Of a stretch of 64,000 nucleotides of DNA, positions 1 to 64,000 are shown in pieces. This DNA is from Sphingorhabdus sp. 109 (GTDB lineage: Bacteria > Pseudomonadota > Alphaproteobacteria > Sphingomonadales > Sphingomonadaceae). The position numbers were made by a program, and so were the translations under genes. The stretch's first letter is position 1. Every line of letters begins with the position of its first letter. Below the pieces are notes generated by a model. That model had not been told where the DNA came from. It searched no databases and saw only the letters and a list, made by a program, of their open reading frames with translations. The stretch spans positions 768,001 to 832,000 of the forward strand of contig NZ_LR732707.1 of assembly GCF_902506555.1 (NCBI RefSeq), given 5' to 3'.

Positions 1-213
1 TGTTCCGCCGAACAGGTCGGTCAGGATGATGACTCCGTCGCCGGAATCCACCTTGGCGACGCTGTCGGCAATTTCCTGGCGCCGTTCTTCCATGTCGTCG
101 CGCGCACCGATGCCAATGGCGGCGATCGCCTTTTGCGCGCCGACCACATGTTCCATGGCGATGACAAACTCGGTGGCAAGATGCCCATGTGTGACGAGGA
201 CCAATCCAATCAC
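1..213 (-). CDS. PTS EIIA component, mannose family (partial, C-terminus outside window)
   Basis: The first 71 codons of an EIIA-Man type domain are present; the rest lies beyond base 1. The product opens with MIGLVLVTHGHLATEF, where the His of THGHLA is the expected phosphorylated residue, and reaches the LFGGT motif at the window edge. The start is GTG at 213, only 4 nt after the rapZ stop. Alphaproteobacterial EIIA-Man proteins belong to regulatory PTS relays without sugar permeases; an HPr gene is expected just outside. Last visible gene of the chvI-chvG-hprK-rapZ operon. Confidence 0.9.
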   Translation of the reverse strand, partial: MIGLVLVTHGHLATEFVIAMEHVVGAQKAIAAIGIGARDDMEERRQEIADSVAKVDSGDGVIILTDLFGGT

Positions 214-217
214 TTGA

Positions 218-1153
218 TTAAATTCCCCTGTTTCCGTTTGATTTCTGCATTGATTCGAGCGCTTCTATCGGCCTTGATGCCAAATTGCGATGCAGGACAT
301 TGGGCGAAAACCCGCTGGCACGCAAGTCTTTGCTCAGGCGCTCGGCAACATGTACCGATCTGTGGCGTCCACCGGTGCAGCCGATACCGATGTTGACATA
401 GGCCTTGCCCGCCTCCTGATAGCGCGGCAGCAGGAATGCGAGGAGATCGAGTATCTTGTCAATCGCCTCGGGATAGGCGGGGTCCTTGCCGATATATTCG
501 GCGACATCGGCGTCCAGTCCGGTTTTCAGCTTGAGGGCCGGATCCCAGAACGGATTGGCCAGAAAACGGACATCGAACAGCAGGTCGATATTATTGGGCA
601 CACCGCGGGAAAAGCCGAAGCTGGTGAGGGTGATCGTGGTGACCGCATCCTTGTCGAGGGTGAACTGCTGGCGGATCTCGCGCTGCAGGTCATTGGCGGT
701 CAGGTCGGTGGTGTCGATCACATGATCGGCCCAGCTGCGGAACGGAGCAAGCATGGTCCGTTCAAGCGCGATGCCCTGCTTTGCCGGACGGTCGAGCGCC
801 AGCGGATGCCGCCTTCTGGTTTCGCTGTACCGCCGCTCCAGTTCGCCGCCGGCACAGTCGAGATATAAAGTGCTGATCTGGTAATCCTGTTTGTTCTGCA
901 GGCGTTTGACGCTTTCGACCAGCTTGTCCGGTTCAAATCCCCTGGTCCGGCTGTCGAATCCGATCGCCAGCGGCGGATCGCTGTCCCCGCGGGAACTGGA
1001 CGGTGGTGTTTTCAACAAGCGCTCGACAAGGCGAAACGGAAAATTGTCGATCGTTTCCCAGCCGATGTCTTCCAGCGTATTCAATGCGGTCGACTTGCCC
1101 GCGCCGGACAGGCCGGTGACCAGCAGAACCGGTTTGACGAGTTTTTCGCTCAT
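218..1153 (-). CDS. rapZ: RapZ-family nucleotide-binding protein (RNase adapter)
   Basis: The product is 311 aa. The Walker A motif GLSGAGKST lies near residue 15, and the C-terminal signature GIGCTGGRHRSVHVAERL is characteristic of RapZ (YvcJ). In enterobacteria RapZ guides RNase E to the GlmZ sRNA; in alphaproteobacteria it is coupled to PTS/HprK signalling, and its exact target here is not known. I chose ATG 1153 (MSEKLVK) over an upstream start because it overlaps the hprK stop by 4 nt (ATGA), showing translational coupling. Confidence 0.93.
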   Translation of the reverse strand: MSEKLVKPVLLVTGLSGAGKSTALNTLEDIGWETIDNFPFRLVERLLKTPPSSSRGDSDPPLAIGFDSRTRGFEPDKLVESVKRLQNKQDYQISTLYLDCAGGELERRYSETRRRHPLALDRPAKQGIALERTMLAPFRSWADHVIDTTDLTANDLQREIRQQFTLDKDAVTTITLTSFGFSRGVPNNIDLLFDVRFLANPFWDPALKLKTGLDADVAEYIGKDPAYPEAIDKILDLLAFLLPRYQEAGKAYVNIGIGCTGGRHRSVHVAERLSKDLRASGFSPNVLHRNLASRPIEALESMQKSNGNRGI

Positions 1154-1605
1154 GATATTTTCGCGCCCTGCATTATGCGTCGCATGGCCAGTTCGGCCTT
1201 TATCGCTGCGCTCGCTTCCATAGCATCCAATGTACAGCATGGAAATTCCATGCCCAGCAAAATCACGATCTGTCTGTCCATCGGATATCGTTCCACCTGG
1301 TCCTGCAGGTCGATGACCAGTTTTAGCCCGACACCGGAAACATGGTCATACTCGCATATGCCGAGCGAACGCACTTCCAGCTTTCCGGCGAGCCGAGCCG
1401 GCGGCTCGAGCAACAGTTTTTGATCTTCGCGCCTGATCACGACCTGATCGTCGCTAATCAAGGTTGCGCCCCGGTCGATCAGGCGCAGGGCGAGATCGGA
1501 TTTTCCCGCACCGGATTTGCCGCGAATCAGCAGACCGGCGCCGGCAAGAGCAACGGCAGTCGCGTGCACCGTCATCGGGTCTTCGCTCTGTTTGCTATCC
1601 GTCAT
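1150..1605 (-). CDS. hprK: HPr kinase/phosphorylase, short alphaproteobacterial form
   Basis: The product is 151 aa, about half the length of Firmicutes HprK, as usual for alphaproteobacteria, which keep only the C-terminal catalytic domain. The P-loop GKSGAGKSDLALRLID lies near residues 29-44, followed by an acidic ISDDQV segment. It is expected to phosphorylate HPr on a serine and so set the state of the regulatory PTS. It overlaps chvG and rapZ by 4 nt each, so the genes are co-translated. Confidence 0.92.
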   Translation of the reverse strand: MTDSKQSEDPMTVHATAVALAGAGLLIRGKSGAGKSDLALRLIDRGATLISDDQVVIRREDQKLLLEPPARLAGKLEVRSLGICEYDHVSGVGLKLVIDLQDQVERYPMDRQIVILLGMEFPCCTLDAMEASAAIKAELAMRRIMQGAKIS

Positions 1606-3188
1606 CCTCTGGCCTTGGGCAGCCGGACTTCAAAGCAGGCGCCTGATTGTCCACCCGGCCGATCCAATATCCGGATAGTGCCCTGATGGCCTTCCACAAT
1701 CGTTTTCGCGATCGCCAGTCCGAGGCCGCTATGCTTGCCAAAGGCTTCGCCGTCGGGGCGGTCGGAATGAAAACGCTGGAAAATCTGTTCGCGCTGGTCC
1801 GGATCGACGCCCGGCCCCTGATCGGCGACATGGATGACAATCTCGTCCCCGTCGGGGGTTGCCAATATCTCCACCAGACCGCCATCGGGCGAAAAGGAGA
1901 CCGCGTTGTCGAGAAGATTACTGAATACGCGCTCGAGACGGCCACCATCGCCCATCACCCTGGCAACATCCTTGGCCGGGCGGGCAAAAGCGATATGCAC
2001 GCCCAGATTGGACGTCCGCTGTTCGCGCGCTGCGAGTAACTGTTCCAGCATGCTCCCGATATCAATCGGTTCGAACTTGGCCCGCGCCAGTTCGGCATCG
2101 ACCCGGGACGCATCGGAAATATCGTTGATCAGCCGGTCGATCCGCTGGACATCGTCATTGGCCACGTCGAGAAGCTGTTTTTGCAGATCAGGATCCTTGA
2201 CCCGCTCCAGCCCCTCCAGCGCCGAACGCAGCGAGGCGAGGGGGTTTTTGATTTCGTGACTCACGTCGGCGGCGAAGGCCTCGGTCGCATTGATGCGATA
2301 GCGCAGGGCGCTGCTCATATCGGAAAGCGCGCGGCTCAACTGGCCAATTTCATCGCGCCGGTCCGGCATGCGCGGGATGGCGATTTCGTCGGATCGCCCC
2401 ATGCGCACGCGCAAGGCTGCATGGGCCAGCTTCCTGATCGGCTGCACGATGGTCCGGGCGAGAAACAGTGATAACAATATCGACACCGTCGCCGCCACCA
2501 GTATCACCAGCAGCACGCTGGACCGTTCGGCCCTGACAATCCGCGTGATATCGCGGGCATTTGCGGTGAGCAGGATCGTCCCGGTTCCGTCGGGCAGCGA
2601 TTTTCCTGCCGCTATTACCGGCGTGCGGTCGGGTGCGAGGTGGACGGAGCTGACCGCTTCGGTGCTCCCGGAGGCAGCGACCAGTTCGGGCCATGCGCCG
2701 GCGATGTCATCATCCGGTTCGCTGAATTCCGGGATCGGCGCGCTGAACACCAGACTCTCGATCGTGCGGTCCAGCAGCCGGGCCAAATCCTTGCGGAATG
2801 GTTCGGTCTCCGGATCGATAAATGCATAGTTCGGTTCTGCCAGCGTAAAGCTGTCGACGATCTTTGAGCCATCGGGCCCATAAAGCCGCAAGCGGGCATG
2901 GAGATGACTGGAGAATTGAAGGATCAGCGGATTTTTATACTCGGGCTCGACCGCCGACAGGGCGTCGGCGACGATGGTCAGCTGCATTCGGGCCTGGACG
3001 AGTCGTTCTTCGGTCAAACGGTCGCGATAATTGTTGAGATAGAACAGTCCGCCCGCAAGCAACGCGATCGCCAGAACATTGACCACGAGGATTCGGGTTG
3101 TCAGCGATAGCCTGGCCGACCAGCGGAGCGAGAGGCCGCGGTCATTCGCCTGCCCGTGTCTATTCGGTGTAGCGATAACCGGCTCCAT
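1602..3188 (-). CDS. chvG: Sensor histidine kinase ChvG
   Basis: The product is 528 aa. A first membrane segment lies around residues 32-52, a periplasmic sensor domain around 55-220, and a second membrane segment around 223-246. These are followed by a HAMP linker, the H-box [13 protein letters not shown] with phospho-acceptor His311, an N-box ([14 protein letters not shown]) and a G-box (DQGPGV). In rhizobia and Agrobacterium, ChvG (ExoS/BvrS) senses acid or envelope stress and phosphorylates ChvI. It overlaps chvI by 29 nt and hprK by 4 nt. Confidence 0.92.
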
Positions 3189-3864
3189 ATAGCGTATCTA
3201 TTGCGTCAAATTCGGGATCGACTTCGCGGAATTTGCGCCGCAATCGCTTGATATGACTGTCGATCGTCCGGTCATCGACATAGACATCATCCTGATAGGC
3301 CGCGTCCATCAGCTGGTTGCGGCTTTTAACCACACCGGGCCGGTGCGCCAGTGTCTCGAGAATCATGAATTCGGTTACCGTCAGCGTGACATTCTGATCT
3401 TTCCAGCGGACCAGATGGCGGGCCGGGTCCATCTCCAGGTTGCCGCGAACCAGCGGCTCGGCGGCTTCTTCATCTGCACCCTCGTCAACCGATTTCAGGA
3501 AATCCGTCCTTCGCAAGATCGATCGGACGCGCGCGATCAATAGCCGTTGGGAAAAGGGCTTTTTGATATAGTCGTCAGCACCCATTGCAAGGCCGAGCGC
3601 TTCGTCCAGCTCCTCGTCCTTGGAGGTGAGAAAGATCACCGGCACGTTCGACTTTTCGCGGACCCGTCTGAGCAGTTCCAAACCGTCCATCTTCGGCATT
3701 TTGATATCAAAGACCGCAAGATCCGGCGGATTCTCCAATATCGCATGCAGGGCAGCCTCGCTGTCCGAATATACGCGGGTTACAAAGCCTTCGGCCTGCA
3801 GGGCGATCGAGACGGACGTCAAGATATTGCGGTCGTCATCGACAAGAGCAATATTGGCTGCCAT
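3160..3864 (-). CDS. chvI: Response regulator ChvI (OmpR family)
   Basis: The product is 234 aa. The receiver domain has the acidic pocket IALVDDD, the phospho-acceptor Asp in VFDIKMPK (about residue 53) and the switch Lys in DYIKKPF. An OmpR/PhoB winged-helix domain follows and ends GAGYRY. I chose ATG 3864 over GTG 3885 because AAGGAA sits 9 nt upstream and family members begin directly with the first beta strand. First gene of its operon, divergent from pckA; in Agrobacterium ChvI is known to control pckA. Confidence 0.93.
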
Positions 3865-4102
3865 TATTTCGCGTTCCTTTGCCACTTGTGCTGGATGTGA
3901 CCTAGTGGATGGGATAGTAGGTTACAAGATAGCTTGTCGGTAGCGATATTGACATATCTGAGTCGCGGACTGGCCGGAATGCCTCAAAATTTGTCAGGTC
4001 GCGGGAAGAAATTTGACCGACTCGGCAGGGTCCAGTAAGCGCCATTTCAAATTCGCCGGGTCGGCGTTACCTCAACCTGTTTCAAGCCATAGGGGATTAT
4101 CA
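3865..4102. promoter_or_regulatory. chvI/pckA divergent intergenic region
   Basis: A 238-bp divergent spacer that must hold the promoters of the chvI operon and pckA. I see no clear -35/-10 pair or ChvI operator by eye. A clear Shine-Dalgarno (AGGGGA, 4091-4096) serves the pckA GTG start. Confidence 0.45.
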
Positions 4103-5698
4103 GTGCCAAAAGTTTCGTCTGTAACGTTAAAAGATCAGGGTTTTACCAATTCAGGCGAACAGCACTGGAATCTTGGTGCACCGGCATTGGTGGAAGCTGC
4201 CGTTTCCCGTGGTGAAGGGCATCTGGCCAAGGACGGTCCCCTGGTTGTCGAAACCGGCAAGCACACCGGTCGTTCGGCCAATGACAAGTTCATCGTCCGC
4301 GATGGCGAAACCGAAGACAGTGTCTGGTGGGGCAAGACCAATGTCGGCATGACGCCGGCGCATTTTGCCGCGCTGAAGGAAGATTTCCTTGCCGCACTGT
4401 CAGAAAAAGACACTTTGTTCGTGCAGGATCTGTTTGGCGGTTCGCAGCCGGAGCATCGGGTCAACGTCCGGGTGATCAACGAGCTTGCCTGGCACAATCT
4501 GTTCATCCGCACCATGCTGGTCCGGCCCACAGCCGACGAACTGGCCGCTTTCGATCCGGAATATACCATCATCGACCTGCCAAGCTTCAAGGCTGATCCT
4601 GCGCGCCACGGCACGCGCAGCGAGACGGTCATCGCGGTCAATCTGACCGAGAAGCTGATCCTGATCGGCGGCACGGCCTATGCCGGCGAAATGAAGAAGT
4701 CGGTGTTCGGCCTACTCAACTATCTGCTGCCGCTGGATTCGGTCATGCCGATGCACTGTTCGGCCAATATCGGTCCGGAAGGCGATACGGCGATTTTCTT
4801 CGGTCTCTCGGGCACCGGCAAGACAACGCTTTCGGCTGATGCCAGCCGGGTTCTGATCGGCGATGACGAACATGGCTGGTCGGATACGGCGGTCTTCAAT
4901 TTCGAAGGCGGCTGCTATGCCAAGATGATCCGTCTCTCCGAAGAAGCGGAGCCGGAAATTTACGCAACCACCCGCCGGTTCGGTACTGTGCTGGAAAATG
5001 TCGTGATGGACCCGGAAACCCGCGAGCTCGATCTCGACGACAACAGCAAGGCGGAAAATACCCGCGGTGCCTATCCGATCGACTTCATTCCGAATGCGTC
5101 GGAAGAAAATATGGGGCCGGTCCCCAAAAATATCATCATGCTGACCGCCGATGCGTTCGGCGTGCTGCCTCCGATCTCGCGGCTGACACCAGAACAGGCC
5201 ATGTACCATTTTCTCTCCGGCTATACCGCCAAGGTTGCCGGCACGGAAATCGGCGTAACCGAGCCGGAAGCGACGTTCTCGACCTGCTTCGGTGCACCGT
5301 TCATGCCGCGTCATCCTTCGGTTTACGGCAATCTTCTGAAAGAGCGCATCGCCAAGGGCGGTGTGCGCTGCTGGCTCGTCAACACCGGCTGGACCGGCGG
5401 CAAATATGGCGAAGGCAACCGGATGCCGATCAAGGCAACCCGCGCTTTGCTGAATGCTGCTCTGGACGGCAGCCTGAACGACGGCGAATTCCGGATCGAC
5501 GAGAATTTCGGTTTCGAAGTGCCGGTCGCGGTATCCGGTGTCGACAGCGCGATCCTCGATCCGCGTTCGACCTGGGCTGACGGAAGCGCCTATGACGAAA
5601 CCGCACAGAAGCTGGTCAAATTGTTCATCGACAATTTCGAGCAATTTGCCGATCATGTCGACCAGAATGTTCGGGAAGCGGCACCGACCGCCGCCTAG
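4103..5698 (+). CDS. pckA: Phosphoenolpyruvate carboxykinase (ATP)
   Basis: The product is 531 aa and catalyses oxaloacetate + ATP to PEP + CO2 + ADP, the entry step of gluconeogenesis. The kinase-1a P-loop [11 protein letters not shown] is near residue 234 and the conserved NTGWTGG segment lies in the C-terminal part. The start is GTG 4103: AGGGGA lies 6 nt upstream and the protein then begins [14 protein letters not shown] as homologues do. A longer frame from TTG 4013 has no SD. Position opposite chvI matches other alphaproteobacteria. Confidence 0.95.
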
Positions 5699-5705
5699 CC
5701 ACCGG

Positions 5706-6467
5706 TTATATCTTGGCCGGGTCGCCTGTGACAGGAGACTTCTCGATTACAATATCGACCCGGCCAAGATCATCACTGGGGGTGAATGCCAGCATCTCTC
5801 CCTGAACCATGCCCTCGATCCGTGCCGGACGATTTATTCTGCCACGCGTTGCGATATTGTCGATGACAGGCACCAATCGCGCGCTGATTGCGTCAAGATC
5901 ATAGCCGGCCGGCGCAGTCAGGCGGATTTCCTGTCCGGCAAAATATCCGAGTCCCCGGGTCAGGAAATGGCCGTCGGGTGCTCTCGAGATCCATGTCTGG
6001 AACGCGGTGGGGAAGGGACCGCCAGCCAGCAGCCGCTCGACGCTGGTACAATAATCCGGAAAATCGCTAAGTCCGCCGGATGGCAACCAGGCTGCCGCGT
6101 TCGCCGATACGCTCTCGCCGATCCATTTGCCGAGCAGCAGCAGGCGATGGTTGACCGCCGGCAGGTGCCGGGCGCTCTCCAGAATGTCGCTCAGCGCGAT
6201 TCCGAGAGAGGGGGTGTCAGGGCAGGGCGGATTGCCTTGCGGGCTTGCGCTGCCCTTACCCGCCAATAGCCTCCCAGTTTCCGCAGCCGTCTGGCGAGAC
6301 ACAAGGAAGGTCATGGCGTCGAATACCACTTCTGCCATTTCCAGATTTTCGAACTTGCTCCGGTTGACCGACAGCCTCTCGCGTGCCGCCTCGCACCACG
6401 GCAATTGGGTCAGATCGGTATCGTCCGCCACCGGAGCGATGATCAGCAGAGGAGGGTCGGGGATCAT
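5706..6467 (-). CDS. Hypothetical protein
   Basis: A 253-aa product starting MIPDPPLLIIAPV, with no signal peptide or membrane segment and no motif I recognise. It is rich in short hydrophobic strands and looks like a soluble globular protein. It ends 7 nt from the convergent pckA stop. The frame also runs upstream to 6575, but ATG 6467 is preferred because the upstream extension is low in secondary-structure potential. Function unknown. Confidence 0.7.
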   Translation of the reverse strand: MIPDPPLLIIAPVADDTDLTQLPWCEAARERLSVNRSKFENLEMAEVVFDAMTFLVSRQTAAETGRLLAGKGSASPQGNPPCPDTPSLGIALSDILESARHLPAVNHRLLLLGKWIGESVSANAAAWLPSGGLSDFPDYCTSVERLLAGGPFPTAFQTWISRAPDGHFLTRGLGYFAGQEIRLTAPAGYDLDAISARLVPVIDNIATRGRINRPARIEGMVQGEMLAFTPSDDLGRVDIVIEKSPVTGDPAKI

Positions 6468-6640
6468 GTTGCCAGTTCCGTTCCGGGTTGGTCCTGTCCT
6501 ACTGTTCCTTTTCTGTTCTACAGCACCGGCTGCGGCGTGGCAATGCTGCCGGGAAACCGGCGCTTGCCCGCGCAATCGCCCGGGGCAATCAGCAAAAGAT
6601 TTGATTGTCAGTCCACTGCCACAGCGGTAATCGCCTGTGC

Positions 6641-6844
6641 ATGTCCGATCTGATCCTGTCGATACTCATGCTTGCCGGTACCGCATTGCTGGCTGGCGGA
6701 GTCTATATATTGTACAAGGGCACCAATAAGAAGCAGGGCTTGCTCATGCTGGTGGCCGCCGGGGTAATGTTTGCCAATGTCGGAATCTGGTTGATTCCCA
6801 CACCCGAGAATAATCAGCCTCTATCGCCGCAAACGGGCGACTAG
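6641..6844 (+). CDS. Small membrane protein, hypothetical
   Basis: A 67-aa product with two hydrophobic segments (about residues 3-20 and 30-50) separated by the positively charged loop KGTNKKQ, consistent with a two-TM inner-membrane hairpin, and a polar tail. It is convergent with the alpha/beta hydrolase gene, 8 nt away. Function unknown. Its reality rests on the clean membrane-protein pattern and ATG start. Confidence 0.6.
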   Translation: MSDLILSILMLAGTALLAGGVYILYKGTNKKQGLLMLVAAGVMFANVGIWLIPTPENNQPLSPQTGD

Positions 6845-6852
6845 CTGGCGTT

Positions 6853-7509
6853 CTACTTGATCGGCGAATCCGGCGCGAGACGCATGTCGAGATAATTGTC
6901 GACCGAACCCATCAGCAAATCCATTTCATTTTCATAAAAATGGTTGGCGCGCGGGATCTCGTCATGATGGATCGTGATATGCTTTTGCGTCCGCAGCTTG
7001 TCGACCAGCTTCTGCACCGCGCTTGGCGTCACAACCTCGTCGTTCACGCCCTGGATGATGATACCCGAGGACGGGCAGGGTGCGAGGAAGTTGAAATCGT
7101 ACATATTGGCTGGCGGCGATACCGAAATGAAACCCCGGATTTCCGGACGGCGCATCAGAAGCTGCATGCCGATCCAGGCACCGAAACTATAGCCGGCGAT
7201 CCAGGTGGTCTGCGCTTCGGGATGGAAGCTCTGGACCCAGTCCAAAGCTGCCGCCGCATCGGACAATTCGCCAATGCCGTTATCGAATGTGCCCTGGGAG
7301 CGGCCAACGCCGCGGAAATTGAACCGCAGGGTGGCAAAGCCGCGCTTGACGAATGTCTTGTACATCGCCTGGGTGATCCGGTCGTTCATCGTCCCGCCCG
7401 CTTGCGGATGGGGATGCAAAATCATCGCAACCGGCGCGCGGTCACGGGGTCCTGGGCTGAAGCGGCCTTCGAGGCGGCCTTCGGGTCCGGTAAAAATTAC
7501 GTCAGGCAT
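6853..7509 (-). CDS. Alpha/beta hydrolase
   Basis: A 218-aa product with the nucleophile elbow GYSFG (Ser near residue 108), the N-terminal HPHPQAGGTMN oxyanion-type segment, FNFRGVGRSQG, and a late ANHFYE His. It belongs to the short cytosolic alpha/beta hydrolase group often annotated as a dienelactone-hydrolase-like protein; the substrate is unknown. In sphingomonads it commonly sits beside the cysteine desulfurase pair, and here it is divergent from it. Confidence 0.85.
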   Translation of the reverse strand: MPDVIFTGPEGRLEGRFSPGPRDRAPVAMILHPHPQAGGTMNDRITQAMYKTFVKRGFATLRFNFRGVGRSQGTFDNGIGELSDAAAALDWVQSFHPEAQTTWIAGYSFGAWIGMQLLMRRPEIRGFISVSPPANMYDFNFLAPCPSSGIIIQGVNDEVVTPSAVQKLVDKLRTQKHITIHHDEIPRANHFYENEMDLLMGSVDNYLDMRLAPDSPIK

Positions 7510-7652
7510 GGGTTTTCGATTCTTCGGTCTAGATTGTCGGTTCCAGAGCGCGACAAGTCAGAATAGCTTTTGCGCTGGATGCAGCGTCTATATAGGGAGA
7601 GTGAACAAATCCGCAACTCAATCCCGCAAGCCAGAGAGTTTTTGCCAAGATC

Positions 7653-8726
7653 GTGACCGAAACCAAACGTATCTATCTCGATTATGCCGCGACCGCGCCG
7701 ATGCTCGATGCGGCCAGAAAAGCCTGCGCCGAAGGGTTTGAACATTGGGCCAATCCATCCTCTCCCCATGCGGACGGCCGTGCGGCCCAAGCAATGCTGG
7801 AAAATGCCCGTCGACGTTTCAGCGATGCGCTGGGTTGGGATGGCGATGTCATCTTCACCAGCGGCGCCAGCGAGGCGATCCGGATCGCGCTGACCAGATC
7901 GAAACCGGTGATTCAATATATTTCACCGGTTGAACATGATGTGGTCCTCCGTTTCGCGCAAAATGCCAGGGCGATCCCGGTTGACAGCAACGGACTGGTG
8001 GTGCCGGCGAACCTCAATCATCTGCTGAAAAGCGTCGATGAAACGGCAATGGTGGCGATCCAGTCGGTTAATAACGAAACCGGTGTCATCCAGGACCTGG
8101 ACGCGCTGGCCAAGGTGGTGCGCGACCGGGGCTGCTATCTCCTCGCCGATTGCTCCCAATCGATCGGAAAAATGCCGTTGCCGGATGCCGATTTGATCGT
8201 CGTGGCGGGCCATAAATTCGGTGGACCGCCAGGGGTCGGTGCCTTGCTGGTACGGGATTTGCGCTTGCTCGAGGCGGATGGCGGACAGGAACAGGGTTAT
8301 CGCTCCGGTACCCAGAATCTGCCCTATATCATGGGCATGACCGCGGCGTTGGAGACTCCGGCAAACTGGGCCGGACGGGCATCGGAATTGCGCCAGCATC
8401 TTGATGACGCGATCCGGAAAGAGGGCGGCTCGGTGATTGCGGACAAGGCGCCGCGCATCGCGACGATTGCCAGCTACCATATGCCCGGCGTGGCCGCCAA
8501 TACGCAGCTGATCAAGTTTGACATGGCGGGATTCTCGGTCTCCGCCGGCAGCGCCTGTTCTTCGGGTACGCTCAAAACCAGCCATGTGCTCGAAGCCATG
8601 GGCACCGACCCGCAGATCGCGCGCGAGGTAATCCGGGTCAGTATCGGTCGGGATACCAGCCGGGCGCATATCTATGCCTTCATCGACAAGTGGAAGTCGA
8701 TCTTTGCAGAATCCCGGCGAAGCTGA
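7653..8726 (+). CDS. Cysteine desulfurase (first of tandem pair)
   Basis: A 357-aa fold-type I PLP enzyme that starts at GTG 7653. It has the PLP-stacking His in VEHDVV, NNETGVIQ, the Schiff-base Lys in AGHKFGG and the catalytic Cys in the SAGSACSSG loop. It moves sulfur from cysteine to the enzyme for Fe-S or thio-cofactor assembly. It is shorter than E. coli IscS and lacks that protein's long C-terminus. The next cysteine desulfurase begins 9 nt downstream, so the two form one operon. The specific acceptor of each paralogue is unknown. Confidence 0.9.
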   Translation: MTETKRIYLDYAATAPMLDAARKACAEGFEHWANPSSPHADGRAAQAMLENARRRFSDALGWDGDVIFTSGASEAIRIALTRSKPVIQYISPVEHDVVLRFAQNARAIPVDSNGLVVPANLNHLLKSVDETAMVAIQSVNNETGVIQDLDALAKVVRDRGCYLLADCSQSIGKMPLPDADLIVVAGHKFGGPPGVGALLVRDLRLLEADGGQEQGYRSGTQNLPYIMGMTAALETPANWAGRASELRQHLDDAIRKEGGSVIADKAPRIATIASYHMPGVAANTQLIKFDMAGFSVSAGSACSSGTLKTSHVLEAMGTDPQIAREVIRVSIGRDTSRAHIYAFIDKWKSIFAESRRS

Positions 8727-8735
8727 GCCCGGCCG

Positions 8736-9839
8736 ATGAATCCCGTCTATCTCGATAATCAGGCCACCACGCCGCTCGCACCCGAGGTTTTTGACGCGAT
8801 GCTGCCCTGGCTGAAGGACAATTTCGGCAACCCGCACAGCCCCCATATCATGGGTCGCAAGGCAGCAGCGGCGGTCGAGCTTGCCCGCGATCAGATTGCC
8901 GCTTTATGTCCCCCCGGTGGGCGGGTGATATTCACCGGCAGCGCGACCGAGGCGATCAATCTGGCGATGGGAGCGGTCCGGACGCAGCAGGGGCGCACCG
9001 GAATCGCGCTTGTTGACACCGAGCATGCCGCCGTGCGCGACACCGCGCTTTGGTATGGCACCCAGGGCTTCGAGCCTAACCTGCTTCCTGTCGACGCGCA
9101 GGGGCTGTTGCGATTGGAAGAACTGGAAGCATGTTTGGGGCCGCAAACAGCGCTGGTGGGCGCGATGCTGGTCAATAACGAGATAGGGGTCATCCAGCCG
9201 GTCGACGAGATTGCAGCAATGGCACACCGGGCCGGGGCGCTGATGCTCTGCGATGCGGTGCAGGGTTTTGGCCGGATCGATATACCGCAGCAGGCCGATA
9301 TGATCGCGCTTTCGGGACATAAAATCTATGGTCCGAAAGGCGTTGGCGCGCTCTGGGTGCGTGAAGGTATCGATATTCCTGCCATGATCCATGGAGGCGG
9401 GCAGGAACAAGGTGTACGGTCGGGCACGCTGTCCCCCGCTCTTTGCGCGGGGCTGGGCGCAGCGGCGAAATTATGCGCAGAGCGCAGGGAACTGGACATG
9501 GAGCATATTGTCAGCCTTGCCGAAAGAGCGCGCAGCCTGTTCGGCGACTGGACCGTGAACGGTTCGCTCGACCGGCGCTATGCTGGCAACCTCAATATCC
9601 GTCGGGCGGGCCTGGATGTCGCCCGGCTGATGTCCGATGTGCGCGGCGTGGCCTTTTCCGCCGGTTCTGCCTGCGCCAGCGGTTCCGGGCGGCCCAGCCA
9701 TGTGCTGGCGGCGCTCGGGCTGGAACCGGCTCAAATTAAATCATCGATTCGTCTGGGGTTCGGGCGCTATAACGATGTTGAAGATGTCGAGCGGGCCGCC
9801 GGCCTGATCAATCAAGCAGCGGAGAAACAGCTATCATGA
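8736..9839 (+). CDS. Cysteine desulfurase (second of tandem pair)
   Basis: A 367-aa paralogue of the preceding gene. It has TEHAAV (PLP-stacking His), NNEIGVIQP, the Schiff-base Lys in SGHKIYGPKGVGALW and the catalytic Cys in SAGSACASG. It resembles canonical NifS/IscS more closely than the first copy (HKIYGPKG against HKFGGPPG). Its stop overlaps the ferredoxin start by 4 nt (ATGA). No iscU, iscR or hscA is adjacent, so this is not a standard isc operon. Confidence 0.92.
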   Translation: MNPVYLDNQATTPLAPEVFDAMLPWLKDNFGNPHSPHIMGRKAAAAVELARDQIAALCPPGGRVIFTGSATEAINLAMGAVRTQQGRTGIALVDTEHAAVRDTALWYGTQGFEPNLLPVDAQGLLRLEELEACLGPQTALVGAMLVNNEIGVIQPVDEIAAMAHRAGALMLCDAVQGFGRIDIPQQADMIALSGHKIYGPKGVGALWVREGIDIPAMIHGGGQEQGVRSGTLSPALCAGLGAAAKLCAERRELDMEHIVSLAERARSLFGDWTVNGSLDRRYAGNLNIRRAGLDVARLMSDVRGVAFSAGSACASGSGRPSHVLAALGLEPAQIKSSIRLGFGRYNDVEDVERAAGLINQAAEKQLS

Positions 9840-10177
9840 GCAAGGTCACGGTCCATTTCGTCAGCGCTGACGAAGAGTCAACGCTTTCGGTCGAGGCCTC
9901 GGATGGCGACAATCTGCTCACCGTTGCGCAAATCCATGACCAGCCGCTGGAGGGGACTTGCGAAGGGCAAATGGCCTGCTCGACCTGCCATGTGATCGTC
10001 AATACTGCCGATTTTGACCGATTGCCCCCGGCGTCGGAAATGGAAGAGGATATGCTCGATCTGGCCGCGGGCGCGCGCCGGACCAGCCGGCTGGCCTGCC
10101 AGATCAGCCTGACCCCCGAGCTTGATGGCCTGACCGTGCAGATGCCCGGCGAAAGCCATAATATGCAGATCATCTAA
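9836..10177 (+). CDS. fdx: 2Fe-2S ferredoxin, adrenodoxin type
   Basis: A 113-aa product. Cluster ligands are CEGQMACSTC (C-x5-C-x2-C) near residues 42-51 and a fourth Cys in RLACQ about 36 residues later. This is the Fdx/adrenodoxin pattern used as electron donor in Fe-S cluster assembly or to P450s. Translational overlap with the upstream cysteine desulfurase points to the Fe-S assembly role (inference). Confidence 0.93.
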   Translation: MSKVTVHFVSADEESTLSVEASDGDNLLTVAQIHDQPLEGTCEGQMACSTCHVIVNTADFDRLPPASEMEEDMLDLAAGARRTSRLACQISLTPELDGLTVQMPGESHNMQII

Positions 10178-10216
10178 CGGCTTGCATTTTTACCCGAGTC
10201 CCACCATATGCGCAGC

Positions 10217-10303
10217 GGGAGTCGGGTGGACGCAGTCGTCGCCAACCCGGTCAGGTCCGGAAGGAAGCAGCCGCAACGATTTTTCTGCGGGTCGCCCGGC
10301 TCC
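10217..10303 (+). ncRNA. ffs: Signal recognition particle RNA (4.5S, small bacterial type)
   Basis: The invariant SRP core GGTCAGGTCCGGAAGGAAGC is at 10249-10268. The flanks form the expected long hairpin: 10218-10234 pairs, with some GU pairs, with 10286-10303. The RNA binds Ffh and targets membrane proteins co-translationally. The ends are set from the limits of pairing and may be off by a few bases. Confidence 0.93.
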
Positions 10304-10460
10304 TACTTTACAACGGTACCATGTTTTGGCGGCCGTTCCAGCCTTCATACAGCCCTGAAATCAAAGGCCCAGCCAGTTTTCCGCCTGTTTTCGGGCAGAG
10401 TCGAAATTCACCGCGAATAGCCTTCGACAAGCCGGAGCCTCTCGCCTAAACTGTTCTTTC

Positions 10461-12176
10461 ATGTCCGATTCACAAGATATATTTGCGGCTGGCGGTGTCG
10501 ATGCGCCGGAGCAGCCGGCCCCCGGCACGGCGCAACCCTATCGGGTTCTGGCGCGCAAATATCGGCCTTCGAAATTTTCCGAACTGATCGGCCAGGATGC
10601 GATGGTGCAGACGCTGGGCAACGCGATCAAGCGCGACCGTCTGGCCCATGCCTTTCTGATGACCGGTGTGCGCGGCGTCGGCAAGACATCGACCGCGCGG
10701 CTGATTGCCAAGGCGCTGAACTGCATCGGCGAGGACGGGCAGGGTGGCCCGACGATCGATCCATGCGGCCAGTGCGAACCGTGCCGCAGCATCGCCGAGG
10801 GCAGCTTTATCGACGTCATCGAGATGGATGCCGCAAGCCATACCGGCGTCGACGATGTCCGCGAGATTATCGAGGCGGTGCGCTATTCCTCGGTCTCCGC
10901 GCGCTACAAGATCTATATCATCGACGAAGTGCACATGCTGTCGAAAAATGCCTTCAACGCGCTGTTGAAGACGCTGGAAGAACCGCCGGCGCATGTGAAA
11001 TTCATTTTCGCGACCACCGAGGTCAACAAGGTTCCGATCACGGTCCTCTCCCGCTGCCAGCGTTTCGACCTGAAGCGGATCAGCCCGGATCAACTGTCTG
11101 CGCATTTTGGCATGATAGTCGGCAAGGAAGGCGTGACGGCAGAGCAGGAAGCGCTCGATCTGATCGCGCAGGCGGCCGAGGGGTCCGTCCGCGACGGCCT
11201 GTCGATTCTCGATCAGGCAATTGCCCATGCCGATATGGATGGCGATGGCGAGGTCAAGGCTGTCCAGATTCGCGATATGCTGGGGCTGTCAGATCGGGGC
11301 GCCGTTCGGCGGCTTTTCGCCAGATTGCTCGAGGGCGATTCCGCAGCCTTGCTCGATGCGATTGCCGAACAGTATAAAATCGGCGTCGAGCCGCTGTCGC
11401 TGATGAACGGGCTGCTGTCGCTTTCGCATCAGGTGACCCTGTTCAAGGTCGGCCGAGCCAGTGATCCGACTTTGTCGGAAGAGGCGCGGCAGCAATTTGC
11501 CGACTGGTCGGAACAGCTTTCCTATCCGGTCCTGCACCGGCTGTGGCAGTTGCTGCTCAAGGGCTATCAGGAAGTCCAGCAGGCGCATCTGCCGCGCGAA
11601 GCCTGCGAGATGGCTTTGCTCCGCGTGCTTTGCGCCGCGGATATGCCCGATCCGGGGAAGCTGGCGAGAATGCTTGAACAGGGCGCTCCGACGGCTCCCG
11701 CTTCACCGCCAGAACAACAGTCGGCACCGCCAGTGGCCGAACCGGTCGCGCAGATCGCCGCTGCGCCGGTTCCGTCGCCGACGCCCCAGACCAGCGCGCT
11801 GCCGACCGAATTTGCCGATGTCATCACCGCGGTCGGCCGGGTTTCGGCTGTGCTGGAAAGCATATTGATCGCCGATATGCGGCTGATCTCGCTCGACCCG
11901 CCCAATATTGTCTATCAGCCCGCGCGTCCTATTGCCGATGCCGACATCCGGAAAATTGCCGATGCGCTGAAGGAACAGACCGGCCGGGAGTGGACCATCG
12001 TCGAAGGACAGGGTGAGGCGCAGCCCAGTCTGGTTGAACAGGAACAGCAGATCAGGGATGCCGAACGCCAGGCGATCCTTGATGCCCCGATGGTGAAAGC
12101 TGCTTTTGAAGCCTTTCCCGATGCCATATTGCTGGAGGACGACGATCCTCGCCCACAAGAATCAAGGAGCGCATAG
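10461..12176 (+). CDS. dnaX: DNA polymerase III subunit gamma/tau
   Basis: A 571-aa clamp-loader ATPase. Walker [13 protein letters not shown] is near residues 69-80, the zinc-binding cysteines CGQCEPC at 102-108, Walker B/DEVH near 155, and the SRC arginine-finger motif (LSRCQRF). A Pro/Ala-rich linker follows near 410-445, then a tau-like C-terminal domain. ybaB begins 2 nt after the stop, the conserved dnaX-ybaB pairing. Confidence 0.95.
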
Positions 12177-12178
12177 CC

Positions 12179-12514
12179 ATGAAATCGATGGAAGAAATGA
12201 TGAAAGCCGCGCAGGAAGCTGCGCAGCAGGTCCAGACCCAGATGGAGGAAGCCCAGAAGAAGCTGGATAGTCTTGAAGTTGAAGGTCAGGCCGGTGGCGG
12301 ACTGGTAAAGGTGAAGGCCACAGCCAAAGGCCGGATATTGTCGGTGTCAATCGACGACAGCCTGATGAAAGCCGATGAAAAGCAGATGCTGGAAGATCTC
12401 GTCGCAGCCGCGTTCAACGACGCCCGTAATCGTGCGGACGCCCTGAGCAGCGAGGAAATGGGCAAGATGACCAGCGGCATGCAGTTGCCTCCCGGTTTCA
12501 AACTGCCCTTTTAG
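12179..12514 (+). CDS. ybaB: YbaB/EbfC family nucleoid-associated protein
   Basis: A 111-aa product with a long N-terminal amphipathic helix ([18 protein letters not shown]) that forms the dimer tweezers, then the beta core [17 protein letters not shown] and an [12 protein letters not shown] helix. The C-terminal [15 protein letters not shown] is typical. It binds DNA non-specifically; its role is linked to replication and repair by the conserved dnaX-ybaB(-recR) operon. recR is not present downstream here. Confidence 0.93.
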
Positions 12515-12541
12515 GCTGTCCTCGTGATCGGAGGCATTGCG

Positions 12542-12570
12542 CTTGAAGTGTCTCCAACAGGCCCCATATA
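12542..12570 (+). promoter_or_regulatory. Heat-shock (sigma-32) promoter of lon
   Basis: CTTGAA at 12542-12547 and CCCCATATA at 12562-12570 are separated by 14 nt. This is a nearly ideal RpoH promoter, consistent with lon being a classic heat-shock gene. The start codon at 12613 lies about 40 nt downstream of the -10. Confidence 0.8.
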
Positions 12571-12612
12571 GAGGTCAAAGGCGCTGTTGCAGCGCATCAA
12601 GTTGGAGTAATA

Positions 12613-15042
12613 ATGTCCGTGAACGAACCGAATCCTGTCCCTGAATCCAAATCACTGCCGCTGTTGCCGCTGCGCGACATCGTGGTTTTTCCGAATATGA
12701 TCGTGCCGCTTTTTGTCGGTCGCGACAAATCGGTCGTCGCGCTCGAAAAAGCGATGGATTCGAACAAGGAAATCTTCCTCGTCGCACAGCTCGATCCGGC
12801 GGAAGACGATCCCGTCCGCGACCAGCTCTATGATCTCGGAGTGGTCGCAACCGTATTGCAATTGCTGAAACTGCCCGACGGCACCGTAAGGGTGCTGGTC
12901 GAAGGCAAACAGCGTGCGAGACATGTCACTCTGGAGGAAAAGCCGGAAGGCTATGTGCTGGCCGAGATCGATCTGCTGGAGGAGCAGGAAGCCGAAGGCA
13001 CCGAAGCCTCGGCGCTGATGCGGTCCGTGGTCGACCAGTTTGAAAATTATTCCAAGCTCAACAAGAAAATGCCGGCGGAAACCGTCGTGCAATTGGGTGA
13101 GATTGACGATGCGGCGCGTCTGGCCGATGCCGTGGCCGCCAATATCAACGTCAAGGTCTCGGACAAGCAGAGCCTGTTGATGGAGAGCGATCCCGTCAAA
13201 CGGCTGGAAATGGTCTTTGCCTTCATGGAAGGCGAACTCGGCGTATTGCAGGTCGAGAAGAAAATCCGCGGCCGGGTCAAGCGCCAGATGGAGAAGACCC
13301 AGCGCGAATATTATCTCAACGAGCAGATGAAGGCGATCCAGAAGGAACTGGGCGACGGCGAGGATGGCGAAGGCGACGAGCTGGCCGAGCTCAGCAAGAA
13401 GATCAAGGAACTGAAGCTTTCCAAGGAAGCGAAAGCCAAGGCGACCACCGAACTGAAAAAGCTCAAGGGCATGCAGCCGATGTCGGCCGAAGCCACGGTG
13501 ACGCGCAACTATCTTGATGTGTTGCTCGGACTGCCCTGGGGCAAGAAATCTAGGCTCAAGAAAGATCTGAAGCAGGCGGAAAAGGTCCTCGACGATGACC
13601 ATTTCGCACTGGAAAAAGTCAAGGAACGCATCCTCGAATATCTTGCGGTCCAGTCCCGTACCAACAAGCTGAAAGGCCCGATCCTGTGCCTCGTCGGCCC
13701 TCCGGGCGTCGGCAAGACCTCGCTTGGCCGTTCGATTGCGCGGGCCACGGGTCGCGAATTTGTCCGTCAGTCTTTGGGCGGCGTGCGCGACGAAGCGGAA
13801 ATCCGCGGCCATCGCCGGACCTATATCGGTTCGCTTCCGGGCAAGATCGTATCCAATCTGAAAAAAGCCGGCACATCCAACCCGCTGTTCCTGCTCGACG
13901 AGATCGACAAGCTCGGTCAGGATTTTCGCGGCGATCCCGCGTCGGCCCTGCTCGAAGTGCTGGATCCGGAACAGAATGACAAGTTCCAGGACCATTATCT
14001 CGAAATCGATATCGACCTGTCGGACGTGATGTTCGTGACCACCGCCAATTCGCTCAACCTGCCGCAGCCTCTGCTCGACCGGATGGAGATCATCCGCCTC
14101 GAAGGCTATACGGAAGACGAGAAGGTCGAGATTGCGAAACGCCATCTGGTTGAAAAGCAGATCGAGGCGCATGGCCTGAAAGAGGGCGAATTTGCCTTGC
14201 GCGAGGACGCGTTGCGCGACCTGATCCGCTATTATACGCGGGAAGCGGGCGTCCGGACTCTTGAGCGGGAAATTGCCAAGCTGGCGCGCAAGGCGCTGCG
14301 CCGGATTCTCGAGGGCGAGTACAAGAGCGTCGAAATCACGCCCGACAATCTATCCGAATATGCCGGTGTCCGAAAATATCGGCATGGCATTGGTGAAGAG
14401 GAAAACCAGGTCGGCGCGGTCACCGGTCTTGCCTGGACCGAAGTTGGCGGCGAACTGCTGTCGATTGAATCGGTCACCGTATCGGGCAAGGGGCAGATCA
14501 AGACCACCGGGACGCTGGGCGATGTGATGAACGAGTCGATCCAGACGGCGCTTTCCTTTGTGAAAGCGCGGGCACCGTCATACGGTATCAAGCCGAGCAT
14601 CTTCAGCCGCAAGGATATCCATATCCATCTACCCGAAGGCGCGGTGCCGAAAGATGGTCCGTCTGCCGGTGTCGGTATCGTTACCGCCATCGTCTCGACG
14701 CTGACCGGCATTCCGGTGCGTCGCGATGTCGCGATGACCGGCGAAGTTACTTTGCGCGGCCGGGTGCTGCCGATTGGCGGACTGAAGGAAAAGCTGCTTG
14801 CAGCTCTGCGCGGCGGTATCACCACGGTATTGATTCCGGCGGAAAACGAGAAAGATCTGGTCGAAATTCCGGAGAATATCACTTCGAAACTCAACATCAT
14901 TCCGCTGAAGCATGTCGACGAAGTGTTGGCCGAGGCGCTGGCCGAGACCGTGGAGCCGATCGAATGGAGCGATGCTGACGAGCTTGCGAGTCACGCCACA
15001 GCTCCGGTTACCGATGAAACCGCATCGACGGCAAGACACTGA
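12613..15042 (+). CDS. lon: ATP-dependent protease Lon (LonA)
   Basis: An 809-aa product, the usual LonA size. The N-terminal LON substrate-binding domain (about 15-210) is followed by a coiled coil with charged EGDELAELSKKI stretches, an AAA+ module with Walker A GPPGVGKTSLG near residue 359 and LLDEIDKL, and a C-terminal protease with the Ser-Lys dyad KDGPSAG (Ser near 683) and GGLKEK (Lys near 725). It degrades misfolded and regulatory proteins in the cytosol. Confidence 0.97.
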   Translation: MSVNEPNPVPESKSLPLLPLRDIVVFPNMIVPLFVGRDKSVVALEKAMDSNKEIFLVAQLDPAEDDPVRDQLYDLGVVATVLQLLKLPDGTVRVLVEGKQRARHVTLEEKPEGYVLAEIDLLEEQEAEGTEASALMRSVVDQFENYSKLNKKMPAETVVQLGEIDDAARLADAVAANINVKVSDKQSLLMESDPVKRLEMVFAFMEGELGVLQVEKKIRGRVKRQMEKTQREYYLNEQMKAIQKELGDGEDGEGDELAELSKKIKELKLSKEAKAKATTELKKLKGMQPMSAEATVTRNYLDVLLGLPWGKKSRLKKDLKQAEKVLDDDHFALEKVKERILEYLAVQSRTNKLKGPILCLVGPPGVGKTSLGRSIARATGREFVRQSLGGVRDEAEIRGHRRTYIGSLPGKIVSNLKKAGTSNPLFLLDEIDKLGQDFRGDPASALLEVLDPEQNDKFQDHYLEIDIDLSDVMFVTTANSLNLPQPLLDRMEIIRLEGYTEDEKVEIAKRHLVEKQIEAHGLKEGEFALREDALRDLIRYYTREAGVRTLEREIAKLARKALRRILEGEYKSVEITPDNLSEYAGVRKYRHGIGEEENQVGAVTGLAWTEVGGELLSIESVTVSGKGQIKTTGTLGDVMNESIQTALSFVKARAPSYGIKPSIFSRKDIHIHLPEGAVPKDGPSAGVGIVTAIVSTLTGIPVRRDVAMTGEVTLRGRVLPIGGLKEKLLAALRGGITTVLIPAENEKDLVEIPENITSKLNIIPLKHVDEVLAEALAETVEPIEWSDADELASHATAPVTDETASTARH

Positions 15043-15193
15043 CAGTTTTTCATCAGCGAGTCGCACTTTTGAAACATAGGTGAAATGCGGTAGCAGAATA
15101 TCCGAAACAGCTACCGCATCTCAACCGTTCGTCTCATTTCCTGTCATTTGGCGTAAAAATTTGCCCTTTGGCGCAGAAAACAGCGATTTTTCT

Positions 15194-15222
15194 TTGACAC
15201 TTCCGGATAATTTCGCATTACT
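15194..15222 (+). promoter_or_regulatory. Candidate sigma-70 promoter for HU
   Basis: A perfect -35 TTGACA at 15194-15199 is followed 17 nt later by ATTACT at 15217-15222, a weak -10. It lies in the 240-bp AT-richer gap between lon and the HU gene, 60 nt before the start codon. Confidence 0.45.
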
Positions 15223-15282
15223 GCGGCCAGACCACAGCGCGATTCAAATTGAATTGCCATTAGAGAAGGGGGGATTCCCATA

Positions 15283-15558
15283 ATGAATAAACAGGACCTT
15301 ATCAGTAACGTCGCCGATCAGAGCGGCCTCAGCAAAAGCGATGCCGGCAAAGCGGTAGACGCAGTATTTGATTCCATCAGCAGTGCATTGTCCGGCGGCG
15401 GCGAAGTTCGTCTCGTTGGCTTCGGCACATTTTCAACCTCGAAGCGCAAAGCTTCCACCGGCCGCAACCCGCGTACCGGTGAACCGATGCAGATTCCGGC
15501 ATCGACACAGGCAAAATTCAAAGCCGGCAAGGGTTTGAAAGACGCTGTCAACAAATAA
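15283..15558 (+). CDS. hup: DNA-binding protein HU
   Basis: A 91-aa product that starts MNKQDLISNVA. The HU/IHF signature GFGTFSTSKRKASTGRNPRTG is split around the beta-arm, and Pro at the arm tip (QIPASTQ) marks a DNA-bending protein. Dimeric nucleoid architecture protein. Lies downstream of lon as in many proteobacteria, with a G-rich SD (AAGGGGGGATT) just before the start and two terminators behind it. Confidence 0.96.
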   Translation: MNKQDLISNVADQSGLSKSDAGKAVDAVFDSISSALSGGGEVRLVGFGTFSTSKRKASTGRNPRTGEPMQIPASTQAKFKAGKGLKDAVNK

Positions 15559-15565
15559 GCAAACC

Positions 15566-15594
15566 GGGGGGCAGAGTATCGCCCCCCATTTTTC
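15566..15594 (+). terminator. Rho-independent terminator after HU
   Basis: A 7-bp all-GC stem (GGGGGGC / GCCCCCC) with an 8-nt loop, followed by ATTTTTTC. Confidence 0.85.
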
Positions 15595-15617
15595 TCGCGC
15601 TTTGTTCTAGATACATC

Positions 15618-15648
15618 AGGCGGACCTCGAAAAGGGTCCGCCTTTTTC
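15618..15648 (+). terminator. Second terminator downstream of HU
   Basis: A 9-bp stem AGGCGGACC / GGTCCGCCT closes a short purine loop and is followed by TTTTT. It is the second strong hairpin within 80 nt of the HU stop, a tandem terminator. Confidence 0.8.
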
Positions 15649-15669
15649 TATATGGGCAGCAGAGGAAAT

Positions 15670-15745
15670 CCGGCGGACCCCGGACGTCCGCCGTCCGGAC
15701 CCGGCACGAGCGGCTTGGTGCGTTCCGGTCCGGTCCGGACCGCGA
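15670..15745. repeat. GC-rich palindromic leader upstream of the DksA-like gene
   Basis: Short overlapping palindromes occur here: GGCGGAC / GTCCGCC around a CCCGGAC loop (15672-15692), then repeated GTCCGG units (about 15727-15741). They lie between the HU terminators and the DksA/TraR gene and could fold as an RNA leader. No known riboswitch is recognised. Confidence 0.35.
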
Positions 15746-15809
15746 TCGGCAACCTTTCCCCCGTTCAGCCGTTGTTGAAAAATACAAATAGCAAACGCTG
15801 GAGTTTTCA

Positions 15810-16073
15810 ATGGCAGGCGGCTGGGCGCGCGATGGCGCTGTACACGACCAGATTGACGATACGATCGCCGACGCGGTAAAGCGTGCCCGGGCGGATATGC
15901 CATCGGGAAGGGCCGCGCCCTATTGTATCGAATGCGGTGACGAAATTCCCGAAGCCCGCCGCCGTGCCTTGCCTGGGACGCGGACATGCGTGACTTGTCA
16001 ATCAGAGCGCGATAGCGACCGGCGCAGTTCCGGGATCAACCGGCGGGGTAGCAAAGACAGTCAGTTGCGCTAA
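15810..16073 (+). CDS. DksA/TraR family C4-type zinc-finger protein
   Basis: An 87-aa product. The zinc site is CIECGDEIPEARR...CVTC (C-x2-C-x17-C-x2-C, about residues 39-63), the DksA/TraR signature. It lacks the long coiled coil of DksA and is nearer in size to TraR/YbiI. Members bind the RNA polymerase secondary channel; whether this short form does is inference. Confidence 0.88.
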   Translation: MAGGWARDGAVHDQIDDTIADAVKRARADMPSGRAAPYCIECGDEIPEARRRALPGTRTCVTCQSERDSDRRSSGINRRGSKDSQLR

Positions 16074-16255
16074 GCGGGGTGCTTTCCCGCGCTGCCGAAA
16101 TCGTGTCAGGGCGGGTGCGGAACTCCCGTGCCCGAAGATCACTCTCTTTCGTTTTCACTATTCAGCATTGACGTCATGGCGGCGCGCTATCGCCCATGTG
16201 TCGCAACGCTATTTTTTCCATCATCATGATACCGGCCGGAACCGAACCCGCTCCA

Positions 16256-16277
16256 GGGGGTTGTCCAGCAAACCCCC
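16256..16277 (+). promoter_or_regulatory. Hairpin upstream of the MBL-like gene
   Basis: GGGGGTT / AACCCCC closes a loop of about 8 nt, 15 nt before the SD of the next gene. It has no T-tract, so a leader structure or a residual terminator are both possible. Confidence 0.35.
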
Positions 16278-16303
16278 GATAGAATTTCTCTAGGAGCCAG
16301 ACA

Positions 16304-17065
16304 ATCGACCAACTGAGTGAAAATTTCTGGAATATCCGCGGTGATTTCAAGATCGCGCATGTCATCAATATCGGGACCCATATGTCGCTGCTGCGGCAAC
16401 CCGGTGGAAAATTCATCCTGCTCGATTCTTACGCGCCGGATCGGCAGGATCGGGACGAACTACTGGCGCTCACCGATGGTGGCGCGTTGATCGAGGCCGT
16501 GCTCAACGTCCACCCGTTTCATACCATCCACTGCCAGTATATTCAGGAACTGCTGCCGCATGCGCGTCTGATTGGCACTCGCCGTCATCACCAACAGCAG
16601 CCGGAGCTGCCCTGGGATGCGGATCTGGTCGAGGACGAGGCAACGCAGCAGCAATTCTCGAATATTCTCGATTTTTCAATCCCTTGTGGTGTCGACTTCA
16701 TTTCCGGTGATGAGAGCGTGCATGTGGGGTCGGTCATCGTACGGCACCGCGACAGCGGCATAGTCCATGTCGACGATACACTGATGATCATCGATCTTCC
16801 GTCGCTGGTCCAGAAGATTGTTCCGGGGCCGAAACTGCGGTTTCACCCCAAGCTCGCGGATGGTCTGGAAAAGCGCTCTGGCGCGGCCGATGACTTCATC
16901 CGCTGGGCCGAGAATCTGGGCCGGGACTGGGCCGATAGCAGCATTGTCTGCGCCGCCCACAGCGGCATCATGCATTGCGACGGTCAAAGCTTTGCCGACG
17001 CAATGGCCAGCGCGCTGGGCCATGCCTCCGCCACGTTGGACGGGCACCGCAAGACCTACGGATAA
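16304..17065 (+). CDS. Metallo-beta-lactamase-fold-like hypothetical protein, unusual start
   Basis: The first ATG in frame is 16382, but strongly protein-like sequence continues upstream (IDQLSENFWNIRGDFKIAHV), in frame back to a TAG at 16280. No ATG, GTG or TTG occurs in that stretch. A good SD (AGGAG, 16292-16296) is 7 nt before ATC 16304, which I take as the probable start (253 aa); CTG 16313 is the alternative. The order of strands and a VHPFHTIHC segment resemble a degenerate MBL fold, but the THxHxDH metal motif is not intact. Function unknown. Confidence 0.6.
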   Translation: MDQLSENFWNIRGDFKIAHVINIGTHMSLLRQPGGKFILLDSYAPDRQDRDELLALTDGGALIEAVLNVHPFHTIHCQYIQELLPHARLIGTRRHHQQQPELPWDADLVEDEATQQQFSNILDFSIPCGVDFISGDESVHVGSVIVRHRDSGIVHVDDTLMIIDLPSLVQKIVPGPKLRFHPKLADGLEKRSGAADDFIRWAENLGRDWADSSIVCAAHSGIMHCDGQSFADAMASALGHASATLDGHRKTYG

Positions 17066-17112
17066 TCCTCGCCAATCCCCGACAGCATAATCACAATGAT
17101 AAAGGATCCCCC

Positions 17113-18492
17113 ATGACCGACAAACGCATTGAAACTGTAAACCCGCTTACCGAAGAAACCCTCGCGACCTATCCGCTGATGTCGGATGAAGAAGCCATGG
17201 GCGTGGTCGAGAAGGCGCATAATGCCTTTCTCGACTGGCGTCTGAAAAGCCTCGATGAGCGGGCCGGCGTGATCGCCGAAATCGGCGAGCAACTGCGCCA
17301 GTCGAAGGACGAATTTGCCCGGCTTATGACCGACGAAATGGGGAAATTGCTGAGCGATGCACGCGAGGAAATCGAATTGTGTGCGAATATCTGTGACTAT
17401 ACCGCCAAAAATGGCCCCGAGATGCTCGCTGACGAAAAAAGAGACGCAGCGGGAGGGCGCGGCATCGTCACCTATTCCCCACTCGGCGTGATCTACGGTA
17501 TCCAGCCCTGGAATTTCCCCTGCTATCAGGCAATCCGCTATTCCATTTCCGCCCTCATGGTGGGCAATGGCGTGCTGTTGAAACATTCGGCCAATTGCAC
17601 GGGCAGCGGGCTGATGCTGCGCGATATCTATGAAGCAGCAGGTCTGCCAAAGGACCTGTTTGGCGTGCTCTTGATCAGCCATGACCAGTCCGACAAGATT
17701 ATCGAACATGATCTGGTTCGCGGCGTTACCCTGACCGGTAGTGACAAGGCCGGCCGCGCTGTGGCCCAGCGGGCCGCTTCGGTTTCCAAGAAGACGGTGC
17801 TCGAACTTGGTTCCAATGATGCCTATATGCTGTTTGACGATGCCGATCTCGATCTCGCGATCAAGGCCTGTGTGCAGGGCCGGCTTTTCAATAACGGCCA
17901 GACCTGCGTGAATGCGAAACGCTTTATCGTCACCGAGAAAAATTATGATGCCTTTGTCGAGGGCTATGCCACTGCATTCAACAATGTGGCAATGGGCGAC
18001 CCGAACGAGGATGAAACCCAACTTGGCCCGATGGTCTCGCGCAGTCAGCGCGACCAGGTCCATTCCCAGGTCGAGGAAAGCGTCGCCAACGGTGCCAGAA
18101 TCATCGCCGGCGGTTCTGTCCCGGATCGCAAAGGCTGGTTCTATCCCGCCACGGCGCTGGTCGATGTTGCACCGGGTCAGCCGGCCTATGACGACGAGAT
18201 TTTCGGCCCCGTCGCCTCGATTATCAAGGCGAAAGACGATGAGGACGCCATGCGTATCGCCAATGACAGTCGCTACGGGCTGGGCGGCGGAATTTTCAGC
18301 AAGGACGTCGATCGCGCCGTCAAGATGGCGGCAAGCCGGTTCGATACCGGAATGGTGAATATCAACACCTACAGCATTGCCTCTCCGGATATGCCCTTTG
18401 GTGGCGTCAAGGATAGTGGCTATGGCCGCGAACATGGCGAGGTTGGACTGAAGGAGTTTGCCAACGCCAAGTCGATCACGATTGGCGCCTGA
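17113..18492 (+). CDS. NAD(P)-dependent aldehyde dehydrogenase, succinate-semialdehyde type
   Basis: A 459-aa product, the length of Sad/YneI-type succinate-semialdehyde dehydrogenases. It has the [11 protein letters not shown] cofactor motif, the general base Glu in [10 protein letters not shown], the catalytic Cys in [11 protein letters not shown], and EIFGPVASI. The base motif reads LELGSND where many relatives have LELGG. The ATG at 17113 begins [11 protein letters not shown]; a longer frame upstream overlaps the preceding gene. The next gene starts 1 nt after the stop, so the two are co-expressed. Confidence 0.88.
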
Positions 18493-18493
18493 T

Positions 18494-19906
18494 ATGACCC
18501 GGATGCTCAGATGTGATGTAGCCGTTATCGGGGCCGGTACGGCCGGTCTTGCGGCGGAACGGGCGGCCCGTTCCAACGGGGCCAGCACCTTGCTGATCGA
18601 CCCTCATTTCAACGGTACGACCTGCGCCAATGTCGGCTGCATGCCGTCAAAGCTTCTGATTGCGGCCTCTCATGCCGCCCATGCAGCGCGTTCCACCGCC
18701 ATGTTCGGCATCACGGTGTCGGGCATCGACGTCGATGGTAAGGCCGTGATGCAGAGGGTGCGCAACGAGCGCGACCGCTTTGCCAGACTGACGCGGGAAA
18801 GTATCGCCGATATCCCGGCGCGCATCCGCTTGCGCGGCAGAGCCAGTTTTATCGCGCCCGACAGTCTCGAACTGGACGATGGCCGCCAGATCGAGGCGCG
18901 GAACATCATTATCGCAACCGGTTCGAGGCCCTTCGTTCCCCAACAGTTCGCGAAACTGGGTCGTTGTTTGCTTACCAACGAGAATATTTTCGATCTGGAG
19001 GATTTGCCACGGCGCCTGGCGGTGGTCGGTTCCGGCCCCATTGGTCTCGAACTGGCCCAGGCAATGGCCCGTCTGGGCGTCGAAGTAACTCTGTTCGACC
19101 GCAATGACCGGCTCGGCGGGATTCGCTGCGACAAGGTGCACGCCGCACTGAAACGGATCATCGAGTCTGATCTGGCCCTGCAACTGGGCGTGGACCTGGA
19201 GGCGGAGCCCACGGACGACGGCGCCCATCTTTCCTGGAGCGGTGCGGCGTCGGGAGATGCGGATTTCGACCATGTTCTGGTCGCCACTGGCAGGCCGCCC
19301 AATCTCGACAGTCTCGGTCTTGCCGCGGCCGGGCTGGAACTCGACGACAATGGTGTGCCGCTTCATGACCGCAACACGATGCAATGCGGTGACAGCCGGA
19401 TATTTCTGGCCGGCGATGTCGCCGACGATCTTCCCCTGTTGCACGAAGCCTCGCAGGACGGCGCGATTGCCGGACGCAATGCGGTCGCCTATCCGGCATC
19501 AATGCAAGCCGATCGCTTTCCGCCATTCAGCATCACCTTCACCAGTCCGCCCGTGGCGCGGATCGGCCAGTCGGAAGAGGATGGCGTGATCACCGGAACC
19601 GCCGATTTCAGCGATCAGGGCAGGGCGCGGGTGGAAGGCTGTAACCAGGGCGTACTCACGCTCTATGCAGCCGCGCCGGATGGCCGGCTGATCGGCGCTG
19701 ACCTGTGCACGCCCGCCGGCGAGCATCTCGCGCATATGCTGGCCTGGGCGATCCAGCAGGGGCAGACGGCCAGCCAGTTGCTGGAGATGCCTTATTACCA
19801 TCCTACGATCGAGGAAGGGCTGAAACAGGCGTTGAGAACGATTTGCGCGGCGACGCCGATCGACTTGCCGCAAAATCAGGATCGCGGCGACCCGGCTGGC
19901 GTATGA
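18494..19906 (+). CDS. Dihydrolipoyl dehydrogenase-like flavoprotein
   Basis: A 470-aa class I pyridine-nucleotide disulfide oxidoreductase. The FAD motif is [12 protein letters not shown], the redox disulfide [11 protein letters not shown] (C-x4-C), the NAD motif [13 protein letters not shown], the second FAD motif FLAGDVAD, and the C-terminal catalytic pair HPTIEE. No E1/E2 partner is adjacent, so it may serve another disulfide substrate. It is coupled to the aldehyde dehydrogenase. Confidence 0.85.
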
Positions 19907-20059
19907 GGGCGCGTCGGTGGTTGCCGGTTCTGCCCGAACGTTGCAGGGTCGCAAGCGACTGTGCCTGGAAATCAGGAGGGGCTGTGAGCTGGGAGGGGCC
20001 GCGTCGGCGATACATGCCGATGCCGGAAAGCCATCCGCCGGATGGTTTTTTAGTCGGAG

Positions 20060-20110
20060 AAAATGGTAGACGCTGAGGGGTTCGAACCCACGACCCGCTG
20101 ATTAAGAGTC
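20060..20110. repeat. attL: displaced 3' half of tRNA-Lys
   Basis: 51 bp identical to 33431-33481. On the minus strand it encodes the anticodon-loop-to-CCA part of tRNA-Lys(CTT); after 20110 the sequence diverges, so the tRNA 5' half is missing. This is the left boundary of the island, the chromosomal tRNA end displaced by integration. Confidence 0.93.
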
Positions 20111-20129
20111 TCAAAAAGTAGAGATAACC

Positions 20130-20200
20130 TACGCTAATCATGGTCAATTTAGCGTTCGCGAGGCGCTAAAACCACGACATTCAATCATTTCGCGTTAGTC
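20130..20200. promoter_or_regulatory. CGCTAA half-site cluster between attL and integrase
   Basis: Copies of CGCTAA or its complement occur at 20132-20137, 20149-20154, 20164-20169 and, with one change, about 20193-20198. The second and third form the inverted pair TTTAGCG / CGCTAAA. Position between att and int suits integrase arm sites or an operator of the HTH proteins; this is inference. Confidence 0.4.
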
Positions 20201-20260
20201 AGCGGCAGCAGAGGATAGCGGCCGTTCGGTGTTCAACGCGGTGTTTATGGAGAATGTCTT

Positions 20261-21457
20261 ATGGCCGTTTTGAATTTAACAGAAGCCCGCATCAGAGAGT
20301 TGCCTTTGGGCTCAGGTATCCACCGAGATACTCAAGTAAAAGGCCTAATGGTGATCTGTCACAAGACCACCAAATCCTATGCCTGCCAAGGTGATGTCAG
20401 ACGCAATGGTCGCCATATCCGCACCGTTCGGGCCAAGATTGATCGAGTTGACAGGATAGGTCTTCGTGAAGCCCGCAACAAAGCAAAGGCTTTGATGTCG
20501 CAAATTCAGTCCGGGATCGATCCGACCGATGGGCCCGAGGAAACGGCGATAACCCTCGAGCGGGCAATGGAAGCCCACATCGAAGAAAAGCCGCTACGGC
20601 AGCGTAGTGAAGATGGCTATCGCTACCATCTCAATCACTATCTCAAGCATTGGAGAAAAAAGGCCGTGGCCGATATTTCACGACAGATGGTGCGAGACCT
20701 GTATGCCGAATTGAAGCGCAAGAATGGGAATACTACTGCCGGTTCGGTGATGCGGACACTCAGGGCGGTGATAAACACCGCCATGCGAATTGATGAAACT
20801 CTGACTGGTAATCCCGTTGCCGCGTTGCATGTCCCATCAAACAAAAGACGCAAGGTTGCGCCGCTTGATATTCCCGAGTGGTGGGAGCGGGTGATGAGAT
20901 TGAAGCCACAGCGCCGTGATCTGCATGTTGCCATGTTGTTAACGGGTGCGCGGCGCTCATCAATCTTGCAGATTAAAAGGGAAGACGTTGACCTTGATCG
21001 ACGCATTCTGACACTGACCCACATGAAGACCAGCGACGAACCCCTTCAGCTCCCGATTGGCAATCGACTCGCCATGATATTGGAAGAAAGGATGCAGGCG
21101 GATGCTCCACTCGGGAGCGATTGGCTCTGGCCTTCGCCGAACAGTCGCAGCGGGCACATTGTAGAGCCCCGGGATGAAGGATTGCCCAGCCCGCATGAAT
21201 ACCGCCACCACGCGCGAACGCTCTATATTGCCGCAGGCGTTCCCTATGCCGAAAGTGCTCTGTTGCTAGGCCAAAAACTGCCGGGCGCTTCTGGTGGTTA
21301 CGTCCATGCTTCACACCTTGTAGAACAACTTAGAAGCTATGTTCAGGCACTCGAAGATATGATCTTTGCGTCTGCCGGGGCAAAGTTTACCGAGGCTCCC
21401 GACGGGGCCGTAATCGATCCTATGGGGTTTAAATTAGTGCTGCCTGCCCCTGAATGA
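20261..21457 (+). CDS. int: Tyrosine recombinase (island integrase)
   Basis: A 398-aa product. The N-terminal arm-binding domain (about 1-90) resembles DUF4102-type integrases, the core-binding SAM-like domain spans about 95-195, and the catalytic domain follows. Visible catalytic residues are Arg in GARRSSIL, H-x-x-R in PHEYRHHARTL, and the Tyr of GGYVHAS. It lies 150 bp from attL, reads into the island, and presumably excises and inserts it at tRNA-Lys. Confidence 0.92.
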   Translation: MAVLNLTEARIRELPLGSGIHRDTQVKGLMVICHKTTKSYACQGDVRRNGRHIRTVRAKIDRVDRIGLREARNKAKALMSQIQSGIDPTDGPEETAITLERAMEAHIEEKPLRQRSEDGYRYHLNHYLKHWRKKAVADISRQMVRDLYAELKRKNGNTTAGSVMRTLRAVINTAMRIDETLTGNPVAALHVPSNKRRKVAPLDIPEWWERVMRLKPQRRDLHVAMLLTGARRSSILQIKREDVDLDRRILTLTHMKTSDEPLQLPIGNRLAMILEERMQADAPLGSDWLWPSPNSRSGHIVEPRDEGLPSPHEYRHHARTLYIAAGVPYAESALLLGQKLPGASGGYVHASHLVEQLRSYVQALEDMIFASAGAKFTEAPDGAVIDPMGFKLVLPAPE

Positions 21458-21558
21458 TGGGATAACGACGAGACGCTGTCAGATACCTGAAATGGGCAAG
21501 TCCCAATCGAGAGGCCGGACCTGCGGGTTACGGTCTCTCTACTATTCAGGAGCCGTCC

Positions 21559-21789
21559 GTGTCCGATATAACCCTCGAAGCCATTCGCACTATCGTGCGT
21601 GAAGAACTGGCCAAACCTTCAACGCCGTGGCTCGATAGCGAAGCGGCAGCATCCTATCTCGGATCGACCGCCGGAACGCTCAGGAATTGGCGAGCGACCG
21701 GTAAGGGGCCGGCATATCATGTCGTCCAAGATCGGCTCATTCGGTATCATGTTGATGATCTGGATGACTTTGTTCGCAATGGTCGCTGA
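21559..21789 (+). CDS. AlpA/excisionase-like HTH protein 1
   Basis: A 76-aa product with an HTH_17-type winged helix: WLDSEAAASYLGSTAGTLRNWRATGKGPAYH, followed by IRYHVDDLDDFV. The start is GTG 21559 behind AGGAG. Such proteins act as excisionases or AlpA-type activators of integrase or satellite genes. Confidence 0.82.
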   Translation: MSDITLEAIRTIVREELAKPSTPWLDSEAAASYLGSTAGTLRNWRATGKGPAYHVVQDRLIRYHVDDLDDFVRNGR

Positions 21790-21894
21790 CGGTTGGTTCA
21801 ATTCACTTTAGACATCTTCCCAACAAATCGCTGGTACTAAGGCGGCGTTTATGAATGCATGACTATGCTTCTTGCAATCCACAAGGAGCCTAGA

Positions 21895-22158
21895 ATGAAC
21901 GACATCATCGCCCACCAAGCAGGTGAACTGCTGACCACGAAAGAAGCGGCAGCTTATCTGCGATCTACTGAAAACAGCCTGCGTAGCAGCAGATGTACCG
22001 GTCATGGACCACCTTCACATAAAGTCGGCTCCGCCGTGCTCTACAAGCGCAGGGAACTTGACCAGTATCTGGCCAATCTCAAGCCCTACATCGAAAGTAG
22101 GCGCCACAACAAACTCGCCGAACTTGATAAAAAGAAGGGCGCTCTCAACATGGATTGA
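21895..22158 (+). CDS. AlpA/excisionase-like HTH protein 2
   Basis: An 87-aa product from ATG 21895 with AAGGAG just upstream. LLTTKEAAAYLRSTENSLRSSR, then GPPSHKVG and a VLYKRRELDQYL wing, give the same HTH_17 fold as the preceding gene. Its stop codon lies inside a perfect inverted repeat. Two such regulators in a row suggest separate excision and activation roles (inference). Confidence 0.8.
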   Translation: MNDIIAHQAGELLTTKEAAAYLRSTENSLRSSRCTGHGPPSHKVGSAVLYKRRELDQYLANLKPYIESRRHNKLAELDKKKGALNMD

Positions 22159-22168
22159 GAGCGCCCTT
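22135..22168. terminator. Perfect 14-bp inverted repeat at the end of HTH protein 2
   Basis: AAGGGCGCTCTCAA at 22135-22148 and its exact complement at 22155-22168 enclose a 6-nt loop and the TGA stop. It has no T-tract, so it is an atypical terminator or mRNA 3' protector, or an operator before the primase gene. Confidence 0.5.
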
Positions 22169-22242
22169 AGAAATAGCCGTTGGAATGGGATGTCCACAAC
22201 TCTACACAAGAACTATAAACCCCTGAGAACTAGGATTTTAAT

Positions 22243-24543
22243 GTGCCTGACAAGATTACCAATAAGCCCTCCGCTCCTCCCAAGCAGCCAGCATTTGAGT
22301 TTGCACCTGACGAACTAGAGCAGTTTCGCGGCACCAGTTATGAATTCGTTCGCCTCAATGTGCCGAACGCGCTTGATGCGCGTGGCAGGCCCATTGGGAA
22401 GGCCCCCGGTCATGGATGGCGGACTACCGATCCGCTTGACGTTGATGACGCCAAGGAATTGCTCGACGGTGGTACGAATGTAGGCGTTCGCCTGCGTGAC
22501 ACCGATCTGGTTATTGATGTGGACCCACGCGCATTCGATGAGGGGGATGATCCAGTTACGCGGTTGGAGGCCGATCTTGGTATCAAATTGGACAAATGGC
22601 CCAAGGTTGAAACGGGCTCGGATGGCAGTCACTACTACATGACGTTGCCCGCTGGTACGCTCGTTCAGGATACCGTTGAAGCCTATCCCGGTATCGAGTT
22701 CAAAGCGCACGGACGCCAGATGGTAGCGCCGGGCAGCAGTCACCCTGCAACAGGCAAGCCATATCGTTGGGATCCGCTTGCCGAACCGGTTGCAGACGCT
22801 TCACCAGCTCCGATGGAGTTGCTCAATTTGATACGCCGACCTGATGTTGCTGCTTCTGTCGGTGCGGGAGAGTTTGAGCCGGAACAAATCGAACTGATGC
22901 TGACTGGTCTCGACGCTTCAAATTACCGTGACCAGAGCAAATGGCTTGAAATGATGATGGCTTGCCACCACGCATCGGCAGGAGAGGCGAGAGAAGAATT
23001 CATTGCCTGGTCTACTTCAGACCCCGAATACGCCGACGATGAATATGTGATCGGTCGGCGATGGGGCAGCCTTCATGGCGATGATGGCGGAAAACGGGTG
23101 ACAGCTAAAACCCTTTTCAAGGCCTTGCATCAGGCCGGGCAGGGTGATCTGATCGAACAGGCGATACGATCTGATCCGTGTGATGACTTCCCTGACGATC
23201 TAGCTGATTTGCCGGATCACATAAGCGAGCAGCCTAAGGAAACGCTTCTCGATCGCATCAACGCCGATCGGTTCACAGTTTTGAATGGTGGCAAGTATCT
23301 GGTCGGGCGTGAGCGATATGATGACCGGATGCAGCGACATCTGGTCGAATGGAGCCCTGACGAGGCAGTGCGCAAGCACATGAATATTAAAGCCGTGGAG
23401 TCGCCAGAGGGCAAACAGATACCTCTTGGTGACTGGTGGCTAAAACATCCTAACCGTCGCCAATATGACTGGGTAACGTTTGATCCGAGCGGCAGCAAAG
23501 ATAACTCAAATGTCTACAATCTTTGGCGTGGATGGGCTGTTGAACCCAAGAAGGGTAACTGGTCGCATCTTAGGAAGCTGTTGCGGGATGTACTGTGCCG
23601 TGGTGACCAGGTTAGCTACGATTATGTGATACGGTGGTGCGCTTTCATGGTTCAGCATCCTGATACACCCGCCGAGGTAGCCTTGGTTTTCAAGGGACAG
23701 AAAGGTACTGGCAAGGGAACCTTTTGCCGGTCAATCAAGGAATTAGCTGGTCAGCATGGCCGTCAGGTCGCGCAGCCCGAGCATTTTACTGGCAGGTTCA
23801 ATGAGCATTTGGCCGACACAATTTTGCTGTTTGTTGATGAAGGCCTTTGGGCGGGCGATAAGAAAGTCGAAGGTATTCTCAAAAACCTTATCACCGAGCC
23901 AATTCTTAGCTTTGAAGGAAAGAACAAGCCGATCATCGAAGGGCCGAACCATCTTCATATCGTTATTGCCTCGAATGAAGACTGGGTAATTCCTGCATCG
24001 CCAGACGAACGCCGCTTCGCTGTATTCGAGACCGATGAGGAAGCTTTCAAGGCGTTGCCGAACGGGTTTTTTGAACAGTTGCGAGAGCAGATGGATAATG
24101 GTGGCCGAGCAGCGATGCTCTACGATTTGTTGGAAACGGACCTTGGCGACTGGCACCCACGGAAGGGAATTCCACAGACCGAGGCACTCGTAGCCCAGAA
24201 AGTGGAAGGCTTCAGGTCTGACCCGATTGCATATTGGTGGCACCGCATCCTCGAAGACGGGGAGTTTGGTTACCTTACTGCCGATGGATCATGGCCCGAT
24301 GCGTTTGTTGTCGGCAGCGAAGGCAAGGGAGATATGCTGGACTCCTTGGGGGCCAGTGCAAAGGCCACGCGCCATCGTGCCGAGTTTTCCAAGAAGAAGG
24401 TGGCGCAGTTTCTTGGGCGCGTCGGTGTTGATGTGAATTCAAGGGACAGGAAGGGCGCAAGAGTTTGGGCTATTCCTCCCCTTGACCAGGCCAGGGCGGC
24501 GTTTGAGAAATACGTAGGCGGCAGCATTGATTGGGGTGATTGA
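22243..24543 (+). CDS. Primase-helicase (prim-pol plus SF3/D5-like helicase)
   Basis: A 766-aa product from GTG 22243. The N-terminal bifunctional primase/polymerase domain (about 20-190) has LVIDVDPR and SHYYMTLP segments, and a PriCT-like helical region follows near 210-300. The C-terminal DUF5906/D5-like helicase has Walker A KGQKGTGKGTF and Walker B ILLFVDEGLW, then IVIASNEDWVIP (sensor 1). It probably initiates replication of the excised island from the repeat region downstream, as Pri-Rep proteins of phage satellites do. Confidence 0.85.
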   Translation: MPDKITNKPSAPPKQPAFEFAPDELEQFRGTSYEFVRLNVPNALDARGRPIGKAPGHGWRTTDPLDVDDAKELLDGGTNVGVRLRDTDLVIDVDPRAFDEGDDPVTRLEADLGIKLDKWPKVETGSDGSHYYMTLPAGTLVQDTVEAYPGIEFKAHGRQMVAPGSSHPATGKPYRWDPLAEPVADASPAPMELLNLIRRPDVAASVGAGEFEPEQIELMLTGLDASNYRDQSKWLEMMMACHHASAGEAREEFIAWSTSDPEYADDEYVIGRRWGSLHGDDGGKRVTAKTLFKALHQAGQGDLIEQAIRSDPCDDFPDDLADLPDHISEQPKETLLDRINADRFTVLNGGKYLVGRERYDDRMQRHLVEWSPDEAVRKHMNIKAVESPEGKQIPLGDWWLKHPNRRQYDWVTFDPSGSKDNSNVYNLWRGWAVEPKKGNWSHLRKLLRDVLCRGDQVSYDYVIRWCAFMVQHPDTPAEVALVFKGQKGTGKGTFCRSIKELAGQHGRQVAQPEHFTGRFNEHLADTILLFVDEGLWAGDKKVEGILKNLITEPILSFEGKNKPIIEGPNHLHIVIASNEDWVIPASPDERRFAVFETDEEAFKALPNGFFEQLREQMDNGGRAAMLYDLLETDLGDWHPRKGIPQTEALVAQKVEGFRSDPIAYWWHRILEDGEFGYLTADGSWPDAFVVGSEGKGDMLDSLGASAKATRHRAEFSKKKVAQFLGRVGVDVNSRDRKGARVWAIPPLDQARAAFEKYVGGSIDWGD

Positions 24544-24566
24544 TGAGATAGGCTTAGCGGGTATCA

Positions 24567-24598
24567 GGGCGGTTGGACGAAAGTTCAGCCGCCCTTTT
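24567..24598 (+). terminator. Terminator after the primase-helicase gene
   Basis: Stem GGGCGGTTG / CAGCCGCCC with one GU pair, then TTTTC. Confidence 0.75.
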
Positions 24599-24601
24599 CA
24601 T

Positions 24602-24906
24602 TTCTGACGCTTTGACACTTGTATCATTTCGATTTGACAGTTGCAGGGCCTGAAAAACGTAGCATTTACAGCCGTTTGTACACTTCTGACGCTTTTGACA
24701 CTATTTAAGGCAAATTCACGCCGGCCAGAGGTTGATCGGAGTTAGGCCTAGTGGGGTAATCGGCGCCCTCCACGCAGGGGGCATGCCCTTCATCCTGTTA
24801 TTTATTATTATTAAGTGTCAAAAGTGTCAGAAGTGTACAAAGCTATGAAAATAAAGGAAAAATATCTGACGCTTTTGACGCATTGTGTCTAAATCTGACG
24901 CTTTGG
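24602..24906. repeat. Iteron-like repeats, probable replication origin of the island
   Basis: The unit CTGACGCTTTTGAC occurs at 24604 (one T shorter), 24686 and 24866, partially at 24895, and inverted at 24817-24830 with one change. The copies at 24678-24703 and 24814-24839 form a 26-bp inverted repeat with one mismatch. An AT tract, TTATTTATTATTATT, lies at 24798-24812. Its place behind a Pri-Rep gene in a gene-free stretch fits a replication origin. Confidence 0.65.
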
Positions 24907-25105
24907 CTTTCGAAGCTGCCCCTTGGTCAGACGTGGTGCTCCACTCCATCCTCTCCCTCCGATCCCAAAAGGCGCGCACGCACGCATAATGCGCGCACGT
25001 ATGCACGCGTAGGAGCCACCCACGGATCGAGGATTAGATTGTGTTGACACTTGAATCACAAGGGTATCAATGACTTATCCATAATACTAATTGGTAGAAA
25101 CCGGA
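24907..25105. other. Gene-free stretch with alternating purine-pyrimidine tract
   Basis: No gene is seen between the iterons and the next start at 25106. Bases 24972-25010 are almost wholly alternating purine-pyrimidine, in two tandem GCGCGCACG-headed segments, a sequence able to form Z-DNA. A TTGACA box at 25044-25049 with a TATCAA 15 nt further could be a promoter for the following gene. Confidence 0.45.
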
Positions 25106-25855
25106 ATGAGCACTGATAATATTGGAAAGCCGACAAACTCTGAGAGCAATGTTTATCTGCTAGATGAACATCGCCAGCCTTCGGTAGTCAAGGCAGCGCC
25201 GATGCCGAAACTTGGAACTAAAGAGTTCCACGACCTTGTCTTGGCTGCTCAAGAGAGTTTACGCAAAATCACGCTCGCGTCGGAACTCGCAGAGTTGCAG
25301 GTAGCTACCCCCATAGTTGTTTTCCATGTTTCGTATGGAAGGAATGCTTGGCATTCGACTTGGATTGCGCGTTATACGAAAAATACTCTGTTGCGCTCAC
25401 GCGTCGAAGCCCGCTCATTTATCAGAGCGCGTCTTAAACAAGGAACGTCCTATCGAATGACAGTCATGCCCGGTTGGCACCTCGCATTTTCAGACAATAA
25501 AAGTTTTCTTGTCACCGAAATAAACACTTCTGAACCGTTCAAGCGGCTCGCAAATCCCGCCTTCGCTCGAAAGGGTATCACCAAGCGAGATGCATTGAAT
25601 TTGCTCAAGCCGGATTCAGAAGTCTGGAAAGCTCCGATCCCAAGGCATGATAGCATAGTTGTGCAAGAGACAAAACGTCCGGCGTCGGATTTCATGACTT
25701 GGAGTGAACGAACCGAACATCCGTCACAAGTTGGAACTCCGGGTCGCTACAAGCGCACAATTGTGGGTAATCAATGGTGGATGTCTTTCGACAAAGGATT
25801 AACCGATTATGACATCTCGTACTTTGAGGCTATTTTAGAAAAACTCGAAACTTAA
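25106..25855 (+). CDS. Orphan island protein, unknown function
   Basis: A 249-aa product from ATG 25106 (MSTDNIGKPTN); a longer frame starts at TTG 25091. It is mixed alpha/beta with many aromatic residues (NAWHSTWIARY, MPGWHLAFSDN, GNQWWMSF), no membrane segment and no family I recognise. It is more AT-rich than the chromosomal flanks. It is the first gene after the ori-like region and 16 nt upstream of the TerS-like gene. Confidence 0.65.
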   Translation: MSTDNIGKPTNSESNVYLLDEHRQPSVVKAAPMPKLGTKEFHDLVLAAQESLRKITLASELAELQVATPIVVFHVSYGRNAWHSTWIARYTKNTLLRSRVEARSFIRARLKQGTSYRMTVMPGWHLAFSDNKSFLVTEINTSEPFKRLANPAFARKGITKRDALNLLKPDSEVWKAPIPRHDSIVVQETKRPASDFMTWSERTEHPSQVGTPGRYKRTIVGNQWWMSFDKGLTDYDISYFEAILEKLET

Positions 25856-25871
25856 AGTTTGTTGGCATCTC

Positions 25872-26537
25872 ATGTGCAAACCCGCGCGGCATACGCCCGC
25901 AATGGCTGGATCACCTAAAAAGCGAGCAAGACGGGAACGCATGGCGGCGGCTGATCCACTGGATGAGCCGGCGAAGGCCAATCAGCCGCCACTGGATGCG
26001 ATCCCATACAACAAGCTGACACTGACCGATAACGGACGCGAAGCTGTCGCACGGGCACTTCTGGACGGATATGCCCGAAACCAGATCGCCAAAGCACTCG
26101 GCACGACTGTCGCCACCTTGCGCCGGATTATCAATGACGACCCGGTTTTGACTGATGCGGTTGATTGCCGCAAAGATGTCGAGGAACAGGAGTTGCGCGA
26201 GATCCTGATGTCTCAAGCCCGCATGGGCGATACCGTGGCCGGAATCTTTCTGGCTAAAGCGCAGTTCGGCTGGCGCGATCGCGACGACACCAAGGTCAAA
26301 CTAGAAACCGATGCGGGCGGGGGTGTCCTGGTTGTACCCGGCACCATGCCACTTGATGAGTGGAGCCTTGCTGCGGCACGGCAACAGAAACAGTACCGGG
26401 AAGCAAGTAATGAGGTTCAGGGCCAATTAGCCGATGCTCGCCGAGAAGCAGAACGCCAAGATCCGGTACGGACCGGCACACCCGGTATCGAAGGGCTACG
26501 GCTTCGCAAGCCAACCAAGGGCGAATTGCCCAACTGA
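25872..26537 (+). CDS. Phage terminase small subunit-like DNA-binding protein
   Basis: A 221-aa product; ATG 25902 (MAGSPKKRARRERM) is an alternative start, and neither has a clear SD. A basic N-terminus precedes an HTH (REAVARALLDGYARNQIAKALG...VATLRRII). The helical IFLAKAQFGWRDRDD segment resembles the end of the TerS DNA-binding region, and the GVLVVPGTMPLDEW tail resembles phage TerS-type proteins. No large terminase follows, as in phage satellites that use helper TerL. Assignment is by pattern only. Confidence 0.55.
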   Translation: MCKPARHTPAMAGSPKKRARRERMAAADPLDEPAKANQPPLDAIPYNKLTLTDNGREAVARALLDGYARNQIAKALGTTVATLRRIINDDPVLTDAVDCRKDVEEQELREILMSQARMGDTVAGIFLAKAQFGWRDRDDTKVKLETDAGGGVLVVPGTMPLDEWSLAAARQQKQYREASNEVQGQLADARREAERQDPVRTGTPGIEGLRLRKPTKGELPN

Positions 26538-26561
26538 TTAGAAATCTGGTGGGGCGAGGAA

Positions 26562-26596
26562 GGGAAGGCTAACGCTTCTAGCAACTTGGCCTTCCC
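26562..26596. terminator. Hairpin between the convergent TerS-like and RHH genes
   Basis: GGGAAGGC at 26562-26569 pairs with GCCTTCCC at 26589-26596 around a loop of about 19 nt. It sits between convergent genes and has no strong T-run. Confidence 0.4.
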
Positions 26597-26630
26597 AACT
26601 ACCCGGAAGCCCCGGATTCGGCACCGGCGT

Positions 26631-26993
26631 TCAGCCCTCGGTCCTCACCCGCGCCTCCCTATCCGTTGGAATAGTAGGGTCATCTCGCCGCATCATACTT
26701 CGATACCAAGCAATCGACTCGCGACTGGTCTTTGCGTGTGGGAATTTTGCCAGCACTTTCTCAAGTACTGCCTCATTAGTAAGGCCTTTGGCGATTTCGG
26801 CTTCCGCCAGCTTGCCTACTGTATTGCCCCAGTGCTCTTTTAGGAGGTAGCTATTGATCGCCTCACGAGCCGCATCCGAGAGGCCAATTCCCATGTCCTC
26901 GGCAATTTCTTCCAGTCCTATATACTGGTCTTCTTGAAGACTGACCGAGATGCGCTTCAGCTTCCTTCCCGGCGACGGCTTTTCGTTACTCAT
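26631..26993 (-). CDS. Ribbon-helix-helix (CopG-like) regulator
   Basis: A 120-aa product. The N-terminal RHH (KLKRISVSLQEDQYIGLEEIAEDMG...SDAAREAINSYL) is followed by a domain ending FPHAKTSRESIAWYRSMMR, a motif common in mobile-element proteins. GGAG sits 9 nt before the ATG. It is transcribed against the neighbouring genes, as expected of a master repressor. No toxin partner is adjacent. Confidence 0.75.
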   Translation of the reverse strand: MSNEKPSPGRKLKRISVSLQEDQYIGLEEIAEDMGIGLSDAAREAINSYLLKEHWGNTVGKLAEAEIAKGLTNEAVLEKVLAKFPHAKTSRESIAWYRSMMRRDDPTIPTDREARVRTEG

Positions 26994-27153
26994 TAAAATT
27001 CTCCAAAATTAGACGTACTTGGCTGCCACAGACGTTATCGGATGCCTTCGGTCTTGACAAGCGTCTTGCGACTCGACTAGAGGGGCTTCACCAGACGGAT
27101 GTGGCAGCCACTGGTGTCCATTGAAGCCACGATACAAGCAAGGAAAAATACTT

Positions 27154-27768
27154 ATGACAAATGTAAACATTCGGGCTTTGCCCGGTCAGAAATCCGACGA
27201 CTTCACTGATGTTGTGATCCGAGTATCGGACGACACAATGTTGCATGGGTGGAAGATCTTCGAAAAGCTCATCAAGGACTCGCCTGACTATTGTCACATG
27301 GTGGCGGAAGGGGAAAATTCCCCCGAGTTTCATTTTGATGAAGACGAACTCAAGTTACTGGCGGGGGCATTCTTAGCCTCGTCAGAAAATCTGCCAGCTG
27401 GCCCTCACGAGTATCTCAGGTGGATTGATGCCTCCGACAGTGAATTGTCCGGTCGCCAGTACATTGACGAGTTTGTGGCACAGCGCATCAAAGCCGATTG
27501 TAAAGGCATTCTGAGTCAACTGGATAATGAAACGCTGGAAGGTCTCGGTGAAAGAATAACTGCTTTCAAGCATGAGAGAGCTGAATGGCTGGCGCAGATT
27601 GCAGCGGCAGGTAGCGTAGTGGAAACGATCAAGCAGGTTGAGTGCGAGAAGGCAATGGCTGGCGCCAGTACGGCCGAAGTTTGCGAAGCATTGCTCGACA
27701 CATTCGATGGCGATGATCTCATGGATATTATCTCCGCTATCGGACATGTTATAAGAAAGGCCGCCTGA
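27154..27768 (+). CDS. Orphan island protein, unknown function
   Basis: A 204-aa acidic product from ATG 27154 with an AAGGAA SD. The region LGERITAFKHERAEWLAQIAAAG is helical, and the C-terminus (VCEALLDTFDGDDLMDIISAIG) is acidic. No signal peptide or known motif is visible. It stands alone between the divergent RHH gene and a 270-bp gap. Confidence 0.6.
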   Translation: MTNVNIRALPGQKSDDFTDVVIRVSDDTMLHGWKIFEKLIKDSPDYCHMVAEGENSPEFHFDEDELKLLAGAFLASSENLPAGPHEYLRWIDASDSELSGRQYIDEFVAQRIKADCKGILSQLDNETLEGLGERITAFKHERAEWLAQIAAAGSVVETIKQVECEKAMAGASTAEVCEALLDTFDGDDLMDIISAIGHVIRKAA

Positions 27769-28039
27769 CAAACAATCGGCGGTTAAACTCGCTGAAAGTT
27801 CAACCGATCCAAGCCTATGTCCGTCGCGGTCGACCCAAAACACCGCGGCGGACACCGTGTCGGCTATTCGCTGGTACGAAATCGCTCCCGGTAAGCGCAT
27901 TCATCAATTCGTGTTGAGTTCGAAGCGAATGCGCTTCGCCCAAGGTCTGCAAGTGGCGGGCCGCTGACCTGGCGTGTGCCGGGCATGGTCGAAAACTGAA
28001 GCCTTGAGCGCGATGCTTGAACCTTTTGAGGAGTAGAAC
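27769..28039. other. Gene-free stretch upstream of the 28040 operon
   Basis: About 270 bp with no convincing coding frame on either strand. It must hold the promoter of the 28040-29399 operon. GAGGAG at 28027-28032 is the SD of the next gene. No repeat or RNA family is recognised. Confidence 0.4.
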
Positions 28040-28780
28040 ATGCCCACACCCACTGCAAAACTCGGCGCCGCTTGGATGGATGATAATGACATCCGCCACG
28101 CCGTTGCCAAAGTCCAAACCAACCGCAATCAGCACGATGCCTTGCTTCGCAAGATGAAGCAGAAACTCGATATACATGCCGATAGCGTGAAACGTTCCCT
28201 GTCCGATGTAGGACTGCCCAACACCAAATCGATCATCAACAAGTCAGTTTCCAGCCGACGCGGGGAATTTGTTCGCGAAAGCGCTGACACCCGCAAGGCG
28301 TACATGCGGGAACTGGCGGAAACGGCCGAGCGCGTAAAATCTGCATCGAGCCATTACCGCTCGCCTATGCAGATGCTGATGCGTTCGACACTGGGCAACG
28401 AAAAACGTAGCCGGCTGATGCAGCAAATCGAACATTCTGGCCCAGTTGAATTAGCTAGCTTAGCCGAATTTGCCGCTGCCAAGTGCGATGGGGATTTGGC
28501 CGCTGCCCTGTGCAGCAAGGTATCCAGCATGAAGGTCGGCGACCGGCCCTTCAGCCCGAACGATCTAGCCGATGTGATTTGCGGGGAATTGCACAGAGAA
28601 TTGAGCCAGGCATTGGTCGAATGCGAACGACGAGTACTTGAGTCTCTTCAAGCCGACACCGAATTCGAAACCGGAAAGTCTAACGCCCAGCGCGCCATAC
28701 AAATTGCTCTCCTCAAAAAGCGCGAGAGTGAAATCGGCGCCTACGACCCCGATGATGAAGCCGAAGCCTTGGCTGCATAA
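28040..28780 (+). CDS. Helical orphan island protein
   Basis: A 246-aa product. It is largely alpha-helical and highly charged (RHAVAKVQTNRNQHDALLRK, ESADTRKAYMRELAETAERV), with an acidic C-terminus. It has no enzyme motif, signal peptide or membrane segment. It heads a three-gene operon that ends in a strong terminator at 29453. A scaffold, capsid-interaction or DNA-binding role is possible but not shown. Confidence 0.65.
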   Translation: MPTPTAKLGAAWMDDNDIRHAVAKVQTNRNQHDALLRKMKQKLDIHADSVKRSLSDVGLPNTKSIINKSVSSRRGEFVRESADTRKAYMRELAETAERVKSASSHYRSPMQMLMRSTLGNEKRSRLMQQIEHSGPVELASLAEFAAAKCDGDLAAALCSKVSSMKVGDRPFSPNDLADVICGELHRELSQALVECERRVLESLQADTEFETGKSNAQRAIQIALLKKRESEIGAYDPDDEAEALAA

Positions 28781-28815
28781 GTAATATCCCTCCTATAAAT
28801 CAAAGGAATTAGGCC

Positions 28816-29079
28816 ATGGCCATTTTCGCATTCTACCCCGTTGAAGCCGTTAACCGCCGTGCAGACGGTATCAATTTTGTTATAGCCGAAGGTGTTGATG
28901 AGGCTGCAGCCCGTTCTGCCGCCTCCGCGCTGGTCGGTGCGTCCAATCTATCCGTTTGGACTGCTGTATCGGTTGAAGCGGGCATGGACCCAGTCGCTGT
29001 CGAAGGCATGCCGGTTGGCGCCTCTGACAGCATCACTTGGCCAACCCGCACGCGCGGCAATGCGACGCTCGGCGCATGA
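28816..29079 (+). CDS. Small orphan island protein
   Basis: An 87-aa product from ATG 28816 with AAGGAA upstream. Strand-helix-strand pattern (IFAFYPVEAVNR, VDEAAARSAASALVG, LSVWTAVSVEAG), no known family. Its TGA overlaps the next ATG (ATGA), so the two are translationally coupled. Confidence 0.65.
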   Translation: MAIFAFYPVEAVNRRADGINFVIAEGVDEAAARSAASALVGASNLSVWTAVSVEAGMDPVAVEGMPVGASDSITWPTRTRGNATLGA

Positions 29080-29399
29080 CCCGGCATCTCGACTTGAATG
29101 AGTTTGAGGACCTTGAGCCGGAAGTCATTTTTGAAGGTCATCGCCGCTTGAGGGGCTATCAGGCAATCGACCTTCACGAGGCAATCGTGCTGTTCGGTTG
29201 GCGGAGCCATGTAGATCTCATGCCGATCATTGCCAGAGATCGCATCATTCTCTTGCTCAAGTATCTCGGTTATCGCGAAACATGGGCAGGGGAGGTTGGC
29301 GAGCCTACGTTTGGCCTAATGTGGCTGCGTGATCCTTGGCCGAGTGACGCTGCCGCGCTGAGCGGCATTCCTTCTTGCCAGGTTGAAGAATGCCACTGA
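29076..29399 (+). CDS. Small orphan island protein
   Basis: A 107-aa product from ATG 29076, overlapping the preceding stop by 4 nt. It contains YQAIDLHEAIVLFGWRSHVD and ARDRIILLLKYLGY, amphipathic helices consistent with a small soluble protein. No homologue is recognised. Last gene of the operon, 22 nt before a strong terminator. Confidence 0.65.
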   Translation: MTRHLDLNEFEDLEPEVIFEGHRRLRGYQAIDLHEAIVLFGWRSHVDLMPIIARDRIILLLKYLGYRETWAGEVGEPTFGLMWLRDPWPSDAAALSGIPSCQVEECH

Positions 29400-29421
29400 C
29401 CTTCAACTATGTTGAAATATA

Positions 29422-29453
29422 GGCCCGACCGGCGCTCCCGGTCGGGCCTTTTT
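29422..29453 (+). terminator. Rho-independent terminator of the 28040-29399 operon
   Basis: Perfect 11-bp stem GGCCCGACCGG / CCGGTCGGGCC around a 5-nt loop, then TTTTT. Confidence 0.9.
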
Positions 29454-29483
29454 GCGCCATGGTCACCGCTGAAGGAGATGATC

Positions 29484-29663
29484 ATGCAAAAAGATGCCTG
29501 TAAATTCACCGGATTGCATCGTTACAGACTCTCGGTGACAGAAAGCTGCCGATCATGTGGTCACGGCCGCCGAACGTCTAGAACGAGCCGTATGGCATTA
29601 TGGCTGGTTCCGGCTGGACTGTGGACGAATGCAATCCTGTTGCTTGCTGTGCTGGCTCGCTGA
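29484..29663 (+). CDS. Possible small ORF, perhaps frameshifted
   Basis: ATG 29484 follows a strong SD (GAAGGAG, 29471-29477) and gives 59 aa (MQKDACKFTG...). After about residue 20 the frame becomes Arg-rich, while the next frame (29539-29682) looks more natural (AADHVVTAAERLERAVWHYG). A single-base slip near the GAAAG at 29541 would join them into one protein of about 67 aa. Function unknown. Confidence 0.35.
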   Translation: MQKDACKFTGLHRYRLSVTESCRSCGHGRRTSRTSRMALWLVPAGLWTNAILLLAVLAR

Positions 29664-29678
29664 TGATGAATTGGCCAG

Positions 29679-30059
29679 TTAGAACCCGAGCCGAGCGAGT
29701 TTGTTTATTTCTTGTTGCAGCTTTTCAACCGATACGTGAAGTTGGTCGGCCCGGGGCAGTGTCAATTCGTTCAGGACCCGAAACGCCACACGTTCATCGA
29801 TCACATCAATCAGTTCGGTTCTCAGTCGCTGTCTGCCTAAGTAGCGTACTCGGTGGATTTCAACTGTGCCGCTGAAGCTCTCGCCTGTGTAGCTTGGTCC
29901 ATCGAGTGCATGAGCAAACGCTGCCAGCCGAGCGCGATCCAGCCCGGAATATTCTTCAACTTCTGCGGGTCCCCGGCCGGACGCCCGCTCTCTATGAACT
30001 TCGTATATGGACCGGTGCATTTCGTTGCCGGTGGTGGAGGAACCTTTTGAGGACTTCAT
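29679..30059 (-). CDS. Orphan island protein, minus strand
   Basis: A 126-aa product from ATG 30059, or 30020 if it starts MHRSIYE. Segments such as GPAEVEEYSGLDRARLAAFA and VEIHRVRYLGRQRLRTELID look like real protein. It ends in an amphipathic helix with hydrophobic residues (VSVEKLQQEINKLARL). No family is recognised. It is convergent with the operon ending at 29453. Confidence 0.5.
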   Translation of the reverse strand: MKSSKGSSTTGNEMHRSIYEVHRERASGRGPAEVEEYSGLDRARLAAFAHALDGPSYTGESFSGTVEIHRVRYLGRQRLRTELIDVIDERVAFRVLNELTLPRADQLHVSVEKLQQEINKLARLGF

Positions 30060-30142
30060 ACTTTTCCCTTCTCAATAGTGAGCCTGGGATCAGCAAAGCG
30101 TTGCTGGAAATAATAATGGAACCTGCGAACTCTTATTTTGGC

Positions 30143-30652
30143 CTAGTCCACGCCGTTCGTCGATCTAATGTCGGCGATCAGCTTTTCTAGAGATTTTTGT
30201 TGTACTGACGCCTCGTTGCCAGTCTCTCGAATGAAGTTTGAGCCAAATCCGGCCGATGAAAGAGCCCGGCAGCGGGTATCCCAGAATAAGAAAGTATCTC
30301 GCACCTGTTCAATTAGTTCTTCGGTTGTATCGATGTGCTTAGGTAGGCTTGAAATGAGTTCCATGTCGGCTTTCTCACGATTGAGCGCGTCCAGTAGCAT
30401 GGCCTCGGCTGTGGATTTGTCGATGCCCATCATAACAGCCTCTCGAGTAGCGATACTGGAAATTTCGCTAGCGATGCCATCTCCGTCGTTAACATCAAAT
30501 CCCATTCGCTTGCAGCTTTGGATTGATGTGAGTGTCTTAGCTACTTCGGTCGCATATCCACCAAACCTGATGTAATCACTATTCTGAGCAATACTTGGTA
30601 CGGGCATGGCGACTAAAATCGTGGCAGCAGCTAGGTTGAAAATGTGCTTCAT
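30143..30652 (-). CDS. Secreted or periplasmic orphan protein
   Basis: A 169-aa product. A clear signal peptide, MKHIFNLAAATILVAMPVPSIA, with likely cleavage after SIA, precedes a mature part with two Cys (SCKRMG, DTRCRAL), mostly helical. No domain recognised. A signal peptide on an otherwise replication- and defence-oriented island is unusual. Confidence 0.6.
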   Translation of the reverse strand: MKHIFNLAAATILVAMPVPSIAQNSDYIRFGGYATEVAKTLTSIQSCKRMGFDVNDGDGIASEISSIATREAVMMGIDKSTAEAMLLDALNREKADMELISSLPKHIDTTEELIEQVRDTFLFWDTRCRALSSAGFGSNFIRETGNEASVQQKSLEKLIADIRSTNGVD

Positions 30653-30732
30653 CGTTCATTCCCCTGTCGATATCCCAACAATCGGGTATTTAGTCCCTAA
30701 ATCCTGCCGCGAAGAGATAGTCTTGTCCACTA

Positions 30733-30942
30733 ATGGATTGAGAAAAGTTCGTGGGTGCAAACGTGCACAGTTTACAGGTCGAGCGGAAGCTAACTCAAGA
30801 GCACCTTGCACATGCTGTGGAAATTGATCGGACCTACCTTGGTGGAATCGAACGCGGACGCCGGAACCCCATTGTTGCAGTTGTCGGACGCATTGCATAA
30901 GCTCTTGCGGTAACGCCCGGCGCACTTTTCGAAGAAAACTAA
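30733..30942 (+). pseudogene. Decayed XRE-family HTH regulator
   Basis: Read in one frame from 30751, the product is an almost complete XRE domain: GANVHSLQVERKLTQEHLAHA, IDRTYLGGIERGRRNP, VVGRIA, then TAA at 30898-30900, then ALAVTPGALFEEN and a natural TAA at 30940. The internal TAA replaces one codon in the last helix. A TGA at 30739 also separates the upstream ATG 30733 from the domain. Ending 4 nt from the methyltransferase gene, it may be the dead control (C) gene of the RM system. Confidence 0.7.
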
Positions 30943-30946
30943 AATT

Positions 30947-32263
30947 TCACTTCGACATGTATTGGAGGTCTTTTAGTGTGCTACCAGAATATACTTTTCC
31001 GGCTTTAAACCATTTTCGGGTGCGCACATGGGATTTGATGTACACCCGCCTAAATGGTTCGCTTGCTGCTCGGTATTCAGCTGTGGTGTTTTTATGATGT
31101 GCATCAAGGAGCTTGGAAACCACATCAGCGGTCACTTTTCCTAAGCGAACGGGTACCGCATTGCCTATCTGTTTATATTTTTCTGAAGTCTTGCCACAGA
31201 AAATCCAGTTGTCCGGAAATTCTTGGATGCGCGCATATTCCCTTACTGACAATGCTCTAACCTCCTCGGGGTGGCAGAGAGAAGTGCTAGCATGGTTTGG
31301 CATTGTCACGAGGGTCGGACATGGGAAATCCCAACTCAATCTGCGCCACCAACCAGATCGTCCACCTTTAGCGTACCAAGCTTTTCCCATTGATTCTTGC
31401 TGAACTTTTTCTGGCAAGGATCGCCAATTCCCACCCTCTGGAACTAATGCAAGGAACCCTTTCTTGCGTGGGCTAAAATCCATGACTTCTCTATCATTTT
31501 CCCGTAGGTCGCCAATTGCATCTCTTAACGATGTCCATGGCTTTAGCATTTTTTGTGGTTCGAACATTAGCTGCGACTGATCGTTTGGGGTTTCGACACC
31601 ATAGCTTGGTTGCGGATATTCCACCTCAACGTCGAACGAATTGCCGATAAAAATAACACGTTCTCGGATTTGGGGTGCTCCGTAATTTGCGGAGTTCACT
31701 TCAAAAGCGTCAACGTGATAAGCCCCATCAGTTTGTAGTCCGAGGTCAGCTATGAACTTTGAAATTACGGAGCCAGGTTGTTCGTCATCCAATAGCTGCG
31801 CGCCTCCATTCTCTGGGCGCTCGGCTATTGATCGATGTTTCATTGCAGCAGACATTAAGCCACGTACGTTTTCCATCACAAAGACTTTTGGTCGAAGTGC
31901 TTCCACAAAGTCTAAATAGCGCCAAAGCAGAGTGCCTCGTCGATCTTCAACGGACTGGCGACGGCCCGCTGTACTGAAAGATTGGCATGGTGGGCCTCCC
32001 ACAAGCAAATCCAGTTCACCAGAGCGAATACCAATCTTTTCCATTAACTCCGTGGGAGAAATTTCAAACAGGTCGCGGCAGAAAACCTCTGGGTTTCCGG
32101 CAAAATTTCCTTTTTCTGCATTCGCACGAATAGTATCGCAGGCTGCTTCGTCAAACTCAACGCAGGCAAGTATCTCAAAGTCGCCTTGTAGTTCGAAGCC
32201 TAAATCCATGCCTAAAGCACCAGAGAAAAGTGAAACTACCGATTTTTTTCTGGACACTGACAA
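30947..32263 (-). CDS. DNA (cytosine-5) methyltransferase
   Basis: A 438-aa product with motif I VVSLFSGALGMDLGFE, motif IV GGPPCQSFSTAG (nucleophile Cys93), motif VI ENVRGL, motif VIII QIRERV, and motifs IX/X ending KQIGNAVPVRLG. The variable target-recognition region lies about 230-320. The TTG start at 32263 is favoured by AGGAGG 9 nt upstream. A 55-residue basic tail extends past motif X. It presumably protects the host from the divergent nuclease; specificity is unknown. Confidence 0.92.
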   Translation of the reverse strand: MSVSRKKSVVSLFSGALGMDLGFELQGDFEILACVEFDEAACDTIRANAEKGNFAGNPEVFCRDLFEISPTELMEKIGIRSGELDLLVGGPPCQSFSTAGRRQSVEDRRGTLLWRYLDFVEALRPKVFVMENVRGLMSAAMKHRSIAERPENGGAQLLDDEQPGSVISKFIADLGLQTDGAYHVDAFEVNSANYGAPQIRERVIFIGNSFDVEVEYPQPSYGVETPNDQSQLMFEPQKMLKPWTSLRDAIGDLRENDREVMDFSPRKKGFLALVPEGGNWRSLPEKVQQESMGKAWYAKGGRSGWWRRLSWDFPCPTLVTMPNHASTSLCHPEEVRALSVREYARIQEFPDNWIFCGKTSEKYKQIGNAVPVRLGKVTADVVSKLLDAHHKNTTAEYRAASEPFRRVYIKSHVRTRKWFKAGKVYSGSTLKDLQYMSK

Positions 32264-32269
32264 TAGGTT

Positions 32270-33307
32270 ATGCCTCCTAGGCTGCGGATCTCATTAACAT
32301 GGAATCAAACTTTGGCCGCAACTGTACGCTACGATTTTTCAACCTTCGCTCCTTCGGTGCCGCTAACGCTGCTTGAAGTTCAGGAATTCCTTCGTTTAAC
32401 AACTTCTCCTCAACATGCGAACCGATTTGTTCGTGTTGCTGAATTGGAAGCTGCATTAGAGGCGCGGATGCGTCAAATCAATGCGCGTTCACCGGCCATT
32501 GATGGAAAGTCGACCAACCCCTTTGTACTTGCGGCATACGCTCACCTTTTTGACGTTCATAACCTAAAACAAGTCGACGACATTGTGGCAGCGGCAAAGG
32601 TGTTTTCGAGCATCGAAACAGCAGCAGGTCGAGTAGTCGAAGATGTCATTCCTCCATTTTATGATTGGACTCAGATTGACTCGCCAGGTCACACTGTTCT
32701 TTCTGAGATCGACAGTGCAAGGGTTGTGGGTGACACAGTTGAATTAGTTGCCCTCAAAAGCGGTCCCATGTGCATCAACGACTCCATGGTTTCTCAAATC
32801 GCCAACGCTGTTGCCTCGCATTGGGTAGAGTGGAGTGATCATTGGGAGGTAGACACAGTAAGATATATTGTGGGTATGAATTATTCGACAGCGAAAAATA
32901 GCAATAAAAAGGACTGGCACATCGTAAGGCTTGCGCAGGAGCGACTAGAGCAACAAGGTATTAACATTACAAGCAGTTGCTCGGTTAAGCAGGGCAAACG
33001 CCCACTGGCTGTGCCCTATTTCGAAGCCGAAGAGAATGGAAAAACGCTGAGGGTTGAAACGCTGCAAGGTAGAGCCCTGTGGGCTCATATTGGTGGTGGA
33101 GACGATACATTTTTAGAAATATGTTGGGCAATGGCAAAGTGCCTAAAAGCTTTACCCGTGCCAATCGCAAGCCAATTTACGACAGGCGAAATGAAAGATA
33201 TTGTTGAGTTTGCAGACCGGATAGATGTGCCGGATATTTCAGAAGCAGAAAAACAGTGGCTTGTGCTTTTTGCTAGGCACTTTGTGGATAAATTGTTTGT
33301 TGTGTGA
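32270..33307 (+). CDS. Type II restriction endonuclease (PmeII-like), candidate
   Basis: A 345-aa product, divergent from the methyltransferase with only 6 nt between start codons. A PD-(D/E)xK-like core is suggested by Asp148 (EIDSARVV) and ELVALKSG with Lys163, followed by an INDSMVSQIANAV helix that resembles PmeII-family nucleases. The usual acidic residue two before the Lys is Ala here, so the catalytic set is uncertain. Nuclease function rests mainly on context and is inference. Confidence 0.65.
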   Translation: MPPRLRISLTWNQTLAATVRYDFSTFAPSVPLTLLEVQEFLRLTTSPQHANRFVRVAELEAALEARMRQINARSPAIDGKSTNPFVLAAYAHLFDVHNLKQVDDIVAAAKVFSSIETAAGRVVEDVIPPFYDWTQIDSPGHTVLSEIDSARVVGDTVELVALKSGPMCINDSMVSQIANAVASHWVEWSDHWEVDTVRYIVGMNYSTAKNSNKKDWHIVRLAQERLEQQGINITSSCSVKQGKRPLAVPYFEAEENGKTLRVETLQGRALWAHIGGGDDTFLEICWAMAKCLKALPVPIASQFTTGEMKDIVEFADRIDVPDISEAEKQWLVLFARHFVDKLFVV

Positions 33308-33430
33308 CAAATGTCCAGTTTCAAATTGATGACACTGGCTAATTAAATACGGTGTCTATTCGGTACTTGTCAGCCACGCGCCACCTGTCAAGCAGCATAA
33401 AAGCTACTCAAGGCCCTGTTATATAAGAGA
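33308..33430. other. Gene-free right edge of the island
   Basis: About 120 bp between the nuclease stop and attR with no gene or clear hairpin. Confidence 0.4.
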
Positions 33431-33510
<80 letters not shown>

Positions 33511-33567
33511 ACTACAGGGGCTATATAGGGCCGTATTTCCGGAACGCAACCGGTTGGTTTGTTATTT

Positions 33568-34680
33568 TCATCCAAAAGCGTTGCCGCTTTTGCCGGGATT
33601 GCGTTCGATCGACATCAGGATGCCGACGCAGATCATGATCGTCATCATGGACGACCCGCCGTGACTCATGAACGGCAGGGGAATGCCGACCACTGGCGCC
33701 AGTCCCATCACCATCATCAGGTTGATCGCGACATAGAAGAAAATCGTCACCGTCATGCCAGCAGCGGTGAGTTGGGAAAAACGGGTTTTCGCCTTCATTG
33801 CGACGCCAAGGCCCCATCGGAACAGCAAAAAGAAGCAGAAGAGCACCACTATGCCGCCCATCAGGCCCCATTCCTCGGCCATGGTGGCGAAAACGAAATC
33901 GGTATGCCCCTCCGGCAGATAATCGAGATGGCTCTGGGTGCCGTTCAGAAAGCCCTTGCCGAACAGGCCGCCGGATCCGATCGCGATTTTCGACTGGCTG
34001 ATATGGTAGCCGGAGCCGAGCGGATCATTTTCCGGGTTGAGAAAGGTGGTCACGCGCCGCTGCTGATAATCTTCCAGTGCAAAGAAATAGGCCAGGGGAG
34101 CCAGCACCGCGACCGCTGCCGCGCCACCGATGAAGAGGCGCAGGGGCAGGCCGGCGAGAAAGGCAATGGTCAGCGCTCCGGTGACCACGGTGATCGTCGT
34201 GCCCAGATCAGGTTGCATCAGGATCAGGGCGCAGGGCAGGGCGAGCAATGCGAACAAGGGCCAGATCGCACCCCATGTCCTGATCTGGGCGGGCGGCAGC
34301 AGGTCATAGAAGCGGGCGACCGCCAATATGATGGCAACTTTCATCAGTTCCGAAGGCTGCAGCCGGATGAAACCGAGGTTGAGCCAGCGCTGGCTGCCGC
34401 CCCCGACCGCCCCGATCAGTTCAACCCCGACCAGCATGAGGACAACGACGATATAGATCGGGAAAGCCATGGCTTTCCAGAAGGATTCCCGGAAACGGGA
34501 GAGCACGATGGCCATGCCGGCGAACAGGGTGAAACGGACCATGTGCAGGCCCGCCCAAGGGGTCAGGCTGCCACCGGCTGCGGAATAGAGGACGATGAAG
34601 CCGAAGCTGGCCAGAACGAACAGCAGAAAGATCGTTTTCCAGGGAAGCTGCGCTATCGGCGCCGGGATGAAATCACTCAC
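33568..34680 (-). CDS. rodA: Rod-shape peptidoglycan polymerase RodA
   Basis: A 370-aa SEDS-family polytopic membrane protein, about ten TM segments, starting GTG 34680. The conserved WLNLGFIRLQPSELMK region, PDLGT and the PFMSHGGSS segment near the end are SEDS hallmarks. It polymerises glycan strands for elongation with PBP2. Its start is 2 nt after the mrdA stop, in the mreBCD-mrdA-rodA operon. Confidence 0.95.
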   Translation of the reverse strand: MSDFIPAPIAQLPWKTIFLLFVLASFGFIVLYSAAGGSLTPWAGLHMVRFTLFAGMAIVLSRFRESFWKAMAFPIYIVVVLMLVGVELIGAVGGGSQRWLNLGFIRLQPSELMKVAIILAVARFYDLLPPAQIRTWGAIWPLFALLALPCALILMQPDLGTTITVVTGALTIAFLAGLPLRLFIGGAAAVAVLAPLAYFFALEDYQQRRVTTFLNPENDPLGSGYHISQSKIAIGSGGLFGKGFLNGTQSHLDYLPEGHTDFVFATMAEEWGLMGGIVVLFCFFLLFRWGLGVAMKAKTRFSQLTAAGMTVTIFFYVAINLMMVMGLAPVVGIPLPFMSHGGSSMMTIMICVGILMSIERNPGKSGNAFG

Positions 34681-34682
34681 CC

Positions 34683-36659
34683 TTATTCTCCCGAACCGGA
34701 ACCGGTTTCGGAATCGCTTGCTGCAGCGTCCGTGCTGGCGGCGGCGGCGGGATTGTCCGCCATCGCCTTCTCGAGCGCTTTCCGGGCGCGATAGGCTTCC
34801 ATTTTCCTGTCCATCCGTTCCTGGATTGTGCCGCCCCAGGATTTCTCCATCCCTGTCAGCACATCCATTGCTTTCTGGCGGTCATAGAGGAAGGTCAGCA
34901 CGTCTCTTGCAACGGGATAGGCGGCTCCTGAGCCGCCGCCATGTTCGATGACCACCGCGGCCGCATAGCGCGGATTATCATAGGGAGCGAAGCAAACGAA
35001 CAGGCCGTGGTCGCGATATTTCCAGGCGACGTCCCGGCCGCCGCGGCCAAAGTCGAGATTGACCACCTGGGCGGTGCCGGTCTTGCCGGCCATTTTGACA
35101 TCATCGAGCGGCAAGCGGGCCCGTCCGGCCGTCCCCGGTCCGTTGACCACATCGCTCATTGCCTTCTGCACATAGAGAAGATGCTCGGGGTCGAGGTTGA
35201 GCGTCGGGATCGCGGGCTTCTTTTCGTCCATGATCAGGCGCGGGACGATATTCTTTCCGGTTGCGATGCGTGACGCCATGACCGCGAGCTGGGTCGGATT
35301 GACCAGCATGTAACCCTGTCCGATCGTGGTGTTGACCGTGTCATAGGCCTGCCATTCGCGCTTGTGCTTCTTGCGCAGCCAAGCCGGATCGGGAACCGTG
35401 CCGTAAAACTGGCTGGCGACCGGCAAGGGATATTTCTGTCCGAGGCCGAGCCGGTTGGCCATCAGCGCGATCGGATTGATGCCGATCTTCTGGGCGAAAT
35501 AATAGAAATAGACGTCACAACTCTGATAAATGCCCTTGGCCATGTCGACCCGTCCGTGACCACTTCGCTTCCAGCAGCGAAAGCGCCGGTTGCCGACCTG
35601 CAGTCCGCCATTGCAGTTGACCGTCTCATCGGGATCAAGACCGGCTTCCAGAAAGGACAGGCCAACCATCGGCTTGACCGTCGATCCTGGCGGGAACAGG
35701 CTTTTCAGCGACTTGTCGAGCAGCGGCACATGATCGTCGTCCCGCAACATGCCATATTCGGTGACACCGATACCGTCGGAGAAGCTGTTCGGGTCGAAGG
35801 ACGGCATCGAGGTCATCGTCAGAATGTCGCCGGTGAGGCAGTCGATGACCACAACCGAACCCGATTCCGGGCCCAGCCGCCGGGCCGCATATTCCTGCAG
35901 GTCGATATCGAGGGTCAGTTGCAGCGGCTTGCCGGGAACGTCGGGACGGGTATTGAGCTCCCGTACGATCTTGCCGCGCGCCGTCACCTCAACCCTTTTC
36001 GCGCCGGGCTTGCCCTGCAGATGGTCCTCGAACATCTTTTCCAGACCGTCCTTGCCGATCTTGTAGCCAGGCGTGATCAAGATCGGGTCCGGATTTTCCT
36101 TGTAATCTTCCGCCGAGGCGATGCCGACATAGCCAACCAGATGTCCGATCGCCGGGCCGCTGGGATAGTTTCGGGAGAAGCCTTGCCGCGGCGATACGCC
36201 AGGCAGGTCGGGAAGCCGGACGCTGACCGCGGCATATTGCTCTGAATCCAGACCGGTTGCCACCTGAACCGGCTGGAAGCTGCCGGCCTGTTCCAGTTCC
36301 CGGTTGATCCGCTCCAGCTCTTCCGGATCGAGCGACAGCAGGTTCGCCAGCGTGGCCACGGTCTTTTCCTTGTCGCGCAGCCGGTCGGGAATAATGTCGA
36401 TACGGAAATCAGTCTTGTTATTGGCAATCGGTTTGCCGCTGCGGTCGATCAGCCAGCCCCGGCGCGGCGGGACGAGCGTGAGATTGACCCGGTTGCTTTC
36501 CGACAGCAGCTTGTAGCGCTCGTTCTCGGCCACCGAAATATAGGCCATGCGCGATGCCAGCAGCACGCCGACGCCGATCTGCAATCCGCCGATCACCGTC
36601 GCACGCCGGGTGAAAGTCAGTTCCTGCATGGCGCTGCTGATCGTTTTTGGCGGTTTCAT
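34683..36659 (-). CDS. mrdA: Penicillin-binding protein 2 (elongasome transpeptidase)
   Basis: A 658-aa class B PBP with an N-terminal membrane anchor (about 22-40), a pedestal domain, and a transpeptidase domain with the SxxK nucleophile GSTVKPM, SCD (second motif) and KTGTAQ. The C-terminus is Ala/Ser-rich (AAAASTDAAASDSE). Cross-links the new wall with RodA. It overlaps mreD by 4 nt. Confidence 0.95.
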   Translation of the reverse strand: MKPPKTISSAMQELTFTRRATVIGGLQIGVGVLLASRMAYISVAENERYKLLSESNRVNLTLVPPRRGWLIDRSGKPIANNKTDFRIDIIPDRLRDKEKTVATLANLLSLDPEELERINRELEQAGSFQPVQVATGLDSEQYAAVSVRLPDLPGVSPRQGFSRNYPSGPAIGHLVGYVGIASAEDYKENPDPILITPGYKIGKDGLEKMFEDHLQGKPGAKRVEVTARGKIVRELNTRPDVPGKPLQLTLDIDLQEYAARRLGPESGSVVVIDCLTGDILTMTSMPSFDPNSFSDGIGVTEYGMLRDDDHVPLLDKSLKSLFPPGSTVKPMVGLSFLEAGLDPDETVNCNGGLQVGNRRFRCWKRSGHGRVDMAKGIYQSCDVYFYYFAQKIGINPIALMANRLGLGQKYPLPVASQFYGTVPDPAWLRKKHKREWQAYDTVNTTIGQGYMLVNPTQLAVMASRIATGKNIVPRLIMDEKKPAIPTLNLDPEHLLYVQKAMSDVVNGPGTAGRARLPLDDVKMAGKTGTAQVVNLDFGRGGRDVAWKYRDHGLFVCFAPYDNPRYAAAVVIEHGGGSGAAYPVARDVLTFLYDRQKAMDVLTGMEKSWGGTIQERMDRKMEAYRARKALEKAMADNPAAAASTDAAASDSETGSGSGE

Positions 36660-37171
36660 GATGCCACCCGCCAGTTATCGATGGCTCCGATCAGCCGGGC
36701 CACGAACGGATAGAGCAGGACTGACAGCAATATTTGCGGCATCAGCAAGTCGAACCGCAGCAGATTGGATTGGAAGTCGACGATCAGCATGCCGCATATT
36801 AGCACAATTGCGATGGCTGTGGAGGCAATAAGCCAGTCCTGCCAATAATCACGGCGCACCGCTTTCCGGTCGAGCGTCTCAAGCAGGATGAAGATGACCG
36901 ACCAGAGAAATGCTGCGCTGCCAAGCGGCTGACCGCTGAAAATATCGTCGACAAGACCGAGCGGGAAGCCAGCCCAGACTGCCCAGTAGCCTGGACGGAT
37001 CAGCCGCCAGGCCAATATCACCAGCAAACCCATCGGCGGCAGGATCGGATAATCGGTGATGATCGGTAGCGCGGTGATCATCGAGCCAAGCACAACGGTT
37101 ACCGGCGGTATCAGCTTGATCCGCAGCTGCGAGGGTTGGCGGCCAATCCGGGATTGACGGGAACGGGGCAC
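36656..37171 (-). CDS. mreD: Rod shape-determining protein MreD
   Basis: A 171-aa inner-membrane protein with about five TM segments (VTVVLGSMITALPIITDY, LGLVDDIFSGQPLG) and a charged start PRSRQSRIGRQPSQ. It overlaps both mreC (1 nt) and mrdA (4 nt), so the genes are co-translated. Partner of MreC in the elongasome. Confidence 0.9.
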   Translation of the reverse strand: MPRSRQSRIGRQPSQLRIKLIPPVTVVLGSMITALPIITDYPILPPMGLLVILAWRLIRPGYWAVWAGFPLGLVDDIFSGQPLGSAAFLWSVIFILLETLDRKAVRRDYWQDWLIASTAIAIVLICGMLIVDFQSNLLRFDLLMPQILLSVLLYPFVARLIGAIDNWRVAS

Positions 37172-38073
37172 TATTCGCCGGATTCCTCTTCCAGATCATC
37201 CACCGGATTTTCCTCGATCTGGCGAACCGTTTCGGCCTGAAAAATCGGCTGAACAATGGCATGGCTAACCTTGGCCGGATTGGCGAGGACCCGGCCGATG
37301 GCGCCGGTTTCGGTCTTGCGGATGACGACCGCTACCGGAATGCCCGGACTATAGAGCCCGCCGCTACCCGAAGTGATCAGCAGATCCCCGCCCTTGAACG
37401 GATTGGTACCGATATTGATCGGCTGGATATCGACCGTGCCGTCTCCGCGGCCGGTGGCAAAGGCGGGCAGGCTGTCACTGGCGCGCTGCACCGGTGTCAC
37501 ATTCTTGCTGTCCGAGACGAGCAGGACGCGGGCGGTAGAAGGGCCGGTTTCCAATATGCGGCCCACCAGACCTTCCGGCGAACGGACGGGCTGGCCTGGC
37601 TCCAGACCATTATTGCTGCCCACACCCAGCGTTGCGATGCGGCGGGCGCTCGACGCGGTCGAGCTGATCAGCCGGGCCATGGCAATGGAATCGGGAATTT
37701 CCTCATCCAGTTTCAGCAGCCGCTTGAGGCGGTCATTTTCCTGCCTGAGGGCGCGTGCTTCCAGAATTTCGATCCGGTTCTGCTCCAGTTCCTGCTGCAT
37801 CTCGGCATTTTTCGAGGCCGCATTGAAATAGGCAGAAACCTGATCCCCGGCGTTTCCGGTCAGACTGCCAAATTCGGACAGGGTCTTGCTGGCTGGCGCC
37901 ATCGCTTCCGCACCGATGGTGCGCAGGGCCGAAAAACCTCTGGGATCGATGAAGGAGACAAGCAAAAGAAGCAGTCCCAGAACCGCTCCCAATATGCCCA
38001 GTAAATAGCTGGCGAATATACTATATTGCGCCCGCTTGGAAAATCCTGGACGCCGATGATTTGGCGGCGCCAT
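37171..38073 (-). CDS. mreC: Rod shape-determining protein MreC
   Basis: A 300-aa product with a single N-terminal TM segment (about residues 17-42), a coiled coil (EMQQELEQNRIEILEARALRQ is the heptad-rich part) and a periplasmic double beta-barrel with VGVGSNNGLEPGQPV-like elements. Acidic tail. Links MreB to the periplasmic wall enzymes. It starts at ATG 38073, 50 nt after mreB. Confidence 0.93.
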   Translation of the reverse strand: MAPPNHRRPGFSKRAQYSIFASYLLGILGAVLGLLLLLVSFIDPRGFSALRTIGAEAMAPASKTLSEFGSLTGNAGDQVSAYFNAASKNAEMQQELEQNRIEILEARALRQENDRLKRLLKLDEEIPDSIAMARLISSTASSARRIATLGVGSNNGLEPGQPVRSPEGLVGRILETGPSTARVLLVSDSKNVTPVQRASDSLPAFATGRGDGTVDIQPINIGTNPFKGGDLLITSGSGGLYSPGIPVAVVIRKTETGAIGRVLANPAKVSHAIVQPIFQAETVRQIEENPVDDLEEESGE

Positions 38074-38122
38074 ATCGGTTTATCCTTTCGTTTCCAGTCG
38101 TTGTTCGATCATAAATTCGATA

Positions 38123-39205
<1,083 letters not shown>

Positions 39206-39311
39206 TTAAACCAAGCGATAGTCAAGCTGAACGGGTCATGAAGTTAACCATGGGAATCGCCCAATAAATCAGGGGTCGCTTGCTAAGGTCGCTTGGGCTA
39301 GGAACGCCATT

Positions 39312-41117
39312 ATGTCAATAAGAAGACTCCCAAATAGCCTGATAAATAGGATCGCTGCCGGCGAGGTGGTCGAGCGTCCGGCCAGCGCGTTGAAAGAGCT
39401 GGTCGAAAATGCGATCGATGCCGGAGCTAGCCAGATAAATATCCGGCTCGAGCAAGGCGGTCTGGATCTGGTCCAGGTCTCCGACAATGGCTGTGGCATG
39501 AGCCGCGACGATATCGCGCTGGCGCTGGAACGCCATGCGACCTCGAAGCTGCCCGACGAGGCCATCGAGCTGGTGACCACCATGGGCTTTCGCGGAGAGG
39601 CCCTGCCATCCATCGCCAGCGTGGCGCGGCTGACAATCGAAAGCCGTATGGCGGGAGAGGATGGCTGGTGCCGGGTGGTGGATCATGGCGAGTTGGCAGA
39701 AGAGGGGCCCGCGGCAATCCCGCCGGGTACAAAAGTGCGGGTCGAGCAATTGTTCGGAAATGTACCCGCCCGGCGAAAATTTCTGCGCACCGCACGCAGC
39801 GAATATTCCGCTTGTACCGATATCATCCGCCGACTGGCGATGGCCCGGCCCGATATCGGTTTCACGCTGGAGCATCAGGGGCGCAAGGCGATTGCTGTTC
39901 AGGCCGGAGAAACCGGGCCGGAGCGCGTTGCCGCGCTGACCAGCCGCGATCTGCGCGCCAACAGCGTCGGCGTCGATCTGCAGCGGGAAGAGATCCGTCT
40001 GACCGGTGTTGCCGGACTGCCGACCTATAATCGCGGGGTTGCCGATCACCAGTTTCTGTTCGTCAATGGCCGCCCTGTAAAGGACCGGCTCCTGGTCGGC
40101 GCGGTGCGCGGCGCTTATGCCGAGATGCTGGCGCGCGACCGGCATCCGGTGGTTGCCCTGTTCATCGAAATGCCGCCCGAGCTGGTCGATGTGAACGTCC
40201 ATCCGGCGAAGACCGAAGTGCGCTTTCGCGAACCGGCGATGATCCGGGGGATGATCGTCAGCGGCCTCAGAAAAGCACTGGACGAAGGCGGGTTCCGCGT
40301 GGTGCAGCGCCCGGCGGAATCAGCGCTCGGGCGATGGCAGAGCGAGCCGGTGGCGACCGATCCGCAGCGCAGCATTTTCTCGCAGCAGAGCAAAGCCAAC
40401 GTCGCGCAGCAACCCTATCCTTCGGCCACGGTCCGAGATGATCGCGCTGCCTTTGCCGAGATGGACTTGCGGGAGGATATCGCGCCACTGATGGGCAAGG
40501 CGGAGGCGGCGTCCGAGCCAGTACCGGAAGCCACCCGCCATCCCTTGGGTATCGCTCGCGGACAGGTCGCGAAAACCTATATTGTCGCCGAAGCGGAAGA
40601 CGGGCTGGTGATTGTCGACCAGCATGCGGCGCATGAACGGCTGGTGCTGGAGCGGATGCGCCAGGCGGTCGAAGGCGGCACGGTTGCCTCGCAGGCGCTG
40701 CTGATGGCGGAAGTGGTCGAACTGGATGAAAATGCCTGCGACCGGCTGGAGAGCCGGGCGGCCGAATTATCGGAATTCGGGCTGGAGCTGGAGCGGTTCG
40801 GACCGACCGCGATGCTGGTCCGGGCGACCCCGGCGATGCTGGGGTCGGGTGACGTGACGCAACTGGTCACCGATCTGGCAGACGAATTGGGTGCCTATGA
40901 CCAGGCGCTGAGCCTCAAGGAGCGCGTCGATCATGTGGCTTCCACCATGGCCTGTCATGGGTCCGTCCGAGCCGGACGGGTGCTCAGCGTGGCGGAAATG
41001 AATGCCTTGCTGCGCGAGATGGAAGTGACCCCGCATAGCGGCCAGTGCAATCACGGGCGGCCAACCTGGGTGAAACTGGCGCTGGAAGATGTGGAAAAGC
41101 TGTTTGGCCGGAAATAA
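39312..41117 (+). CDS. mutL: DNA mismatch repair protein MutL (endonuclease type)
   Basis: A 601-aa GHKL ATPase with KELVENAIDAGA, SDNGCGM and GFRGEALPSI in the N-terminal half. The C-terminal domain has DQHAAHERLVLE (near 435), matching the DQHA(X)2E(X)4E nicking motif, and CNHGRP near the end, a zinc-binding element. So this is the endonuclease MutL found in bacteria without MutH. It stands alone, divergent from mreB. Confidence 0.96.
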   Translation: MSIRRLPNSLINRIAAGEVVERPASALKELVENAIDAGASQINIRLEQGGLDLVQVSDNGCGMSRDDIALALERHATSKLPDEAIELVTTMGFRGEALPSIASVARLTIESRMAGEDGWCRVVDHGELAEEGPAAIPPGTKVRVEQLFGNVPARRKFLRTARSEYSACTDIIRRLAMARPDIGFTLEHQGRKAIAVQAGETGPERVAALTSRDLRANSVGVDLQREEIRLTGVAGLPTYNRGVADHQFLFVNGRPVKDRLLVGAVRGAYAEMLARDRHPVVALFIEMPPELVDVNVHPAKTEVRFREPAMIRGMIVSGLRKALDEGGFRVVQRPAESALGRWQSEPVATDPQRSIFSQQSKANVAQQPYPSATVRDDRAAFAEMDLREDIAPLMGKAEAASEPVPEATRHPLGIARGQVAKTYIVAEAEDGLVIVDQHAAHERLVLERMRQAVEGGTVASQALLMAEVVELDENACDRLESRAAELSEFGLELERFGPTAMLVRATPAMLGSGDVTQLVTDLADELGAYDQALSLKERVDHVASTMACHGSVRAGRVLSVAEMNALLREMEVTPHSGQCNHGRPTWVKLALEDVEKLFGRK

Positions 41118-41211
41118 GCTTCATACGGTGAAAGCGGCATCATGTGATACAGATCATTGTCTGCCGGACGGATCGTTCTAGACATAGTATCTGGAGGAAA
41201 GGGACTTAGCC

Positions 41212-41682
41212 ATGAGATATCGCCATATGGTCTGCGCAATTGCCGCCCTGATGATGGTCAATGGCGTTGCTGCCGGTGCGCGTCCCGATGACGGCGGCGT
41301 GCAAAATGTCGACCATGACCTCAATGGCTATTGGCAACAGGCGGACGGTGATATTCTCCATTTCACCCAGGAAGGGACCAGTCTGATCTCCCGCTACCGC
41401 GAACGGTCGGCGAATAATGAAGCGGGGGAGATCGATTTTACCGCGACCATGCACGGTACGCTGGTTTACGGTGCGCACCGCGCGCCATTCTCGCGCGCCA
41501 TGCAGGAAAAATGCGCGTTGCAGATATGGGTTGGCATGGGCCTGACGTTGAGCGAGACCGGCACGGAATTGAGAGGTTTTCGCGGCGACCGAGTCGTCGA
41601 TCCGAAAACCTGCAGTGTCACGGACAGCGCCCCGGTCGCGGTGGTCTATACCAGAATGGCTGACAGCCCCGACGCACCCTAA
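41212..41682 (+). CDS. Secreted small protein, hypothetical
   Basis: A 156-aa product. Signal peptide MRYRHMVCAIAALMMVNGVAAGA, then a beta-rich mature part with WQQADGDILHFTQEG and GTLVYGAHR. One Cys pair (EKCALQ, KTCSVT) could form a disulfide. The AGGAAAGGGAC SD is good. Function unknown. It is convergent with the phosphodiesterase gene. Confidence 0.7.
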   Translation: MRYRHMVCAIAALMMVNGVAAGARPDDGGVQNVDHDLNGYWQQADGDILHFTQEGTSLISRYRERSANNEAGEIDFTATMHGTLVYGAHRAPFSRAMQEKCALQIWVGMGLTLSETGTELRGFRGDRVVDPKTCSVTDSAPVAVVYTRMADSPDAP

Positions 41683-41703
41683 TCGCCTCGGATCATCGGG
41701 AAA

Positions 41704-42948
41704 TCAGGGCCGCAGCGACTGCTCAAACGGGGCGAGACTGCCATCGCTGGCGACAGGATTTACGCCTGCCAGTCGCGCGACGAGCGAATAGATATTCACA
41801 TTGTCGAACACCGGCAGCTGGCCGTCGGCACGGATCGCCGGACCGCTGGACAGGAAGAAAGCCATCATGTCCGGATCGCGATGGTCATAGCCATGACCGC
41901 CGCCTATTCCGGTCATCCATTCCGGTACATCTTGCAACACGACCCAGCCGGTTTCTACCAGACAGAAGATTGACGGCACACGGGGATTGGTGCCGTAGCC
42001 CAGAGCTTCGGGTATATTCTCGCGATCCCAGCATTGCATATGCTCGTGCGGCCGTAAAAAGGCCGCACGTACCGCGTCCCTGTTATCTTCCAGCGGTTCG
42101 ATGGCCAGATAATTGCCGCTTTCGACCAGCCTGTACTGGTCGCGCGCCATGATTCGGTCGAGATAGATGATCCGGTCGGGAGAGGTCTCGGTCATGCCGT
42201 GATCCGATGCAATGACGAAATTGACCGGCTGTCCCAGATCGTCCAGCTGCTGTTTCAGTCGGCCGATTTCGCCATCCACTTCGGCAATCGCCGCGTGCAG
42301 TTTCTCGCTCGGTGCGGGGCCGTAATAATGGCCGGCGGTATCGACTGTGTCGAAATAGAGCGTCACCAGCCGGGGGCGGATATCAGCGGGCCGGCGCATC
42401 CAGTCGACAATCGCGTTGATCCGGCGATCATTGGACAGCTTCTGGTTGAACGGCCACCAGTCGGCCGGCCGGACGCCGTTGAAATCGACTTCCGAACCCG
42501 GCCAGAACATGGTGGCCGAGCGAATGCCCTGTTTCTCCGCTGTGATCCAGACCGGTTCAGCCTGGTTCCACCAGAACGGATCCTGGGTAGACATTTTGAA
42601 AACCTCGCCCGGCCGAGCAGCGTCTTCCATCGTGTTGCCGACAATGCCGTGATGATCGGGCGTCTTGCCGGTTACCAGCGTCCAGTGGTTGGGGAAGGTC
42701 TTGCTCGGGAAAGACGGGCGCATCGGACCATATATGCCGGTTGCCGCCAGCGCGTTCAGGTTGGGGGTGATGCCCCGGTCGAGATAATCGGGCCGGAATC
42801 CATCGATGGAGATCAAAATGGTGACCGGATGACGTTGCTCAACCTTCTGGCCGCTCGAATCGTCCTGTTCGGGCGTGACGGTTGCCTGGGCAGGGGCACC
42901 GGCCAGCAGAAGGCCGACCAAAATCAACGAAAACAGGTTCTTGAACAT
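41704..42948 (-). CDS. Ectonucleotide pyrophosphatase/phosphodiesterase (ENPP family)
   Basis: A 414-aa product. Signal peptide MFKNLFSLILVGLLLAGAPA, then the alkaline-phosphatase-superfamily core: metal Asp in ILISIDGFRPDYL, the nucleophile Thr in SKTFPNHWTL, and late metal ligands SDHGMTE and GGGHGYDH. A periplasmic nucleotide or phosphodiester hydrolase; the exact substrate is unknown. Confidence 0.92.
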   Translation of the reverse strand: MFKNLFSLILVGLLLAGAPAQATVTPEQDDSSGQKVEQRHPVTILISIDGFRPDYLDRGITPNLNALAATGIYGPMRPSFPSKTFPNHWTLVTGKTPDHHGIVGNTMEDAARPGEVFKMSTQDPFWWNQAEPVWITAEKQGIRSATMFWPGSEVDFNGVRPADWWPFNQKLSNDRRINAIVDWMRRPADIRPRLVTLYFDTVDTAGHYYGPAPSEKLHAAIAEVDGEIGRLKQQLDDLGQPVNFVIASDHGMTETSPDRIIYLDRIMARDQYRLVESGNYLAIEPLEDNRDAVRAAFLRPHEHMQCWDRENIPEALGYGTNPRVPSIFCLVETGWVVLQDVPEWMTGIGGGHGYDHRDPDMMAFFLSSGPAIRADGQLPVFDNVNIYSLVARLAGVNPVASDGSLAPFEQSLRP

Positions 42949-42995
42949 TATAGCGATCCTCCGAGCATCACTTCCTAGCCGGACAATGTGACAAT

Positions 42996-44096
42996 TCAGA
43001 CATTGAATTTGAAATTGAAGATATCGCCGTCTTTCGCGACATAATCCTTGCCTTCCTGCCGCAGTTTTCCGGCATCGCGGGCCGCGCTTTCGCCACCCAG
43101 CGCGACATAGTCGTCAAAGGCGATGGTTTCGGCGCGGATGAAGCCGCGCTCGAAGTCGCTGTGTATTTCGCCGGCCGCTTCGGGGGCCTTGGCACCCTTG
43201 TGCACGGTCCATGCGCGGGCTTCCTTGGGTCCGACGGTAAAGAAGGTCTGCAGGTCGAGCAGCTGGTAGCCGGCGCGAATGACCCGGGCGAGGCCGGATT
43301 CCTCGAGTCCTAGCTCGGCCAGAAATTCGGCCCGGTCTTCCGGTTCCATTTCGACCAGCTCGGATTCGATCGCGGCGGAAACAATCACCGCTTCCGCGCC
43401 TTCGGCCTTTGCTTTTTCAAACACAGCGGCGCTCAGGTCATTGCCGGTTGCGGCGTCGGTTTCACTGACATTGCAGACATAAAGCACCGGCTTGGCGGTC
43501 AGCAGTTGCGACTGGTCGAAAATTCTCTGCTCTTCCTCGCCCTCGGGCTCGGTCAGCCGCGCAGGCTTGCCTTCGCGCAGCAGTTCAAGCGCCTGGCCCA
43601 GAACATTGGCGGCAATCTTGGCTTCCTTGTCACCACTCGTGGCTTTTTTCTGGAAGGCGGGCACGCGTTTTTCCAGGCTTTCCAGATCGGAGAGCAGCAG
43701 CTCGGTCTCGACGACTTCCGCGTCGGAAATCGGATCGATCTTGTTCGCGACATGCTGGATATCGTCATCCTCGAAACAGCGCAGCACATGGACGACCGCG
43801 TCAACTTCGCGGATATTGCCGAGAAACTGGTTGCCCAGACCTTCCCCTTGCGATGCACCTTTGACGAGGCCGGCGATATCAACAAAGGCAAGCTGCGTTT
43901 CGATGATCTTGGCGCTGCTGGCGATTTTCGCAATCTGTTGCAGCCGTGGATCGGGCACGGCGACCTGGCCGACATTCGGCTCGATCGTGCAGAACGGATA
44001 GTTCGCCGCCTGCGCCGCCTGCGTCTCGGTCAGTGCATTGAAAAGCGTTGATTTTCCGACGTTGGGCAAGCCAACGATACCGCATTTGAAACCCAT
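42996..44096 (-). CDS. ychF: Redox-regulated ATPase YchF (OLA1-like)
   Basis: A 366-aa TRAFAC-class P-loop protein. G1 GLPNVGKSTLFNAL, G3 DIAGLVKGAS, and the G4 equivalent CNVSE, which explains ATP rather than GTP preference. C-terminal TGS-like domain ends GDIFNFKFNV. Ribosome-associated regulator. It is separated from pth by a REP-type repeat. Confidence 0.96.
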   Translation of the reverse strand: MGFKCGIVGLPNVGKSTLFNALTETQAAQAANYPFCTIEPNVGQVAVPDPRLQQIAKIASSAKIIETQLAFVDIAGLVKGASQGEGLGNQFLGNIREVDAVVHVLRCFEDDDIQHVANKIDPISDAEVVETELLLSDLESLEKRVPAFQKKATSGDKEAKIAANVLGQALELLREGKPARLTEPEGEEEQRIFDQSQLLTAKPVLYVCNVSETDAATGNDLSAAVFEKAKAEGAEAVIVSAAIESELVEMEPEDRAEFLAELGLEESGLARVIRAGYQLLDLQTFFTVGPKEARAWTVHKGAKAPEAAGEIHSDFERGFIRAETIAFDDYVALGGESAARDAGKLRQEGKDYVAKDGDIFNFKFNV

Positions 44097-44107
44097 CTTA
44101 ATACTCC

Positions 44108-44197
44108 GTCATGCCGAACTTGATTCAGCAACCCGTGCCAAATCGTTCAAAAGTTGCGCATATACGCTCTGAACCCTGAATCAAGTTCAGGGTGGCG
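44108..44197. repeat. REP-like inverted repeat between pth and ychF
   Basis: The left arm (44108-44130) carries GAACTTGATTCAG, and its complement CTGAATCAAGTTC is in the right arm at about 44176-44188, with an unpaired spacer of about 45 nt. It is related to the 50735-50810 repeat. Confidence 0.7.
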
Positions 44198-44216
44198 ATA
44201 AATTCAATACTGCCCG

Positions 44217-44786
44217 CTATTCCTGCATCCGCATCGCGACTTCGCTCATGAACCGCGGATCATCGCCTTTCGCCAGCCAGTCGGCCTCGTCGGCGATCAC
44301 GCCGAGCATATGGGCGAGATCATCGATTTCAGACTTGGCATAATTGCCCAGCACATGGCCTGTTACCCGCGCCTTGGTGCCGGGATGGCCGATGCCGATG
44401 CGCACCCGGCGGAAGTCCGGACCGATATGGGCGATCATTGATCTGATGCCATTGTGACCGGCTGCACCGCCGCCGCGCTTGACCTTGATCTTGAACGGTT
44501 CGAGATCCAGCTCGTCGTAAAAGACGGTGACATCCTCTGGCTGCAATTTGTAGAAATCCATGGCCGCGCGGACGCTGTTGCCGCTTTCGTTCATGAAGGT
44601 CGCCGGTTTGAGCAGGATGAGCTTTTCGCCGCCCAGCCGTGCCTCCATGGTCCAGCCCTTGAACTTCTGCTTGGGCGGAGGAAAACCGTGCACTTCTTCG
44701 AGCGCGTCGATCACCATGAAACCGACATTGTGCCGGTGCATCGCATATTGCGCGCCCGGATTGCCAAGGCCGACCCATAGTTGCAT
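44217..44786 (-). CDS. pth: Peptidyl-tRNA hydrolase
   Basis: A 189-aa product. It starts MQLWVGLGNPGAQYAMHRHNVGF with the catalytic His in HRHNVGF. FMNESG, VFYDELDL and GGGAAGHNGIRSM follow, all standard Pth motifs. Recycles peptidyl-tRNA. It lies downstream of rplY, the usual rplY-pth-ychF order. Confidence 0.97.
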   Translation of the reverse strand: MQLWVGLGNPGAQYAMHRHNVGFMVIDALEEVHGFPPPKQKFKGWTMEARLGGEKLILLKPATFMNESGNSVRAAMDFYKLQPEDVTVFYDELDLEPFKIKVKRGGGAAGHNGIRSMIAHIGPDFRRVRIGIGHPGTKARVTGHVLGNYAKSEIDDLAHMLGVIADEADWLAKGDDPRFMSEVAMRMQE

Positions 44787-44826
44787 TTTCTAAAGCGCTC
44801 CTTGCTCGTCACGAGCCTTCGGAAAG

Positions 44827-44868
44827 AAAAAACCGTCCACGCCCGTTTTGATTGGCATGAACGGTTTT
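44827..44868 (-). terminator. Rho-independent terminator after rplY
   Basis: On the minus strand AAACCGTTCATGCC pairs with GGCGTGGACGGTTT, followed by a T-run. It lies between rplY and pth, so pth may have its own promoter or rely on read-through. Confidence 0.75.
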
Positions 44869-44895
44869 TCGTTACATCGTTTGATGGCGGAAGGT

Positions 44896-45561
44896 CTAGC
44901 TGTCTTCGCCCTCGGCCGTGTCGGCGTCCTGCTCGGTGACTTCCGTTTCGCCATCTTCGCCGTCTGCTTCGTCTTCATCATCGGAAGATTTCAGAGCGGA
45001 TGGTGCGGTAACGCCGGCAATGGTAAAGTCGCGATCGGTGATCGAGCTTTCCGCGCCGTCGGGCAGGGTGACATGGGAAATATGGATCGAATCACCAATT
45101 TCCAGACCGGTTACATCGATTTCGATCTGGTCAGGAATATGATCGGCATCGCACATCAGGTCGAGTTCGTGACGGACAACGTTCATGACGCCGCCACGCT
45201 TCAGGCCAGGCGATTCCTCTTCATTGATGAAGACCACAGGAATGTTGACCTGAACCTTCGCGCCTTTGGCAAGGCGGAAGAAGTCGACGTGCAGAGGCCG
45301 GTCGGTGACCGGATCAAAAGCAACATCCTTTGGCAGAGTACGGGTTTTCTTCCCTTCGACTTCTACCTGGACCAGCGAGTTCATGAAATGGCCGGTACCC
45401 AGCAATTTGTTCAATTCCCGCTCTTCGAGATGAATTGCAATGGGTTCTTTCTTGTCACCGTAAATAACGGCGGGGACACGGCCTTCGCGACGCAATGCAC
45501 GGGAGGCTCCCTTGCCAGCCCGTTCGCGTGGCTCGGCTGAAATAGTCAGCTGATCACTCAT
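44896..45561 (-). CDS. rplY: Ribosomal protein bL25 (CTC form)
   Basis: A 221-aa long-form bL25. [21 protein letters not shown]-type start (in parts), 5S-rRNA-binding fold, and a C-terminal CTC domain with an acidic tail [14 protein letters not shown]. Binds 5S rRNA. First gene of the rplY-pth-ychF cluster. Confidence 0.95.
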
Positions 45562-45685
45562 AATGTTGCTCCAAAATTAGCTTGTGTAAGATTTCCGCCA
45601 CGCCTCCAGGGTGCACATGGCCGGAAACAGGGCGCTATAAGGTCGGACTATTGCAAAAGCAAGGGGTTTGCACGGCCAGTAAAAT

Positions 45686-46483
45686 CTAGCGGAAAAATCC
45701 GATTTGTGAACTTGTGGCAAGCAGAATGCCATTCTTGGACCAAAGCTCTACCCGGCCGTCGGTGGCGCTGTTTCGCACCGTTGCTCCGGTAACCCGCAGC
45801 AACATATAATCGGTTCCCGCTTCCGCCAGATCCTCTTCGCTGGCATAGATGTAGCTGGCCATGGTCACGGTGCTGCCAGGACGGAATTGTTCGGTGACAA
45901 AGAACGTCCGCGGCATAGGCGTGTCGAGAATGGAAAGCAGGCTGATCCGGTCGACCGGACGGCCGTCGGCTTCCCTGATCCAGACAATGGCTTCCGGCGA
46001 TTCGTTGACGGCAAAGGGGATGCCCTTTGCGATGCGCTGGTCGTAGTGGCTGACCCATTTGGGCGCCATCGGATTGACCGAGGGGAGGGAGATGGATTCC
46101 TCCGGCGACCGGGTAGCCGGCATTTCCACCTGATAGTCGATGTCGGTGGGCCGACGGGTGCTGGTGACGATATCGGCGGCGTTGGTCATCGATCCGTTTT
46201 GCGACAGTTCCACACGCCAGAACTGGGTCGAGGATCCGGCACGCAGCAGTTTTACGGAGATGCTTACCTCGCCTGGTCCCACTCCGGTCATATAGACGAT
46301 CTGTTGCGAAACCAGTGGGCCACGGCATTCCGGATGCATTTCCACGGCGCGCCCCGCGATCGCCGCGACCCAGCCACCAAAGGCCATGCCGGTCGGGTTG
46401 CGGTAGACGTCGCTCGCCGCAATGGTGAACTGTCCCTCTTCCTGCGCAACCAGCGCGGTTTCCCGATCAAGTATATATGTCAT
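45686..46483 (-). CDS. Acyl-CoA thioesterase-like, double hotdog protein
   Basis: A 265-aa product. The first half has the YRNPTGMAFGGWVAAIAGRA hotdog helix, and a second hotdog follows with RPVDRISLLSILD and TVTMASYIYAS. This two-domain arrangement is the TesB-like/acyl-CoA thioesterase family. Substrate unknown. It starts 12 nt after the stop of the first TraB/GumN gene. Confidence 0.75.
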   Translation of the reverse strand: MTYILDRETALVAQEEGQFTIAASDVYRNPTGMAFGGWVAAIAGRAVEMHPECRGPLVSQQIVYMTGVGPGEVSISVKLLRAGSSTQFWRVELSQNGSMTNAADIVTSTRRPTDIDYQVEMPATRSPEESISLPSVNPMAPKWVSHYDQRIAKGIPFAVNESPEAIVWIREADGRPVDRISLLSILDTPMPRTFFVTEQFRPGSTVTMASYIYASEEDLAEAGTDYMLLRVTGATVRNSATDGRVELWSKNGILLATSSQIGFFR

Positions 46484-46495
46484 GCCAAGCCCTGA

Positions 46496-47410
46496 TTATT
46501 GAATTTTTTCGACTTTATAACCGCGTTTCGCGAGCGATGCCTGAACCGCGTCGGGTCCGGCCAGATGCGCCGCACCAACCGCGACCAGAGACGTTCCTGG
46601 TCTTTGCAAGCGCTTGTCCAGCTGGTCGACCCAGTTGAGATTGCGTGCCACCAGCAGATATTCACGGGTCTTCGGATCGGTTAATATCCCGGTGTCGGAA
46701 AGCGTCACAATATGCTCGAGATCGCCGGTCATCCAGGCGTTGAACAGCTTTTCAAAAGCCAGTTGTGCGTCTTCAGATTCTTCCAGCACACTGGTCAGCA
46801 TCTGGCGCTGCTGCTGTTCGGGCAGCTTGTCAAAATAGCCCAGCTGCAGTTCGATGGTTTCCAGCGCCTCTATCGGCTTGCCGGCTTTCTCGAACTGGGC
46901 GGTAAGCTTCTGTTCGACGCCGCCGCTTGAATCGAGCCCGAGATTTCGCGTCTGCGCGGATGCCAGAGACAGGGCCGCGGCCCACGTTTCCATCCGGTTA
47001 AGCGTGCGTTCGGGGAGGTTGGAGGCTTCGATGATCCGGTCGAGATCATCGTGAAGCGCGGGGTTGATGCGGTCGTCCAGTTTCGCCTGTCCGGGCGAAA
47101 TTGCCAGTCGGGAAAAGATTTTGGCGGCATTCTGCGTGTCTTCCAGTCCGAGCACCTCGATCACCAGCCGGTCTGATTCCGCAATCGCAGCCTCGAGCGC
47201 TGGCGTACGCCATTGCACATCGTCGGGCAGGATATGGATCGTTCCGAACATATAGGCGGTGCCCAATTGTCCGGGTTTTGTGCCGCTGACTTTCCAGAGA
47301 GCGGGCGTACCCGTCTTGACGGTGTTCAGGGCCACATGATCGGGTGTGTTGTTGCAGGCGGTGAGCAGCAACGAGGCGAGCAGGGCCAGAATGGAGGTTA
47401 TGATGCGCAT
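46496..47410 (-). CDS. TraB/GumN family protein (lipoprotein-like)
   Basis: A 304-aa product. An N-terminal lipoprotein signal, ALLASLLLTACNN, is followed by the TraB/GumN domain: TAYMFGTIHILPDDVQW, ESDRLVIEVLGL, and a late VGAAHLAGPDAV. The GTIH and GxxH motifs are conserved in a putative metal-dependent TIKI-like fold. Paralogue of the next gene. Confidence 0.85.
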   Translation of the reverse strand: MRIITSILALLASLLLTACNNTPDHVALNTVKTGTPALWKVSGTKPGQLGTAYMFGTIHILPDDVQWRTPALEAAIAESDRLVIEVLGLEDTQNAAKIFSRLAISPGQAKLDDRINPALHDDLDRIIEASNLPERTLNRMETWAAALSLASAQTRNLGLDSSGGVEQKLTAQFEKAGKPIEALETIELQLGYFDKLPEQQQRQMLTSVLEESEDAQLAFEKLFNAWMTGDLEHIVTLSDTGILTDPKTREYLLVARNLNWVDQLDKRLQRPGTSLVAVGAAHLAGPDAVQASLAKRGYKVEKIQ

Positions 47411-47462
47411 AATGCCTATCTGGTGTGGATGCGGGGAAAAGAAAAGCAGGGAGACAGATTAA

Positions 47463-48434
47463 TCAATATTCGATCCGTTCCGCAACAAATCCCTTGTTCG
47501 CCAGAATCGCCTGCAGACTGCTGTCTCCGGCAAGATGCCCGGCGCCGACTGCCAGGAAGACCGTTCCTGGCTGTTCCATCCGGGCTTGTACCCATTCCGC
47601 CCAGTTCCGATTGCGGTCGACCAGCAGGGTTTGATAGAGGATCTTGTCTTCCAGCCCTGCATTCATCAAAGCGCCCAGCGCATCGATATTGGCATTGGCC
47701 CATTCCGCAACCATCTGCTCCATGCCGTCGGCCGTATCATCGATATTGTCGACGGTAAAATTGAGAAAGCGGATCTGCACCTCCTCGGGCAAATTATCGA
47801 AAAACCCCAGCTGCTGCTCGGGCGTTTCAAGACCGGTGATCCGGATAGCGCGGGCCCTTGCCTGGGCCAGCAAGGCATCTTCCACGCCCTGATCCGCGTC
47901 ATAACCGTTGCGCGCGAGCGGAATGAGCGAGAGATTGACGCTGGCGAACCACGGATCGAGCGGATCGAACGCCGCGACCGGCATGCCCAGCTTGACCATG
48001 GTGGCCTCATATTCGGCGCGGTCTTCGGCGCTCAGTTTGTCGCGTAGCGAAACGCCGCTTTTGTCGATTGCCAGTTCGCTGACAATTTTCATCATCGCGG
48101 CGGCGTCCGGCTTGATCATTTCGATCACCAGCTCGTCCGACGAATCGAAACTGTCCTTCACCGCCTCGTCGAACCAGGTCATGCCGGGTTTCAGGATATG
48201 GACGGTGCCGAACAAAAAGATGGTCGTGTCCTCGTCCCGGATCACCCAGAGCGCCGGATCCGCATCATCCGGCATGATCGCGCGGCTATATTCCGCAGCA
48301 GATGCAGCGCCGTCAACGGCTGCTGGCGTGGCGTCGCTGCTGGTGCTGGCGATATCCTCGCCAGACGCGGAACAGGCTGCGAGTGCAATGGAGAGCGAAA
48401 GGAATAAGCGGTTGAAAAGCCCGTTACGCGGCAT
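47463..48434 (-). CDS. TraB/GumN family protein (second of tandem pair)
   Basis: A 323-aa product. A lipoprotein-like signal, LFLSLSIALAACSAS, precedes TIFLFGTVHILKPGMTWFDE, SSDELVIEMIKPD, and the late VGAGHLAGDSSLQ. It shares the layout of the preceding paralogue, 52 nt downstream, suggesting a local duplication. TraB/GumN proteins relate to TIKI-type proteases; the role here is unknown. Confidence 0.85.
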   Translation of the reverse strand: MPRNGLFNRLFLSLSIALAACSASGEDIASTSSDATPAAVDGAASAAEYSRAIMPDDADPALWVIRDEDTTIFLFGTVHILKPGMTWFDEAVKDSFDSSDELVIEMIKPDAAAMMKIVSELAIDKSGVSLRDKLSAEDRAEYEATMVKLGMPVAAFDPLDPWFASVNLSLIPLARNGYDADQGVEDALLAQARARAIRITGLETPEQQLGFFDNLPEEVQIRFLNFTVDNIDDTADGMEQMVAEWANANIDALGALMNAGLEDKILYQTLLVDRNRNWAEWVQARMEQPGTVFLAVGAGHLAGDSSLQAILANKGFVAERIEY

Positions 48435-48593
48435 GGATAAGGAAGCTCCGACAATAAGTTATAGTCGGCTTCATTGAACAATTGGCGGCAAATGCCCAGC
48501 AAAAATTGCCGGAATCACTAACCGGTATCGCGGCGGCACTGGCGAGTGGGAAACAAATCTGTTAATCGGATGGTTAAATCAAGGAGCCTACCG

Positions 48594-50693
48594 ATGAGCA
48601 CGATCCACGCCCGCACCTGTCATATCTGCGAAGCCAATTGCGGCGTACTGGTCGAGGTCGAGGGGCGCGAGATTCTTTCAATCAGGGGCAATCCCGATCA
48701 TGTGCTGAGTCGCGGGCATATCTGCCCCAAGGCAACCGCTATTGCCGATTTGCAGAATGATCCCGACCGGCTGCACAAGCCGGTGAAAAAGGTCGACGGC
48801 CAGTGGCAGGAAATTGGCTGGGAGCAGGCTTTTGCCGAAATCGCCGCGAAGCTGCTCGCGCTCAAGGGAGAGGGGGCCAAGCCCGCCATGTATATGGGCA
48901 ATCCCAGCGCCCATGACTATGGCATCAGCACCCAGATCAGCACCCTGCGCCATGCGATCGGGGTAAAGCATCTCTATTCCGCCTCGACCCTGGACCAGAT
49001 CCCGCATCACGTCGTCCAATATCATATGTATGGCCATGTCAGCCTCGCAGCGGTGCCGGATATCGACCGCAGCCAGTATCTGCTGATCATCGGTGGCAAT
49101 CCGGCAGCGTCCAACGGCAGCATCTGGACCGTGCCCGATTTCAAGAAGCGCGTGAAGGAACTGCGCGCCCGCGACGGCTTGCTGGTTGTCGTCGATCCGC
49201 GCCGGACCGAAACCGCCAGGCTGGCCGATGAGCATCATTTCGTGAAGCCGGGAACCGATACGGCCTTGCTGATCGGGATATTGAAAAGTATTTTTGACGG
49301 CGGCTTGGCGGATACGTCCCGACTTGATGCCATATTGGATGACAGCTGGGGCGCGATAGATCCGGCTTTGGTCGGCTTTGATATCGAACAGCTGTCTCTC
49401 CATTGCGGGATCGCGGTGGAGGCCATGCAGGATATGGCTGCCCAGCTCGCGGCCGACCAGCCGGCGGCAATCTATGGACGGATGGGCGTTTCAGTCTGCG
49501 AATATGGCACGCTCAACCAGTGGTTGATCCAGGTGATCAATATTGCGTCCGGCAATCTCGACCGGGAAGGCGGCACAATGGTGCCGGAGCCGGCGCTCGA
49601 CACGATCAATCTGGTGGGCAGGGGGTCGGTGCGCACGGCGGACACGGTGCGTGGTGTCATGCCCTCGGTGATGAACGAACTGCCGATGGTGACCTTCGCC
49701 GACGAAATGTTGCGCGAGGATGACGAGCGGATCCGATCGCTGTTCGTGGTTACCGGTAATCCGGTGCTGTCGGCGCCGGACGGGGCGAAGCTTGACCGCG
49801 CGCTGGAGCGACTCGACCTGATGGTTTCCTTCGACATGTATGTCACCGCGACCAGCCGCCATGCCGACTATATATTGCCGCCCTGCGGACCTTTGGAAAA
49901 AGATCATTATCCGTTTTTCTTCGGACCGCTGGCGATCCGCAACTATGCCAGCTACTCGCCGGCGATTTTCGAATTGCAGGAGGGCGAAAAGACCGACTGG
50001 GAAATCATCGCGGAACTGGCGCGCGAAATTCTTGCGCAGGACGGGCAGGATGTGCCCAATATCCGTGAGCCGCGCGACGTGCTCGACACTATGTTGCAAA
50101 GCTCGCCAGCCGGCCTGACCCTGGCAGAAGTGGAGGCGGCGCCCAATGGCATCGATCTCGGTCCGATGCGGCCCTGCATGGCCGGACGGCTGCGTACCAG
50201 CGACGGCAAGATCCATTGCGCCCACCCGGATTTCCTTGCCGAATTGCAGCGCTTTGCCGCATCCCTGGGCAAGGAACAGCCCGACAGCCTCCGCTTGATC
50301 GGTCGCCGCCATGTCCGGCAGAACAACAGCTGGCTGCACAATAGCGCACGGCTGCTCAAGGGGCCGGACCGCTGCACATTGATGATCCATCCCGATGACG
50401 CCGCCTCGCGCGGATTGGCCGATGGCGTCATGGCGTCAGTTTCCAGCCGGGTGAACAATATCCAGATCCCGGTCGAGATCACCGACGGCATCATGCAGGG
50501 TGTGGTGTCGATCCCGCACGGCTTCGGCCATGGCCGCGAGGGCATCGGCCTGTCGGTGGCGGCGGCGAAGCCCGGCGTCTCGATCAATGACCTTACCGAT
50601 ACGGAGCGGTTCGATCCGCTGTCCGGCAATGCCGTTCTGAACGCGGTATCGGTGACGGTGGAAAAGGTCGAAGCGCTGGTTGCGGCGGAATGA
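48594..50693 (+). CDS. Molybdopterin oxidoreductase with [4Fe-4S] cluster
   Basis: A 699-aa product. N-terminal cluster motif CHICEANCGV then GHICPKA (C-x2-C-x3-C-x27-C), the Mo-bisMGD domains, and a C-terminal MopB domain (MIHPDDAASRGLADG). It resembles assimilatory-type or formate-dehydrogenase-like DMSO-reductase family members, but no partner subunit is adjacent. No Tat signal, so cytoplasmic. ATG 48594 has AAGGAG 7 nt upstream. Confidence 0.88.
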   Translation: MSTIHARTCHICEANCGVLVEVEGREILSIRGNPDHVLSRGHICPKATAIADLQNDPDRLHKPVKKVDGQWQEIGWEQAFAEIAAKLLALKGEGAKPAMYMGNPSAHDYGISTQISTLRHAIGVKHLYSASTLDQIPHHVVQYHMYGHVSLAAVPDIDRSQYLLIIGGNPAASNGSIWTVPDFKKRVKELRARDGLLVVVDPRRTETARLADEHHFVKPGTDTALLIGILKSIFDGGLADTSRLDAILDDSWGAIDPALVGFDIEQLSLHCGIAVEAMQDMAAQLAADQPAAIYGRMGVSVCEYGTLNQWLIQVINIASGNLDREGGTMVPEPALDTINLVGRGSVRTADTVRGVMPSVMNELPMVTFADEMLREDDERIRSLFVVTGNPVLSAPDGAKLDRALERLDLMVSFDMYVTATSRHADYILPPCGPLEKDHYPFFFGPLAIRNYASYSPAIFELQEGEKTDWEIIAELAREILAQDGQDVPNIREPRDVLDTMLQSSPAGLTLAEVEAAPNGIDLGPMRPCMAGRLRTSDGKIHCAHPDFLAELQRFAASLGKEQPDSLRLIGRRHVRQNNSWLHNSARLLKGPDRCTLMIHPDDAASRGLADGVMASVSSRVNNIQIPVEITDGIMQGVVSIPHGFGHGREGIGLSVAAAKPGVSINDLTDTERFDPLSGNAVLNAVSVTVEKVEALVAAE

Positions 50694-50734
50694 TCCGGTC
50701 ATCGGAATAATCCCGTCGTCCTGAGAAATCCCCC

Positions 50735-50810
50735 GTCATCCTGAACTTGTTTCAGGACCTCCAAAGGCTGTGCGTGATCTCGAGGGGTCCTGAAACAAGT
50801 TCAGGATGAC
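50735..50810. repeat. REP-like perfect inverted repeat
   Basis: A 25-bp arm headed GTCATCCTGAACTTG (50735-50759) is repeated exactly in inverse at 50786-50810. The CTGAACTTG/CAAGTTCAG core is a widespread sphingomonad intergenic repeat (from memory). It lies between the Mo enzyme and glyQ and may end transcription in both directions. Confidence 0.8.
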
Positions 50811-50907
50811 GAATAAGGCTGCATTCCGACCATTCCTCCCTTGACCCTCTGCCGCCCTTTCGCCAAAGCAGCGCGTAATTATTGCAGCCGCGAAGAAAGT
50901 CTTCATC

Positions 50908-51780
50908 TTGTCCGATAAGAAGCCGCTCAGCTTCCAGCAGATCATCCTCAAGCTCCATCAATATTGGGGTGACCGCGGCTGCGCGATCCTGCAACCCTAT
51001 GATATGGAAATGGGTGCCGGCACCTTTCACCCCGCGACCACCTTGCGGGCGCTTGGTCCCGATCCCTGGAACGCCGCTTTCGCGCAGCCCTGCCGCCGCC
51101 CGACCGACGGCCGCTATGGCGAAAATCCCAACCGGCTGCAGCATTATTACCAATATCAGGTGGTGCTCAAACCCTCGCCGCCGGACATCCAGCAGCTTTA
51201 CCTCGACAGTCTGGTGGCGATTGGCATCGATCCGATGCTGCACGATATCCGTTTCGTCGAGGATGACTGGGAAAGCCCGACTCTCGGCGCCTGGGGACTC
51301 GGCTGGGAAGTCTGGTGCGACGGCATGGAAGTCACCCAGTTTACCTATTTCCAGCAAATGGGCGGTTTTGACTGCAAGCCCGTGGCCGGCGAACTGACCT
51401 ACGGGCTGGAACGCCTGGCCATGTACATTCAGGGCGTCGATAGCGTCTACGATCTGGATTATAATGGTGCTGGAATGACTTATGGCGACATCTTCTTAGA
51501 AAATGAGAAGCAAATGTCGGAATGGAATTTCGAAGTCGCCAATACCGAAAGCCTGTTTGATCTGTTCAACAAGGCGGCGGCCGAATGCGAAAATTGCCTC
51601 GACCGGAGCCTGCCGATTCCGGCCTATGAGCAGGCGATCAAGGCGAGCCATGTGTTCAACTTGCTGCAGGCGCGCGGCGTGATCAGCGTCCAGGAACGAG
51701 CCAGCTATATGGGCCGGGTCCGGGATCTGGCGAAGGGCAGCTGCGAAGCCTATATGGAAAAGAACGGGTGGGCGGCGTGA
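50908..51780 (+). CDS. glyQ: Glycyl-tRNA synthetase alpha subunit
   Basis: A 290-aa product from TTG 50908. It has the class II motifs [35 protein letters not shown] (motif 1/2 region), [12 protein letters not shown], and [14 protein letters not shown] (motif 3). With GlyS it forms the bacterial alpha2beta2 GlyRS. It is separated from glyS by a palindromic repeat rather than the usual few bases. Confidence 0.96.
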
Positions 51781-51800
51781 TGGTTGTGGAAGCATTTCTT

Positions 51801-51908
51801 TCCTCCCTGTTGCGCAGCAATGGGGATGTGGCAGCCGGAACGGCTGACGGCGGGGCCCCTCCGCCACGCTTCGCGCGGTCCCCCTCCCCATGCTACGCAC
51901 AGGGAGGA
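51801..51908. repeat. Palindromic repeat between glyQ and glyS (family B)
   Basis: A GC-rich repeat of about 108 bp bounded by CCTCCCTG...AGGGAGG. It is the reverse complement of the repeat inside glyS at 52867-52978: for example GGCAGCCGGAACGGCTGACG here is the complement of the glyS copy. Its right end supplies the SD (GGAGG) for glyS. Confidence 0.85.
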
Positions 51909-51916
51909 AAAAACAG

Positions 51917-54373
51917 ATGACCGATTTTCTCCTCGAACTGCTCTCCGAAGAAATCCCCGCCCGCATGCAGGCCAAGGCGCGCGCCGATCTGGAACGGCTG
52001 TTCACCGCGCAAATGGCGGAAGCGGGCCTGACAGCGGGCGATATCACCGTCTGGTCGACGCCACGACGGCTTGCCCTCATCGCCAGCGATCTGCCCGCGC
52101 AGACCGAAGCGGTGAGCGAGGAGGCCAAGGGGCCCCCCGAAGGCGCGCCGGACCAGGCTATAGACGGCTTCTGCCGCAAGAACGGCGTAACCCGCGACCA
52201 GCTGGAAGTGCGCGACGTCAAGGGACGCCCGACCTATTTCGCGGTAATCAACAAACCGGGTCGCGATACCAGGGATGTGCTGGCGGAAGCCATTCCGGCG
52301 ATCATCAAGGCCTTCCCGTGGCCGAAATCGATGCGCTGGGGCGACGCCAGCCTGTCGACCGAAAGTCTGCGCTGGGTGCGGCCCTTGAGCGGGATCGTGG
52401 CGCTTTTGGGCGATGAGCTGGTGCCCTGCGAAATTGACGGCTTGACGTCAGGCTATGATACTGTCGGACATAGATTTCATCATGCAAAAGCTTCGTTCGT
52501 CTCGAGCGAAGTCGAGAGACCGGCGGCAGAGAACGATCCCAACATGTCTCGACTGGGCTCGACAGGAACGGCACCCGGGCGCATCACCATTGGTAACGCC
52601 GGTGACTATGCCGAAAAGCTTCGCGCCTGCCACGTTCTGGTCGACCATGAAGAACGCCAGAATATCATCCGCGAGGGTGCCGCCAAGGCAGCATCCGACG
52701 CCGGTCTGGTGCTGGTCGAGGACGAAGGCCTGGTGGTCGAAAATGCCGGTCTGACCGAATGGCCGGTGCCTTTGCTGGGCGCGTTCGATCCGGCGTTCCT
52801 GGACGTACCGGAAGAGGTGATCCAGCTGACCGCGCGGGTGAACCAGAAATATTTCGTGTGCAAATATCCTCCCAATGCGCAGCATGGGGAGGCTGACCGC
52901 GCGCAGCGTGGTGGAGGGGCCACCCCTCCGTCAGCCGTTCCGGCTGCCACCTCCCCGTCGCTTCGCGACAGGGAGGAAAAATTGGCCCCGAATTTTGTCT
53001 GCACGGCCAATATCGACGCCAGTGATGGCGGCAAGGCGATTGTCGCGGGGAATGAAAAAGTCCTCGCTGCACGGCTCTCCGACGCCAAATTCTTCTGGGA
53101 ACTTGACCAGAAGACCAGGCTGGAGGATCATGCGAAGAAATTGAGCAACATCGTATTCCACGAAAAATTGGGAACGGTTGCCGACAAGGTAGAGCGTGTG
53201 GCCAAGTTGGCCGAGTGGCTGGTTTCTTTAGAAGGGAATGGTTTTTACCAGCCCAGCCCCGGCGATACATTTCATGGTGAAGTGTCCGAGGCCGCACGTC
53301 TCTGCAAAGCCGATCTCGTCACCGAAATGGTCGGCGAGTTCCCCGAGCTGCAAGGCTTGATGGGCGGCTATTATGCAGAGAAAGAGGGAAAATCGCAGGC
53401 GATCGCCAACGCGATCCGTGACCATTACAAGCCGGTCGGGCAGGGCGACGAAGTGCCGACCGATCCGGTGACGGTGGCGGTGAGTCTGGCGGATAAGCTG
53501 GATACAGTTACCAAATTTTTTGAAATTGGCGAGCTACCGACAGGTTCAAAAGATCCGTTTGCTCTTAGGCGAGCCGTGATCGCCATTAGCCGCCTTATTT
53601 TGGAGAACGAAATTCGTTTGCCTCTATGGCCGATTCTTGCCGGACAAATCGTGCTGCGAGACGGTTCATCGGAGTACTATTCAATTGCAAAACAGAAGTT
53701 TTGGTCGAGATCCCGTAAGGAAATCGAAGATGATTATCAGTGGGATCAGCCTCATAATGCTTATCCCGAGCCTCTGGAAAGCCTTCCGGCTTTGGTCGGA
53801 CAGCTCATGGACTTTTTTGCCGACCGCCTCAAAGTCCAGCAACGCGAAGCGGGCGTCCGTCACGACCTGATCGATGCGGTGTTTGCGCTCGGCGGTGAAG
53901 ACGATCTGGTGCGCTTGCTCGCCCGGGTGAAGGCTTTGCAGGCCTTTGTGGAAACTACGGATGGTGTGAACCTGCTCGCCGGTTACAAGCGGGCTTCGAA
54001 TATTTTGAAAAAAGAGGGGGCTGGTGCTCCGCACTCGATGCGGAGCTCTGAAGGCGAAGAAGCGACCTCCGGGCAGGGCTCCGCATCAAGTGCGGAGCAC
54101 AAACCCCTTTCCTACACGCCCGAAAAAGCGGAAAAGGCCCTGATTGACGCGCTCGACGCGGCACAGCCGGACGTGACCGCCGCGATCGCGGCCGAGCAGT
54201 TTGAGCAGGCAATGACCGCGCTGGCGGCCTTGCGCGGACCGATTGACCAGTTTTTCGAGGATGTGACCGTGAACGACGAAGACAAAGCAAAGCGGGAAGC
54301 CCGGTTGGCCCTGCTCGCACGCTTTCGTAATGCCGTCCATCAAGTGGCTGATTTCTCGCAGATCGAGGGTTAG
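51917..54373 (+). CDS. glyS: Glycyl-tRNA synthetase beta subunit with in-frame repeat insertions
   Basis: An 818-aa product from ATG 51917, about 100 longer than the family norm (estimate). Standard segments include LLELLSEEIPARMQ, WSTPRRLA, FPWPKSMRW, ANIDASDGG and DKLDTVTKFF. Three low-complexity insertions break it: codons at 52484-52573 (30 aa), 52868-52981 (38 aa) and about 54010-54110. Each coincides with a palindromic DNA repeat. Without them the flanks join smoothly (GHRFHH then PGRITIGNAG). The frame stays open throughout. Confidence 0.92.
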   Translation: MTDFLLELLSEEIPARMQAKARADLERLFTAQMAEAGLTAGDITVWSTPRRLALIASDLPAQTEAVSEEAKGPPEGAPDQAIDGFCRKNGVTRDQLEVRDVKGRPTYFAVINKPGRDTRDVLAEAIPAIIKAFPWPKSMRWGDASLSTESLRWVRPLSGIVALLGDELVPCEIDGLTSGYDTVGHRFHHAKASFVSSEVERPAAENDPNMSRLGSTGTAPGRITIGNAGDYAEKLRACHVLVDHEERQNIIREGAAKAASDAGLVLVEDEGLVVENAGLTEWPVPLLGAFDPAFLDVPEEVIQLTARVNQKYFVCKYPPNAQHGEADRAQRGGGATPPSAVPAATSPSLRDREEKLAPNFVCTANIDASDGGKAIVAGNEKVLAARLSDAKFFWELDQKTRLEDHAKKLSNIVFHEKLGTVADKVERVAKLAEWLVSLEGNGFYQPSPGDTFHGEVSEAARLCKADLVTEMVGEFPELQGLMGGYYAEKEGKSQAIANAIRDHYKPVGQGDEVPTDPVTVAVSLADKLDTVTKFFEIGELPTGSKDPFALRRAVIAISRLILENEIRLPLWPILAGQIVLRDGSSEYYSIAKQKFWSRSRKEIEDDYQWDQPHNAYPEPLESLPALVGQLMDFFADRLKVQQREAGVRHDLIDAVFALGGEDDLVRLLARVKALQAFVETTDGVNLLAGYKRASNILKKEGAGAPHSMRSSEGEEATSGQGSASSAEHKPLSYTPEKAEKALIDALDAAQPDVTAAIAAEQFEQAMTALAALRGPIDQFFEDVTVNDEDKAKREARLALLARFRNAVHQVADFSQIEG
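52484..52573. repeat. Palindromic insertion 1 in glyS (family A)
   Basis: Arms of about 25 nt at 52494-52518 and 52547-52571 are imperfect inverse complements, sharing TCTCGAGCG and GTCGAGAG-type cores. Exactly 90 bp, encoding 30 residues (AKASFVSSEVERPAAEN...), sit between HRFHH and PGRITIG. Confidence 0.75.
52867..52981. repeat. Palindromic insertion 2 in glyS (family B)
   Basis: 114 bp encode PPNAQHGEADRAQRGGG... (38 residues) between the FVCKY and LAPNFVCTANI segments. The DNA matches, inverted, the repeat at 51801-51908. Confidence 0.85.
54025..54099. repeat. Palindromic insertion 3 in glyS (family C)
   Basis: 22-nt arms at 54025-54046 and 54078-54099 are inverse complements with one mismatch, sharing GCTCCGCA and TGCGGAGC. 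The encoded stretch is GAPHSMRSSEGEEATSGQGS, a low-complexity insert between NILKKEG and LSYTPEKAEK. Confidence 0.78.
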
Positions 54374-54448
54374 AAGATATTTTGCTTATAACAGTGTAAA
54401 GTTTGTAAAGTTCGACGGCGTATTTTCGGTAACCCGAACTTATCATCT

Positions 54449-54571
54449 ACCCCCTCGCTTTTCCGCGAGGGGATTCAGGGGCGGGACACAGGGCAGGTGG
54501 CGCAAGGCCGTTTTCCCAATGGGCTGACGGCCCGGCACTACCCCGACTTCTCCTCTGAAGAGGAGGGGCTA
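54449..54571. repeat. Palindromic elements between glyS and ppdK
   Basis: CCCCTCGC / GCGAGGGG (54451-54472) and CTCCTCT / AGAGGAG (54550-54565). The second palindrome holds the AGGAGGGG SD of ppdK, so translation may respond to its folding (inference). Confidence 0.5.
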
Positions 54572-54575
54572 ACAT

Positions 54576-57272
54576 ATGGAGTTGAAAGCAAGAATGACCC
54601 AGTATGTATATCGTTTCGGTGGCGGCATGGACGCGGATGGCGCGCCCGGTGATTCCACAGAGGCTCGCAACCTGCTTGGCGGCAAGGGTGCCAATCTCGC
54701 GGAAATGGCGAATATCGGCCTGCCGGTGCCTCCCGGTTTCACGATCTCGACCGAAATGTGTACGCGCTATTATTCCGAGGGCGGCCAATATCCGGACAGT
54801 GTCCGCGACGAAGTGGCGCAGGGCGTTGCCCATATCGAATCCGTAACCGGCAAGTCCTTCGGCGATGCCGCCGATCCGCTGCTGGTCTCGGTCCGTTCCG
54901 GCGCCCGCGCCTCGATGCCGGGGATGATGGACACGGTTCTCAACCTGGGTCTCAATGACGAAACCGTCGAAGGTCTGGCGAAGACCTCCGGGGACGAACG
55001 CTTCGCCTGGGACAGCTATCGCCGGTTCATCCAGATGTATTCCGACGTGGTGCTCGAGCTCGATCATGGGGCCTTTGAGGAAGCTCTGGAAATTGCCAAG
55101 GAAGACAATGGCTTCTTCACCGATACGGAGATGGAAGCGAAACATTGGCAGGCGCTGGTTGCCGAATATAAAACGCTCGTCGAGGAGCAATGGGGCAAGC
55201 CCTTCCCGCAGGACGTGAATGACCAGCTATGGGGCGCGGTCAGCGCGGTTTTCGGCAGCTGGCAGGCCGAGCGCGCCAAGGTCTACCGCCGGCTCAACGA
55301 TATCCCGTCCGAATGGGGCACGGCGGTCAATGTCCAGGCGATGGTCTTCGGCAATATGGGCGAAACCAGCGCTACCGGCGTTGCTTTCACCCGCAATCCC
55401 TCGACCGGCGACAGCGCTTATTATGGCGAATGGCTGATCAACGCGCAGGGCGAGGACGTCGTTGCCGGGATCCGCACGCCGCAATATCTCTCGAAAGCGG
55501 CGCGCGAGCAGGCGGGTGCCAAGCCGCTGTCGATGGAAGAGGCGATGCCGGAAACCTACAAGGAACTGACCGACGTCTTTGACCTGCTCGAACGCCATTA
55601 TCGCGACATGCAGGATATCGAATTTACCGTCGAACGCGGCAAATTGTGGATGTTGCAGACCCGCTCGGGCAAGCGCACCGCCAAGGCGGCGCTGAAGATC
55701 GCGGTCGATATGGCCAATGACGGACTGATCACCGAAGAAGAAGCGGTGATGCGCGTCGATCCGATGGCGCTTGACCAGCTGCTCCACCCGACGCTCGATC
55801 CGGACGCCACGCGTGATGTGTTGACCGCCGGTCTGCCGGCCTCTCCGGGCGCGGCCAGCGGGCTGATCGTGTTTGACAGCGATACTGCCGAACGGCGCAC
55901 CGAGATGGGCGATGATGTCATTCTCGTCCGGGTCGAAACCTCGCCCGAGGATATTCACGGCATGCACGCCGCCAAGGGCATCTTGACCGCGCGTGGCGGC
56001 ATGACGTCACATGCGGCTGTGGTCGCCAGAGGCATGGGCAGACCCTGTGTTTCCGGCGCCGGCACCATTTCGATCAACAATGATACGAAAGTCATGAAGG
56101 TCGGTGACCGCGAGTTGAAAGAAGGCGATATGCTGACCATCGACGGCAGCAACGGCCAGGTCATGGCCGGCCGCGTCGATACGATCCAGCCGGAACTGGT
56201 TGGCGACTTTGGCGTGCTGATGATCTGGGCCGACAAGGTCCGCCGCCTGGGCGTCCGCACCAACGCGGAAACGCCGCTCGATTGTCAGGTCGCGCGCGAC
56301 TTCGGCGCCGAGGGCATCGGCCTTTGCCGCACCGAGCATATGTTCTTCGATGCCGCGCGGATCACCTCGGTTCGCCAGATGATCCTGGCTCCCGATGAAA
56401 AGGGCCGCAGGCAGGCGCTGGCCAAGCTGCTGCCGGAACAGCGGGACGACTTCCGGCAGATTTTTGACGTCATGGTGGGCCTGCCCGTAACCATCCGCCT
56501 GCTGGACCCGCCACTGCACGAATTCCTGCCGCACAATCAGTCCGAATTCGAGGAAGTGGCCAAGGCCGCCGATGTCGGGGTCGAGACGCTGAAGCAGCGG
56601 GCTGCCGAACTGCACGAGTTCAATCCGATGCTCGGCCATCGCGGCTGTCGTCTCGGTGTCACCTATCCCGAAATCTACGAAATGCAGGCCCGCGCCATTT
56701 TCGAAGCAGCCTGTGAGGTCGCCGAAGCCAGCGGCGAAGCGCCGATTCCCGAAGTCATGATCCCGCTTGTCGCCACTGCGCGCGAACTGGAACTGATGAA
56801 GGATGCGGTCGACCGGATGGCGAAAGAAGTCTTTGCCGAAAAAGGGCGGGAAATCGAATATCTTGTCGGTACGATGATCGAGCTGCCGCGCGCCGCGCTG
56901 ATGGCCGGTGAAATTGCCGAACATGGCGAGTTTTTCAGTTTCGGTACCAATGACCTGACGCAGACGACGCTGGGCGTTTCCCGCGATGACGCCGGGCGCT
57001 TCCTGACGCAATATGTCGACAAGGGCATTTTCCCGCGCGATCCCTTTGTCAGCCTCGATATCGAGGGTGTCGGGCAGCTGATCGAAATCGCGGCCGAACG
57101 CGGCAGGGCGACGCGCTCCGGCATCAAGCTGGGCATTTGCGGCGAACATGGCGGCGACCCCGCATCGATCGCTTTCTGCGAGAAAACCGGGCTCGATTAT
57201 GTCAGCGCCTCGCCTTACCGGGTGCCGATCGCAAGGCTGGCCGCGGCGCAGGCGGCGCTGTCGCAACGGTGA
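54576..57272 (+). CDS. ppdK: Pyruvate, phosphate dikinase
   Basis: An 898-aa product. The N-terminal ATP-grasp domain opens GGKGANLAEMANIGLPVPPGF, the swivelling phosphohistidine domain has GGMTSHAAVVARGMGRPCV (His near 477), and the C-terminal PEP/pyruvate barrel has FGTNDLTQTTLG. It interconverts pyruvate, ATP and phosphate with PEP, AMP and PPi. Start ATG 54576 has AGGAGGGG 7 nt upstream; ATG 54594 (MTQYVYRFGGG) is the alternative. Confidence 0.95.
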   Translation: MELKARMTQYVYRFGGGMDADGAPGDSTEARNLLGGKGANLAEMANIGLPVPPGFTISTEMCTRYYSEGGQYPDSVRDEVAQGVAHIESVTGKSFGDAADPLLVSVRSGARASMPGMMDTVLNLGLNDETVEGLAKTSGDERFAWDSYRRFIQMYSDVVLELDHGAFEEALEIAKEDNGFFTDTEMEAKHWQALVAEYKTLVEEQWGKPFPQDVNDQLWGAVSAVFGSWQAERAKVYRRLNDIPSEWGTAVNVQAMVFGNMGETSATGVAFTRNPSTGDSAYYGEWLINAQGEDVVAGIRTPQYLSKAAREQAGAKPLSMEEAMPETYKELTDVFDLLERHYRDMQDIEFTVERGKLWMLQTRSGKRTAKAALKIAVDMANDGLITEEEAVMRVDPMALDQLLHPTLDPDATRDVLTAGLPASPGAASGLIVFDSDTAERRTEMGDDVILVRVETSPEDIHGMHAAKGILTARGGMTSHAAVVARGMGRPCVSGAGTISINNDTKVMKVGDRELKEGDMLTIDGSNGQVMAGRVDTIQPELVGDFGVLMIWADKVRRLGVRTNAETPLDCQVARDFGAEGIGLCRTEHMFFDAARITSVRQMILAPDEKGRRQALAKLLPEQRDDFRQIFDVMVGLPVTIRLLDPPLHEFLPHNQSEFEEVAKAADVGVETLKQRAAELHEFNPMLGHRGCRLGVTYPEIYEMQARAIFEAACEVAEASGEAPIPEVMIPLVATARELELMKDAVDRMAKEVFAEKGREIEYLVGTMIELPRAALMAGEIAEHGEFFSFGTNDLTQTTLGVSRDDAGRFLTQYVDKGIFPRDPFVSLDIEGVGQLIEIAAERGRATRSGIKLGICGEHGGDPASIAFCEKTGLDYVSASPYRVPIARLAAAQAALSQR

Positions 57273-57279
57273 GATCGGA

Positions 57280-57304
57280 CCGCCCCGCAGGCTTTGCGGG
57301 GCGG
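57280..57304 (+). terminator. Hairpin downstream of ppdK
   Basis: CCGCCCCGCA / TGCGGGGCGG stem of 10 bp with a 5-nt loop, 8 nt after the stop; no T-tract. Confidence 0.5.
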
Positions 57305-57449
57305 TGACCGGCCGGCTATGATCATCGGGCAGCCGGCTCTGCAACCGGCGCGGGCCATTGCCGGTCACGGAATGAAAAGATAGTTGGGCAGAAGGGCAAT
57401 TTATGGGTTGCCAGCAGGGAGTTCAGCCCCTATCTGCACCATCTGGTTA

Positions 57450-57526
57450 GCGCCCATAGCTCAGCTGGATAGAGTACTTGACTACGAATCAAGGGGTCGG
57501 GAGTTCGAATCTTCCTGGGCGCGCCA
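57450..57526 (+). tRNA. tRNA-Arg (anticodon ACG)
   Basis: A 77-nt cloverleaf. Acceptor GCGCCCA pairs with TGGGCGC, anticodon loop CTACGAA, T-loop GTTCGAA, and an encoded CCA. Confidence 0.95.
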
Positions 57527-57643
57527 CTTTCCCTCTTTTACGAATGATCCTCTTTTATCAATGGATGCCCCTGGGTGCACTTGCACCGGGGCTTGAGCTC
57601 GCCTAGTTTACTGGCAAGTGATTGATAAAACGAAGGACCCCCA

Positions 57644-58264
57644 TTGGCCGACCATTCCCTTTCTATCGAAGACGCGCTCGCCGCGCGCGAAGCCCAGAAA
57701 ATACCGGTACCCGAAGAGGTTCAGGAAGCGGTGCGGACATTGTTGCGCTGGTCCGGCGAGGATCCGGAACGCGAAGGACTGGTCGACACGCCCAAGCGCG
57801 TGGCGCGGGCCTGGAAGGAATATTGCGAGGGCTATGCCGAAAACCCGGCGATGCATCTGGCGCGCACCTTCGAGGAAGTCGGTGGCTATGACGAGCTGGT
57901 GCTGCTCAAGGACATCCCGTTCCACTCCCATTGCGAACATCATATGGCGCCGATCATCGGCAAGGCCAGCATCGCCTATATGCCGACCGACAAGGTCGTC
58001 GGCATATCCAAGCTCGCCCGCGTGCTGCACGGTTTTGCCCGGCGGCTGCAGGTGCAGGAACGGCTGACCGCGGAAGTCGCCGAATGTATCTGGGAAAATC
58101 TCAAGCCCGATGGCGTTGCGGTGGTGATTGAAGCAAGCCACAGCTGCATGACGGCACGCGGCGTTCGCACACCGGGCGTTTCGATGACTACCAGCCGCCT
58201 GCTCGGCTGTTTTCTGGAGGATGCGCGGAGCCGCGAGGAAGTCATGAGTCTGATGGGCTATTGA
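57644..58264 (+). CDS. folE: GTP cyclohydrolase I (FolE1)
   Basis: A 206-aa product from TTG 57644. Zinc ligands: Cys in HCEHHM, His of the same run, and Cys in SHSCMTARGV. It converts GTP to dihydroneopterin triphosphate, the first step of folate synthesis. The start is set from the family length and the sequence MADHSLSIEDA; the second residue run RTLLRWSGEDPEREGL is typical. Confidence 0.95.
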   Translation: MADHSLSIEDALAAREAQKIPVPEEVQEAVRTLLRWSGEDPEREGLVDTPKRVARAWKEYCEGYAENPAMHLARTFEEVGGYDELVLLKDIPFHSHCEHHMAPIIGKASIAYMPTDKVVGISKLARVLHGFARRLQVQERLTAEVAECIWENLKPDGVAVVIEASHSCMTARGVRTPGVSMTTSRLLGCFLEDARSREEVMSLMGY

Positions 58265-58385
58265 GCTGACGGTCGATCACAAGTCCTGCCGTCAGCCGCT
58301 TCCGGCCCGGATACAAGATCAGGCCGACTGGGTAATCCGAATTTTTCCAAAGTGCCGGGAGAGCTGGCTGGTGCGTCCCGCTGGC

Positions 58386-58441
58386 AAAGAAAAAGCCCGG
58401 ATCCGGTAGCCATCTTGCGATGGTTGCCGGATCCGGGCTTT
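58386..58441 (-). terminator. Terminator of the rpsF-rpsR-rplI operon
   Basis: AGCCCGGATCCGG pairs exactly with CCGGATCCGGGCT around a further partly paired spacer; on the minus strand it is followed by TTTTCTTT. Strong for the minus strand, and a hairpin for folE on the plus strand. Confidence 0.85.
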
Positions 58442-58462
58442 CCCGATCTGCTTCTGAAAAAA

Positions 58463-59101
58463 CTATTCCTTGGTTTCGGAATCGTCCTGTTCAGCCGTTT
58501 CTTCTGATTCAGCAGCGGCTTCGGTATCGCCTTCAGCAGCTTCTTCGCCGTCATCTTCGCTATCGGGCGAAAGCGCGGCAGCCGCCAGTTCAGCCTGCTC
58601 TTCTTCAAACATCTGCGCGATCACGTCGATGCCGTCTTTCTGAAGATCGGCTTCGTCGTCAGAGCGGGCGACATTGGCCTGGATCGTGACATTGACTTCC
58701 GGGTGGAGACGAATGCGGACATCGAAAACACCGAGCGTCTTGATCGGTTTTTCAAGAATGACCATGCTTTTCTCGACCGGAGCGCCATCGGCGTTCAGGG
58801 CTTCGACAATGTCACGGACCGATACCGAACCGTAAAGCTGTCCGCTGGCGGACGATGCGCGGATCAGAACAATCTGCTTGCCGTCAATGCCGCCGGAGGC
58901 CGCTTCGGCTTCCTTGCGCTTTGCTTCATTGTCCGCTTCAATCTGCTGGCGATTGGCTTCGAAAACCTTCTTGTTGGCTTCGTTGGCGCGCAATGCCTTT
59001 TTGTTGGGCAGCAGAAAATTACGGGCATAACCGTTTTTCACGGTGACGACGTCACCGATGGTGCCGAGATTTTCGACTCGTTCGAGCAAAATAATATCCA
59101 T
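58463..59101 (-). CDS. rplI: Ribosomal protein bL9
   Basis: A 212-aa product. N-terminal MDIILLERVENLGTIGDVV and GYARNFLLPNKKA, the bL9 signature, joined by a long helix to the C-terminal domain. The tail is long and acidic (about 60 residues of E/D/A), longer than E. coli L9. Last gene of rpsF-rpsR-rplI. Confidence 0.96.
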   Translation of the reverse strand: MDIILLERVENLGTIGDVVTVKNGYARNFLLPNKKALRANEANKKVFEANRQQIEADNEAKRKEAEAASGGIDGKQIVLIRASSASGQLYGSVSVRDIVEALNADGAPVEKSMVILEKPIKTLGVFDVRIRLHPEVNVTIQANVARSDDEADLQKDGIDVIAQMFEEEQAELAAAALSPDSEDDGEEAAEGDTEAAAESEETAEQDDSETKE

Positions 59102-59111
59102 CGTTTCGCTC

Positions 59112-59336
59112 CTATTTCACGAGGTAGGGCAGGAGGCCGAGATGGCGAGCGCGTTTGATGGCTTTGGAAAGCTCGCGCTGCTTCTTGGCGGATACTGCGG
59201 TGATACGACTTGGTACGATCTTGCCGCGTTCGGAAATGAATCCCTGCAGCGTCTTCACGTCTTTATAGTCGATGGGCTTTGCGTTTTTGCCGGAAAAGGG
59301 GCAGCTTTTGCGGCGACGGAAAAATGGACGTCCCAT
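59112..59336 (-). CDS. rpsR: Ribosomal protein bS18
   Basis: A 74-aa product with [20 protein letters not shown] and [20 protein letters not shown], the bS18 core. Cys in RKSCPF is at the usual position. Between rpsF and rplI. Confidence 0.97.
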
Positions 59337-59356
59337 GGTTTAACTCCTTCTCTGGC

Positions 59357-59719
59357 TTAATTGCTGTCGCGGCGCGGTTTGCGTTCGCGGTCGCGTTCGG
59401 GTTTGCGCATCATCACGGACGGGCCTTCTTCATGCTCGTCAACGCGGATGGTCAGGAAACGGATGACATCTTCGTTGATCCGGGTCTGGCGTTCCAGTTC
59501 CAGGACAACATTGCCTGGCGCATCCAGCCGCAGCATCACATAATGCGCTTTGCGATTCTTCTGGATCTTGTAGGCGAGCGTACGCAAGCCCCAGGTCTCG
59601 GTCAGAACGACCTTGCCTTCATTCGATTCAACAATTTTGGTGGCTTCCTGCGCAAGGGCATCAACCTGAGACTGGCTCAGATCCTGCCGCGCGAGGAAGA
59701 CATGCTCGTACATTGGCAT
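59357..59719 (-). CDS. rpsF: Ribosomal protein bS6
   Basis: A 120-aa product, [20 protein letters not shown], with [16 protein letters not shown] and a basic, Arg-rich tail ([13 protein letters not shown]). First gene of the operon; binds with bS18 in the 30S platform. Confidence 0.97.
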
Positions 59720-60078
59720 GCAGTCATTCCTTCATTTACCGCCGATCGTTGACGCCGCACCATGCAGACACGCCCCTCCGGCTTTCTTCATTTTCCACTG
59801 ATCAGGGCAGGCCCGATCAGGCGGAAGCGGCGCCTATGACGGAATTGGCGGGTGATTGCAAGAGTGGTTTTGCGGTAAACAGGCAGCGAGAAATCACTTT
59901 CTGATTTATTCAGGGATTGTCGCCTTCGTCATCCTTCCCGCCACCATCCATCCGCCAGCAGGCTTGTTTCCGTTCTGATGCCCGTCCGGGAATTCAGCAT
60001 TTCTCGATCGTTTACCAATCTGCAACACCTCGAGCCTATTTTTAATTGTTGTTTTGATTAAGCGAGAAGAAATTACGA
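59720..60078. promoter_or_regulatory. Divergent intergenic region, rpsF / GGDEF-EAL
   Basis: A gap of 359 bp. It holds the promoters of the ribosomal operon (minus) and the cyclic-di-GMP gene (plus). A GCAGGCCCGATCAGG palindromic stretch lies near 59806-59823. I see no RNA gene or clear promoter motif. Confidence 0.45.
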
Positions 60079-62328
60079 ATGGGACTCGAGACATCCATTG
60101 GCAATGAAGAACCGGCAGTGCCTCCCGTGCGCTCGGGTTCCCGCGGCTTCCTTGGCAAAATCGGATCCCGGATCGGCGCCCAGACGCCGGTCGTTTCCGG
60201 CAATATAAAAGCAACCGACGCTCTCCTTCTGCTGCAAAATTTTGAACAGACCGGGAAAGGCTGGTTCTGGTCGACAGATGCTGCGGGGAATCTCACTTAT
60301 ATCTCGGAGTTCATCGCCGAGCTGTTCGGTAGCAAATCGAAAGATCTGCTCGGAAAGCCATTTGCATCACTCTTTCTCAAGCCGGTCAGCAATGATGCTG
60401 GTTCGAGATCCCTGTCTTTCATGTTTACCAAGAAAATGCAGTTCAGCGGTTTTGAAGTAGAGACCGATGGCTCTGCCGAAGCGCGCTGGTTATCGATTTC
60501 CGGCAGGCCCCATGTTGACAAATCGGGGAATTTTCAAGGCTTCTATGGCAGCGGCAACGATATAACCGAGCAACGCAAGGCGTCGGAAGATTCATCGCGT
60601 CTGGCGACGTTCGATTCCCTGACCGGCCTGCCGAACCGTGCCAGCATGGTGAAGAAACTTGAATCCACGCTCGCAGCCTTCCGGATACAGAAACGGACCT
60701 GTGCGGTGATGTTGGTCGATCTGGACCGGTTCAAGCAGATCAACGATACATTGGGCCATCCGGCAGGTGACGCCCTGCTGAAACAGGTGGCAGAACGGCT
60801 TCTCAAAATCGTCGAGGAGAAAGGCGAAGTTTATCGTCTGGGTGGTGACGAATTCCAGGTCATGTTGCCTGACTGCGATGACCGCGGAATTCTTGGGGAA
60901 CTTGCCAGAAAGATTATAGACAGTCTTTCCCAGCCCTATTCGGTGGACGGCCGCCGCTGTATTATCGGTGCATCCATAGGGGTCTCGGTTGCACCGTTCG
61001 ACGGGTTGTCGAGCGATGATATCGTCAAAAGCGCAGATCTTGCGCTCTACGAAGCGAAAGGTAATGGCCGCGGCCGCTTCCGTTTCTATTCCAAAGACCT
61101 GCAACAGTCTGCCGAAGACCGACGCGTACTGGAAGAGGATTTACGGGATGCCGTGGCCAAGGATGAACTCGCGCTCGCCTATCAGCCTATCGTCAACACC
61201 AAGACCAATGTCGTCGAGGGTTTCGAAGCCTTGATGCGCTGGTACCACCCGGAACGCGGCCAGATCCCTCCGGCGCTGTTCATTCCGATTGCCGAAGAAG
61301 CCAATCTCATCGCGCAATTGGGCGAATGGGCTCTGCACAAGGCTTGTGCAGACGCGGCCAAATGGCCTGGAAAAACGAGAGTGGCAGTAAATGTTTCGGC
61401 AATCCAGTTTGCCGATCAGGAATTTCCGACCATAGTCGATAAAGCGCTGCGCACGTCCGGCCTTTCACCGGAACGGCTCGAGCTGGAATTGACCGAAGGC
61501 GTTTTTCTGGCCGAAAGCAACGAAACCAGCGCGATGTTCGATGCCCTCAAGCGCAGGCAGGTACGGCTTGTGCTGGATGATTTCGGAACGGGCTATTCGT
61601 CATTGAGCTATTTGCAGACTGCCCCGTTCGACAAAATCAAGATCGACCAGAGTTTCGTCCGTGGTGCCACGGAACCGGGATCGCGCAACGGGGCAATTAT
61701 TGCCGCTATCGTCGCGCTGGCGGATGCTCTCGGCATGGAAACGACAGCCGAGGGGATAGAAACGCTCGACGAATTCGAATTGATCAGCGAACTGAAGGTC
61801 AGTCACGTCCAGGGGCATGTCTACAGCAGTGCGGTCAACAACGAGATGTTGGTCGAAAATCTGGAGGGTGAAAGCTGGACGATCGAACCCTCCGGCCCGC
61901 GCCATCATCGCAATGAACGGCTGTCCATGTATCGCAAGGTGCGGATGATCCACGAGAACCATGTCTATTCGATTGTCGTGCGCAATCTGTCGGTTACCGG
62001 TGCGTTGGTGGAAGGTCTGTATAATGTGCCGGTCGGGACAAAGTTCGTAATCGATTTTGGTGACGGCCAGTTGGCGGTGGCTACCGTTTGCCGGTCGAGC
62101 GGCAATCAGCAGGGTATTGAATTCGAAGCCCGACTAGTCAGCGATGGCAACGGCGGCCTGTGCACTAGCCGCCGCGTGTCACCCTATCTGATCGCCGAGG
62201 CCGGACTGGAAGTTCCGAACATGCCTGCCGGATATGTCCCGACGACGAAAATCGACCGGGATTCGCTTTCGGTCCCCGCATTCAGCACCGTTGCCGACTG
62301 GACCGCGACCAGGACCAAGCCCAAATAG
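60079..62328 (+). CDS. PAS-GGDEF-EAL-PilZ cyclic-di-GMP protein
   Basis: A 749-aa cytoplasmic product. A PAS domain spans about residues 45-170. GGDEF is at about 254-258 (YRLGGDEFQVM), EAL near 382 (FEALMRW), then DDFGTGYSSLSYLQ and TTAEGIET, so both the cyclase and phosphodiesterase sites look intact. From about 612 a PilZ domain follows with RKVRMIH and RNLSVTGALVEG. It could make, degrade and bind c-di-GMP; the direction is not clear from sequence. No RxxD I-site is seen just before GGDEF. Confidence 0.92.
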   Translation: MGLETSIGNEEPAVPPVRSGSRGFLGKIGSRIGAQTPVVSGNIKATDALLLLQNFEQTGKGWFWSTDAAGNLTYISEFIAELFGSKSKDLLGKPFASLFLKPVSNDAGSRSLSFMFTKKMQFSGFEVETDGSAEARWLSISGRPHVDKSGNFQGFYGSGNDITEQRKASEDSSRLATFDSLTGLPNRASMVKKLESTLAAFRIQKRTCAVMLVDLDRFKQINDTLGHPAGDALLKQVAERLLKIVEEKGEVYRLGGDEFQVMLPDCDDRGILGELARKIIDSLSQPYSVDGRRCIIGASIGVSVAPFDGLSSDDIVKSADLALYEAKGNGRGRFRFYSKDLQQSAEDRRVLEEDLRDAVAKDELALAYQPIVNTKTNVVEGFEALMRWYHPERGQIPPALFIPIAEEANLIAQLGEWALHKACADAAKWPGKTRVAVNVSAIQFADQEFPTIVDKALRTSGLSPERLELELTEGVFLAESNETSAMFDALKRRQVRLVLDDFGTGYSSLSYLQTAPFDKIKIDQSFVRGATEPGSRNGAIIAAIVALADALGMETTAEGIETLDEFELISELKVSHVQGHVYSSAVNNEMLVENLEGESWTIEPSGPRHHRNERLSMYRKVRMIHENHVYSIVVRNLSVTGALVEGLYNVPVGTKFVIDFGDGQLAVATVCRSSGNQQGIEFEARLVSDGNGGLCTSRRVSPYLIAEAGLEVPNMPAGYVPTTKIDRDSLSVPAFSTVADWTATRTKPK

Positions 62329-62373
62329 CAGGCGTCTCCGGCGCAATGGTTGAACGGACGCTAGCGGCGGACG

Positions 62374-63651
62374 CTATTTCTTCCTGTTCAAAAACCCGAA
62401 CATATCGCCGCCGATCTTGCGCATCTGGATTTCCTCCGCGCCTTCGGTGATCCGGTAGCGACGGTGGTGACGGTAGATATGTTCAAACGGCTTGTGGCGG
62501 GAATAGCCCATGCCGCCATGAACCTGCATCGCCCGGTCGGCAGCATCGCAGACCAGCCGGTTCGCCCGGTAATTGCACATGCTGACCTGGGCGGAGAGAT
62601 ATTTGGCGACATCGGTTTTCGGCATCGTGTCCATCTTGGCCGCTGTCGCGTAGATGAGCTGGCGCAACATGGCCGCTTCGGTGTGCAGTTCCACGAGCGG
62701 AAACTGGATCCCCTGATTGACCGCCAATGGCTTGCCGAACGGCTTGCGTTCACCGGCATATTTCACCGATTCATCGATGCAATATTGTGCTGCACCCAGA
62801 GATGATGCTGCCTGACGAATCCGGTTCTCATGGACGAAATGCTGGGCGCAGGCGAGGCCCGTGTCGAGATCGCCAAGCACCGCATCGGCGGGAATCCAGA
62901 CATTGGTGTAGGAGCATTTCGGGTGATCGGTGGGCATGTTGAACGTCCACATATATTCACCGACTTCAAAGCCTTCGGCATCCACCGGCACGATGAAGCA
63001 ACCGATCCCCTTCGCATCGCCATCCTTGCCGCTGTGCCGGGCGAAGGTCATCACATGCGAGGCCTTGTGCAGACCGGTGGTCCACATCTTGTTGCCGTTG
63101 ATCAGCCAGCCGTCCACCCCGTCACGGGTTTCCCGAACGGCGGTCGTATCCATCCATGTCGCGTCCGAACCGTGATGCTCCTCGGTCAGGCCGAAGCACC
63201 AGCCCATTTTCCCGGCCAGCATCTGGGGGATATATTCCTGTTTCTGCTGCTCGGTGCCAAAGTCACGCAGCATGAGTGGCAAGACCAGATTGCCGACGAT
63301 ACTATTCTCGTTCTGCAAATCATTATGCAGACCGAGCCCCTTGTGCGCCAGATGTTCGCGGATCCGCGCCATGCCCAGGTTGGTGCCGTCCTGACCGCCG
63401 AATTCCTTGGGCAATGCATAGCGATAATGGCCGGCTGCATCGGCGATTTGCCGCATTTCGGTGAGCAACTCTTCCCATTCCTCGGTCGGCAAGCCCTGAT
63501 TTTCCCAATCGGTCCGCGCATCCTCGCGCCGGTGATCGAAGAAGCGGATATTGTCGTCGCGCCGCTCCACCGGCTTTATCTCTGATTCAATAAACGCATC
63601 AAGCACACCGAGATAATCTTCAATGTCCTGCGGGATTTCGAAAGCAGTCAT
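62374..63651 (-). CDS. Acyl-CoA dehydrogenase family protein
   Basis: A 425-aa product. FAD/substrate motifs GWCFGLTEEHHGSDATWM, WLINGNKMWTTG and the C-terminal QVHGGMGYSRHKPFEHIYRHHR are of the long ACAD type. Start ATG 63651 overlaps the upstream stop by 4 nt. Substrate unknown. Confidence 0.92.
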   Translation of the reverse strand: MTAFEIPQDIEDYLGVLDAFIESEIKPVERRDDNIRFFDHRREDARTDWENQGLPTEEWEELLTEMRQIADAAGHYRYALPKEFGGQDGTNLGMARIREHLAHKGLGLHNDLQNENSIVGNLVLPLMLRDFGTEQQKQEYIPQMLAGKMGWCFGLTEEHHGSDATWMDTTAVRETRDGVDGWLINGNKMWTTGLHKASHVMTFARHSGKDGDAKGIGCFIVPVDAEGFEVGEYMWTFNMPTDHPKCSYTNVWIPADAVLGDLDTGLACAQHFVHENRIRQAASSLGAAQYCIDESVKYAGERKPFGKPLAVNQGIQFPLVELHTEAAMLRQLIYATAAKMDTMPKTDVAKYLSAQVSMCNYRANRLVCDAADRAMQVHGGMGYSRHKPFEHIYRHHRRYRITEGAEEIQMRKIGGDMFGFLNRKK

Positions 63652-64000
63652 GATGAGCTCCATTTGCTGAGCGCGACCTTCAGGCCGGCATATTTAGGTT
63701 GGTCGATTGACAGGCGTTCCAGCGCAGACAGCCGAAGATGATTCCAGACGGCTGGTGTCGTAATTCCGATGTCTCCGTTTGAAAGCCCGCTGCAAAGCTG
63801 TCCATGATCATAACCGATAGCGGCCAGACGCGCGCTTGTGGCATCCCGGAAATCCGGGCCCCATTCGGCCTGTCGTCTGGCGATGCCGAGGGCATTGCCG
63901 GCGACACGCGACTGGAACTTGTCATGTCCCTGGAGGCCGGGCTGGACATGTCGGGCGTTCCATTCCCCGAGCGCTGTCAGCAATTCTCCATAGCCGGTTT
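63648..64000 (-). CDS. DUF6285-like protein (partial, 5' end outside window)
   Basis: The C-terminal 117 codons or so. FQSRVAGNALGIARRQAE, RLAAIGYDHGQL, and the end LRLSALERLSIDQPKYAGLK fit the DUF6285 family, which neighbours ACAD genes and APH-type kinases. The frame is open to the window edge (…GYGELLTALGEW), so the true start is beyond 64000. Confidence 0.7.
   Translation of the reverse strand, partial: TGYGELLTALGEWNARHVQPGLQGHDKFQSRVAGNALGIARRQAEWGPDFRDATSARLAAIGYDHGQLCSGLSNGDIGITTPAVWNHLRLSALERLSIDQPKYAGLKVALSKWSSS

Follow-up and report, generated by a model that had tools for sequence, protein, structure and literature searches.

The question raised by this locus is why an essential tRNA synthetase gene should carry three palindromic repeats within its reading frame. 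The window, a stretch of 64,000 nucleotides of Sphingorhabdus sp. 109 (G000:C2:768001-832000; genome size 3.6 Mb), contains the glyS gene, which encodes the beta subunit of glycyl-tRNA synthetase, as an open frame of 818 codons on the plus strand (51917..54373). The protein matches the Pfam families tRNA_synt_2f (PF02092, E 7.7e-176) and DALR_1 (PF05746, E 1.9e-09), that is, by Pfam it is an ordinary GlyRS beta subunit of the alpha2beta2 type, and E. coli GlyRS is among its best relatives of solved structure. Compared to the relatives, it has three additional segments at residues about 190-220, 317-351 and 701-731. Each coincides with one palindromic repeat of a separate family, F1 at site S1, F2 at site S2 and F3 at site S4, and they add 30, 34 and 23 codons to the short form of GlyS, taken as the 10th percentile of length among 109 genes. 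The preliminary description had already placed three palindromes of separate families in frame in this essential gene, with limits close to those found here.

The S1 insert (52494..52571, reading ...FVSSEVERPAAENDPNMSRLGSTGT...; the repeats are given without strand) is a decayed F1 palindrome, recognized by other copies of the family and by the short form in relatives. Its fold as single-stranded DNA is only slightly better than that of shuffled sequences (z -0.48), whereas an intact F1 copy from the ligA gene of the same genome has z -5.7. The S2 insert (52867..52977, 111 bp, reading ...YPPNAQHGEADRAQRGGGATPPSAVPAATSPSLRDREE...) is an F2 compound of several hairpins, recognized by its fold (z -5.0) and again by the short form in relatives. 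The S4 insert (54024..54100, reading ...GAPHSMRSSEGEEATSGQGSASSAEH...) is an F3 hairpin doublet with z -7.0, whose arms 54017-54050 and 54074-54107 are complementary at 88%. The inverted-repeat score, for which the palindrome threshold was set at 11, is 12 for the S1 insert and 22 for the S4 insert; the S2 insert scores 9 and misses the threshold, as it is built of several short hairpins.

Repeats of the same kind surround the gene. The spacer between glyQ and glyS contains a second copy of F2 (51799..51912; 86% to the S2 copy by blastn, fold z -6.0). This copy terminates on the right with GGGAGGA, only a few bases upstream of the glyS start codon ATG, and thus the repeat may supply the ribosome-binding site of its host gene, a putative assignment made from the sequence. 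An intergenic F5 doublet was found by blastn upstream of glyQ (50734..50813, or G000:C2:818734-818813; fold z -7.0). The spacer between glyS and ppdK (54440-54572) contains more hairpins (z -2.5). A scan of positions 50600-54700 against Rfam yielded only matches below the cut-off, to animal microRNA models.

The places of the inserts are empty in relatives. The genomes of the genus that lack an insert have uninterrupted ordinary GlyS sequence there, and in the alignment the short form of S1, five residues long, is present in 98 of the 109 genes. A motif-based reading of the short form in the genus missed 11 genomes at S1 and three at S4, both of which are covered by the alignment. Thus the insert-free protein is indeed ordinary GlyS, as had been suggested from the flanks of at least the first two repeats.

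A search of the genome for the three families had also been proposed, and all three recur. Blastn against the own genome gave 17, 21, 45, 25, 79 and 42 rows for F1 to F6, but these count both strands of a palindrome, and distinct places were used instead: 11, 14, 23, 20, 30 and 22, the glyS copies included. F4, F5 and F6 were first seen in glyS genes of relatives. Merged copies of the six families form 111 clusters. As placed by a simple codon-usage gene caller of our own, 79 clusters are intergenic, 19 overlap gene edges and 13 lie inside called genes. Ten genes act as hosts: glyS with three clusters, dnaE with two, and further a gene for a class I tRNA synthetase, trmD, ligA, truB, uvrA, a phage terminase gene, the gene of a PHA-granule-type protein and one of 333 codons that has no Pfam match; the last two are less certain, being short or having the repeat near the gene start. 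When 13 in-gene clusters were placed randomly on 3500 genes of resampled size, three never fell into one gene in 20000 simulations. Under random placement, therefore, three in one gene are as unusual as had been supposed, but GlyS is a habitual host, with at least two palindromic sites in 19 of 109 genes.

The F1 peptide reads SSEVER in GlyS, SSRAQSR in LigA and TrmD and VERSRD in the terminase, which are the three frames of one strand. Selection of the elements for coding compatibility was considered and rejected, as stop-free frames are no more common than in shuffled sequences (3.14 open frames per intergenic copy observed, 3.06 expected, n=50). By family, F1, F2 and F6 are above the expectation and F3, F4 and F5 are at or below it. 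As for the means of dispersal, the REP-associated transposase PF01797 has no match in the own genome, in a search whose control was positive in five of 14 genomes; the transposase is present in 13 of the 32 genomes of the genus.

The pattern becomes clearer at the level of the order. We gathered 121 glyS sequences (the window, 40 stretches and 80 named loci) and analysed 109, among which the record title gives Rhodobacterales for one and no more than Proteobacteria for two. The 12 sequences left out are six in which a motif used by the script was missing (L156, L161, L176, L184, L185 and L198; the markers were later found in one frame, in L185 without the end marker), four same-genome duplicates, the partial L150 and the frame-broken L115. 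The inserts concentrate at four sites, two of which are turns, following GHRF (S1) and QKYF (S2), and two of which are linkers, following AEWL (S3) and NILKKE (S4). At S1 to S4, 10, 17, 37 and 62 genes, respectively, have inserts of 10 codons or more, of which eight, nine, 32 and 29 reach the palindrome threshold. Outside these sites and the adjoining variable region, denoted V, such inserts were seen at core position 173, at core position 334 and at the C terminus, in one gene each, and were not scored. At least one palindromic insert is present in 58 of the 109 genes, at one site in 39 genes, at two sites in 18 and at three in one. Palindromes are absent from the control regions or nearly so, with 0 of 75 in V and 0.4% of 252 segments drawn at random from the core.

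The contents of a site differ in family as well as in presence. Loose blastn clustering of the inserts joined nearly all of them, and motif labels were used instead; in control segments the motifs matched in two of 173 cases. By these labels, there are two families at S1, three at S2, at least four at S3 and at least seven at S4, and the sites are occupied in eight, 17, 36 and 33 of the 109 genes, respectively. Inserts without a repeat motif make up 29 of 62 at S4, two of 10 at S1 and one of 37 at S3. Within the genus, S1 holds F1 in G000, G001 and G025 and F4 in G006, G014, G024 and G028; S2 holds F2 in seven genomes (a remnant in G009) and F7 in G005, G020 and G025. The S4 site contains F3, F1 with or without an F3 remnant, F6, F5 or several families in tandem, two or three of them together in G006, G009, G025, G027 and G031. 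No S3 insert was found among the GlyS sequences read from the genus. In G004 a run of N lies within the S2 insert of glyS (L099).

One possibility is that this recurrence reflects a preferred DNA target of the insertion machinery rather than tolerance of the protein, as unrelated families share all four sites to within a few codons. However, the junctions are several codons apart between species, and neither a target duplication nor a shared target motif was seen by eye. Moreover, all families would have to use one and the same target, and the structural model places the sites in turns and linkers. We regard this explanation as improbable.

On a tree of GlyS core columns, the minimum number of presence/absence changes is 6, 13, 23 and 18 for S1 to S4, and with family labels it is 8, 14, 36 and 31, numbers that are inflated by composite labels. 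The tree was constructed with FastTree from GlyS only and branch support was not considered, so exchange of glyS between species could underlie part of these counts. In its strong form, such exchange would mean that insertions were few, that insert-bearing glyS alleles spread by recombination and that the change counts overstate insertion. The dependence of the counts on one gene tree and on composite labels is consistent with that, and the adjoining V cassette demonstrates that part of glyS has been exchanged or replaced. However, one insertion cannot yield different families at one site, and each of F1 to F6 is present elsewhere in the own genome. We thus consider few insertions with much exchange unlikely.

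Among the 80 named loci, the standard deviation of protein length is 4.9 for glyQ (77 complete), 7.1 for ppdK (75) and 48.4 for glyS (78), the latter with a contribution from V. In an AlphaFold2 model of GlyS made from an alignment of 33 sequences (mean pLDDT 77.2), residues 190-219, 326-352 and 704-727 have pLDDT below 50. The first two segments lie between beta strands and the third one between helices. Seven sets of orthologous inserts, of two to seven sequences each, were examined for changes in the paired positions. None of them contains a compensatory change; pairs are broken in four sets, and in the other three no pair varies.

Other host genes appear to have recurrent sites as well; in truB and dnaE the inserts were judged by reading the translations, without the palindrome score. 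In truB, a single turn before ITLxAxVSKGTYIR is enlarged by 12-44 residues, relative to the shortest sequence, in 26 of the 28 genus sequences read. The turn contains at least three repeat types, F2, F5, F7-like and others (L316-L345). Ten sequences have one common F7-like insert, seven of which form a set in the pair-change test, and thus there were fewer insertions than there are enlarged sequences; the prevalence of the enlarged turn also suggests that loss is rare there. In dnaE, read in 20 of the 32 genus genomes, there are three sites at residues about 128-190, 598-633 and 880, which contain F2, F3, F4 or F7 types or nothing (L309 for the own genome, L380-L399 for relatives). The translation of L394 (G004) contains a run of X within a dnaE insert.

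Seven of the ten host genes of the own genome function in translation, replication or repair, compared to six in a random background of 40 genes (Fisher p 0.0014). The background consists of genes of at least 200 codons taken from stretches near the repeats, and the classification is our own: PseudoU_synth_1, MutL, RNase_PH, PrmA, ribosomal L9 and RsmI were counted by Pfam as informational, whereas genes for transcription regulators and one for a Ribonuclease_T2 were left outside this group. A bias toward genes of translation and DNA processing is therefore indicative only. It could mean that the inserts are kept for a function, the mRNA hairpin or the extra loop tuning folding, stability or activity of informational proteins, and the enlargement of the truB turn in 26 of 28 genus sequences, by at least three repeat types, points in the same direction. 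On the other hand, the GlyS sites are mostly empty, the pairs of the hairpins are not maintained by compensatory changes in any of the seven small sets, and both families and peptides at one site are wholly unlike between species. A functional role of the inserts thus seems rather unlikely.

All 109 analysed genes are open through their inserts. They were chosen by the longest open frame, and thus their openness is no independent test. The exception among the gathered sequences is G022, a genome in a single contig, where the S4 insert of glyS (L115) and one insert of dnaE (L396) are out of frame. This might suggest that inserts are absent from the finished protein, being skipped by ribosome bypass or removed by messenger processing. 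However, an open frame, present in 109 of the 121 loci although so chosen, would not be needed if the inserts were bypassed, and a break at an insert is known for one of the 121. The dnaE gene of G022, which was excluded from the comparison above because of its frame breaks, has an additional one away from any insert, so an assembly error is likely, although not proven. Removal of the inserts from the protein is extremely improbable.

The glyS gene contains a second variable feature, a hypervariable non-palindromic cassette of low GC content between DPFALRR and RLKVQ (window positions 53573-53824, codons 553-636). Its length varies from 29 to 136 residues in the 79 of 109 genes that have both anchor motifs, the other 30 being without them. 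In its inner part V, which follows LPLWP, identity is below 40% in 268 of the 307 gene pairs whose cores are at least 85% identical (median 0.26), and even relatives at 94% core identity have unrelated V sequences. Grouping by blastp divides the 99 V sequences of at least 20 residues into 75 clusters, and in 15 of 99 cases the closest relative by core has the same cluster; similarly, the anchored cassettes form 43 types in 79 genes, with the type common to the nearest relative in 16. At the DNA level, V is also unrelated in six pairs examined, while the right flank is 83-95% identical. The 60 nucleotides to the left diverge too (38-53%), and for this reason the left border was set at DPFALRR, in columns conserved in the genus. 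The GC content of the cassette is 0.50 versus 0.62 in the rest of the gene, and it is lower in 78 of 81 genes.

Similar types of the cassette recur in other genera, and of nine such pairs, one has a higher similarity in the cassette than in the flanks. For the type found in the window, one relative was detected in 395 other genomes of the order and no further copy in its own genome. Ten types compared with Pfam gave nothing over the cut-off (best E 0.029), one type had no match in PDB (best E 0.23), and single types searched against phages and against plasmids had no match. According to two papers on E. coli (PMC8464048, PMC9908026), the corresponding region follows a loop and a helix that contact the acceptor stem of tRNA. 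An essential tRNA synthetase with a segment wholly unlike between sister species is a separate puzzle, and this cassette is perhaps more surprising than the palindromes. Both features could be brought together if the surface of GlyS were under pressure to change, for instance from a binder made by a phage or a competitor, with palindromes serving as raw material rather than being relics and V being swapped. We find such a common cause very doubtful.

What probably explains the glyS inserts is that copies insert rarely, survive only where a loop tolerates them, decay, and are followed by new copies in loops that have already become neutral. This reading draws on the families themselves, their copies elsewhere in the genome, the empty sites, the open frames, the recurrence of the sites, the turnover of families and the low-confidence loops of the model, all of which are shown by the analysis. 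The three inserts would be copies of three families of the REP type that are scattered mostly between genes and that now and then enter genes, the insertion itself presumably being untargeted. As the elements are GC-rich and free of stops in about half of the frames, some landings would lengthen the protein, by some 20-35 residues each, rather than break it. Survival would be limited to tolerant turns and linkers, in GlyS the sites S1, S2, S4 and S3, the last one unused in the genus. The insert would then be translated, as its open frame suggests, into a disordered loop that is probably neutral, and would decay. Once lengthened, a loop would take up further copies with even less risk, and thus later copies of other families would enter the same place. 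The bias of host genes counts against this explanation, since untargeted insertion into any tolerant loop predicts none. So do the apparent rarity of loss in truB, the absence of PF01797 from the own genome, the out-of-frame inserts of G022 and the palindrome score of the S2 insert, which is below the threshold.

REP repeats are usually regarded as extragenic. REPIN and BIME elements, which are associated with RAYT transposases, are hairpin doublets. They resemble the present repeats in the doublets and in the mosaic combinations seen at S4, but the genome considered here has no PF01797 gene. The repeats have the general features of REPs: they are short, numerous and predominantly intergenic, and by eye F1, F3 and F5 are inverted doublets with hairpin arms, F2 being a larger compound. 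Two species that we take to belong to Erythrobacter and Sphingopyxis, E. 'lithoralis' and S. alaskensis, provide the closest parallel. According to the part of the report by Di Nocera et al. (2013; PMC3733652) that was available, tRNA synthetases and truB of both carry REPs, and REPs within open frames, many of them in replication and repair genes, code for 20-30 residues, with uvrA, dnaE and DNA ligase among the named hosts. The GTAG- and CGTC-tagged REPs of that study are likewise mostly intergenic hairpins, often doublets and sometimes intragenic, and the CGTC ones are described as having no dedicated transposase. As judged by eye, F5 begins with CGTC followed by a stem of about 8 bp starting with AT, while F1, F2 and F3 have no clear fit to that definition by tag, stem and loop size. 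The same text proposes loops and linkers as neutral sites, speculates about a functional effect in repair proteins, and the only case it gives of different REPs at nearly the same position is recB of two Xanthomonas species. It names neither glyS nor three families in one gene, although its supplementary gene list may hold glyS.

Two further systems invite comparison. The preliminary description had likened the inserts to Rickettsia palindromic elements, which the accessible part of a review (PMC10969869) describes as in-frame palindromes of about 150 bp in alphaproteobacterial genes, each encoding a conserved peptide and said to be compatible with protein structure. The likeness, drawn by description and not by sequence, extends to in-frame insertion in protein genes. 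It does not extend to one conserved peptide per element, as F1 is read in three frames. Thus the inserts behave as intragenic hairpin repeats of the REP type, and the name of Rickettsia element would denote an analogy rather than membership. The coding palindromes of Nematomorpha mitochondria, in the portion of the paper accessible (PMC6649704), are also inverted repeats in frame; however, they are perfect repeats whose arms form conserved residues, whereas here the residues are extra and the arms have mismatches.

Judged against the open-licence literature, intragenic REPs of this kind are already known in the order, and what is new is the scale on which sites recur and families turn over. 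The same loops, repeatedly struck by several families across the order, amount to a natural map of where an essential enzyme tolerates insertions. The many events also allow one to ask why such repeats occupy genes of translation and DNA repair, a question that the available text of PMC3733652 leaves open.
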